A DNA stretch of 39,593 nt, from the NCBI GenBank assembly GCA_026225415.1, contig JAMFSS010000006.1, forward strand, positions 225,046 to 264,638, in the 5' to 3' direction. Below, piece after piece: positions 1 to 39,593 of this stretch. The notes beneath the pieces are model-generated. The model was not told where the DNA came from. It saw only the letters and a list, made by a program, of their open reading frames with translations, and did not search any database. Made by a program: the position numbers and the translations under genes. The first letter of the stretch is position 1, and each line of letters begins with the position of its first letter. Source of the DNA: Alphaproteobacteria bacterium (GTDB taxonomy: Bacteria > Pseudomonadota > Alphaproteobacteria > UBA9219).

Positions 1-175
1 GCATAAAGCAATGTGATATGCAAAGAGGTCACAGAAAATCCGTTCGGAAAGAAGAAAGTAATATAGAGGTTGCGCGTTGGCCGGATGTAAGCTTCACTTA
101 TCAGCCAAATAAAACTCCACAATTTTCAATCTGTGGGACTTTATAAACCTACTATTAACTTTCATGTGGTCAAAC

Positions 176-195
176 ACAAGATGGTACCATCTTGT
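176..195. promoter_or_regulatory. 20-bp perfect palindrome upstream of dotH (operator candidate)
   Basis: The two 10-base halves, ACAAGATGGT and ACCATCTTGT, are exact reverse complements with no spacer. The palindrome ends 19 bases before the dotH start codon. A spacer-free, fully symmetric site so close to a gene start fits a binding site for a dimeric regulator. It could instead form a small hairpin in the leader RNA. No regulator gene lies nearby in the window. The rest of positions 1-214 holds no gene that I can support. Confidence 0.5.
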
Positions 196-214
196 CTGAT
201 TCGGGGATGATCTG

Positions 215-1429
215 TTGTTCTATAAACCATTCAAAATACGGCTGAATCCAGAGTCCCGCCCCTTGTTGCTTCTGGCGGGCATCATCCTGACCTCACTGCC
301 TGCCGGCACTGCCTATGCTGCCGGTAACGGCACTGCCATGCCCAGCGCTACTGCGGGCGCATCCTCCGGCTCTGCCAATGTCGCCTATCCCTCTTCTGCT
401 GCCGCAACATCGACAGGCGGCTTGCCATCCGTCGCGCAACCTGTGGCGGGTTCAGGTTCCGTTCCCGCGCTGACAACGCCCGGCACTGCACCGGCGCCTA
501 CTTCCAACGGCATCATGATCCCGTCGCCCCCACCACCTTCGGCTTTTTCCAACGACCCGAACCAGCTGCAAATTCAGGCGGAACAAGCGGCAGCCCAGGC
601 GCAAGCCGATGCCGACGCGGCGCAACACAAGGCCGAAGTCGACCATAACATCAAATCCTATGACAAAGCCTCCAACGGCCTGATGCCGCTGTCGCCCGAC
701 CAGGTACGCGATTTCATGCACAAGCTGGAACAGACGCAAAACGCCGCGCAAACCCCCTATGCCGGAACGCCCAAAGGCGAAACGCGTATCTCGACCCTTT
801 CGCTCGATCCGGGTGTGGAACCGCCGCAAATCAATCTGGCGACCGGCTATGTCACGACTATCACGATGGTTGATGCGACCGGCGAACCCTGGCCCATCCT
901 CGATGTCGGCGTCGGCGGCAATTTCGAAGTTTCGCCCACGCCGTCCGGCACGCATGTGGTTCGCATCATGCCGCTGACCCGCGTTGGCACTGGCGATTTG
1001 TCGGTGTTGCTGAAAGATTTGCCAACCCCCGTTATCTTCCGCCTGTCGGCGGGCGGCCCCACGGTCGATCTGCGTTACGATGCGCGTATCGGCAAAATGG
1101 GCCCTGGTGCCAAACCGCAAATTATCGGTCGTCAGAAACTGGAAGCCGGCGATGAAGTGCTAACCCTCATACTTGAAAACGCGCCACCGGGATCGGCGAC
1201 ACGGGTCAAGGTTGCGGGGCTGGACGCGCGCACCAAGGCTTGGTCGGTCGGCGACAAAGTATATGTCCGCACGCCTCTGACGATGCTTTCGCCCGCCTGG
1301 AACGCCAGTGTTTCCTCGGGCGATGGCACCAATGTGTACGAAATTGGCTCGGCGCCAGTTCTTTTAATGTCGGATAATGGCGCGATGGTTCGCGCCCAGA
1401 TTTCACGGGACGATGATCATGACAGATAA
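215..1429 (+). CDS. dotH: Type IVB secretion protein DotH/IcmK (TraN-like), outer-membrane core component
   Basis: A 404-residue secreted protein. The N-terminus is a signal peptide (hydrophobic LLLLAGIILTSLPAG, then AYA), followed by a long Ala/Ser/Pro/Thr-rich linker to about residue 105 and an Ala/Gln-rich helix (about 110-140). The C-terminal half is beta-rich, with motifs such as LDPGVEPPQINLATGYVTTI, typical of the DotH/IcmK and IncI TraN family. In that family the protein joins lipoproteins DotC and DotD in the outer-membrane ring. The start is TTG at 215. The ATG at 207 is in another frame and soon stops, and a GGGG stretch at 203-206 could serve as ribosome binding site. It overlaps dotG by 11 bases, so translation is probably coupled. 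The family call is firm and the start is moderately sure. Confidence 0.82.
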   Translation: MFYKPFKIRLNPESRPLLLLAGIILTSLPAGTAYAAGNGTAMPSATAGASSGSANVAYPSSAAATSTGGLPSVAQPVAGSGSVPALTTPGTAPAPTSNGIMIPSPPPPSAFSNDPNQLQIQAEQAAAQAQADADAAQHKAEVDHNIKSYDKASNGLMPLSPDQVRDFMHKLEQTQNAAQTPYAGTPKGETRISTLSLDPGVEPPQINLATGYVTTITMVDATGEPWPILDVGVGGNFEVSPTPSGTHVVRIMPLTRVGTGDLSVLLKDLPTPVIFRLSAGGPTVDLRYDARIGKMGPGAKPQIIGRQKLEAGDEVLTLILENAPPGSATRVKVAGLDARTKAWSVGDKVYVRTPLTMLSPAWNASVSSGDGTNVYEIGSAPVLLMSDNGAMVRAQISRDDDHDR

Positions 1430-2972
1430 TTTTGACGAACACGAACATGAAGAACACCACGATGATTTCGTGGAACACGAAATCCCCTTGTCGGAACAAG
1501 GCAAATCTTCCGGCATGGCCAGCAACCTGACCGAAGCCTGGCGCACGAAACCTTTGTTCAAATTCATGGTGTTGCTGATCGCCGTTTTCGCGGTCGGCGT
1601 GGCGGCGTTCAACTTTTTGGGTGGCAGCGATAAACAACTCGACATCGCGCATCTGGCGCATCCCCCCGAAATGAAGGAAGCGCCGGGCGGCGCCGTGTCG
1701 CCCTATATGCGCGAACAAACCGAACTCGCGAACAAGGAACGTACCGAACAGGCGGCGGCGACAGGCGGCAGCGCCTTGCCAACGCCGATCGGCCAAACAA
1801 CCGATGTCGGCAATTTTGGCGCCAGCGATAAAAAAGACGATCAGCTGAACGAATTGCGTGCTGAAACCGATATGTTGCGCAAACAAATGGCGCAACAACA
1901 GGTTCAACAACAACAAACCAATCGCCAGCCGGAACAATTCGATAATTCGCTGGCCGAAGCAATGCAACGCCAGATGCAGCAATTGCTGGAAGGCTGGACA
2001 CCGAAAGGCATCAAGGCTGTCACGGTCGTCAAACCCGAAGACAATAAGAACGCTGTTGCGGCTGATGCGAATGCTGCCAATGGCACAACGCCTGCGACTG
2101 CCACAGGCAATCCGGCACCCAAAGCCATCGTCAATGCCGGCACAGTCAGCTATGGCCAGTTGATGACCGAAGCCAATTCCGATGTTCCGGGCCCCATTCT
2201 GGCGCAAATCGTTTCCGGCCCGTTGGCGGGCGCGCGGGCGGTGGGCTCTTTCGAAGTGGCGACCGGCTATGAAAAATATCTGGTTCTGAAATTCACTATC
2301 GCCGACAAAAAAGGCAAAGATTATCAGATCAGCGCGGTTGCGCTCGATCCCGATACAACCTTGGGCGGCATGGCGACCGAAGTGGATGAACGTTATTTCA
2401 CCCGTGTCGTGCTTCCGGCGGCGGCAGGATTTTTGGAAGGCATGGGCCAGGCGTTGGGGCAGGGTAACACCAGCATCACGACCAACGGCACAACATCCAT
2501 TTCGCAAACGAGTTCCAATGGATTCCACCAAGGCATCTATCAAGGCATGGGGCAGGCGGCGCAAACCGCGGCGCAATTCTTCCAGCAACAGGCCGATGTC
2601 ACCAAACCGCTGGTGCGCGTCGCGTCGGGAACGCCGATCGGTATTTTCTTTGTCACCCCTGTTTACGAACCCAATGCCGATGGCAGCTATGGCGGCCCTG
2701 CGGCGCTTAATCCCGCCAATGCCATCAACCCCAACGGCATCAATGGTGGTTATCCCAACGGTTATGGCAATGGCTATCCGAATGGCAATAATTCGGTGCC
2801 TTACCCTTATCCGGGAAGCACGAACGGCTATCCATCCATCGGGCTCAATAATAACAACGGTTATAACGGCACAACCGTCAATGGTTATGGCGGCTATGGC
2901 AATGGTTACGGCTACAGCAACCAGCAAAATGTCAATACCAACGTGCCCTATCCCAACGCCATAGGCCATTAA
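1419..2972 (+). CDS. dotG: Type IVB secretion channel protein DotG/IcmE (TraO-like, VirB10 domain)
   Basis: About 517 residues. The short cytoplasmic N-terminus is rich in Asp/Glu/His. One membrane helix follows at about residues 40-62 (FMVLLIAVFAVGVAAFNFLG), then a Gln-rich coiled coil (about 140-180). The TrbI/VirB10-like beta domain covers about 240-410 (GPLAGARAVGSFEVATGYEK and LDPDTTLGGMATEVDERYF). In Dot/Icm systems DotG spans the envelope and forms the channel. This copy is about half as long as Legionella DotG as I recall it and lacks the pentapeptide-repeat region. It ends instead in an 80-90 residue tail of Asn-Gly-Tyr-Pro repeats. The ATG at 1419 is preferred over 1377 and 1413 because GGGA lies 7 bases upstream. 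It overlaps dotH by 11 bases. Confidence 0.85.
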   Translation: MTDNFDEHEHEEHHDDFVEHEIPLSEQGKSSGMASNLTEAWRTKPLFKFMVLLIAVFAVGVAAFNFLGGSDKQLDIAHLAHPPEMKEAPGGAVSPYMREQTELANKERTEQAAATGGSALPTPIGQTTDVGNFGASDKKDDQLNELRAETDMLRKQMAQQQVQQQQTNRQPEQFDNSLAEAMQRQMQQLLEGWTPKGIKAVTVVKPEDNKNAVAADANAANGTTPATATGNPAPKAIVNAGTVSYGQLMTEANSDVPGPILAQIVSGPLAGARAVGSFEVATGYEKYLVLKFTIADKKGKDYQISAVALDPDTTLGGMATEVDERYFTRVVLPAAAGFLEGMGQALGQGNTSITTNGTTSISQTSSNGFHQGIYQGMGQAAQTAAQFFQQQADVTKPLVRVASGTPIGIFFVTPVYEPNADGSYGGPAALNPANAINPNGINGGYPNGYGNGYPNGNNSVPYPYPGSTNGYPSIGLNNNNGYNGTTVNGYGGYGNGYGYSNQQNVNTNVPYPNAIGH

Positions 2973-2979
2973 ACCCAGA

Positions 2980-3020
2980 AGCGCCGCAGAGTTCTCTTGC
3001 CGCCCGGCAAGAGCGGCGCT
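2980..3020 (+). other. Strong hairpin between dotG and dotF
   Basis: Outer arms AGCGCCGC (2980-2987) and GCGGCGCT (3013-3020) enclose an inner stem CTCTTGCCG / CGGCAAGAG (2994-3002 / 3005-3013, sharing one base with the outer arm) with a two-base loop. No T-run follows, and the dotF ribosome site AGGAG comes right after. It therefore looks like an RNA stability, processing or partial attenuation element inside the operon rather than a full terminator. Confidence 0.6.
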
Positions 3021-3043
3021 ATGTAAAGAGTTCAGGAGCTTCC

Positions 3044-4228
3044 ATGACCGACGACCATAACGATTTGCACGAAGATGCCCATGACGAAGAAACCGTCATC
3101 GCGGGCGACGCTGTGCATGAAGCGCCCTCCGATTACGAATTTGCCGATGATCACGGCGCGTCGACCATCGACCATAATGATGAACATGGCTCGCTGTCTG
3201 CCGATGCCGCGGACGCTCTGCCTGCGCGCCGCCGTTCGCTTCTGCCTATTCTGGCGGCTGTTGGTGGCGTTCTGGTTCTGGGCGGTGTTGCCTGGTGGCA
3301 ATTCGGCGGGGCTTCTTCGTCGCCTGATGCATCCTTTATGTCGGCGGCATCGATGCCTGCGGCAACAGTTTCATCTTCTGTTCCGGCGTCTGTCACCCCC
3401 GCGCCTGTTGCGCCGGCACCTCTTGCGCCTGCATCACCGCCCCCGTTACCCGTCGCGGCAACCACGGCGGCTTCGCCCGTTCTGCCGCTCGCAACGCCAG
3501 ACGCAACGCCACCTGTATCGGCGACAGCGCTTCCTGCGCCTGTGGAACAACCCACGCTTAAACCTATTGATGCGTTGATCGCGGCACCTAAACCCTTGCC
3601 TGTCGTGCCCGTACCGGCACCCGCGCCAGTCGTGATCGTTAAAACACCGGCATCTGTTGCGCCTATGCTTGCGGTGCCGTCACAAAATGGCGATGCCAAT
3701 ATCCAGTCGCTCGCAACCCGTATGGATGTTTTGCAAAAAGATGTCGAACATCTGACAACCCAATTGGGGCAAATGACCAACGCGCTGGCGGCAACCGCCA
3801 CACCCACCAGCGACATTTCGCACCGTCTGGATGTGCTTGAACAAAAAATCGCCACCCTGCATGCGGGCAACGCAACCACTTCATCCGTCGCGCCTTCTCT
3901 GGTGGTGACGGATGAAAAACCGGTTTCGCACCCTGTCGTAGTCAAACACAAACCGCGCACCCCCAAAACGGTTCAGGTTAAGATCCACAAACCCATCAAA
4001 CTGGCAGCCGCGCCTAAACCTGTGGCCAAGCCTCTGACAGTTAAAGAAGAAAAATGGGTTCTGCGTTCCGCCACCCCTGACCAGGCCTGGGTATCGGACA
4101 GCAACACCTCGCGCGACCTGAAACAGGTCAAAGTGGGGGATACGCTGCCCACCATCGGCCGCGTTACCGCCATTCGCCAAAATGGCGATGAGTGGGTTGT
4201 GCAGGGCACAAAGGGCTCCATACAGTGA
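3044..4228 (+). CDS. dotF: Type IVB secretion protein DotF/IcmG-like (TraP-like), bitopic inner-membrane protein
   Basis: A 394-residue protein with an acidic, His-rich cytoplasmic N-terminus (1-60), one membrane helix at about 66-87 (SLLPILAAVGGVLVLGGVAWW) and a long Pro/Ala/Val-rich periplasmic linker (about 100-210). A coiled-coil segment (about 218-285, with repeated LATRMDVLQKDVEHL-type heptads) leads to a basic linker and a small C-terminal beta domain (about 340-394, LKQVKVGDTLPTIGRVTAI). The architecture and the place after dotG match IcmG/DotF and IncI TraP. It is longer than Legionella IcmG because of the linker. The start has AGGAG 6 bases upstream. A clear terminator after the stop makes this the last gene of block 1. 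Function is inferred from architecture and context. Confidence 0.7.
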   Translation: MTDDHNDLHEDAHDEETVIAGDAVHEAPSDYEFADDHGASTIDHNDEHGSLSADAADALPARRRSLLPILAAVGGVLVLGGVAWWQFGGASSSPDASFMSAASMPAATVSSSVPASVTPAPVAPAPLAPASPPPLPVAATTAASPVLPLATPDATPPVSATALPAPVEQPTLKPIDALIAAPKPLPVVPVPAPAPVVIVKTPASVAPMLAVPSQNGDANIQSLATRMDVLQKDVEHLTTQLGQMTNALAATATPTSDISHRLDVLEQKIATLHAGNATTSSVAPSLVVTDEKPVSHPVVVKHKPRTPKTVQVKIHKPIKLAAAPKPVAKPLTVKEEKWVLRSATPDQAWVSDSNTSRDLKQVKVGDTLPTIGRVTAIRQNGDEWVVQGTKGSIQ

Positions 4229-4244
4229 AATAGAATAAGCTTTC

Positions 4245-4278
4245 AAGGCCGGACATGCACCCGCTGTCCGGCCTTTTT
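4245..4278 (+). terminator. Intrinsic terminator after dotHGF
   Basis: Arms AAGGCCGGACA and TGTCCGGCCTT form an 11-bp GC-rich stem with a 9-base loop, followed by a T-run. A second stem (TTTTGCTGC / GCAGCAAAA, about 4275-4313), containing the 12-base palindrome TGCTGCGCAGCA, lies directly behind it. Together they separate the dotHGF operon from secA. Confidence 0.9.
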
Positions 4279-4445
4279 GCTGCATCTTCCGCAAAAAATG
4301 CTGCGCAGCAAAAGCGCAAAAAACGCCAATTTCCTTTGTTCGGAAAAATCCGTCCTATCCCTTGCAATTTGGCGGTAAAACCTCCATTTAAAGGGTATAA
4401 AGGTCTGGCCGATGCCGGATCATGAACCCGAACAGAATGCCCCTT

Positions 4446-7211
4446 ATGATCACCTCGCTCGCACGTAAGTTCTTCGGCTCCCATAATGACCGCATTCTGG
4501 CGGCACAGGTGCCGACTATCGAACGCATCAATGCGCTGGAACCACAATTCAAAGTGCTCAGCGACCAAGGATTACGCGCCAAAACCGACGAATTCCGCGC
4601 CCGCCTGGCCAAAGGTGAAACGCTCGACGCCCTGCTGCCTGAAGCCTTCGCAACTGTCCGTGAAGCCGCCTGGCGCGTGCTGGGTCAACGCCCCTTCGAT
4701 GTTCAGCTGCGCGGCGGCATGGTTTTGCATCAGGGTAAAATCACCGAAATGCGCACCGGTGAAGGCAAAACCCTTGTCGCCGTTTTGCCATCCTATCTCA
4801 ACGCGCTCACCGGCAAGGGCGTGCATGTCATCACGGTCAACGACTATCTGGCTTCCCGCGACAGCGGTTGGATGGGGCGCATCCATGCGTTCCTCGGCCT
4901 CACCTCGGGCTGTATCGTGCATGGGTTGGAAGATGATGAACGACGCGCGGCCTATGCCGCCGATGTCACCTATGGCACCAATAACGAATTCGGTTTCGAC
5001 TATCTGCGCGACAATATGAAATTCTCGCATGCCGATCTGGTGCAACGCCCGTTTAACTTCGCGATTGTCGATGAAGTGGATTCTATCCTGATCGACGAAG
5101 CGCGCACGCCGCTTATCATCTCGGGTCCTGCCGAAGATTCTTCCGAACTTTACATGCGCGTCGATGAACTCATCCCGCAACTGACCGAAGAAGATTACGA
5201 CAAGGATGAAAAAGGCAAAAACATCTCGTTGACCGAAGCGGGCAACGAACATATCGAAACGCTCCTGGGCGATGCCGGTTTGTTGATCGCCAGCGCGAAT
5301 GGCGGCGGCATGTATGACCCCGCCAATGTTATGATCGTGCATCATGTCAATCAGGCGTTGCGCGCGCACAAAATGTTCCAACGCGATGTCGATTATATCG
5401 TGAAAAATGACAAGCTTGTCATCATCGACGAATTCACGGGCCGCATGATGGAAGGCCGCCGTTATTCCGATGGGTTGCATCAGGCGCTCGAAGCCAAAGA
5501 ACATGTGTCGATCCAACGCGAAAACCAAACACTGGCCAGTATCACTTTCCAAAACTACTTCCGCCTCTATCCCAAGCTGGCGGGCATGACCGGCACCGCA
5601 TTGACCGAAGCGCCGGAATTCGCCGAAATCTATGGGTTGGAAGTGGTCGAAATGCCAACTAACCTACCGGTTAAACGCGACGATATGGAAGACGAAGTTT
5701 ACGGCACCATGGCCGAAAAAAACGAAGCGATCATCAAACGCATCGAAGAATGCCGCGAACGCGGCCAGCCCATTCTGGTCGGCACCGTGTCGATCGAAAA
5801 ATCCGAAACTTTGTCGGAAGTACTCAAGAAAAAAGGCATCCCACACAACGTCCTCAATGCGCGTTTCCATGATTCCGAAGCCAGCATTATCTCGCAAGCC
5901 GGCCGCCCCGGTGCCGTGACTATCGCCACAAATATGGCGGGGCGCGGGACGGATATTCAGTTGGGCGGCAATTTCGATGCGCGTCTGGCCGAACTTTCGG
6001 CAGCCCAAGGACAAGAGGGCGGCGAACCCGATGCGCAAAGCGTCGTCGCCTTGCGCAAGGAAATCGACGAAGCGCGCGAAAAAGTCCGCGAAGCAGGCGG
6101 CCTTTTCGTCATCGGCACCGAACGCCATGAATCGCGCCGCATCGATAACCAATTGCGTGGCCGTTCTGGCCGCCAAGGCGATCCGGGCGCGTCGATTTTC
6201 TTTCTATCGCTCGAAGACGATCTGATGCGCATTTTCGGCGCGCATAACCAAACGCAAAATATTCTGGCCAAACTCGGTTTGCGCGACGGCGAAAAAATCG
6301 CCCATCCGTGGATCTCGACCGCGCTGGCCAAGGCGCAACAAAAAGTCGAAGGCCGCAATTTCGACATGCGTAAAAATCTGTTGAAATTCGATAACATCAT
6401 GAATGACCAACGCAAGGTCATCTATGAACAACGCCGCGAAATTATGGCCGCGGGCGATGTCGCGGGCGTTATCCGCGACCTGCGCGCCGAAGTCATTCAT
6501 GATATGGTGTCGTCATCCATTCCACCCCATTCCTATATCGAACAATGGGATATTACGGGGCTGACCGAACGGGTGAAGGATATATTGTCGCTCGACCTGC
6601 CGCTGGTTGATTGGGCGAATGAAAACGGCATAGCCGAAGCCGAAATCGAACAACGCATAACGGCCGCTGCCGAAGAAAAACTGAAAGAAAAAACCTCCAT
6701 TATCGACGAAGGCGCGATGCGTCACGCGGAAAAAGCCGCTCTTCTCGGTACGCTTGATCAGGCATGGAAAGACCATCTGCTGGCGCTCGATCACGTGCGT
6801 CAGGGTATCCATCTGCGCGGTTACGGACAACGTGACCCGCTCAACGAATACAGCCGCGAAGCGTTCGGCCTCTTCCAATTGATGTTGGGCAGCATCCGCG
6901 AAGAAGTAACCAAAGTTCTGATGCAGGCCGGCATGCGCTTGCCTTCATTGGAACAATTGATGGCCAGCCGTCAGGCCGCGCTGCAAGAACTAACCGGGGC
7001 GGAAGCCAGCGCATCCTTTGGCACAGAAACCCTGCCCGAAGGCACCGTACTGCGCCACCCGATGGCGCATAAATCAATCGCGGCATCGCCCACGCAACGC
7101 GCCGAATTTAACCAGACAGACAGCGCAACATGGGGCGGCACACCGCGCAACGCGGATTGCCCCTGCGGGTCAGGCAAGAAATACAAACATTGCCATGGCT
7201 CAGCCGGGTAA
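4446..7211 (+). CDS. secA: Preprotein translocase ATPase SecA
   Basis: The motor ATPase of the Sec pathway, which pushes unfolded preproteins through SecYEG. The protein is 921 residues from the chosen start. The Walker A motif TGEGKT is at about 104-109 and Walker B ([15 protein letters not shown]) near 207-220. The second nucleotide-binding fold carries [13 protein letters not shown] and [11 protein letters not shown], followed by the helical scaffold. The C-terminal zinc finger has the [14 protein letters not shown] pattern that binds zinc and SecB. ATG 4446 is chosen because family members start with M-x-x-LARK-FGS-NDR; ATGs at 4422 and 4437 are in frame and none has a good ribosome site. 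It stands alone between two terminator-like structures. No anomaly is seen. Confidence 0.97.
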
Positions 7212-7237
7212 TCGCGTATACTGGCCGATAACTGCGC

Positions 7238-7298
7238 TTTTCTGAAAAAAGGTAACGCGCGTATGTTTAATACGCCTGCCTTGCCTTTTTTCAGAAAA
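7238..7298 (+). terminator. Long inverted repeat / probable terminator after secA
   Basis: TTTTCTGAAAAAAGG (7238-7252) and CCTTTTTTCAGAAAA (7284-7298) are a perfect 15-bp inverted repeat. Inside it lies a second stem, GCGTAT / ATACGC (7259-7264 / 7270-7275), which is followed after a GC-rich stretch by the T6 run of the outer right arm. The inner stem plus T6 can act as a terminator of secA. The A/T-rich symmetric outer arms would also work in the opposite direction. Confidence 0.55.
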
Positions 7299-7387
7299 TC
7301 ACAGCTCTCGCCTTAGTCTCCGCAATTACCTCTTTCTCAAATTCCAAACTGATGATGTTCAAGAAAGAACTATTGAAGAATTTGGTT

Positions 7388-7473
7388 CCTCTCCCCCTCG
7401 CGGGGGAGAGGAAGTAAAAACTTAGGTTTGCGTTCTTGGGACACAAGCCTTAGTTTTTACAGGTGAGGGGGTG
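7388..7473 (+). repeat. Composite hairpin repeat, copy 1
   Basis: First of four copies of an intergenic element of about 85 bases. It has three parts. The first is a GC-rich hairpin, CCTCTCCCCC / GGGGGAGAGG. The second is a central hairpin whose arms begin AAAAACTTAGG and end CCTTAGTTTTT. The third is a tail, GGTGAGGGGG. This copy sits between secA and the EamA gene. Besides this element and the post-secA hairpin, the gap 7212-7532 holds nothing that I can recognise. Confidence 0.85.
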
Positions 7474-7532
7474 ACGTGCCGTTTTCTCTCAATCTATCAG
7501 CATGCACGTCAAAATTCTGATTCTGGGTTTCT

Positions 7533-8438
7533 ATGTCCACACACCCCAAACACTACGCCCGCGCGGCATCCTTCGCCCTCACCGCCTTCACCGGCTGGGT
7601 CATCAGCGACGCGTTGCTCAAACTCATCAGAACAACCGGCATCCCTGCCGGTCAATTGCTTCTCATCAGCGGCATCAGCGGCATGGTGGTTGTCTTCACC
7701 GTCGCCACATTGCGCGGCACCGTCAAAAAACTGCAACCACACAAAGGCCGCGGATTGTTTGCACTCGGCCTCTGCCAAACTGCCGCATGGCTTTTCTGGG
7801 TCTATGCGTTGCCGCATTTGCCCTTGGCCAGCATGTATGTCGTCGCCTTCATGACGCCGATGATCGTCGCCACTTTCGCGGCGGTGCTGCTCAAAGAACA
7901 TCTGGGCTGGAAACGCGCTTCGGCCATCGCGTCGGGTTTCTGCGGCGTTATCATTGCGGTCAATCCGTTGAACCTTATGAACGGCGACACGCCCTTGCTG
8001 CCCTATGTGTTTGTGTTTGGCAGCATGGCGGCAACCGCCACGCAAATGCTGTTGTTGCGCATCGTCGGCAAAACCGAAAGCAGTGAGGCGATGTCCTTCC
8101 ACCCGCGTTTGATATTGGTTGCAACGGGCCTTGTCTATTGCGCCTCAACCGGCTTTGTCGCGATGTCGCCCTTGGCTTTTCTGGCTATCTGCGCGTCGGG
8201 CGCGCTCGGCGCAACCGGCTGGGCTTTAATGGCGCAAGCATACAAATCGGCACCGGCTGCTGCGGTTGCACCCTTCCATTATTCGCAAATGATAACGGGT
8301 TCTATCCTTGGTTATTTCATCTGGGGCGATGTACCGAACGCGTATCTGATAACCGGCGCAATTGTAATTATTGTTTCAGGCATTTACTTGGTGCGCCATG
8401 AACGCCGCGCCAGCCGTTTAATGGTTCGTGTCGAATAA
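7533..8438 (+). CDS. EamA-family (DMT superfamily) membrane transporter
   Basis: A 301-residue, very hydrophobic protein with about ten predicted membrane helices in two five-helix halves, the usual layout of EamA/RhaT drug and metabolite exporters. The second half carries the typical ALGATGWALMAQAYKSA segment and the pattern PFHYSQMITGSILGYFIWGD, as in the family. It lies in the inner membrane. The substrate cannot be told from sequence. The chosen ATG gives a short N-terminus before the first helix, and the ribosome site is weak. It is convergent with the GNAT gene, 5 bases apart. The fold call is strong and the role is unknown. Confidence 0.85.
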   Translation: MSTHPKHYARAASFALTAFTGWVISDALLKLIRTTGIPAGQLLLISGISGMVVVFTVATLRGTVKKLQPHKGRGLFALGLCQTAAWLFWVYALPHLPLASMYVVAFMTPMIVATFAAVLLKEHLGWKRASAIASGFCGVIIAVNPLNLMNGDTPLLPYVFVFGSMAATATQMLLLRIVGKTESSEAMSFHPRLILVATGLVYCASTGFVAMSPLAFLAICASGALGATGWALMAQAYKSAPAAAVAPFHYSQMITGSILGYFIWGDVPNAYLITGAIVIIVSGIYLVRHERRASRLMVRVE

Positions 8439-8443
8439 ATTCT

Positions 8444-8905
8444 CTAAGGTACTAATTTATAAAAAGCCAGTTTGTCATGTCGTTCGTTTGTGCGAACAAA
8501 CCCCAATCTTTCATAAAGATGTGCCGCCGGGTTGGAATGCAAAACATTTATGCGGATTATTTTTTTCCTAGTATCCGGCTCCCCCAAAATTCTTTGCATT
8601 ACGCTTTGGCCGATAGATTTATTCTGATAGGTCGGTTGGATACAGAATAATCCAATATCCACATAAGTTTCCCGCGTTTCGACATTGATGAACCCGATGC
8701 GCTCACCATCTAGATGTATCATCCGTAACGTCTGGATATTAAATATTTGCCGATGCCCAGCAAGCTCTTCTGCCTCCGGCCAACCTTTGCCTGCGCGCAC
8801 AAAATGATCAAGCATGGTTTGTTTGCGAAGTGCATAAAAATAATCGAAATCTTCCGGTTGTGCGGCCACAAAGGAAAGATTACCAATATCCATCATAGGG
8901 TTCAC
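8444..8905 (-). CDS. GNAT-family N-acetyltransferase
   Basis: A 153-residue single-domain protein. The acetyl-CoA-binding motif is visible as [14 protein letters not shown] (the Q-x-x-G-x-G/S region), and the C-terminal [13 protein letters not shown] is the classic motif B of GNAT enzymes. It would transfer an acetyl group to an amine on a small molecule or protein. The substrate is unknown. The start region has two nearby ATGs (MNPMM) and overlaps the etfA stop by 4 bases, so it is the last gene of the etfB-etfA transcript. Base composition is slightly more A/T-rich than etfA. Confidence 0.85.
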
Positions 8906-9831
8906 AAAGCCTTCACCAACTCTGGCACAATCACAAACAAATCGCCGACAATCCCATAATCCGCCACCGCGAAAATGGGGGCGTCGGGGTCTTTGTTGAT
9001 GGCGACAATCACCTTGCTGTCCTTCATGCCCGCCAAATGTTGAATGGCGCCCGAAATGCCAACGGCAATATATAAATCCGGCGCCACAACCTTGCCTGTT
9101 TGCCCAACCTGATAATCATTCGCCACAAATCCGGCATCTACCGCGGCGCGTGACGCACCCACGGCGGCATTCAACTTGTCGGCCAAGGGTTCCAACACAG
9201 TTTTAAAATTCTCGCCCGACCCAACACCGCGTCCGCCCGACACAACAATTTTCGCGGCGGTCAATTCTGGGCGTGCCGATACCGACAATTCCGCGCTGAC
9301 AAAACCCGACAAACCGCTGTCGGTTAAAACATCAATCTTCTTAACCGCAGCCGAACCACCTTTGCCCGCCGCATCAAACGCTGTGCTGCGCACCGTGATA
9401 AACTTAATCTTGTCCGAAGATTTCACGGTGGCAATCGCATTGCCCGCATAAATCGGGCGCACGAATGTGTCGGCGCTTTCAATGCCGATAATATCGGAGA
9501 TTTGCGCGCAATCATGCAAACCGGCGGCGCGTGGCAGGATGTTTTTGCCGAAACTGGTCGCGGGTGCCAACACATGGCTGTATCCGCTGGCCAATTTCGC
9601 AATCAAACCGCCAACATTTTCCGCCAGAAAATTTTTGTAAACCGCATCATCGGCATGCAAAACGTCGCTTACGCCCTGAATCGCCGCCGCTTCCTGCGCC
9701 ACGGCACCGCAATCAAAACCCACAACCAACACAGCAATCGGTGCGCCCAATTTCGCGGCGGCGGTAATGGTATGAAGGGTCGAAGGCTTTAAAACCTTGT
9801 TATCATGTTCGGCTAAAACAAGTGTGGTCAT
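8902..9831 (-). CDS. etfA: Electron transfer flavoprotein alpha subunit
   Basis: A 309-residue, FAD-binding subunit of ETF. The heterodimer takes electrons from acyl-CoA and related dehydrogenases and passes them to ETF-ubiquinone oxidoreductase. The N-terminal adenine-nucleotide-alpha-hydrolase-like domain runs to about residue 190. The C-terminal FAD domain shows [34 protein letters not shown] and [20 protein letters not shown], which are signature segments of the family. It starts 2 bases after etfB. Length and motifs are normal. Confidence 0.96.
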
Positions 9832-9833
9832 GA

Positions 9834-10583
9834 CTATATCACCTTCGCTTCGTTCTTTAATTTATCAACCAAAGTTGCAACATCCGGCACCTTGATGCCG
9901 CCCTTGCGCACCGGCGGCGGTGCCACCTTCACGGTTTGCAATGTTGGCGTCATATCCACACCCAAGCTGGCCAACTCGATAATCTCAATCGGCTTTTTCT
10001 TGGCCTTCATAATGTTGGGCAATGATGCGTAACGCGGCTCGTTCAAACGCAAATCGGTCGTGACCACGGCGGGCAATTTCAACGCGACTGTCTCCAACCC
10101 GCCGTCAATTTCGCGCGTCACATTCACCTTGTCATCCACGATCTCGACCTTGGACGCAAACGTGCCCTGACCCCAACCCAACATGGCGGCCAAAATCGGC
10201 CCCGTCTGGCTGCTGTCATTATCAATCGCCTGCTTGCCCATAATCACCAGATCGGGCTTTTCTTTTTCGATAATTTTTTTCAACGCGCGCGCTACGCCGA
10301 GTGACTGGATATCCGTTTCAATCGGCACATAAATCGCGCGGTCAATGCCCATCGCCATGGCGGTGCGCAATGTTTCCTGCGCCTGCGTCACGCCCATCGT
10401 CACGGCGATGGTTTCCGTCGCAATGCCTTTTTCTTTTAAACGCACCGCTTCTTCCACGGCAATTTCGTCAAACGGATTCATCGACATTTTAACATTGGCA
10501 GTCTCAACGCCCGATCCATCCGGCTTGATGCGGATTTTAACGTTGTAATCAATGACGCGTTTAACGGTGACAAGAATTTTCAT
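9834..10583 (-). CDS. etfB: Electron transfer flavoprotein beta subunit
   Basis: A 249-residue AMP-binding partner of EtfA. The start [19 protein letters not shown], the segment [17 protein letters not shown] and the signature region [21 protein letters not shown] are typical. It is the first gene of the etfB-etfA-GNAT unit. The unit points the same way as pnp but is separated from it by the pnp terminator, so it needs its own promoter within 10584-10656, where I cannot pick a convincing one. Confidence 0.96.
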
Positions 10584-10656
10584 GAGACTAAAGCCAGAGT
10601 TAGAGGTTCACCCCCAAGGTACAAGCGCAGGCGCAATCCCGCAAGATATTGGATAC

Positions 10657-10695
10657 AAAAAGAAAATCGGCGTTGCAGTAAAGCAACGCCGATTT
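10657..10695 (-). terminator. Intrinsic terminator of pnp
   Basis: AAATCGGCGTTGC (10664-10676) and GCAACGCCGATTT (10683-10695) form a 13-bp perfect stem with a 6-base loop. Read on the minus strand the stem is followed by a T-rich run (TTTTCTTTTT). It starts about 25 bases after the pnp stop codon. Confidence 0.93.
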
Positions 10696-10720
10696 CCAGG
10701 TAACCGCATAAAAACGAGGC

Positions 10721-12832
10721 TTAACCCGCTTTTTGCAATTCTTCGCCGGTGGTCTGGTCGATATTCTTCATCGACAATTTCACCTTGCCGCGATCATCCA
10801 TGCCCAGGCACTTCACGCGAACTTCGTCGCCAACTTTCAAGAAGTCGGAAACGCGTTCAATACGCTGCGCCTTGATTTCGGAAATATGAACCAACCCGTC
10901 TTTCGAACCGAGGAAATTCACAAACGCGCCGAAATCGACAACTTTGACGACCTTGCCGACATAAACCTTGCCGGCTTCGGCTTCGGCGACAATGCCCTTG
11001 ATCCAGTTAATCGCAGCATCAGCGGCGGTCTGGTCAACGGCGGCCACCTTAATCGTGCCGTCATCGTCAATATCGATCTTGGCGCCGGTTGTTTCGCAAA
11101 TTTCGCGAATAACCTTGCCGCCTGTGCCGATAATTTCACGGATCTTTTCTTTCGGAACCATAAAGCTGGTGATGCGCGGTGCATTCTGGTTCACGCCGTC
11201 ACGCGCCGTGTTCAACGCCTTGGCCATTTCGCCCAGGATGTGTAAACGACCTGCTTGCGCCTGTTCCAACGCAATCTTCATGATCTCCGCCGTGATCGAC
11301 GTGATCTTGATATCCATTTGCAAGGCGGTGATACCCTTTTCGGTACCGGCAACCTTGAAGTCCATATCGCCCAGATGATCTTCATCACCCAGAATGTCGG
11401 TCAACACGGCAAAGCCGCGATCTTCCTTGATCAAACCCATCGCAATACCGGCAACGGGCGCGGTCAAAGGAACGCCGGCATCCATCATCGACAAGGATGC
11501 ACCGCAAACGCTGGCTTGCGATGACGATCCGTTGGATTCGGTGATTTCCGAAACAACGCGGATCGTGTATGGGAATTTGTCTTTCGCTGGCAACACGGGA
11601 CGCAACGCGCGCCACGCCAATTTACCATGACCAATTTCGCGGCGGCCGGGGCTGCCCATACGACCGGTTTCACCAACCGAGTATGGAGGGAAGTTGTAAT
11701 GCAGCATGAAGTTTTCGCGATATTCGCCTTCCAGCGCATCGATGATCTGTTCGTCCTGGCCGGTGCCCAGCGTGGTGACAACCAATGCCTGTGTTTCACC
11801 GCGTGTGAACAAGGCCGAACCATGCGCGCGTGGCAAAATGCCGACTTCGGAAACGATAGGGCGCACTGTCTTGGTGTCGCGTCCATCGATACGTTTGCCG
11901 CTGTCCAAAATCATGCCACGGACATGATCATATTTCAGCAACTCAACGCCTTCCTCAACTTGTTCCGCCGTAAATTCTTCTGTCTTGATGCTTGCCAAAG
12001 CCTTCGCTTCCGCCGCATCCAACAACGCATAACGCGCCTGCTTGGCTGTTTCGTTGTAACCGGCTGTTACTTCCGCGCCAATCAACGACTTCAACTTCGC
12101 CTGCAACGCCTTCTTGTCATAAGCGGGTTCTGGCAATGCGCGTGGTTCTTTCGCGGCGCTCTCAGCCAGCGAAATAATCAAATCGATAACAGGTTGGAAA
12201 CCTTTGTGGCCGAATGTCACGGCATCCAACATAATCTGTTCGGATAATTGCTGTGCTTCCGACTCAACCATCAAAACGCCTTCGCGCGTTCCGGCCACAA
12301 CCAGATCAAGGTCGGATGCTTCGCGTTCTGCAGCAGTCGGGTTCAGCAAGAACTGACCATCTTTATAACCGACGCGTGCGCCGCCGATGGGGCCGAGGAA
12401 CGGCAAACCGGAAATGGTAAGCGCGGCTGAACAACCAACCAAAGCGACGATATCGGGATCATTTTCCAGATCATGCGACAATACATGCGCAACGACTTGC
12501 GTTTCACACAAATAACCATCGGCGAACAAGGGGCGAATGGGGCGATCGATCAAACGGCTGACCAAAGTTTCCTTTTCGGTCGGACGGCCTTCGCGTTTAA
12601 AGAAGCCACCTGGAATTTTACCGGCGGCATAGGTTTTTTCCTGGTAGTTAACGGTAAGCGGAAAGAAATCCTGACCGGGCTTGGCGGATTTTGCGCCGAC
12701 AACGGTACACAAAACGGTGGTGCCGCCCAAGGTGGCCAAAACGGCGCCATCGGCTTGACGGGCGATGCGTCCGGTTTCAAGCGTCAGCTTGCGTCCGGCC
12801 CAATCCATTTCTTTGCGGTAAACTTTGAACAT
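10721..12832 (-). CDS. pnp: Polyribonucleotide nucleotidyltransferase (PNPase)
   Basis: A 703-residue phosphorolytic 3'-5' exoribonuclease that degrades mRNA with phosphate and can add tails in reverse. Two RNase PH domains are seen (the first from residue 10, the second from about 310 with [15 protein letters not shown] and [14 protein letters not shown]). A KH domain follows (about 555-610, [14 protein letters not shown]) and an S1 domain (about 620-690, [20 protein letters not shown]). The length is standard. Ribosome site GAGGA lies 7-8 bases before the ATG. The 400-base gap to rpsO holds a terminator, a repeat copy and a leader stem, suggesting a separately controlled pnp message. Confidence 0.98.
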
Positions 12833-12856
12833 TCGTTATTTCCTCTAAGGTATCGA

Positions 12857-12922
12857 GGAACAATAACTGCGCGAGGAGGCCGCAACCTGTGGCGGACCAT
12901 TTCCTGCAACCGTCATTGTTCC
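12857..12922 (-). promoter_or_regulatory. Structured 5' leader of pnp (possible autoregulation site)
   Basis: GGAACAATAAC (12857-12867) and GTCATTGTTCC (12912-12922) pair over 8 bases plus 2 more after one mismatch. The enclosed region has its own small stem, CCGC / GCGG. The structure ends about 25 bases upstream of the pnp start. In enteric bacteria a pnp leader stem is cut by RNase III and controlled by PNPase itself. A similar role here is an inference from position and shape only. Confidence 0.45.
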
Positions 12923-13066
12923 GGTTGAGTCCCACAACACCCTATGTGCCATGGCCTTTCATGCGGCGTTTCGCTTCATGAATTTATGCGGTGTTTATGC
13001 CTTGAATATCGCAAGAAGTCTAGGCCAAACATGAATTAGGTAAAGGGAAGCGAATGGCCGGGAGAA

Positions 13067-13152
13067 CCTCTACCCCGCGAGGGGGAGAGGTCAGAAAAAC
13101 TTAGGCTTACGCTCTTAAGGCGTAAGTCTTAGTTTTTCCGGGTGAGGGGGCG
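13067..13152 (+). repeat. Composite hairpin repeat, copy 2
   Basis: Second copy, in the rpsO-pnp gap, in the same orientation as the others relative to the + strand. The GC-rich hairpin here is CCTCTACCCC / GGGGGAGAGG. The central hairpin has arms containing GGCTTACGC and GCGTAAGTC, and the tail is GGTGAGGGGG. The rest of the gap 12833-13231 is the pnp leader and the rpsO terminator. Confidence 0.85.
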
Positions 13153-13192
13153 TCCATCAGTCTATGTGCTACCCTAGACACAAAAACACCAC

Positions 13193-13224
13193 ATAAAACT
13201 ATCCCCGCTTTCGCGGGGATAGTT
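13193..13224 (-). terminator. Intrinsic terminator of rpsO
   Basis: AACTATCCCCGC (13197-13208) and GCGGGGATAGTT (13213-13224) form a perfect 12-bp stem with a 4-base loop. On the minus strand it is followed by TTTTAT. It starts 8 bases after the rpsO stop codon, so most rpsO transcripts should end before pnp. Confidence 0.88.
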
Positions 13225-13231
13225 GATCCAT

Positions 13232-13501
13232 TTATTTACGCAGACCCAAATCCGCAATCAGCTTTTCATAAACATCCTGCTTGGTCTTTTTCAGATAGTT
13301 CAACAGGCTGCGGCGGTTGCTGACCAACATCAACAGGCCCCGGCGCGAATGGTGATCTTTTTTGTGTGTGTCGAAATGGCCGGTCAATTGATTGATGCGA
13401 TCGGTCAAAACGGCGATCTGCACTTCGGGTGAACCGGTGTCGCCCTTGGTACGGGCATGTTTTCTAATAAGCGCGGTTTTGCGCTCTGCTGCTTCCGACA
13501 T
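13232..13501 (-). CDS. rpsO: 30S ribosomal protein S15
   Basis: 89 residues, exactly the usual S15 length. It binds the central domain of 16S rRNA. The signature [17 protein letters not shown] and the [20 protein letters not shown] region are present. Two ATGs are adjacent (13504 and 13501). The second is chosen because it gives 89 residues and a 6-base distance to GGAG, while the first would leave only 3 bases. The order truB, (small ORF), rpsO, pnp is the common bacterial arrangement. Confidence 0.98.
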
Positions 13502-13624
13502 CATAATCTCCTTTGTTTAGGTGTTAGTGCCGGAACCAGGATGTCGTCCAGTGATCACGGCGAAGACGCGCTTTATGGCTCAAATAACTTCATTAAGCGA
13601 GTCAAAAATGACGTTGCCAAAAAG

Positions 13625-13852
13625 CTATGATGGCACACAATCTTTCGATTTAAGGGTGGGTGCTATAACCGCGGAATGGCTTCTGGCGATCTTGGCTATA
13701 TCACTTTCTGCATATATGACCATAGAAAGAGAAGCTGCTGTTACAGCAAAAAGTAAAAGTGGGCGTTTGCTATCTGTTGTAAACATTTTATTTATGCATA
13801 AGGTTGCTGTCGGCAATGCGACCAACACCATAGCGCCATCAATAATGTTCAT
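13625..13852 (-). CDS. Small two-helix membrane protein, unknown
   Basis: 75 residues and not recognised. Two hydrophobic stretches (about 6-24, GAMVLVALPTATLCI, and about 30-48, RPLLLFAVTAASLSMVIYA) suggest a small inner-membrane protein, followed by a polar tail. A near-ideal ribosome site, AAGGAG, stands 5 bases before the ATG, which is the best support that it is translated. It lies between truB and rpsO on the same strand, in a stretch clearly richer in A/T than its neighbours. A possible promoter (TTGATT, 16 bases, TACATA; 13886-13913) lies upstream. The rest of the gap 13502-13945 shows no other gene. Confidence 0.5.
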   Translation of the reverse strand: MNIIDGAMVLVALPTATLCINKMFTTDSKRPLLLFAVTAASLSMVIYAESDIAKIARSHSAVIAPTLKSKDCVPS

Positions 13853-13885
13853 AAAAACTCCTTATTTTTGCTAAAAATTACAATA

Positions 13886-13913
13886 TATGTATTGAAGCAA
13901 ATACAAAAATCAA
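13886..13913 (-). promoter_or_regulatory. Possible promoter for the small membrane ORF / rpsO
   Basis: On the minus strand TTGATT and TACATA are 16 bases apart, in an A/T-rich stretch that ends about 33 bases before the small ORF. The match is modest and A/T-rich DNA gives chance hits, so this is tentative. Confidence 0.3.
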
Positions 13914-13945
13914 AGGATGTTAGCAAGCATGTTCGATATAATTCT

Positions 13946-14866
13946 CTAAAAACTAAACCCGCGCAAAACGCGGAATTCCCCCGCAATCGCTTCAACCAAA
14001 GCCACCGGCACGCCCTGTTCCTCGGCAAAGATAACCGGCGCATTGAATATATCCCCATGCGAAGGTTTAATCAGGATTTTTTGCCCTAAACGTAGCGTAT
14101 GTGCCTCCGAAGGGCTCAATTTAAGGGTTTCAAAGCCAGATAATACCGATTTCATGGGTAAAACGACGCCCAAACCGGCCTTTTCAGCCACCAAACTCTC
14201 TAATTTGGGCATTGTAACCGCATTTTCGATTGTAAATGCACCCACGCGAGTGCGCCGAAGGGCAACAACATACCCGTGTGTGCCGAGTTTTTGCGCCAAA
14301 TCCCGTGCCAAAGACCGCACATACATGCCCTTGCCCGACGAGGCGCGGAAAGATGCGCTGTTTTCATCAATTATTTCAACAAGTTGCAAATCATGAATCG
14401 TCACATTCCGCGCGGCCATCTCGACCACCTCACCGGCGCGGGCAAGGTCATAGGCGCGTTCGCCTGCAATTTTAATGGCCGAAAAGGCGGGCGGTTTTTG
14501 CGCAATAACCCCAACAAAACCGGGTAATGCTGCGCGAATACCGGCTTCCGTGGGGCGCACATCGCTGGTGGCGCAAACTTCGCCTTCGGCATCATCGGTG
14601 GTGCGCGCTTCGCCCCATTGAACGGTAAATTCATATTCCTTGTCGCCATCCATCACATAGGGGATCAATTTGGTCGCCTCGCCAAACGCCAACGGCAAAA
14701 TCCCCGTTGCCAAAGGATCCAACGTGCCGCCGTGCCCCACTTTGCTGCCGCCCAACAACCGTCGCGCCCGCCCCAAAGCCTGTGTGGATGTCTGCCCCAA
14801 AGGCTTATCCAAAATAAGCCAACCATGAATAGGGGGATTGTTTTTAAACTTTTTCATTCTGTTCAT
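13946..14866 (-). CDS. truB: tRNA pseudouridine(55) synthase TruB
   Basis: A 306-residue enzyme that turns uridine 55 of the tRNA T-loop into pseudouridine. The start of the catalytic domain (GWLILDKPLGQTSTQAL) and the active-site segment GHGGTLDPLATGIL with the catalytic Asp are clear, as is the ARTTDDAEGE substrate loop. A C-terminal PUA-like part follows. Alternative start: ATG four codons in. It lies upstream of rpsO and pnp on the same strand, the usual context of this gene. Confidence 0.96.
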   Translation of the reverse strand: MNRMKKFKNNPPIHGWLILDKPLGQTSTQALGRARRLLGGSKVGHGGTLDPLATGILPLAFGEATKLIPYVMDGDKEYEFTVQWGEARTTDDAEGEVCATSDVRPTEAGIRAALPGFVGVIAQKPPAFSAIKIAGERAYDLARAGEVVEMAARNVTIHDLQLVEIIDENSASFRASSGKGMYVRSLARDLAQKLGTHGYVVALRRTRVGAFTIENAVTMPKLESLVAEKAGLGVVLPMKSVLSGFETLKLSPSEAHTLRLGQKILIKPSHGDIFNAPVIFAEEQGVPVALVEAIAGEFRVLRGFSF

Positions 14867-14949
14867 CTTTTCGGGTTCAAACGCCCCAGACCTCTAACCC
14901 CAGACCCCAACTTAAGCAAGTTTTAAGCACCATACGGGACAATGCCCCC

Positions 14950-15636
14950 ATGAACACCACACCCGACAAACTCGACCACCGCCATCTCATCGATCTTTCC
15001 ATTCGCTTCGTGCTGGGGCTCAGCTTCGCGCTCGCGGCGGGGTTTTACCTCCATAACGGCATGGTCTATGTGCAGGCGGTCGATTTCAACAATCCGCAAC
15101 CGCATCAACTCGCGCACATCTTGTCCGTGTTTGCCATCGGCCTCTATACGCTGATGGTCGCCTGTCTTTACGCGTTGCGCCTGCGTCCGCGCAGCAAATT
15201 TGCGGGCGTCGGCCCTTGCGCCGCCGCGATCCTTGGCGGATTCCTGATGTCGGCTTTATTGCTGTTATCACCGCGCGAAGATCTGCCGCTCTGGGCACTT
15301 ACCTCAGCCGCCATTCTTGTGCTTGTCGGCAATCTTTTCACCGTTATCATCTTGCTGCATCTTGGGCGTTCTTTTTCCATTCTGCCCGAAGGCCGCCGCT
15401 TGGTCACCCATGGGCCTTATGCGATTGTGCGGCATCCTTTGTATCTTGCCGAAGCCGTGGCGGCGTTGGGTGCAGTGATAACTTTTCTGTCGCCCTGGGC
15501 ATTGATCTTGGTCGCGGTGCAGCTCGCCATGCAAATCGCTCGCATCCATTACGAAGAAAAAGTGCTGAAAGAAACTTTCCCCGAATATGCAGATTACGCC
15601 AAGAAAACGTGGCGACTTATTCCGGGTATTTATTAG
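14950..15636 (+). CDS. Isoprenylcysteine carboxyl methyltransferase-like membrane protein
   Basis: 228 residues with about five membrane helices. The C-terminal part has the ICMT/phospholipid-methyltransferase signature: GRSFSILPEGRRLVTHGPYA, then VRHPLYLAE, then a Glu-rich FPEYADYAKKTWRLIPGIY end. Such enzymes use S-adenosylmethionine at the membrane. In bacteria the substrate is usually unknown, since prenylated proteins are rare. It is convergent with the lytic transglycosylase gene and abuts it with no gap. The family call is good and the function is open. Confidence 0.75.
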   Translation: MNTTPDKLDHRHLIDLSIRFVLGLSFALAAGFYLHNGMVYVQAVDFNNPQPHQLAHILSVFAIGLYTLMVACLYALRLRPRSKFAGVGPCAAAILGGFLMSALLLLSPREDLPLWALTSAAILVLVGNLFTVIILLHLGRSFSILPEGRRLVTHGPYAIVRHPLYLAEAVAALGAVITFLSPWALILVAVQLAMQIARIHYEEKVLKETFPEYADYAKKTWRLIPGIY

Positions 15637-16371
15637 CTACATTTTTGCCATGCGCATTTTGTGCGCAGCATTTCCCGCCGCATGATGCGTTTTTTTATGA
15701 TGTGACGCAAACGCGACCTGCTCATTATAAGACATCAAAGGTGGCACAGGCGGCACATGCTCCATCGCGTAAACAACCTTGTTGGCATAAGGTGGCCCAT
15801 AGGCGCGCGACGCGGAATGATAAGCGGCAATGCCATTATACAAACCACCGGTCTCCATCATTTTCTGTTTCAAAATCCATGTGCCGATATAAATATTCTC
15901 GCACCCGCTGTCGCGTATCGCATGATAGGCGGTGTTGTAACCAACACCCCACAACCGCGCCAATCGCGGCACCCACAAAGTGTTGATCTGCATCGGCCCC
16001 AAATCATAGGTGCCATTGATGTTGGGGCCCACCGCCATGCCCACGCGCCCGCCTTCCACCGACATAACGCCGCGGATAACATCGGGCGGCACATGATAGG
16101 TTTGCGACGCCAGATACAAACAGGTTTTTAAATTCGGCGCGACGGGCGCCATGCTTTGCGTAACAAGATGATTTTCAACCACAGGCGATTGCGCAAGGCT
16201 AGTGCCTTGCGGTGTCGATGCGGGCAGAACAGTATCAGCCACAGCATCTTGCCGAACGACAGAAGATAGCAGCGCTTCCATCCGGTGGGCATGCATCGCG
16301 GTGCCGCACACATAGGATAACCCCAGCGTCAGCATCAAAGAAAAACCCATGAAAAATCGATTCATATACAT
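15637..16371 (-). CDS. Lytic transglycosylase (SLT-like), probably T4BSS-associated
   Basis: 244 residues from the chosen ATG. It has a signal peptide (RFFMGFSLMLTLGLSYVCG), a linker, then a lysozyme-like domain. The catalytic Glu is in SVEGG (about residue 106), followed by GPNINGTYDLGPMQIN, a variant of the GLMQI motif, and IAAYHSA, equivalent to the AYNAG motif. It would cut peptidoglycan glycan strands to let a secretion machine or pilus through. Upstream in-frame codons to 16479 exist but would bury the signal peptide. It is divergent from dotA and has a clear paralogue at 26033-26515. The His/Lys/Ala-rich C-terminus is extra. Confidence 0.8.
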   Translation of the reverse strand: MYMNRFFMGFSLMLTLGLSYVCGTAMHAHRMEALLSSVVRQDAVADTVLPASTPQGTSLAQSPVVENHLVTQSMAPVAPNLKTCLYLASQTYHVPPDVIRGVMSVEGGRVGMAVGPNINGTYDLGPMQINTLWVPRLARLWGVGYNTAYHAIRDSGCENIYIGTWILKQKMMETGGLYNGIAAYHSASRAYGPPYANKVVYAMEHVPPVPPLMSYNEQVAFASHHKKTHHAAGNAAHKMRMAKM

Positions 16372-16614
16372 GGGCGTATCAAACGCCACTGCCCGATTCT
16401 TTACAATTTGAATCCGCCACCTCCTTATAAAGGGGGCGTAAAAGACTTTGGTTAAGGGCGGCTTGCCACACCCGTCCATCTGACCCTTAATAAATTTCTA
16501 ATTACTTTCAACCCCCCATGATAGAATTGCACGTTACCAGTGGAACTAAGCCCTCAACCGGATTTTAGGACCCTAAATAAGAGTTTGTTTACCAATCTGG
16601 GGTACATCTTAAGA

Positions 16615-19587
16615 ATGATCACCAATCCGCAAAAAACTGCCGCTACGGCCAAAGCCAAGAAACGCTCTGTCTTTGGCCTTTTGTTCAATCCGCAATTGGG
16701 CAGCAGTATCAGCCCCTTGCGCGAAAGCACGCGGATTTTTGTGCATCTGGTCGCCTCCGTCTTCTCGATTTACAAATTGATTCCCAAAGATTATCCCGGC
16801 CTGCGCGACCAAGAAACGCGCCTGTCTTTCGGCCATATCCTGCGCACCGGTTGGAGCAATATCCGTTTCACCCGCGAAGGCGCGCCCCAGGCCATCATCT
16901 TTTTCGCCGTGGTCGGCGTGATGGTTATCAGCACCTTTGCCGTTATCTCGACTTTCCTCAGCCTGTTCATCGGCCATGCCCATGCACAGGCCAGCATGTT
17001 CCAACCGGAAAGCAGCGATCTCGGTCAGGCATGGCTGGATTATCTGTTCAATAATCCGACAGGCGGCACCGTTTTCGCGACGCATTCCGATACCTACAGC
17101 GGCGATAACACCGTCGCGCTCGCCGACCCGTTTCAAGGCGGCCATATTTTGCAACAAGCTTTGATGACTGCGCTCGGTTTTTACAGCGATGCCATTCTTG
17201 TCGTTGCCGCCATCATCTTGTTTTATCATCTGGCTTCGATGGTTGTGGAAACGGCGCATCACGGCGTACCCATGGGCAAACGCGCCAGCCAGATCTGGGC
17301 GCCTATCCGTCTGGTCTTTGCCATTGGCTTGCTGGTTCCCGTCAATGGCGGCCTCAGCTGCGGTCAATACATTGTTGTCAAAATGGCAGAGCTGGGCGGC
17401 GGTATGGCCAGCCAGGCATGGGATTTGTTTTTAACGCAAATGGCCTCCAGCACATCGACGGCTGTTCCTCCTCCGGCGGGCACTGTTGAAAATGTCGGCG
17501 CGGATGTTATCCGTATGCTGGCATGCCGTGAATCCTGGAATTATCATATTCAAGAATTTGCAGCAGGCGGCGTAACGATTGCACAAATGCCAATGCCTAC
17601 CGGAACGGCGGCCAATATTGGCGGCATGACGGGTACTAAATATTCATTCTCCAGCAATGCGCTGGGCGATCTGGATGTTTGCGGTTGGTATTTTGTTCCC
17701 AATGGTACTGGCAACACCTTACTGCAATCTGCAATAGACATTCAGACTACCGCTTTGACAACATCGGTTGGCGGCGAATTTCAGGCGGCGGCGGATAAAA
17801 TTCAGGGTGTGTTTGATGCACCGCTCGGTCAAACGCAAACACCGATACATTTGGATGCAACATTTGCCAATGCCGTTGGTGATTATCAAAAAGCCGTGAC
17901 GACGGGAATGGCTGGTCTTATCCAACAACAACAAGGCCAGATCAGCAGCACGATTGCCACCATGAAACCTTATGGATGGGTGATGGCTGGTGCTTTCATG
18001 AATACGATTGACCGCATGCAAGCCAGCCTTGCAGCAGCAGCCAATGACAGCATGATTAAAACATCGCCACCTCAGTCGGGCGACATCAGTAATAAAGGCA
18101 AGCCAGAACAATCCTGGCTGCAGAAATATAATCCTCTTGATTACAGTGATTCCCAACAGGCGTGGGATGTCCGCAAAAAAGTTGCCCAGGATATGGCGGC
18201 ATTCGACCATTATCAGATCAAGGCGATCAGCGATAACAGCAACGTGCAGTGTGCCGCTATGTTGGGCTTGTCCGCTCAAAGCTCGGATGGGGCAACGACT
18301 GGCTTTATCACGGGCGCCATAGAATATCTTTTTGGTGCAGTTGATCATTTGGCCACCCTCAACGGTGTTTGGTCTGCCGGAACGGGCGCCACTGTTTGTG
18401 GTGGCACAACACCCGCGACCTTCAAATTGGGCGTTCAGTTTGGTGGCACTGATCCATTCTCGGCGATGTCATTTTTGGGTCACGCGAATATCAAAACCGC
18501 TTTCGACATTGCGGCGGTGGGTGCCGCAGCTTCGGCAGTTTCGGGCATTGCCTCTCTCTTTGCCGGCGCTAATCCCTTGGTTGGTCTTGCAGGTGGTATT
18601 GTTGGTGCCGCTGCGCCGCTTGCATTTTTCCTTGCGCTCATTTTCTGGACGACGGGCTTTATTCTGGCTTTCATGATACCACTGATGCCCTTCATGCGCT
18701 TCTTCTTTGCTGTCTTGTCGTGGGTCGCGGGTGTTTTCGAAGCTATCATTGCTGTGCCGCTGATTGCTTTGGCGCACCTCAATCCCGAAGGCGAGGGTTT
18801 GCCGGGACAAGCAAAAACGGCTTACTTCTATGTCTTCAATTTGTTCCTTCGTCCTGTGTTGACCGTTTTTGGTTTGCTGTGTGGCCTGATCCTTTTCCTG
18901 GTTGCGCTCAGCTTCCTCAACTACGCCTATGCCATTGCCGTGGCGGGTGCAGGCGGAACGGCCTTTGGTTTGATCACAATGGAAAAGCTGCTCTACTCCA
19001 TTTTGTATGTGGCCATTTTGTATATTTGCGCCAATCACGCTTTCCAACTTATCGACCATATTCCGCAACAGGCACTTACCTGGATGGGCTCACAAGGCCA
19101 AGGCATGGCCAAGATGGGCGATGTGGACAGGGTCGAATCCTTCGGCACGGCAGCGGCTGGCTATATGGGGGCGCAAGCGCTCTCAAATATTCGCGCCTCT
19201 GCCACCAAAGCGCATGAAGCCAATGTTGGCTATCGTAGTAATACAAAAGCACTCGAGAATGCCGGGGCTGAACAAAAACGCCATCAAGAAATTCTCGGCG
19301 CTTTGGGCAGGTTCGGTGGCGCTGGAGATGGCGCTGGAGATGGTGGTGGAGAAGGTGGCCAAAATTACCTGCCTCAAGGACTCACTGGGGGTTCGGGTGT
19401 TGGCCCAGATTCTTCACAATCCACCAATGTGGCCAGTGATGGAAAGTCCGGCACTTTTGGACAGCCCGGTCAGGCGCCTCCTCAAGGTGGTTCGAATGTG
19501 GGATCTGTTAAAGGTTCTTCACCTTTTTCTTCTCCCACATTGCCTGGAACATCTAAACCACCTGGTTCTATAGATAGTAAAACCTAA
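16615..19587 (+). CDS. dotA: Type IVB secretion polytopic membrane protein DotA/TraY
   Basis: About 990 residues. After a basic N-terminus and a first helix (IIFFAVVGVMVISTFAVIS, ending in HAHA) comes a large periplasmic region with helices near residues 180-250. A C-terminal cluster of helices follows (about 640-830: FFLALIFWTTGFILAFMIPL, then LSWVAGVFEAIIAVPLIALAHLNPEGEGLP). This is the DotA/TraY family pattern. The last 100 residues are Gly/Ser/Pro-rich, with a GDGAGDGGGEGG stretch. DotA is essential for Dot/Icm transfer and sits in the inner membrane. GTG at 16540 is an alternative start; neither start has a strong ribosome site. The intergenic region 16372-16614 contains a 7-bp inverted repeat (TTAAGGG / CCCTTAA, 16452-16490). 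Confidence 0.87.
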   Translation: MITNPQKTAATAKAKKRSVFGLLFNPQLGSSISPLRESTRIFVHLVASVFSIYKLIPKDYPGLRDQETRLSFGHILRTGWSNIRFTREGAPQAIIFFAVVGVMVISTFAVISTFLSLFIGHAHAQASMFQPESSDLGQAWLDYLFNNPTGGTVFATHSDTYSGDNTVALADPFQGGHILQQALMTALGFYSDAILVVAAIILFYHLASMVVETAHHGVPMGKRASQIWAPIRLVFAIGLLVPVNGGLSCGQYIVVKMAELGGGMASQAWDLFLTQMASSTSTAVPPPAGTVENVGADVIRMLACRESWNYHIQEFAAGGVTIAQMPMPTGTAANIGGMTGTKYSFSSNALGDLDVCGWYFVPNGTGNTLLQSAIDIQTTALTTSVGGEFQAAADKIQGVFDAPLGQTQTPIHLDATFANAVGDYQKAVTTGMAGLIQQQQGQISSTIATMKPYGWVMAGAFMNTIDRMQASLAAAANDSMIKTSPPQSGDISNKGKPEQSWLQKYNPLDYSDSQQAWDVRKKVAQDMAAFDHYQIKAISDNSNVQCAAMLGLSAQSSDGATTGFITGAIEYLFGAVDHLATLNGVWSAGTGATVCGGTTPATFKLGVQFGGTDPFSAMSFLGHANIKTAFDIAAVGAAASAVSGIASLFAGANPLVGLAGGIVGAAAPLAFFLALIFWTTGFILAFMIPLMPFMRFFFAVLSWVAGVFEAIIAVPLIALAHLNPEGEGLPGQAKTAYFYVFNLFLRPVLTVFGLLCGLILFLVALSFLNYAYAIAVAGAGGTAFGLITMEKLLYSILYVAILYICANHAFQLIDHIPQQALTWMGSQGQGMAKMGDVDRVESFGTAAAGYMGAQALSNIRASATKAHEANVGYRSNTKALENAGAEQKRHQEILGALGRFGGAGDGAGDGGGEGGQNYLPQGLTGGSGVGPDSSQSTNVASDGKSGTFGQPGQAPPQGGSNVGSVKGSSPFSSPTLPGTSKPPGSIDSKT

Positions 19588-19638
19588 GGTTTATCAACAA
19601 AAAACACCAATAATTGATCATGCTTCTTGCTTTATATA

Positions 19639-19662
19639 GCGAAACTATTTTAATAGTTTTGC
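19639..19662 (+). terminator. Small hairpin after dotA
   Basis: GCGAAACTAT and ATAGTTTTGC pair over 10 bases (one G-T pair) with a 4-base loop. The last bases of its right arm would also form the -35 region of the promoter that follows, so the hairpin may link dotA termination with the next start. Confidence 0.4.
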
Positions 19663-19694
19663 GCCATGCCGCAGCACTGTATAATGACGGCATG
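19658..19694 (+). promoter_or_regulatory. Promoter with overlapping inverted repeat, upstream of 19721
   Basis: A perfect -10 box TATAAT (19680-19685) lies 16 bases after TTTGCG (19658-19663). A 7-bp inverted repeat, CATGCCG (19665-19671) and CGGCATG (19688-19694), brackets the -10 box symmetrically, as an operator would. The start codon is 35 bases after the -10 box. Confidence 0.55.
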
Positions 19695-19720
19695 ATTTAA
19701 AAATTGGATGAGGGTTTATT

Positions 19721-20584
19721 ATGCCGGATATTAAAATTGGGCCGCAAGCAACACCTGCTGCTAATACTCCCCCCGCAAGTAAAGGCGCGGCTGCTCCCTC
19801 TGCAAGTAAGATTCAGTCTGATTTTCAGGACGCCAAAAAAGAATTTTCGCATAATAAATGGGTACCTGTTGGCGTCGCGGCGGCGGTTACTTCGCTCGCC
19901 TACTTTGGCGATTATTTACCGCACGGCCCCGCCGGTCTGGTTGGCGGCGCCGCGCTTTTTGGTATTTCGGCGGCGGTCACAATGTGGGGTCAGGAATTGA
20001 TCCCCTTTTCCAAGCCGAACAACCCGGAAGAACTCGCAGCCTACAAGCTGGCCAAAGCCAAACAAAAACATCCCGCAAAACATATCGCCAAGGGGGTCAT
20101 CTTGGGCGCTGTTGCTCTCGCGTTTTTCCCTGCTGTTATGAATGCGGCGCTTAATTGGGGCATCTATTCACCCGACAGTGCCGCCGTAAGGCTCGCGCAT
20201 AATGATGCAAAAATGATCGGCCTTGCACGCGATAAATTTAAAATCCCAACACCGGGTGACTCGTCCAGCATGTTCTCAGCGCCTGATGTCAATTCAATCG
20301 GCGATGTCTATACGCGTGGGGCTGTCCAATATACCGGTTCCGGCACTGCCTATTTTTATAAAACCGGCGCTATGAGCGGCGACGCCACTCAAGCCAAGCC
20401 CACAGGCAAAGTTGTCAAAGGCCAAGTGTATTGCGCGGCCTTTGCCGGCAATGGATTGCTTGCCATCAAGCAATCGCAAAAAGCTGGCAGCACCGTCTTC
20501 ACGCCTCAAGCAGAGGGTTGGGAGCCAGTCAGAGGCAGCGATAAATGCACCGCCATTTTACAATCGCGTAAAAACGAAGCTTAA
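19721..20584 (+). CDS. Unknown membrane protein downstream of dotA
   Basis: 287 residues, not recognised. An Ala/Pro-rich polar start (1-45) is followed by three hydrophobic segments (about 47-65, WVPVGVAAAVTSLAYFG; 68-88, GLVGGAALFGISAAVTMWG; 125-150, KGVILGAVALAFFPAVMNAAL). A periplasmic or cytoplasmic C-terminal domain of about 130 residues contains two Cys (VYCAAF and DKCTAI). The ribosome site GAGGG lies 6 bases before the ATG. It follows dotA by 133 bases but has its own promoter with an inverted repeat. In Legionella icmV, a small membrane protein, follows dotA divergently; similarity to it is not evident. It is plausibly a lineage-specific secretion subunit. Confidence 0.7.
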   Translation: MPDIKIGPQATPAANTPPASKGAAAPSASKIQSDFQDAKKEFSHNKWVPVGVAAAVTSLAYFGDYLPHGPAGLVGGAALFGISAAVTMWGQELIPFSKPNNPEELAAYKLAKAKQKHPAKHIAKGVILGAVALAFFPAVMNAALNWGIYSPDSAAVRLAHNDAKMIGLARDKFKIPTPGDSSSMFSAPDVNSIGDVYTRGAVQYTGSGTAYFYKTGAMSGDATQAKPTGKVVKGQVYCAAFAGNGLLAIKQSQKAGSTVFTPQAEGWEPVRGSDKCTAILQSRKNEA

Positions 20585-20587
20585 AAT

Positions 20588-22450
20588 TTACTGCCCCCAC
20601 CAAGCATCCAGCACAATGCCGAACACCGACATTTGGTCGGGGTGGTGCACGCGCGTCCACGAAGCGATATCGTTCGCGCCCAGATAATAAAGCGGCACTG
20701 TGTAATGTCCCGCCATCAAAACGCGGTCGAGCGCGTGGACAGACGCCACCAATTCTTCGCGCGTGCGCGCATTGGGTATCGATGCCGCCAAGGCATCCAC
20801 AACCGGGTCTTTCACACCCGCATAATTGCGGCTGCCTTTTTGGTCTGCCGCCGCTGTGCCCCAATAATAACTTTGTTCATTGCCGGGCGATAAGGTGCTC
20901 GACCATTTATTGATCGTCACATCAAAATCAAAACCTGTCATGCGCATCTGATATTGCGCGCTGTCCACCGTACGAATGGTGGCATTAATGCCCAATCGTT
21001 GCAACGCATGCGCCCAATTCAACGCGGTCTTTTCTTCCACCGGATCGCTTAACAGAATTTCAAAAACAACCGGCATGCCCGCGCGCGTATAAAGCTGATC
21101 ATCAACAATTTTATACCCGGCATCGCGCAACATCGCTTCCGCCTTCAATAAATTATCGCGGAATACTTCTTCATTATCGGCACGCGGTGGCGTTACCGGT
21201 GTCGTGAAAATTTCCGGCGGCAATTTATCGCGGTAAGCGTTCAGAATTTCCAGCTCTTTGCCTTCAGGCAAAGCGGGCGCGGCCAATTCCGAATTGGGGA
21301 AAAAACTTTCAACGCGTTTATATTGCCCGTGAAATAAATTCTTATTCACCCACGCAAAATCAAAACTATATTCCAACGCCGCGCGCAACGCAGGGTCGGC
21401 CAACAAAGCGCGCCGCGTGTTAAAAACAAACCCATAGGCGGGCTCGACATTATGATGTTCCAGTTTTTCCAACCGCACGCGATGATCGGCAACCGCCGGA
21501 AAATCATAAGCCGTCGCCCATAAAGTCGGATCGCCCTCGCGGCGAATATCATATTGCCCGGCTTTAAAAGCCTGTAAGGAAACGCTGTCATCGCGGTAAT
21601 AATCAATGCGGATTTTGTTGAAATTATACAACCCACGCGTCACCGGCAAATCGGCGCCCCAATAACGCAAATCGCGGTCATAGGTAATCTGCCGACCCAA
21701 ATCCACTGCCGCAATTTTATAAGGGCCGGAACCGATGGGAATACGCACGCTGGTCTGATTGAAATCGCGATCCGCCCAATCATGCTTGGGCAAAATCGGC
21801 ATCAACCCCATAATCAACGGCATCTCGCGGTCAATCTTGCCCTTGGCGTCTTTTAAGAATGTGAATTTGATACGCGTTGGCGACAGCTTCTCGACAAACG
21901 CAACCTTCTTGTAATAAGTGCGGTGGTTGGGGCGGCCTTTGTCGCGCAAGGTTTCAAACGAAAACAAAACATCGTCCGATGTTATGGGTACGCCATCCGA
22001 AAAATGCGCCTTGGGGTTCAGGTTAAAAACAATACTCGACCTGTCATCGGCCACTTCAACACTCTGCGCAATCAACCCATACAGCGTAAAGGGTTCATCC
22101 CACCCGCGCATCATCAGGCTTTCGTAAACCAACGACATGGTGCCCGCACCCAAACCGAACGGCGGCTGCCCGCGCACGATAAACGGATTAAGGCTGTCGA
22201 AACCGCCAATCGTGCCCAGCTTCAACAAACCGCCTTTGGGCGCGTTGGGGTTGGTATAGGCGAAATGGTCAAAACCCGTTTTGTAAACCGGCTCGCCCAC
22301 CATCGTCAGGGATTCTTGCGGTTTGGACATATTCACGGCGCGCGCACCCTGCGGCACTGCGGCAGCCAACACGGCCAATAAAACAACAAAGGGGGAAAGG
22401 CGCATCGACAAAGCCAGACGGACAGGAAAAAACCGCGTTAACCATACCAT
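20588..22450 (-). CDS. ABC transporter family-5 (oligopeptide-type) solute-binding protein
   Basis: A 620-residue periplasmic protein with a signal peptide (VVLLAVLAAAVPQGARA). Typical SBP_bac_5 segments are present: the N-terminal GEPVYKTGFDHFAYTNPNAP, LNPKAHFSDGVPITSDDVLF and the late PVFEILLSDPVEEKTALNW. The N-terminal features and length recall YejA-like binding proteins for microcin C or peptides. No permease or ATPase gene adjoins it, so its transporter is elsewhere. An internal ATG (22405) would give a more compact signal peptide. It is convergent with the unknown gene at 19721 (3 bases apart) and divergent from 22541. It seems unrelated to the secretion genes around it. Confidence 0.88.
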   Translation of the reverse strand: MVWLTRFFPVRLALSMRLSPFVVLLAVLAAAVPQGARAVNMSKPQESLTMVGEPVYKTGFDHFAYTNPNAPKGGLLKLGTIGGFDSLNPFIVRGQPPFGLGAGTMSLVYESLMMRGWDEPFTLYGLIAQSVEVADDRSSIVFNLNPKAHFSDGVPITSDDVLFSFETLRDKGRPNHRTYYKKVAFVEKLSPTRIKFTFLKDAKGKIDREMPLIMGLMPILPKHDWADRDFNQTSVRIPIGSGPYKIAAVDLGRQITYDRDLRYWGADLPVTRGLYNFNKIRIDYYRDDSVSLQAFKAGQYDIRREGDPTLWATAYDFPAVADHRVRLEKLEHHNVEPAYGFVFNTRRALLADPALRAALEYSFDFAWVNKNLFHGQYKRVESFFPNSELAAPALPEGKELEILNAYRDKLPPEIFTTPVTPPRADNEEVFRDNLLKAEAMLRDAGYKIVDDQLYTRAGMPVVFEILLSDPVEEKTALNWAHALQRLGINATIRTVDSAQYQMRMTGFDFDVTINKWSSTLSPGNEQSYYWGTAAADQKGSRNYAGVKDPVVDALAASIPNARTREELVASVHALDRVLMAGHYTVPLYYLGANDIASWTRVHHPDQMSVFGIVLDAWWGQ

Positions 22451-22480
22451 AGATTTGGTGCGATGAAACTAAATCCGCGT

Positions 22481-22510
22481 TTGGAGGCGGGGCAGGGTGC
22501 GGGTTATAAT
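22481..22510 (+). promoter_or_regulatory. Promoter candidate for 22541 and block 3
   Basis: TTGGAG (22481-22486) and a perfect TATAAT (22505-22510) are 18 bases apart, with the start codon 30 bases downstream. It lies in the divergent gap next to the solute-binding protein gene and is the best promoter match at the head of block 3. Confidence 0.55.
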
Positions 22511-22540
22511 GCCCCGACAGTTTTCCGATGGGGTTGAAGA

Positions 22541-23044
22541 ATGAAGTTCAAGAATTATGCACGTAGTCTGGTTGTTGCGGCTTCGCTGGCTGCGGCGCCC
22601 CAAACAGTCAACGCGCATTCTGCCCCCGCCGATCCCATCACCCGCACAAGCCGCGTTTGCAGCGACCTCAACGGCAGCCCCGAACTTTATTACCGCGCCG
22701 ATATGGGCGGCAAAAGATATGATGTGTTTGTGTCCGGCATTAATATTAGCCCGGGCTATGGCACCCAAAGCGCCTATGTCATGGCGGGAACCAATGGCAT
22801 CTATTTTCAAGCTAATGTGCGCCCTTACTATTTTCCAACCACCCGATATGTAAACACCCAGCGCCGCGAAGGCGCGCCAGAACCTTCCGATGCTTCCAAG
22901 AAAGAGCTTTTGAGAACTTTTGCTCTGGTGGCGATTGACGATATGCAGCATCGCGTTTTCGCAAGACTCTGTGGCCGGGGATATGGCACGCCGGACGAGT
23001 TTTCAGGCGCACAAAACCGCCTTGTTTCTTCCGCCCAACCTTAA
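22541..23044 (+). CDS. Secreted protein of unknown function
   Basis: 167 residues. A signal peptide is clear (basic MKFKNYARS, hydrophobic LVVAASLAAAPQ, cleavage near VNAHS). The mature part is about 140 residues with two Cys (VCSDLNG and LCGRGYG), spaced so that a disulfide between the ends of the domain is possible. The middle, DMGGKRYDVFVSGINISPG, looks beta-rich. I recognise no family. It stands first in a run of same-strand genes that leads to dotDCB, with 106 bases to the next gene. A periplasmic or surface role with the secretion system is inferred from context only. Confidence 0.7.
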   Translation: MKFKNYARSLVVAASLAAAPQTVNAHSAPADPITRTSRVCSDLNGSPELYYRADMGGKRYDVFVSGINISPGYGTQSAYVMAGTNGIYFQANVRPYYFPTTRYVNTQRREGAPEPSDASKKELLRTFALVAIDDMQHRVFARLCGRGYGTPDEFSGAQNRLVSSAQP

Positions 23045-23150
23045 GGCCCTACCCCCCAAATTAAGGGTTGATTAATCCTTTTGCCGCTAAACTTTATCAT
23101 AATAAAAAGCTTCTTCTGTGTTGGCCTATTGTTAAATAAGGGAAGACCCT

Positions 23151-23726
23151 ATGCAAAAAAAACCTGGATTTTTGGTCATTGCCCTCCTCCTTTTGGCCGC
23201 TGTAAGCGCCCCCCAAAAATCATGGGCCAGCAATATCCCAACCGGTGCCGATGCGCCTGTGGCGACAAATGATTGCCCCTCGGGTAATGCCACGGATGAA
23301 GCCTATTTCACGAACAAATCCGCCGATATGCAAAGAACGGCTCAGAATATGTTCAACATCAATACGCTTTACCCCATCGCCACATCCGCCAATTCCTGTA
23401 TAGGCAATCTGTTGAACGCCTTTAACAAACTACCCGCCATCATGAGCAGCCCCAACCCTTTGTTGGCTGCGATCACGGCTGTGGCCGGGCAAATCGTTTC
23501 GCAGGTTATCAATTCAACCTGCCAATCGGCTTTGGGTACGGTGACATCGGCGCAAAACGCTTTGACGAACCTGACCAAAATCTGTCTTCCCATCCCCAAA
23601 TTTAACGGGTTGGATTTGCCAACGATCAGCGCGCCCTCGTGCAGCGGCGGCATAACCGTCAGCCCCGTCAGCTTTTCGGCGAACAGCTCTTTTGTGCAAA
23701 CGTCAGTTAACCCCTATTTGAAATAG
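23151..23726 (+). CDS. Secreted Cys-containing protein of unknown function
   Basis: 191 residues with a signal peptide (FLVIALLLLAAVSAPQ, cleavage near SWAS). The mature protein has five Cys (DCPSG, SCIGN, TCQS, ICLP, SCSGG) and a mildly hydrophobic central segment (PLLAAITAVAGQIVSQVI). The rest is rich in Ser, Asn and Thr. The family is not recognised. It is followed after 14 bases by the next gene, also secreted and Cys-rich, so the two are probably co-translated and may work together. GGGA lies a few bases before the ATG. The DsbC-like gene downstream in the block would suit such substrates. Confidence 0.72.
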   Translation: MQKKPGFLVIALLLLAAVSAPQKSWASNIPTGADAPVATNDCPSGNATDEAYFTNKSADMQRTAQNMFNINTLYPIATSANSCIGNLLNAFNKLPAIMSSPNPLLAAITAVAGQIVSQVINSTCQSALGTVTSAQNALTNLTKICLPIPKFNGLDLPTISAPSCSGGITVSPVSFSANSSFVQTSVNPYLK

Positions 23727-23740
23727 ACCGGGAAGATTCC

Positions 23741-24985
23741 ATGAAAGACAAAGTAAATCATTTCAAAAAAAGATTTCTTCACGGTGTCGCCCTATGCGGT
23801 TTGGCCGTAGTGCTTTTGTCAACCCATTCAACGCCCGCTTATGCGTTGCTGGGCATCAGCCTGCCCAGCCTGACGGATATTTTAACAGCCCTGGCCGGTG
23901 TCGTGAACACGGCCGGCCAATCGATACAATCCAAAATCAATCAAACTTTGAATGATATCAGCAACACCAACAACAAACAAAACGTCGCGGTTGGCGCTGT
24001 TCTTAATAACGCCGCTTCCCATACCGCCCCTTCGGGTTACAGCGCCTGCGCCGTCCAAACGGGCAGCACCCGCCGCTCGGCCGAAGCCGCCAGCGCGGGT
24101 CAAATGTCGGCGGCGCTTACCCAAAGCCAGTCAAACCGCCCCAACGACCCCTCGACACAGGCACAAGAATTAAAAAACAAATGCGCCTTGGGTCTTATTA
24201 ATACCGCTAACGCAACAGATCCCGACTCGGCCGCCTATAAACGCCTGATCGGTACCTGCACGCCGCCTTCCGGCATGACCGCGCATCCCGGCGCCGATAA
24301 ATCCATCACCAGCCTGTTGAAGCCTTTTGAATATTTTGTGCCCGATAATTATCCCGGCCAACAAACGGATGGCTCTTACAAAATCCTTCTTGCACCAACA
24401 GGCGGCAAGGATTATTCGGGCTTTATTGCGGCTTATGGTTTTTGCCAAAATGTAACGCCTACGCAATCTGCACCGCCTCAGGGTACGGGCGCGGCAACGG
24501 CGGGTGATATGGTCGAAGCCAGCCGCCGTAACGAACAATCCAAAGTCAGCATCATCAGTGCCTGCTGGGATGCGCTTGCCGACCGCATGCAATATGCTTC
24601 CACCAACCCGGTAACGGCTTATGATCCGCTGACCAACACGATGGTTGTCGCCCACACGCTTCAATATAATGAATGTCAGGATGATTATGCCGCCAATCTG
24701 CTTACATCCGCCCAACTGTCCGACTGTCAACAAAATGGCCGCAGTCTTTTACAGGCCAAACATGACCGGGCTTACAGGCTTGGCGCGCAATCCCAATATA
24801 CGACCAAAGTGCTTTCTGTAGTTGACCGCAACACCGAACCCCAACTGACGGCTGCAGCTTGGGCTGATGAAATTAAATTTCGGGCCGATCTCCGAGAAGA
24901 ACAGGTCGAAGTCCAACAGGCAATCACTGGCCTCAAGGGAACCAATATTCCCACAACCAGCGCTGCAGACAGACCGGTGCAATGA
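23741..24985 (+). CDS. Secreted Cys-rich protein of unknown function (possibly IcmX/TraW-like by position)
   Basis: 414 residues with a signal peptide (GVALCGLAVVLLSTHSTPAYA). The mature part has seven Cys (ACAV, KCAL, TCTP, FCQN, ACWD, ECQD, DCQQ), a helical Asn/Gln/Ser-rich N-terminal third, a central segment (LLKPFEYFVPDNYPG) and a helical charged C-terminus (RADLREEQVEVQQAI). I do not recognise the family. In Legionella icmX, a periplasmic protein of similar size, lies near dotA and dotDCB, so an IcmX/TraW-like role is a guess from position and size. The 220-base gap after it holds only a small hairpin. Confidence 0.7.
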   Translation: MKDKVNHFKKRFLHGVALCGLAVVLLSTHSTPAYALLGISLPSLTDILTALAGVVNTAGQSIQSKINQTLNDISNTNNKQNVAVGAVLNNAASHTAPSGYSACAVQTGSTRRSAEAASAGQMSAALTQSQSNRPNDPSTQAQELKNKCALGLINTANATDPDSAAYKRLIGTCTPPSGMTAHPGADKSITSLLKPFEYFVPDNYPGQQTDGSYKILLAPTGGKDYSGFIAAYGFCQNVTPTQSAPPQGTGAATAGDMVEASRRNEQSKVSIISACWDALADRMQYASTNPVTAYDPLTNTMVVAHTLQYNECQDDYAANLLTSAQLSDCQQNGRSLLQAKHDRAYRLGAQSQYTTKVLSVVDRNTEPQLTAAAWADEIKFRADLREEQVEVQQAITGLKGTNIPTTSAADRPVQ

Positions 24986-25155
24986 ACGGGTTGCGGGCAC
25001 GGGTTTGTACCATGCCCAACCCTGTTTCTTCCCTTCACCATTCGCTAACCATTTAACGGCATGCTTGCAGGCGGGGAATGGGGGGCTTTGCCCTTCAAAA
25101 TCCCTAGGCATCCAGCCCTCTTTGCTGAAAGTAAATAGGGGGGTAGAAGCATGAG

Positions 25156-25175
25156 GTGGCCTTGATACAGGCCAC
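25156..25175 (+). other. Small hairpin upstream of 25206
   Basis: GTGGCCT and AGGCCAC form a 7-bp stem with a 6-base loop, 30 bases before the next start codon. No T-run follows. The remainder of 24986-25205 shows nothing that I can name. Confidence 0.35.
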
Positions 25176-25205
25176 AGACAAAAGATTTGAAGGGCTAAGA
25201 ACATT

Positions 25206-26039
25206 ATGACCGAGACAGCAGAAAACACGAATATGCAGGCGTTGCTTACCGCCTTCCGCCAGCTGGGCCTGCCTTTGTTACAAGCCGTCGGCGAAGCCCA
25301 AAGCCGCGATCAAAATTCAGACCCTTCAACACCCGCCCCCATCAATGCCGCCATCCTCGGCCCCCTGGTCGACAGCACCGTGATGCTCAGCCAGAAACTC
25401 GCCGCGCAACTGGGCGCCAGCGAAGATCAGGTCGATGCGTGGGTGCGTTGGGCGCTGGCAGGCGCGGCAGCGCAAACGGTAGGTTCGGCATATAAAACGT
25501 CAGGTCGTGCGATGACCGAAGAAGAAGCCGATCACATCGCCGCCATCGCCGTCGATCTGCAAACCAAATTCAAGGCTCAAATTCCGGCAGGGCAAGAAAA
25601 CCTGCCCAACACCATCGCCACCTTCCGCGCCAAGATGCTCGAAGCCATGGTGCCGGTGGTGGGCGCTGTCGCGCAATATTCCTTTGGCCGTTCCGAACAT
25701 GCGCTCTTGGCCGAAGTCGCGGAAAAACTCGTCAAGACTGCCGACCAAGTCACGCGCGCGCTTGCACCCACGGGCGCATCCGCCGAAGAATGGCGTTTGC
25801 TGTGCTGGCATGTGCTCAAAGCCGCCGGGCAAATCTACACCGAATCCCATCTGGGCGAAGCCGACCGCCTTGTCTATATGGAACCCGAAGAACGCGCCGC
25901 CTATTTCGCGCAACATGGCCAGATCGTGCCGATGCAACAAGTCTGGCAGGCCTTCAATCAACGCATGGCCATGCTGGCAACGCTTGCAACCTATCTCGAT
26001 GTGCCTGAATCGGCGCGCCTCGATGCGGGTGGATGGTAA
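25206..26039 (+). CDS. Soluble helical protein of unknown function
   Basis: 277 residues without signal peptide or membrane helix, so probably cytoplasmic. It is almost entirely alpha-helical by composition (rich in Ala, Glu, Gln and Leu) with segments such as MLSQKLAAQLGASEDQVDAW, EEWRLLCWHVLKAAGQIY and QVWQAFNQRMAMLATLATYL. I recognise no domain. Its stop overlaps the start of the lytic transglycosylase gene, so the two are translated together and lie in the dotDCB transcript. A cytoplasmic adaptor or a component on the inner face of the machine is possible, but nothing in the sequence proves this. Confidence 0.7.
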   Translation: MTETAENTNMQALLTAFRQLGLPLLQAVGEAQSRDQNSDPSTPAPINAAILGPLVDSTVMLSQKLAAQLGASEDQVDAWVRWALAGAAAQTVGSAYKTSGRAMTEEEADHIAAIAVDLQTKFKAQIPAGQENLPNTIATFRAKMLEAMVPVVGAVAQYSFGRSEHALLAEVAEKLVKTADQVTRALAPTGASAEEWRLLCWHVLKAAGQIYTESHLGEADRLVYMEPEERAAYFAQHGQIVPMQQVWQAFNQRMAMLATLATYLDVPESARLDAGGW

Positions 26040-26515
26040 TGGTTCTAACCGCACAAGCCTTGGCTGCTTGCGTGCTTATGGCCGCCAACACCTATCATGT
26101 GCCGGCCGCCGTGATGATCGGCATTATGCATGTCGAAGGCGGCCATGTCGGACAGGAAGCCGGCCCCAATATCAACGGCACTTACGATCTCGGCCCGATG
26201 CAGGTCAACACGCGCTGGCTGCCGATGCTGGAACAAACATGGCATGTCAACAGCCCAACGGCGCGCACATGGGTGCGCGATAATGGCTGCGTCAATGTTC
26301 ATGTCGCGGCGTGGATTCTGAAACAAAAAATCGACGATAGCGGAAGCCTGTGGGGCGGCATAGCGGCCTACCACTCGGCCACACCCGCCATCGGCGGCCC
26401 ATACGCCACGCGCGTAATCGCGGTAATGGATCGCAAAGGTCTGGTCAGGCATGATGTGCCGCTCTATCCTTCAAGCGCAACGCGCACCCCTTCCGCCCAG
26501 CTCGCCCAGAAATAG
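26033..26515 (+). CDS. Stand-alone lytic transglycosylase domain, signal-less paralogue of 15637
   Basis: 160 residues. It aligns by eye with the transglycosylase at 15637-16371 through the whole catalytic domain: YHVPAAVMIGIMHVEGG with the catalytic Glu, GPNINGTYDLGPMQVN (identical in 15 of 16 positions), VAAWILKQKI and IAAYHSA. It starts directly at the domain, with no convincing signal peptide. That is odd for an enzyme that must reach peptidoglycan. ATG 26033 or 26039 can start it; the latter overlaps the previous stop as TAATG. In IncI plasmids and Dot/Icm loci such enzymes help the machine through the wall. Confidence 0.82.
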   Translation: MVMVLTAQALAACVLMAANTYHVPAAVMIGIMHVEGGHVGQEAGPNINGTYDLGPMQVNTRWLPMLEQTWHVNSPTARTWVRDNGCVNVHVAAWILKQKIDDSGSLWGGIAAYHSATPAIGGPYATRVIAVMDRKGLVRHDVPLYPSSATRTPSAQLAQK

Positions 26516-26524
26516 GATCGAATA

Positions 26525-27412
26525 ATGAAAAAATATCTGCTCCTCTTTTCTCTCCTCGCTCTGCTTCCTCTCCCTGCTTTCGCTGCCACCACACCTTCGC
26601 CCGACGCCAATCCGGTGCTGGGCGCCATCCAAAAACAGGGCGCCAAACTTTTTTATCTCGGCACGCGTTTCGGTATGGATGGCTGGTTCATCGTCAAAGA
26701 CGGTCAGGTGCAAATCGCCTATTCGACGCCCGATAACAAAGGCACGATCATCGGCGCGATGTTCGGCGACAATGGCGATAATGTCACCGCCACGCAAATG
26801 ACCGCGCTCATTCAAAATAACAAAGAAGTCGCGGCGTTGATTGCCAGCGCACAAAAAGAACAAGCCGCCATTAGCCAGGTCGGAAGCCCGTCACCCGCAA
26901 GCGTCTCAACGCCTGTCGCCTCTTCCAACGGCCTACCTTCCGTAACATTATCGCCGGGCGAAAAACTCATTCACGATCTGTCGACATCGGCAACGGTGGT
27001 GATGGGCAATCCGGCCACGCCGGAAATTCTGATGATCATGGACCCCCATTGCCCGCATTGTCAGGCAACATGGAAAATGCTGAAAGACAGCATCGCCAAG
27101 GGCGCGCTGCATCTGCGCTTTGTCCCGATCGGCAATCAGGATACGGATAATGAACGCGCCGCAGCCATCTTGCTCAGCGCGCCCGATGCGATGACGGCAT
27201 GGGATAAATATGTGGCAGGCGACACCACACAATTGGCGGGCACGCCTACGGCAAATGCTTTGGCAGCGGTACGCGCTAATCATACGGTGATCGATGATTG
27301 GAAAATCGATAAAACGCCCTATCTGGTTTATCGCGGCAAAGACGGCAAAGTGAAAATCATTCAAGGCGAACCGGACAAAGCCTCCATCCTTCTTTCCGAT
27401 CTGGGGGGCTAA
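26525..27412 (+). CDS. DsbC/DsbG-like periplasmic thiol-disulfide protein
   Basis: 295 residues. The signal peptide is MKKYLLLFSLLALLPLPAFA. The N-terminal part (about 30-110) resembles the DsbC dimerisation region. The thioredoxin fold follows, with the active site C176-P-H-C179 in MDPHCPHCQATWKML and the cis-Pro loop KTPYLVYRGKDGK near the end. DsbC-type proteins isomerise wrong disulfides in the periplasm. The IncI transfer region carries a comparable protein (TrbB), which supports a role in folding secretion-system parts. A good AGGA site lies 8 bases before the ATG. It is coupled to the next gene by a TAATG overlap. Confidence 0.87.
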   Translation: MKKYLLLFSLLALLPLPAFAATTPSPDANPVLGAIQKQGAKLFYLGTRFGMDGWFIVKDGQVQIAYSTPDNKGTIIGAMFGDNGDNVTATQMTALIQNNKEVAALIASAQKEQAAISQVGSPSPASVSTPVASSNGLPSVTLSPGEKLIHDLSTSATVVMGNPATPEILMIMDPHCPHCQATWKMLKDSIAKGALHLRFVPIGNQDTDNERAAAILLSAPDAMTAWDKYVAGDTTQLAGTPTANALAAVRANHTVIDDWKIDKTPYLVYRGKDGKVKIIQGEPDKASILLSDLGG

Positions 27413-27699
27413 TGCCACAAGTCCCACAAGGGCAACAAAAAGGCTGGTTGCAGAAAATCGCCCAACTGCCCGCGCTGGGGGGCAAAACAAACCTGCCCGC
27501 CCAAACAACCGGCCCTAAACCTTTGCCGCCGCAATCCCTGCCCAACGCCACGGTTATCTATGGCATCGGCGCGGCTTTGCTGTTTGTGGCGTCTTTTTCT
27601 TTGCTCCTCCATAAACACTGGTTTCCGGCGCTGGCGGTTTTCGCCCTCGGTGCCTGTCTGACGGGCTTTGCCCTGCATCTTCTTAAACATCAGGATTGA
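27412..27699 (+). CDS. Small membrane protein, unknown
   Basis: 95 residues. A Pro/Gln-rich cytoplasmic-like N-terminus (1-45) is followed by two hydrophobic helices (about 48-66, VIYGIGAALLFVASFSLLL, and 70-90, FPALAVFALGACLTGFALHL) with a short hinge. No family is recognised. It begins on the last base of the DsbC-like stop codon, so translation is coupled. The position just before dotD suggests a small inner-membrane accessory of the secretion system, or a partner that recycles the DsbC-like protein; both are inferences. Confidence 0.65.
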   Translation: MPQVPQGQQKGWLQKIAQLPALGGKTNLPAQTTGPKPLPPQSLPNATVIYGIGAALLFVASFSLLLHKHWFPALAVFALGACLTGFALHLLKHQD

Positions 27700-27758
27700 A
27701 AGGTGGGCGCGTGTCGAGTATCACTTTAAAGAAACGAATCGAGCGGAAGCGAACCAAA

Positions 27759-28295
27759 ATGACCCAACGCAACATGACCCTACGTACCGGCTTTATGGCG
27801 CTTTCCTGTGCCGCGCTTCTTCTGACCGGCTGCGCCGACTGGAACCGCATGACAGGCAACGACCAACCTGCGGTCCGCCCGGTCGCGACCGAACCCGATA
27901 TCGTTTCCGTCAAGCTGGCGCAGGCGGCGGACAAAGCCTCCAAATCGCTGGACAGCATCGCGAATATCGAACAACAAAAAAATCCCGCTGTGCCCCCCGT
28001 AACGGATGATTACGCCAACGCGTCGCCCAGCATGATGCAGCCGGTTTCGCTGCGCTGGTCGGGGCCGATCGAACAAGTTTCGCGCACGCTAGCCGAACGC
28101 GCCGGCATGCGTTTCCGCGTCAAGGGCCGCCAACCGGCGGTGCCGCTGGTCGTCAATATCGACGCGTACCAACAACCCATCATGCATGTGTTGCGTGATA
28201 TCGGCCTGCAAGCCGGCACGCGCGCCGATCTGGCGATAGACACCAACGAAGGCGTGGTCGAGGTGCGCTATGCCGCTAATGACCAATCACGCTGA
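27759..28295 (+). CDS. dotD: Type IVB secretion outer-membrane lipoprotein DotD (TraH-like)
   Basis: 178 residues from ATG 27759. The lipoprotein signal has a lipobox LLLTGC, so it is lipidated at that Cys and sent to the outer membrane. The mature part has a linker and a C-terminal domain like the N0 domain of secretins (VSLRWSGPIEQVSRTLAERA, then AIDTNEGVVEVRY), the known fold of DotD. With DotC it carries DotH to the outer membrane. In-frame TTG at 27696 is rejected as start because it lengthens the n-region of the signal by 21 residues. dotC starts 4 bases after its stop codon. Confidence 0.88.
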   Translation: MTQRNMTLRTGFMALSCAALLLTGCADWNRMTGNDQPAVRPVATEPDIVSVKLAQAADKASKSLDSIANIEQQKNPAVPPVTDDYANASPSMMQPVSLRWSGPIEQVSRTLAERAGMRFRVKGRQPAVPLVVNIDAYQQPIMHVLRDIGLQAGTRADLAIDTNEGVVEVRYAANDQSR

Positions 28296-28299
28296 ACGC

Positions 28300-29238
28300 A
28301 TGAAAAAAACCGCCCTTCTTTCCTGCGCTGCCTTTTTGCTGCTGGCCACTTCGCCCGCGCACGCGCTCGACAGTAACACAGGAACGCCCGCCAATAATTT
28401 CGCGTTGGCGGCGGATCAGGATAAACCCACGGATGTTTTCCATATCAAAATCATCCCGCCCGCCGACGCCGATAACGGCGTTTCGCCCCCACCACCCGCG
28501 CTCGCCGATCTTCAAAACCAATCGGCACCTGTGGAAGACGATGACAACAAAGACAAAACCAATACCGTCGGCCTGCAAATCCGCGCCGATGCGCAACGTG
28601 AATCGGCGCTGTCCTATGGCGCGCGCGGCGGCCTTGCGTCACGCACTTTTGAAATCCAACGGCGTCTGGCGGAATATGACACCAGCCTGTCGAAAACTTT
28701 CAACTTCTCGCGCCTTCTGGTCGCGGCGCCTTCGGGTTTGCTGATCGAACCGCCGGTCGTTTCCGAAGCGCAACGCGCCGTGTTGGTGAACAGCGCGGGG
28801 CAGGCGGCTGCCGTCGCCGACCGCATTTACCGTATCAATAAAATCGCGCGTATCGTAACCGCCGCGCGCAACTGGCATTTGTATCTGGAACGCGATTGGG
28901 GTCGAGTCGACCCGCCACCCGCGATTTTGTTGCCCAAAACGCCGGAAGAACAGGAAGCATGGGCGGCCTATGTCAAACAAGGCTGGGACGCAGGCGTAAA
29001 ACAGGCCGAAGAAACATTTGAATCCGACACCGACCGCCTGACCAACGACTTCACCGGCATGGTGCGGTACCGCGAACTTCTGGCGCAAGGCATGATCTCG
29101 CCACCTTACGCGTTGGCGGATGACCGCGGCGTGACGGGCGGCGGCGATGAAATGCGCGTCGGCGATCGCGGCGTAACCATCACCGGCCAATCGTCACTGA
29201 TCCCCAAATCCAACAGCTGGACTCCGGCCAGCCGTTAA
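28300..29238 (+). CDS. dotC: Type IVB secretion protein DotC (TraI-like)
   Basis: 312 residues from ATG 28300, chosen because MKKTALLSCAAFLLLATSPAHA is then a tidy signal peptide; ATGs at 28270 and 28279 are in frame. The core is highly characteristic of DotC: YGARGGLASRTFEIQRRL, FNFSRLLVAAPSGLLIEPPV, then ARNWHLYLERDWGRVDPPP and NDFTGMVRYRELLAQGMI. DotC belongs to the outer-membrane core. Unlike the Legionella protein it shows no good lipobox: the only Cys in the signal (LLSC) comes before most of the hydrophobic stretch, and a peptidase I site (AHA) follows. Copy 3 of the hairpin repeat lies behind it. Confidence 0.92.
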   Translation: MKKTALLSCAAFLLLATSPAHALDSNTGTPANNFALAADQDKPTDVFHIKIIPPADADNGVSPPPPALADLQNQSAPVEDDDNKDKTNTVGLQIRADAQRESALSYGARGGLASRTFEIQRRLAEYDTSLSKTFNFSRLLVAAPSGLLIEPPVVSEAQRAVLVNSAGQAAAVADRIYRINKIARIVTAARNWHLYLERDWGRVDPPPAILLPKTPEEQEAWAAYVKQGWDAGVKQAEETFESDTDRLTNDFTGMVRYRELLAQGMISPPYALADDRGVTGGGDEMRVGDRGVTITGQSSLIPKSNSWTPASR

Positions 29239-29249
29239 GCTTCTTTCTT

Positions 29250-29333
29250 CCCTCCCCCTTTATGGGGGAGGAAGCAAAAACTTGGGTTTGCGCTCTTGGG
29301 GCGCAAGCCCTTAGTTTTTGCAGGTGAGGGTGT
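29250..29333 (+). repeat. Composite hairpin repeat, copy 3
   Basis: Third copy, inside the dotC-dotB gap. The GC hairpin is CCTCCCCC / GGGGGAGG. The central hairpin carries GGTTTGCGC / GCGCAAGCC where copies 2 and 4 have GGCTTACGC / GCGTAAGTC, a compensatory change. The tail is GGTGAGGG. It may act as a partial terminator or stability element between dotC and dotB. Confidence 0.85.
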
Positions 29334-29433
29334 CCCTTGGTTTCACGCAGCGAATAATAACTTAACCCCTCATTAACAAAACAAACCCCCGCATAGTTAT
29401 CAAAATTTAACCTTCCCGCGCCATGATAGCCGG

Positions 29434-30663
29434 ATGACAGAAGAAGCCCAAACCACAGACCAATCTCTGGCGCAAAAGATTCAGGAACTTACGGTCAAAA
29501 TCGGCACCTGGCCGAACGAACCGATGCGTATTGGCGAAGAACATCTGGACGACCTTATGCTGTGGTGCTCGCAACAAAAAGCCAGCGACACCACCTTGCA
29601 AACCGACCGCCCTGTTTATATCGAAGTCGACGGCATCCTGTTCCCCGTCACGCGCCGTTCGCTCGACAGCGCCGATATGGCCAATATCCTGTCCAAAATT
29701 TATGGTGCCGATGCGCTGGCCAAACTGGCCTCGGGGCGCGATCTCGATCTGTCCTTCGAAGTCAAACCCGACCGCAACACGCGGGTGCGTTTCCGTACCA
29801 ATATCACGGCCATCCTCAGCCGCGGGCGCGACTCGGTGCAAATAACACTGCGTACCTTGCCCAATTTGCCGCCGACGCTCAAAGATCTGGGCATCGAAGA
29901 TAAAATTGTCGAAAACTGGTCGCCGCGCCAGGGCCTCATTCTCGTCACCGGCCCTACGGGCAGCGGTAAATCAACCTTGCTCGCCGCCGGATGCCGCATG
30001 CTGATCGAACGCGAACAGGGCTGCGGCAAAATGCTGGCCTACGAAGCGCCGATTGAATATGTCTATGATGCCATCACGGGGCCACGCTCCTTGGTCGCGC
30101 AATCGGAAATCCCGCGCCATCTGCCCAATTTCGCCGCCGGTATCCGCAACGCGCTCCGCCGCAAACCCAACATCATTCTGGTCGGCGAAGCCCGCGACCG
30201 CGAAACGGTGGCAGCCGCAATCGAAGCCGGGCAAACAGGCCATCTGGTTTTCTCGACCGTCCACACCATCGGCGTTGCCGCCACCGTCCGCCGTATGATC
30301 TCGGTGTTCGAACCGGCGGAACGAACCGAACGCGCCTTTGCCATGATGGAAACGCTGCGCATGGTCGTGACCCAGGCGCTGGTGCCGCGTGTCGGCGGCG
30401 GTCGCGTGGGTTTACGCGAATTTCTGGTGTTCGATGAAAATGTCCGCGAAACGCTGCTTGATCTGCCAATCGAAAAATGGACATCGGAAACGCAACGTCT
30501 TCTGGTACGCTATGGCCAGACAATGGAACAGACGGCGACCAAGGCCTTCAAAGAAGGCATCATTGACCGCCGCTCCTATCTCCTGCTAACCAAGGGTTTC
30601 AGCGGCGATGACAGTGAACATGATTTTGTCGATGAGGAGGCGCTGACAATCGATGATTTTTAA
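29434..30663 (+). CDS. dotB: Type IVB secretion ATPase DotB (TraJ-like)
   Basis: 409 residues, a PilT/VirB11-like hexameric ATPase. The N-terminal domain (about 20-140) is followed by Walker A GPTGSGKS (173-180), the Asp box (YEAPIEYVYD), Walker B with VGEARDRETV, and the His box region TGHLVFSTVHT. It powers substrate transfer with DotL and DotO on the cytoplasmic face. It is slightly longer than Legionella DotB as I recall, with a short acidic C-terminus (DDSEHDFVDEEALTIDDF). The last codons use GAG-GAG in place of the GAA that dominates the gene, which creates an AGGAGG site for a following ORF. Confidence 0.95.
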   Translation: MTEEAQTTDQSLAQKIQELTVKIGTWPNEPMRIGEEHLDDLMLWCSQQKASDTTLQTDRPVYIEVDGILFPVTRRSLDSADMANILSKIYGADALAKLASGRDLDLSFEVKPDRNTRVRFRTNITAILSRGRDSVQITLRTLPNLPPTLKDLGIEDKIVENWSPRQGLILVTGPTGSGKSTLLAAGCRMLIEREQGCGKMLAYEAPIEYVYDAITGPRSLVAQSEIPRHLPNFAAGIRNALRRKPNIILVGEARDRETVAAAIEAGQTGHLVFSTVHTIGVAATVRRMISVFEPAERTERAFAMMETLRMVVTQALVPRVGGGRVGLREFLVFDENVRETLLDLPIEKWTSETQRLLVRYGQTMEQTATKAFKEGIIDRRSYLLLTKGFSGDDSEHDFVDEEALTIDDF

Positions 30664-30799
30664 AGACCTAATCTACAGCTACTGCATGCTGGGCTATAAA
30701 TCGGCCTATTTCAAACTTCGCGATGCGGGTCTTTTGAATAAGCTTGTCTTGCCAAAAGTGAGAATCCCGGTTTTTCGCCTCAGCGTGAAAGAATTCTAA
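30653..30799 (+). CDS. Possible 48-residue protein between dotB and icmT
   Basis: An ATG inside the end of dotB opens a frame of 48 codons and overlaps dotB by 11 bases, the same overlap size as dotH/dotG. AGGAGG stands 12 bases upstream, a little far but strong, and arises from rare GAG codons in dotB. The product starts MIFKDLIYSYCMLGYKSAYF and continues basic and hydrophobic to RVFRL-like residues (PVFRLSVKEF), with a possible amphipathic helix. The family is unknown. It ends 33 bases before icmT, which has no good ribosome site of its own, so this frame could couple icmT translation to dotB. It may also be a chance frame. Confidence 0.45.
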   Translation: MIFKDLIYSYCMLGYKSAYFKLRDAGLLNKLVLPKVRIPVFRLSVKEF

Positions 30800-30832
30800 A
30801 CAAAACGGGCCACTCCAAACCCCCTGGTTTTT

Positions 30833-31099
30833 ATGGATCTCCATTGGCGCAATTCCCAGAAAACCCCACGCTTCTTCGCGTTTGACGCGCGCGCCTTCGC
30901 GGCCGTTTTCTTTTTTATGCTCCATGCGCGCCTCTGGACATTCGCGCTCGTCGTCCTGACCATTCTGGTTTTCTGGGTTCTCGAAAGACGCGGCCTGACC
31001 TTCGAAGCCTCGCTGCGCGCCCTGCGGGTCTGGATCCTTGGCCGCCGCCGTCCGGCACTCCTCAACCAGAAAAAGCGCCTATGGGTCGATTTCGGCTAA
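30833..31099 (+). CDS. icmT: Type IVB secretion protein IcmT (TraK-like)
   Basis: 88 residues, close to the normal IcmT size. The family pattern is clear: HWRNSQKTPRFFAFDARAF at the start, a membrane region (about 20-50, FFFMLHARLWTFALVVLTIL), then FWVLERRGLTFEASLRALR and a basic C-terminal RRRPAL. IcmT is a small inner-membrane protein needed for effector export and, in Legionella, for exit from host cells. The order dotD-dotC-dotB-icmT equals traH-traI-traJ-traK of IncI plasmids. There is no clear ribosome site before the ATG. It is the last gene of block 3. Confidence 0.93.
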   Translation: MDLHWRNSQKTPRFFAFDARAFAAVFFFMLHARLWTFALVVLTILVFWVLERRGLTFEASLRALRVWILGRRRPALLNQKKRLWVDFG

Positions 31100-31134
31100 A
31101 ACCCCAATTTAAAGCAAAAAACTCAACTCTCAAA

Positions 31135-31247
31135 GTCATTCCGGCCTCCGAGCCGCGTGGAATGGCATCTGTGTGAGCAGGATAGTTCTAACTCCACGCT
31201 ATTGCCGCGCAGACGCGCGGCGATAGATTGCGGATCAAGTCCGCAAT
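31135..31247. repeat. REP-like tandem hairpin cluster after icmT
   Basis: Three inverted repeats follow one another. The first is GTCATTCC / GGAATGGC (one G-T pair, 31135-31142 / 31159-31166). The second is GCCGCGC / GCGCGGC (31204-31210 / 31215-31221). The third is ATTGCGGA / TCCGCAAT with a TCAAG loop (31227-31234 / 31240-31247). The TGCGGATCAAGTCCGCAATG unit resembles short interspersed repeats that I recall from other alphaproteobacteria. It differs from the four-copy element. Apart from this cluster and a promoter, the gap 31100-31444 contains nothing that I can support. Confidence 0.6.
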
Positions 31248-31371
31248 GATGCGCCGAGTGCGGTTCTTAAATGGATCTTCTGGTTTTTTATAACGCACAC
31301 GAACCATTTTCTGCGCCCGTGGCTTCGGCGCATCTCTTTTGTGCAAAGCGATAAAAACAGCCAATCGCCTG

Positions 31372-31400
31372 TTGCCCCCGCTTCTAAGCCTATATACAAT
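31372..31400 (+). promoter_or_regulatory. Promoter candidate of the pil operon
   Basis: TTGCCC (31372-31377) and TACAAT (31395-31400) stand 17 bases apart, the ideal spacing, with the first pil start codon 44 bases downstream. It lies after the REP-like hairpins, which suits an independent pil transcript. Confidence 0.5.
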
Positions 31401-31444
31401 CTGGCGAATCACTTTGTACCTTTCCCCGATGAAGGGCAGCCTTT

Positions 31445-32428
31445 ATGCCAAATAAAAAATCCGCAAAAATTTCCTCCCTGACGCTGGCGCTCGGCCTTCT
31501 GTCTTTTTCCGTTCCGGCGCATGCCGGGTTTGAATGGGTCGCACCCAACACTAATGACAACGGCGCCTATCAGGCGCCGGTTGTCATCTCCCCGCCCATG
31601 GGAAATTACCTGCCAGCACCTGCGCCCGTCGCAACGGCGGCACCCGAAATCATCTCGCCCGTCATCATCACCGGCGGCAACGCGCCTGCGCCTTCCGCTC
31701 CGGCGGCAACGGTTCCTGTGCATATATTGCCAACACCTCCAACGTCTTCGCCTTCAACGCCTTCGCTCTCCACCGCAACCATCAGCGTGTCAAACAACGC
31801 CCCCGCGGATAAAGTCAGCGGTTTCGGCTCGTCCATTCCGCTCGCGCTGGCATTGCACCAAATTCTGCCCACCGACTATGGCTCGTCGATCGAACCGGAT
31901 GTCGATATGAACACGCTTGTCTCCTACAAAGGCGGCAAACCTTGGCGCGACACGCTGCGCGATGCTTTAGCGCCTGCGGGGCTTTCGGCGCATGAAGAAG
32001 GCACCATTGTGGTCGTAAGCCACGGCGCATCGGCCACAACCACGGCTGAAAAAGCCGCGCCTGTCTTATTGCCAATCGAATCCACGCAAACCATCTCGCG
32101 CGCCCCCGTCATTATGACGACCGGCGGTGATGCCAGTTTTGCGGCGCCGGTTGCCGACAATTGGTCGGCGCAACGCGGCGATACTTTGCACAAGGTTCTG
32201 ACCGAATGGTGCCGCCGCGCGGGTGTCGAACTGCAATGGCAGGCCGAATATGATTATCCGGTCGAAGCATCGGCGCATTTCACCAATGGCTTTGAAGATT
32301 CAGTGCGTAATTTGCTGGCCGGCTTTGATGCGGCGCGTCCGCAACCGATCGGCGAGCTTCATACCAATTCCAATGCAGGGCAAATGGTTTTGGTTGTGCA
32401 GGCGCGCGGCAATAATTACTCGAACTAA
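31445..32428 (+). CDS. pilL: PilL-like / TcpQ-domain periplasmic protein
   Basis: 327 residues with a signal peptide (LTLALGLLSFSVPAHA). A Pro/Ala/Ser-rich linker (about 40-120) is followed by a first N0/STN-like unit (about 125-200, LALHQILPTDYGSSIEPDVD) and a C-terminal TcpQ/PilL-type domain (about 235-327, RGDTLHKVLTEWCRRAGVEL). In R64 and Vibrio TCP systems PilL/TcpQ is needed to place or stabilise the secretin in the outer membrane. It lies directly before pilN and is coupled to it by a TAATG overlap. The gene name follows the R64 order L-N-O-P-Q-R; only the C-terminal part resembles the family clearly. Confidence 0.75.
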   Translation: MPNKKSAKISSLTLALGLLSFSVPAHAGFEWVAPNTNDNGAYQAPVVISPPMGNYLPAPAPVATAAPEIISPVIITGGNAPAPSAPAATVPVHILPTPPTSSPSTPSLSTATISVSNNAPADKVSGFGSSIPLALALHQILPTDYGSSIEPDVDMNTLVSYKGGKPWRDTLRDALAPAGLSAHEEGTIVVVSHGASATTTAEKAAPVLLPIESTQTISRAPVIMTTGGDASFAAPVADNWSAQRGDTLHKVLTEWCRRAGVELQWQAEYDYPVEASAHFTNGFEDSVRNLLAGFDAARPQPIGELHTNSNAGQMVLVVQARGNNYSN

Positions 32429-34329
32429 TGGAGATTGAGATGCCGTTTTTAGATTCCGTCAACTTGAAAAAACGAAAAAGTTTTTCGTCGCCCTTGCACA
32501 GTTTTTTTGGTCTTTGCGCTAAGGCGACGAAAAACTTTTTCGTTTTTTCAAGCGGACGGTTGTCACAAACCCCGCGCGCGGGAAAGTTAAATTTACCCGC
32601 ACGCGGGGCGGGTCGTTTGGCGGTCTGCGCGCTTGTCGTGGGCGCCACATTCGCCCTGCTGGGTTGCGATATAACCGACAATACGCGCAAGGATATCGAT
32701 AAAAGCGCCGATGAGGCCAAACAAACATTATCCAATGCCGAAAAACCCACCGTGCAAAAAGGTGTCGATTATAATCCTTTGACGGTATCGAACAAAGTAT
32801 GGGGCGGTAACGCGGCGTTGCGCATGCAGCGCGGCATGCCTTTGCCCGAACGTTTCGAATCGCCGCGCGGCGTCACGCTGGTGTCTTCCGACCCCATGTC
32901 GCTTAACGCCATTGCCACGGCGATAGCTTCGCAAACAGGCATCCCCGTGCGCCTCAGCGCCTTATCGATGCCCGGCAAAACGGTAACGTCATCGGCAACT
33001 TCTACGACGCCTTCCACCCCATCAACGCCCGCGCCTACTTCTTCTTCGGCATCCAGCGGCTTTACACCCGCCGCAAGCAGCGCCGCAAACTCGCCCGACA
33101 TGCCTATCTCCTACGAAGGCCCGTTGTCCGGTTTGCTGGACAGGGCTTCCGCCTATTTCGGTGTGACATGGCATTATAACGGCTCGACCATTTCCATCTC
33201 GCGTTACGAAACACGTGTGTTTTCGATTGAAGCCTTGCCCGGCACACAACAATCTTCCTCCTCCTTCTCCGGAAGCGGCAGCAGCGGAAGCGGAGGCAGC
33301 AGCAGCAGCGGTTCTTCCGGATCCTCATCGGCAGGCGGCGGTGCCACGGCGAGCAACGCGCTCGATCAGGAAGGCAAAGAAACCATCGATTTCAAATATT
33401 GGGATGAACTAACGGCGGTTCTCAATTCCATGCTCGGCGGCCAGGGTACGGTCGTCGTTTCACCGACAATGGGCACCGTAACGGTCACGACGACCGGCGA
33501 TGTCATGTCAACGGTGGCCGATTATTTGTCCAAAGAAAACAAAAACATGTCGCGGCAAATCGCGATCAATGTGCAGATTTACAGCGTCAATCTGGGCCAA
33601 AGCGAAGATTTCGATGTCGCCTTCACCGGCTTCTTGCATAATATCGAAAAATTCTCAGGGTTAACTTATGCGTCGGCAGCGGCCCCTACGCTTGCCAACA
33701 CAAACCTTGCCTCAAGCGCCCTTGGCACGCTCGGCATCGCCATCCTCAACAGCCCGACCGATCCAACAGCGCATGCGGGCGATGTGTTCAATGCTTTGTC
33801 GACATTGGGCGACACCAGTACGATTGCGCAATTCCCGATGACAACCTTGAACAATCATCCTGTCTCGCGTCTTGTCGGCAAACAAACCAGTTATGTGTCG
33901 ACCGTCAACTCGCTGACAACCACGAACACAGCCAGCACAACATCGATCACGCCGACTGTGTCGACGTTGCAAACCGGCTTCACGATCCAATTGACGCCGC
34001 GCTTGCTGGATGATGGCCGCATCTTGCTGCAATACGCGCTCAGCCAGAATGATCTGCAATCCTTGCAAACAGCGACTTACAGCGGTGCCCAAATCACCTT
34101 GCCGGTTATCAATAACCGCGTCTTCGACCAACAATCCATGTTGCGTTCCGGCCAAACCCTGATGATCGGCGGCGTGGATCAACAAGACACGGCGCAGAAT
34201 AAACAAGGCGTCGGCGCGCCCGATTTCTATGGGCTTGGCGGCGGCACCTCCAGCAACGGCAACCATTTCATGATGTTTATTTCCATCACGCCCCAGGTTC
34301 TCGATGTCGCGGGCGGGGAGCAGAACTAA
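32428..34329 (+). CDS. pilN: Type IVb pilus secretin lipoprotein PilN
   Basis: 633 residues. A hydrophobic segment with lipobox ALLGC is at about residues 66-84. Then come the PilN-type MQRGMPLPERFES, a Ser/Thr/Pro linker, an N-domain (GPLSGLLDRASAYFGVTWHY), a Ser/Gly-rich spacer (about 272-305) and the secretin domain (FTIQLTPRLLDDGRILLQYA, then LRSGQTLMIGG). It forms the outer-membrane pore for the pilus. The first 63 residues are abnormal: they are encoded by two palindromes (32463-32552 and 32570-32608). Without them, a TTG at 32617 would start a 570-residue protein. ATG 32428 is kept because it overlaps the pilL stop as TAATG. Confidence 0.9.
   Translation: MEIEMPFLDSVNLKKRKSFSSPLHSFFGLCAKATKNFFVFSSGRLSQTPRAGKLNLPARGAGRLAVCALVVGATFALLGCDITDNTRKDIDKSADEAKQTLSNAEKPTVQKGVDYNPLTVSNKVWGGNAALRMQRGMPLPERFESPRGVTLVSSDPMSLNAIATAIASQTGIPVRLSALSMPGKTVTSSATSTTPSTPSTPAPTSSSASSGFTPAASSAANSPDMPISYEGPLSGLLDRASAYFGVTWHYNGSTISISRYETRVFSIEALPGTQQSSSSFSGSGSSGSGGSSSSGSSGSSSAGGGATASNALDQEGKETIDFKYWDELTAVLNSMLGGQGTVVVSPTMGTVTVTTTGDVMSTVADYLSKENKNMSRQIAINVQIYSVNLGQSEDFDVAFTGFLHNIEKFSGLTYASAAAPTLANTNLASSALGTLGIAILNSPTDPTAHAGDVFNALSTLGDTSTIAQFPMTTLNNHPVSRLVGKQTSYVSTVNSLTTTNTASTTSITPTVSTLQTGFTIQLTPRLLDDGRILLQYALSQNDLQSLQTATYSGAQITLPVINNRVFDQQSMLRSGQTLMIGGVDQQDTAQNKQGVGAPDFYGLGGGTSSNGNHFMMFISITPQVLDVAGGEQN
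32463..32552. repeat. Perfect 30-30-30 inverted repeat inside the pilN 5' end
   Basis: A 30-base arm (32463-32492), a 30-base loop and the exact reverse-complement arm (32523-32552). Each arm also contains a near-palindrome, ACGAAAAAGTTTTTCGT. The total of 90 bases is exactly 30 codons and keeps the pilN frame open. It encodes a Lys/Arg/Phe/Ser-rich peptide (KKRKSFSSP to TKNFFVFSS) ahead of the lipoprotein signal. This recalls palindromic elements that insert in frame into genes of Rickettsia and relatives. Confidence 0.8.
32570..32608. repeat. GC-rich palindrome before the pilN lipoprotein signal
   Basis: CCCCGCGCGCGGG (32570-32582) and CCCGCACGCGGGG (32596-32608) pair over 13 bases with one mismatch. 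The 13-base A/T-rich loop itself contains TAAATTTA. It lies 17 bases after the 90-base inverted repeat and 8 bases before a possible TTG start (32617). Confidence 0.65.
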
Positions 34330-35579
34330 TGGCGGCAGGTACAGCCACGATCGGCGGACGTCAATACGCCGTAGGGCTGTATTGGGAAAACAGCCCCGGT
34401 GGCGGTCGTGTCACGCAAATCGCCAAAGAAGCGGCCAAACAACCGGGCACCCAGGCGGAATTTTACGTTGTCCGCCCCGGCAATAATGACGGGCGCGTGG
34501 CGCAATTCGGCCTGTGTTCCAGCGAGGCAGGACAAAAAGCCGGCATGCCCGCCTTGGCGGGCTGTCTCGCCAATCAGGTTCCGGGTTCATGGGTAGGGGC
34601 GTTCCGTCTTTCCGAAGGCGTCATCGTCACCGTGGTGCGCGATGATCTGATCGTGCCGGACGGCGATGTTTTTTTTCAGGACGAAGCCGAAGCGCGTGAT
34701 CGTCTGATTCAGGAAATCGGTTTTGGTGGTTTGCAAACCACCTATGCGCCTGAATCCTGGTCGATACCCGGCGCGGATACCATTCCGCTCACGCTGTTGC
34801 TGAATAACCGTCAGGACATCAAGCTTCAACAAGTCTCGATACCCAAAAAAGTCAAAATCATCGCCGCCAGCGTCGGCTTGTTGCTGATCGTCCTTGTGGG
34901 CGGCGTCTGGTATTGGCAGGCGCAAGAGGCCGAAGAAGAAGCCCGGGCCGCAGCCGCTGCGGCACTGGCGCATCCCTCGCCGATGTCCCTTTTTCAAGAC
35001 AATAAACCGCCCGAACCCAAATATGTCCGCGTCTGGGAAAACGAACCCCAACCGATGGCCGCTATCGAAGCCTGCCGCGCCGGTTTATCGTCCATACCCG
35101 CAGCGGTTGCGGGCTGGAAAATATCCGGCGTCAAATGCGCGAAATCAAACATGGCCGTGACATGGGCGTTTGATAAAGGCATGGCCACCATCCCCGAAGG
35201 CGCGCAACTGGATGATGTGGGCAAAACAGCCAGCAAATCCATAGGTTTGACCGTCCTGCCCGCGCGGGGCGCCGAAACGTTGCTCGACCCCACCGATGTT
35301 CTGAAACGCTATCTGGCTCAAAACTGGGGCGTAGGTCTGTCCGTGGCTGCCGATGATCCCCCGCCACCACCGCCACCCGGCTACACCGGCGAATGGCATC
35401 CGCCACCCCCGCCATGGGTTAAGCGTTCCTTTACCCTTACAGTGCCAGAATTGCCTTCGACCCTGGCGGAATATTTCGACGGATTGCCGGGGCTTATCGT
35501 CAACAGCATTTCTCTTGCTCCGGCCGGCGTCGGCGGAACATGGTCAATCGAAGGGATTATCTATGAGAATCGCAAATAA
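34329..35579 (+). CDS. pilO: Type IVb pilus biogenesis protein PilO (PilO2 family)
   Basis: 416 residues. The N-terminal cytoplasmic domain (1-170) begins with GGRQYAVGLYWENSPGG and has the PilO2 segment VVRDDLIVPDGDVFFQDE. One membrane helix follows (about 176-198, VKIIAASVGLLLIVLVGGVW). The periplasmic part contains two polyproline stretches (about 340-362, PPPPPPPGYTGEWHPPPPPW). PilO links the inner-membrane platform to the secretin in R64-type pili. It starts on the last base of the pilN stop (TAATG) and overlaps pilP by 17 bases. Length and motifs are normal. Confidence 0.87.
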   Translation: MAAGTATIGGRQYAVGLYWENSPGGGRVTQIAKEAAKQPGTQAEFYVVRPGNNDGRVAQFGLCSSEAGQKAGMPALAGCLANQVPGSWVGAFRLSEGVIVTVVRDDLIVPDGDVFFQDEAEARDRLIQEIGFGGLQTTYAPESWSIPGADTIPLTLLLNNRQDIKLQQVSIPKKVKIIAASVGLLLIVLVGGVWYWQAQEAEEEARAAAAAALAHPSPMSLFQDNKPPEPKYVRVWENEPQPMAAIEACRAGLSSIPAAVAGWKISGVKCAKSNMAVTWAFDKGMATIPEGAQLDDVGKTASKSIGLTVLPARGAETLLDPTDVLKRYLAQNWGVGLSVAADDPPPPPPPGYTGEWHPPPPPWVKRSFTLTVPELPSTLAEYFDGLPGLIVNSISLAPAGVGGTWSIEGIIYENRK

Positions 35580-36357
35580 ATCCTCCCTCACCGGCATCGT
35601 CCCTTCACTGGCGCGCGGTCTTTTGTGGGTCGCGCTTGGTCTTGCAACGCCGCTCACGGCGGCATGGGCTGATAATGCGCCTTTGCCAATTCCGCCGGCA
35701 CCTGCCCCAATCGCTCCGGGTGCAATGCCCGTTGCTATGCTTCCGCCCGGCGCTGCGGCGCCTCTCCCGGCCGCACCCGCCCTGCTACCGCCCGGTGGCG
35801 CCGCCGATATGACCAAAAACATCGCGACGCTGGAAGAAAAAGCAACCGACGGCGCCAAAGCGGCGCTTAAAAATCTTGACGGCACCGAACCCCTGACCCT
35901 GGATGATCTGAACCGCGCCCGCCAAACCGTGGCGCGCATCGATGCGATGATCGATATCGAAAAACGCCTCGGCGAACTTGAAAAATTGCGTGAAGCCAAA
36001 AACGGCGGCGGCTCATCCAATTTCGCGGGCGCCATTCCCGCCAGCGCGCTTACGCCGTTCGGCGGCAACAAAGGCTTTCCCAAAATGCCGGCTTTCCCCT
36101 CGGCACAGGAAATACCTGTTGTCATGCATGTGGCACCCGCCAAGCCTGAAATTTCACGCATCATTGGCGCGGACGGAAAATATGAAGCCGTCCTGAAAAT
36201 GTCCGACGGTGAAATGCGTTCTGTGCGGGTTGGCGATACGGTCAGCGGCGGTACGGTGCGCTGGATAACGGCCTCGGCCATCGGTCTGGATGAAAAAGGC
36301 CACACAGAAATCATCCATGTCAAAAATGTCGATATCGTAACCAGCGCGATACGGTAA
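35563..36357 (+). CDS. pilP: Type IV pilus biogenesis protein PilP
   Basis: 264 residues from ATG 35563, which has AAGGGA 7 bases upstream and yields a signal peptide (ARGLLWVALGLATPLTAAWA). A Pro/Ala-rich stretch is followed by a helical segment (about 85-145, NLDGTEPLTLDDLNRARQTV). The PilP C-terminal beta domain closes it (about 200-264, YEAVLKMSDGEMRSVRVGDT then GGTVRWITASAIGLDEKG). PilP is a periplasmic linker between inner-membrane PilO and the secretin. The longer in-frame extension to 35353 runs through pilO and is not real. The C-terminal domain resembles the end of DotF in this window. Confidence 0.82.
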   Translation: MRIANKSSLTGIVPSLARGLLWVALGLATPLTAAWADNAPLPIPPAPAPIAPGAMPVAMLPPGAAAPLPAAPALLPPGGAADMTKNIATLEEKATDGAKAALKNLDGTEPLTLDDLNRARQTVARIDAMIDIEKRLGELEKLREAKNGGGSSNFAGAIPASALTPFGGNKGFPKMPAFPSAQEIPVVMHVAPAKPEISRIIGADGKYEAVLKMSDGEMRSVRVGDTVSGGTVRWITASAIGLDEKGHTEIIHVKNVDIVTSAIR

Positions 36358-36367
36358 GAACAAACCC

Positions 36368-36394
36368 AAGGCCAAACAGCCTTTGTTATTTTTG
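36368..36394 (+). terminator. Weak hairpin with T-run between pilP and pilQ
   Basis: AAGGC / GCCTT form a 5-bp stem with a 6-base loop, followed by TTGTTATTTTTG. The stem is short, so it may cause partial termination or pausing inside the pil operon rather than a full stop. Confidence 0.35.
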
Positions 36395-36440
36395 CGGACA
36401 TAGCGCCAGTTAACCGCGACACAGGGTCAAGGAATTTATC

Positions 36441-38321
36441 GTGGTCAATTTCAATACGCTTTTTGGAAAAAAGGAAAAAGGACCGGCCAAACCCGAACCG
36501 GTCGGGTTGCCTGGTGATTCCAAAAAAACCACGGCTAAAAAAGCGGAAATAAAAGCGATACGCGAAGCCGCCGAAGCCGAAAGCCCCAAAGGGCAAACGC
36601 TTGCGCCCGTTATTGCCAAAGCGGCCGAAGCGCCGATTAAAATCCATGATGAAAACAGCACCCAGCTGGCATTCACAGGAACGGTTCTAACGGCGGCCGG
36701 CGAAGCGCTGAAAATTCCCGACGAAGCGCGCAACCTCTGCGCCCTTTTCGATAACGGCATGTGGCTGGTCAGCGCATCGCATCGCCGTTCGCCCCTGGTC
36801 ACCTCGGTTGAACAGGCGGCGCGCCGTCAGGGTTACCAAGTCGAACCGCCCCGCTATGTGACGCCGAATATTATTCTTCAGGCGTATTTGTATGCCGACC
36901 GCAAAGGCAACGCGTCGGTGTTCGACGAAAACGCCGTCCGCCGCCGCATCGTCGCGACATTGGAACAAGCCGTTCAAATGAACGCCAACGATATCCATAT
37001 CGAATCCGTCAATGGCCGCGCCACGGTGCAATATCGTATCGATGGTTCGCTGCGCCGACAGGATACCTGGACGCAACGCGAAGGCGAACAATTTTTGGCC
37101 GCAGTCTATTCGCACTCCATCGGCCAATCGGGCGCCACCGCCAATTGGCAGGAACCCCAAGCCGCGATGTTGACAGCAGACGCGCGCGGCAAGGAAATCA
37201 TCACGCTGCCCAAGGGCATCATCTCTGTGCGTTGCCAATGGGTGCCGTTGGCAAACGACGGGCGCTATCTCGATATGCGTCTGCAATACGACTCGGCGTA
37301 TTTGTTCGGCGAAAATTTCGTCATGGCCGATGTCGACTCGCTCGGTTTCTCGCAAGAACAATTAAAAGTCGTGCAATCCTTGCGTAACGCGCCGGGCGGT
37401 TTGCGCATCTTCTCCGGCCCCGTTAATCAGGGTAAAACCACCACGCTGCGCGTCGTGCTTAACCGGCGCATGGCCGAAACCGAAATGCGGCTTAACTGTT
37501 TGCTGATCGAAGATCCCGCCGAAGGCGGCGTTATCGGCGCGCGCCAGATCGGCGTTTCAGCATCGGTCAAAGACGACCAGCGCGAAAAAACATTCGCCGA
37601 AATCATGCGCTGCGCCCTGCGCCTCGATCCCGATATCGTCATGTTGGGCGAAGTGCGCGATTTACAAACCGCCAAATTCGCCTTCCGCCTCGCGCTTACG
37701 GGTCGCCAGGTTTACACAACGGGCCACGTTTATGCCGCGCTCGCCACGCCGAAACGTCTGCGCGATATCGGCATGGAACCTTATATCGTTTATGACCATC
37801 ACCTTGTGCGCGGCATGGCGTGCCAACGGTTGCTGCGTACCCTTTGCACCAATTGCCGCATCCCTTTGTCGGCGGCGGTCGAAGAATTCGGCCCCGTCAT
37901 GCGCGACCTTGCGCGGCGTGTCCGCGCCGGCCTTTCCATTCTGGATGCCCGCCGTAACAAAGCGTTCGTCGGCAAACCGATCATGGAGTGCGTCGCCGAA
38001 CCCGATCTTGCCAATGTTTATCTGGCCAACCCGCAAGGCTGCGCCAAATGTTATAAAGGCCGCGCGGGCCGGACCGTGGCCGCGGAAATCATCGAAACCG
38101 ATGCGAAGCTTATGGAACTTCTGCAAGACAACCGCGCCGAAGAAGCCGAAAATTACTGGCTGTCGCCCGCCGGATTAAACGGTGTGACAATGTTGTGGCG
38201 CGGCATGGAAAAAGTGCGCGGCGGCGAAGTCTCGCCCGACGATGCCGAATTCGAACTGGGCATTTTCGCGCGCGAACGCGATGTGATCGACGTTGAACAA
38301 AAACTGGGGCCGATGCGATGA
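36441..38321 (+). CDS. pilQ: Type IVb pilus assembly ATPase PilQ (GspE/PulE family)
   Basis: 626 residues. A basic, disordered N-terminus (1-70) is followed by an N-terminal domain, then the GspE core: DIHIESVNGRATVQYRIDGS (about 182-201), Walker A GPVNQGKT (about 326-333), Walker B region MLGEVRDLQTAKFA and the CTNC / CAKC zinc-binding pairs (about 472 and 534). The His-box position reads TTGHVYAA instead of the usual TTLHTN. It drives pilus assembly (R64 PilQ). GTG is the start codon, with AAGGA 8 bases upstream. Its TGA overlaps the pilR ATG. Confidence 0.92.
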   Translation: MVNFNTLFGKKEKGPAKPEPVGLPGDSKKTTAKKAEIKAIREAAEAESPKGQTLAPVIAKAAEAPIKIHDENSTQLAFTGTVLTAAGEALKIPDEARNLCALFDNGMWLVSASHRRSPLVTSVEQAARRQGYQVEPPRYVTPNIILQAYLYADRKGNASVFDENAVRRRIVATLEQAVQMNANDIHIESVNGRATVQYRIDGSLRRQDTWTQREGEQFLAAVYSHSIGQSGATANWQEPQAAMLTADARGKEIITLPKGIISVRCQWVPLANDGRYLDMRLQYDSAYLFGENFVMADVDSLGFSQEQLKVVQSLRNAPGGLRIFSGPVNQGKTTTLRVVLNRRMAETEMRLNCLLIEDPAEGGVIGARQIGVSASVKDDQREKTFAEIMRCALRLDPDIVMLGEVRDLQTAKFAFRLALTGRQVYTTGHVYAALATPKRLRDIGMEPYIVYDHHLVRGMACQRLLRTLCTNCRIPLSAAVEEFGPVMRDLARRVRAGLSILDARRNKAFVGKPIMECVAEPDLANVYLANPQGCAKCYKGRAGRTVAAEIIETDAKLMELLQDNRAEEAENYWLSPAGLNGVTMLWRGMEKVRGGEVSPDDAEFELGIFARERDVIDVEQKLGPMR

Positions 38322-39430
38322 GCGAATTCGACCAAAAATTCCGAAAATTTCAAGCTGATTTTGTCCGGATACAATTCCGCTCCAACCGGAAAAACCGCTT
38401 CCGCATCTACCGCAAGCTGGAAGGCATGTTGAAAACCAACGAAGCCTTGTCGCGCGCGCTTGACCGCCTGTACCAAAACGTCACCGAAATGGGCAAATTC
38501 CCCAACAAACCGGCGGCGGTTGCCTTGCGCGAATGGTTTTTAAAAGACCGCGCGGGCGTTACCTTGTCCCAGGCGATGGAAGGCTGGGTACCGGCGGGCG
38601 AACTTTACATGATCCGCGCGGGCGAAGAATCCGGCACGCTGGCCAAGGCGCTCCGCTCGATTCAGGAAATGGGCGAACGCAGCAAGGAAATGAAGGCCGC
38701 GGTGTCCTACGCCGTCGGCTATCCTATTTTCATGTTCATGCTTGTCGGTTTCGTTATCTATAGTTTCGGCATCAACCTTATCGCCAATATGCGCATGAAC
38801 GCGCCCCCCAGCGCTGTCAAGGCGATGGGCGCCGTCGTGCCATTTTCCGACTTTATCGCCGCATGGGGCCTTTATATCGTCGCGGCCATTATTGTCTTCT
38901 TCACCTTCATCGCCGTTACCTTGCCTTACTGGCGCGGCAATCTGCGCATCAAATGCGATATGTATCCGCCCTGGTCATGGTACCGCGTCATGCAGGGCAG
39001 CGGTTTCATGCTGGGCATGTCGTCCTTGCTGGGCGCACAGGTGCCGCTCAAACGCTCCATGGAAATTATGGAAGAACAAGGCAAGCCGTGGATCAAAGAA
39101 CGCATCAACGCGGCGCGCCAACGCGTTTTGCGCGGCAGCAATCTGGGCGAAGCGTTACGCCTCACGAAAATGAACTTTCCCGATCCGACCGTGGCGGTCG
39201 ATCTTGAAATTCTGTCCGAACGCGCCGATGTCGGCCTGGTGATGGAAGAAGTCACCAATGAATGGATGCGCGACCAGATCGATGCGATGAAGGTGCAAGC
39301 CATCCTGATCCGCAATGTCGGCATGGCCGTGGTCGGCGGCCTTATCGCCTGGGTCATGATGTCGATCTTCGCGGTGGTCGGCGAATTGACCAAGGGCGGG
39401 CAGAGCAACGGCCTGGGCACCGGCCAGTAA
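38318..39430 (+). CDS. pilR: Type IVb pilus inner-membrane platform protein PilR (GspF family)
   Basis: 370 residues with the GspF layout: a cytoplasmic helical domain, a membrane helix pair (about 130-155, VGYPIFMFMLVGFVIYSFGI, and 175-207, LYIVAAIIVFFTFIAV), a second cytoplasmic domain (MLGMSSLLGAQVPLKRSMEI) and a last helix (about 330-355, AVVGGLIAWVMMSIFAVVGEL). It anchors the ATPase and the growing pilus (R64 PilR). It is translationally coupled to pilQ (ATGA overlap). It is the last gene in the window; a pilin gene (pilS) would be expected next, after the repeat copy that follows. Confidence 0.92.
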   Translation: MSEFDQKFRKFQADFVRIQFRSNRKNRFRIYRKLEGMLKTNEALSRALDRLYQNVTEMGKFPNKPAAVALREWFLKDRAGVTLSQAMEGWVPAGELYMIRAGEESGTLAKALRSIQEMGERSKEMKAAVSYAVGYPIFMFMLVGFVIYSFGINLIANMRMNAPPSAVKAMGAVVPFSDFIAAWGLYIVAAIIVFFTFIAVTLPYWRGNLRIKCDMYPPWSWYRVMQGSGFMLGMSSLLGAQVPLKRSMEIMEEQGKPWIKERINAARQRVLRGSNLGEALRLTKMNFPDPTVAVDLEILSERADVGLVMEEVTNEWMRDQIDAMKVQAILIRNVGMAVVGGLIAWVMMSIFAVVGELTKGGQSNGLGTGQ

Positions 39431-39522
39431 AACCCGTTCACAATTCTTGTTTCAGCCTAAAAAAATTCTAAACGGTTTTATCTTCTTTTGGCTTTAAGAA
39501 AGACAAAAAGGAAAGAAAGAAT

Positions 39523-39593
39523 CCCCCCCCCTTGTGGGGGAGGAAGCAAAAACTTAGGCTTACGCTCTTGGGGCGTAAGTCTTAGTTTTTGCA
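39523..39593 (+). repeat. Composite hairpin repeat, copy 4 (cut by window end)
   Basis: Fourth copy, after pilR. The GC-rich hairpin is CCCCCCCCC / GGGGGAGG-like, and the central hairpin with GGCTTACGC / GCGTAAGTC is complete. The GGTGAGGGG tail would lie beyond the window. Orientation is the same as in copies 1-3. Confidence 0.83.

Follow-up and report, generated by a model that had tools for sequence, protein, structure and literature searches.

What is a long, perfect palindrome doing in the reading frame of a pilus secretin gene, shortly ahead of the part that encodes the signal peptide? In the stretch of 39,593 nucleotides analysed here (hereafter the window), bases 32463–32492 and 32523–32552 of the forward strand are exact reverse complements, 30 bases each with a 30-base loop between them, as claimed in an earlier note on this DNA, which had described a perfect 90-base inverted repeat in the pilN frame. 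From base composition, such an inverted repeat is expected by chance about 4e-12 times per window. When mismatches are allowed, the arms grow to 32456–32500 and 32515–32559. The RNA of bases 32440–32620 has a predicted fold of −92.3 kcal/mol (z = −8.9), and none of 200 shuffled sequences was equally low. A search against Rfam at gathering thresholds gave no RNA family match anywhere in the window.

The gene concerned, pilN (32440–34329, forward strand), encodes a type IVB pilus secretin lipoprotein with Secretin and Secretin_N_2 domains (Pfam), whose best family is TIGR02520 PilN at 278 bits, under the curated cut-off of 287.65. Genes around it encode TcpQ, PilO, T2SSE and T2SSF domains. This type IVB pilus cluster (31445–39430) adjoins a Dot/Icm-like type IVB secretion set (window bases 215–30663) that includes DotH/IcmK, a TrbI-domain protein, DotA/TraY, DotD and a DotB-like ATPase, the genome being presumably of the Micavibrio group. 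Immediately upstream of pilN, a pilus gene with a TcpQ domain (31445–32428, forward strand) has a stop codon that ends one base before a GGAG ribosome-binding site (32430–32433, forward strand), which lies six bases ahead of ATG 32440. The pilN start had been described as coupled to this gene, and an ATG at 32428 does overlap the upstream stop, but agreement with the orthologues points to ATG 32440 and its GGAG. From ATG 32440 (or 32428) the frame is open up to the stop ending at 34329, so that the claim of an open frame through this palindrome and a second one behind it holds. The hydrophobic part and lipobox of the PilN signal (AVCALVVGATFALLG-C; 32620–32667, forward strand) were aligned to those of orthologues by eye.

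The palindrome in pilN belongs to a repeat family. The earlier note had proposed a whole-genome search for the 90-base unit, and searches here turned up another copy in the genome and dozens in relatives. In the window's own 2.02-Mb genome, blastn found one other full-length copy, 80% identical and in opposite orientation, at the 5′ end of dapF. Across 59 genomes, blastn (E ≤ 0.01) gave matches to the element in nine, own included, though in one of them (G040, from another family) just 25 bases match. With a covariance model made from 27 copies, 11 of the 59 gave matches, again with the window's own among them and with one marginal case (G002, E 0.0097); at E ≤ 1e-6, matches came from 10 of the order's 33 genomes, own included. 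Outside the order, 26 genomes of the same class gave no model match under stricter filters, which lose weak matches. In a collection of genome contigs, a stricter DNA pattern retrieved 33 stretches, 21 from two metagenome-assembled genomes (MAGs) labelled Micavibrio and the other 12 from four MAGs that carry the label Alphaproteobacteria bacterium or uncultured proteobacterium. The element was not found in viral contigs with an exact gapped pattern, nor in plasmids or phages with blastn (E ≤ 1e-3). The family appears in these data to be confined to Micavibrio-type alphaproteobacteria, the group to which, going by these matches, the window's genome would itself belong.

The site counts that follow refer to 88 listed sites in ten genomes, derived from 170 model matches by merging strands and dropping the weak matches in L051 and L057; further copies exist. 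In one genome, G021, an end of the element comes within about 60 bases of the contig's own end on 17 contigs (C20, C21, C29, C39, C54, C56, C60, C119, C124, C129, C143, C145, C158, C165, C168, C183 and C185), so the repeat probably breaks the assembly and its copy number there is probably underestimated.

The family has well-defined ends. Among 46 copies with flanks (four truncated or contig-end copies, L051, L057, L061 and L047, having been left out, and two short ones, L018 and L060, left out earlier), conservation drops outside a terminal TA on both sides. The left boundary reads TATACT[A]CGTC... and the right boundary ...GACGGACTATA, that is, terminal inverted repeats with TA outermost, and the inverted ends at both sides follow TATA[C/G]T[A/C]CGTC[AA/CG]CTTGAAAACCCG. 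Model spans are 116–123 bases at 79 of the 88 listed sites, the other nine being of odd length; shorter copies that keep both ends measure 68, 69, 80 and 95 bases, and longer ones 135–171. Two of the long variants (L184:1501–1668 and L185:1501–1671, both in G006) share an additional palindrome inside the loop, as though a second repeat were nested within the element. Beside copy L021 (in the right flank of 1494–1610), and after base 170 of L219 beside a truncated copy, lie sequences resembling short REPs of the CGTC type. In pilN, the element is about 116 bases long (32450–32565, forward strand) and is bounded by the positions of the two terminal TAs of the family consensus, although its terminal bases are degenerate, reading TAGATT and TTGTCA against TATACT and ACTATA in the family.

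Matched changes preserve the pairing between the arms. In the 27 selected copies of one alignment (A2; a second alignment, A3, was not counted), changes on both sides occur at 10 of 36 pairs and in 33 of 948 cells, and none of 500 shuffles was as high. When the partners are slid against each other, paired cells fall from 92.6%, a percentage that leans upwards because the structure was derived from the same 27 copies, to at most 56%, and double-changed cells fall to at most 12. A slide of −1 also yields 10 double-changed pairs, though with 12 cells against 33.

An exact search with the end pattern in four genomes, one of them fragmented, revealed no larger or transposase-bearing element with these ends. 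In G006, G009 and G018 every exact end match is a short copy or a remnant, and among 18 further ends in G021, 17 are no more than about 60 bases from where a contig stops and one is a remnant beside another repeat; a larger autonomous element may be hidden at such contig ends. As no autonomous partner was found, we call the family MITE-like and not a proven MITE.

Comparison with orthologues points to an insertion into pilN. Matches to pilN were found in 29 of 32 genomes, own included, and the 5′ end was read in ten orthologues (L068, L071 and the remainder are outside this count). All ten lack the element at this end, which is the outcome that the earlier note had looked for in relatives. In G009, G006, G002 and G001, the start codon lies 48 bases (16 codons) before the codon matching 32620, and a ribosome site occupies the corresponding place (GGAG in G009, G001 and G002; GGGG in G006). 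In the window, the same distance, from ATG 32440 to 32620, is 180 bases (60 codons), in frame. The palindromes had been credited with about 60 added residues; an in-frame extension is indeed present, but it amounts to 44 codons beyond the four orthologues, about 38 of them from the element and six in the region of the second palindrome. If the TA is a duplicated target, the net insertion would be 114 bases (38 codons). TA is the target of ERIC elements. Removing 114 bases in silico leaves an ordinary-looking lipoprotein signal, MPFLQTPRAGKLNLPARGAGRL-AVCALVVGATFALLGC, with a basic n-region of 22 codons before AVCALVVGATFALLGC, six codons above the four relatives. We infer the TA duplication and the exact ends of the insertion from the ends of the family, those of this copy being degenerate. 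A net length divisible by three is found at just 12 of the 79 full-length listed sites, both copies of this genome included, so an insertion that kept the frame needed a rarer length variant.

The second, GC-rich palindrome that had been reported to follow the first is present at 32570–32608 (forward strand). Its fold is stable (−28.2 kcal/mol, z = −4.5, with none of 200 shuffles equally low), and it is a single-copy sequence outside the element family. We considered it as a dispersed repeat and rejected the idea: across 23 genomes, the one good match was to its own place, and the other listed matches were short (14–26 bases, E 0.01 to 1).

Do copies of the element generally lie in genes? Measured against ORFs of at least 150 codons, 57 of the 88 listed sites touch none, 19 share part of their length with one and 12 are wholly contained in one, and among these 12 only the pilN copy is clearly in a gene, the dapF copy being ambiguous. 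At L012, L029 and L194 a Pfam domain begins past the element; the ORFs at L016, L023, L041, L160, L189 and L215 have no Pfam domain; and L213, which a mechanical count places inside a long ORF, lies on our reading between rpoH-like and rluD-like frames. A Pfam scan of 13 ORFs that run through copies found a domain in five, always starting past the element (MlaC, pseudouridine synthase with S4, YceD, ATP synthase gamma and CobT), and none in the other eight. Twenty sites have a stop-free frame with at least 20 codons on each side; ten of these were among the ORFs scanned, and pilN and dapF are among the other ten (antisense frame listed). Several elements lie directly ahead of likely start codons, for example those of atpG, cobT, mlaC-like and pseudouridine synthase genes. 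One such copy from G009 (L197, 1501–1619) terminates at the ATG of the gene for the ATP synthase gamma subunit, and the element's end may supply the ribosome site of that gene. At the genome's other copy, a frame is open from the element into dapF, whose identity rests on a profile match. Fourteen dapF loci were read, 12 of them with the start region (own included), and the 11 relatives lack the element; by eye, their dapF genes seem to start about 5–14 codons before KMHGLGND. Here dapF may start at a GTG shortly before KMHGLGND, with the element then upstream, or at an ATG in the element's end.

These positions bear on the comparison with Rickettsia that the earlier note had drawn. A selfish repeat adapted to spread in frame within genes, as a protein-coding element of the Rickettsia type, would fit a dispersed palindrome that lies in frame in pilN and from whose other copy an open frame leads into dapF. 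It would, however, be expected in genes, where the pilN copy stands alone as a clear case. Further, after 14 near-identical copies were removed from 78, the three mostly open frames were stop-free in 29, 20 and 16 of the remaining 64 copies, against 23.9, 21.8 and 12.6 expected from shuffled loops. Two of the three slightly exceed expectation, but frames are open about as often as in shuffled loops, and these 64 copies give no clear sign of coding selection on the element. We therefore regard this explanation as highly improbable. What stands of the earlier comparison is a dispersed palindrome in frame in pilN; the family as a whole sits mostly outside ORFs, and its frames are open at about chance level.

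Might the palindrome instead be leader RNA only, translation having moved downstream to TTG 32560 or TTG 32617, the latter proposed earlier as the true start? The gene-adjacent copies just described do precede likely native starts, and the REP literature cautions that a repeat found at a predicted N-terminus may often lie outside the gene (PMC3733652). Against this, a ribosome site and ATG matching those of the orthologues lie upstream of the element, and the frame from ATG 32440 is open. A start at TTG 32617 would leave no basic residue ahead of the hydrophobic part of the signal, and TTG 32560 has just GGACGG, immediately adjacent, as a ribosome site, so that a restart at either is less likely; we consider leader RNA an unlikely explanation, TTG 32617 included. 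Less probable still is a hairpin selected for control of pilN translation or mRNA stability. The pilN copy ranks fifth in forward-strand stability among the 88 listed sites (−62.5 kcal/mol), matched changes keep pairing across the family, and the GGAG and ATG lie outside the element's stem, which begins about 12–16 bases from the A of ATG 32440 (23 for the perfect core), though the predicted fold draws both into a separate, weak upstream hairpin. Yet the element's absence from the ten orthologues read speaks against a conserved control of pilN, and pairing across the family is equally explained by the needs of a mobile element or by copying. Finally, library preparation can give rise to perfect inverted repeats, and the palindrome might be a fold-back chimera of the assembly; with a diverged copy (80% identical) elsewhere in the same assembly and tens of copies in independent assemblies, the chance of such an artefact is negligible.

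The best explanation, to which we assign a probability of about three in four, is that a non-autonomous, MITE-like element of about 116 bases inserted into pilN and is translated through from ATG 32440. The element would have entered at a TA a few codons past the pilN start, and with the TA duplicated its net 114 bases, a multiple of three with one stop-free frame, would leave the gene open. Start signals common to the orthologues suggest that ribosomes begin at ATG 32440 and read on through the palindrome, so that the element probably lengthens PilN at its front by about 38 amino acids. In the precursor, these extra residues would fall in the basic n-region, leaving the hydrophobic part and lipobox intact, and cleavage of the signal peptide at the lipobox cysteine would take the extra stretch away, with the mature secretin unchanged. 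The mRNA hairpin may lower or tune pilN expression. A perfect 30-bp stem is expected to be a good substrate for RNase III, which could cut the pilN message between the start codon and the body of the gene unless translation melts the stem. It is also conceivable, if decidedly doubtful, that the translated pilN palindrome has two roles at once, as a peptide in the signal n-region and, in the mRNA, as an unbroken 30-bp hairpin that controls how much pilus is made, its arms changing together while the frame is kept. If true, pilN would provide a protein-coding palindrome held under two constraints and independent of those of Rickettsia, its pairing kept by arm-to-arm correction or by selection.

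The family invites comparison with several known systems. ERIC (RU-1), RU-2 and RU-3 are likewise MITE-like repeats of about 100–170 bp, mostly intergenic and in many copies, and some ERIC-type copies are described in frame in annotated genes, including loci with predicted signal peptides (PMC2759123; PMC10969869). In contrast to ERIC, with which we compared it by description, the present family has Micavibrio-type alphaproteobacteria as hosts and a pilN copy with 30 perfect core pairs. Rickettsia palindromic elements (RPEs) are likewise alphaproteobacterial palindromic repeats in frame in host proteins; N-terminal cases and the in vivo expression of RPE-1-decorated proteins are reported (PMC3733652), as are a high frequency in genes and conserved peptides (PMC10969869). 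Here, there is one clear in-gene case among the 88 listed sites, with the dapF copy ambiguous, and no clear excess of open frames, so it is by behaviour that the two are told apart.

CGTC-tagged REPs, of which a family, CGTC-1, is reported in Micavibrio aeruginosavorus, are also palindromic and alphaproteobacterial, with no dedicated transposase known (PMC3733652). They have an unpaired CGTC tag, a stem of 8–9 bp, a loop of 4–5 bases and a short CCA-like tail (PMC3733652), whereas in our unit of about 116 bases the CGTC forms part of a long stem. Of 27 copies folded into a structure with 36 pairs, 21 have the C paired and all 27 the GTC, an anatomy that sets the family apart from these REPs. 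QMITE1 and QMITE2 of Coxiella burnetii are palindromic MITEs too, some of them in frame (PMC5896051), in an unrelated host and likened here by description. In the open PMC literature found on Micavibrio, Micavibrionales or alphaproteobacterial palindromic MITEs, no title or opening of an abstract among the papers listed describes the present family. It is MITE-like (ERIC-like), a newly found example of a known sort of small mobile DNA.

For these bacteria, the finding adds a MITE-like family to a lineage in which the genome of M. aeruginosavorus ARL-13 was described as lacking mobile elements, transposons and insertion sequences among them (PMC3189940). It also offers, in a form open to experiment, one way in which a gene may survive the entry of a palindrome: through a signal-peptide n-region, which probably tolerates extra length and whose product is probably cut away. 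Beyond this locus, the arm-matched changes across the family raise the question of how such palindromes keep their symmetry.
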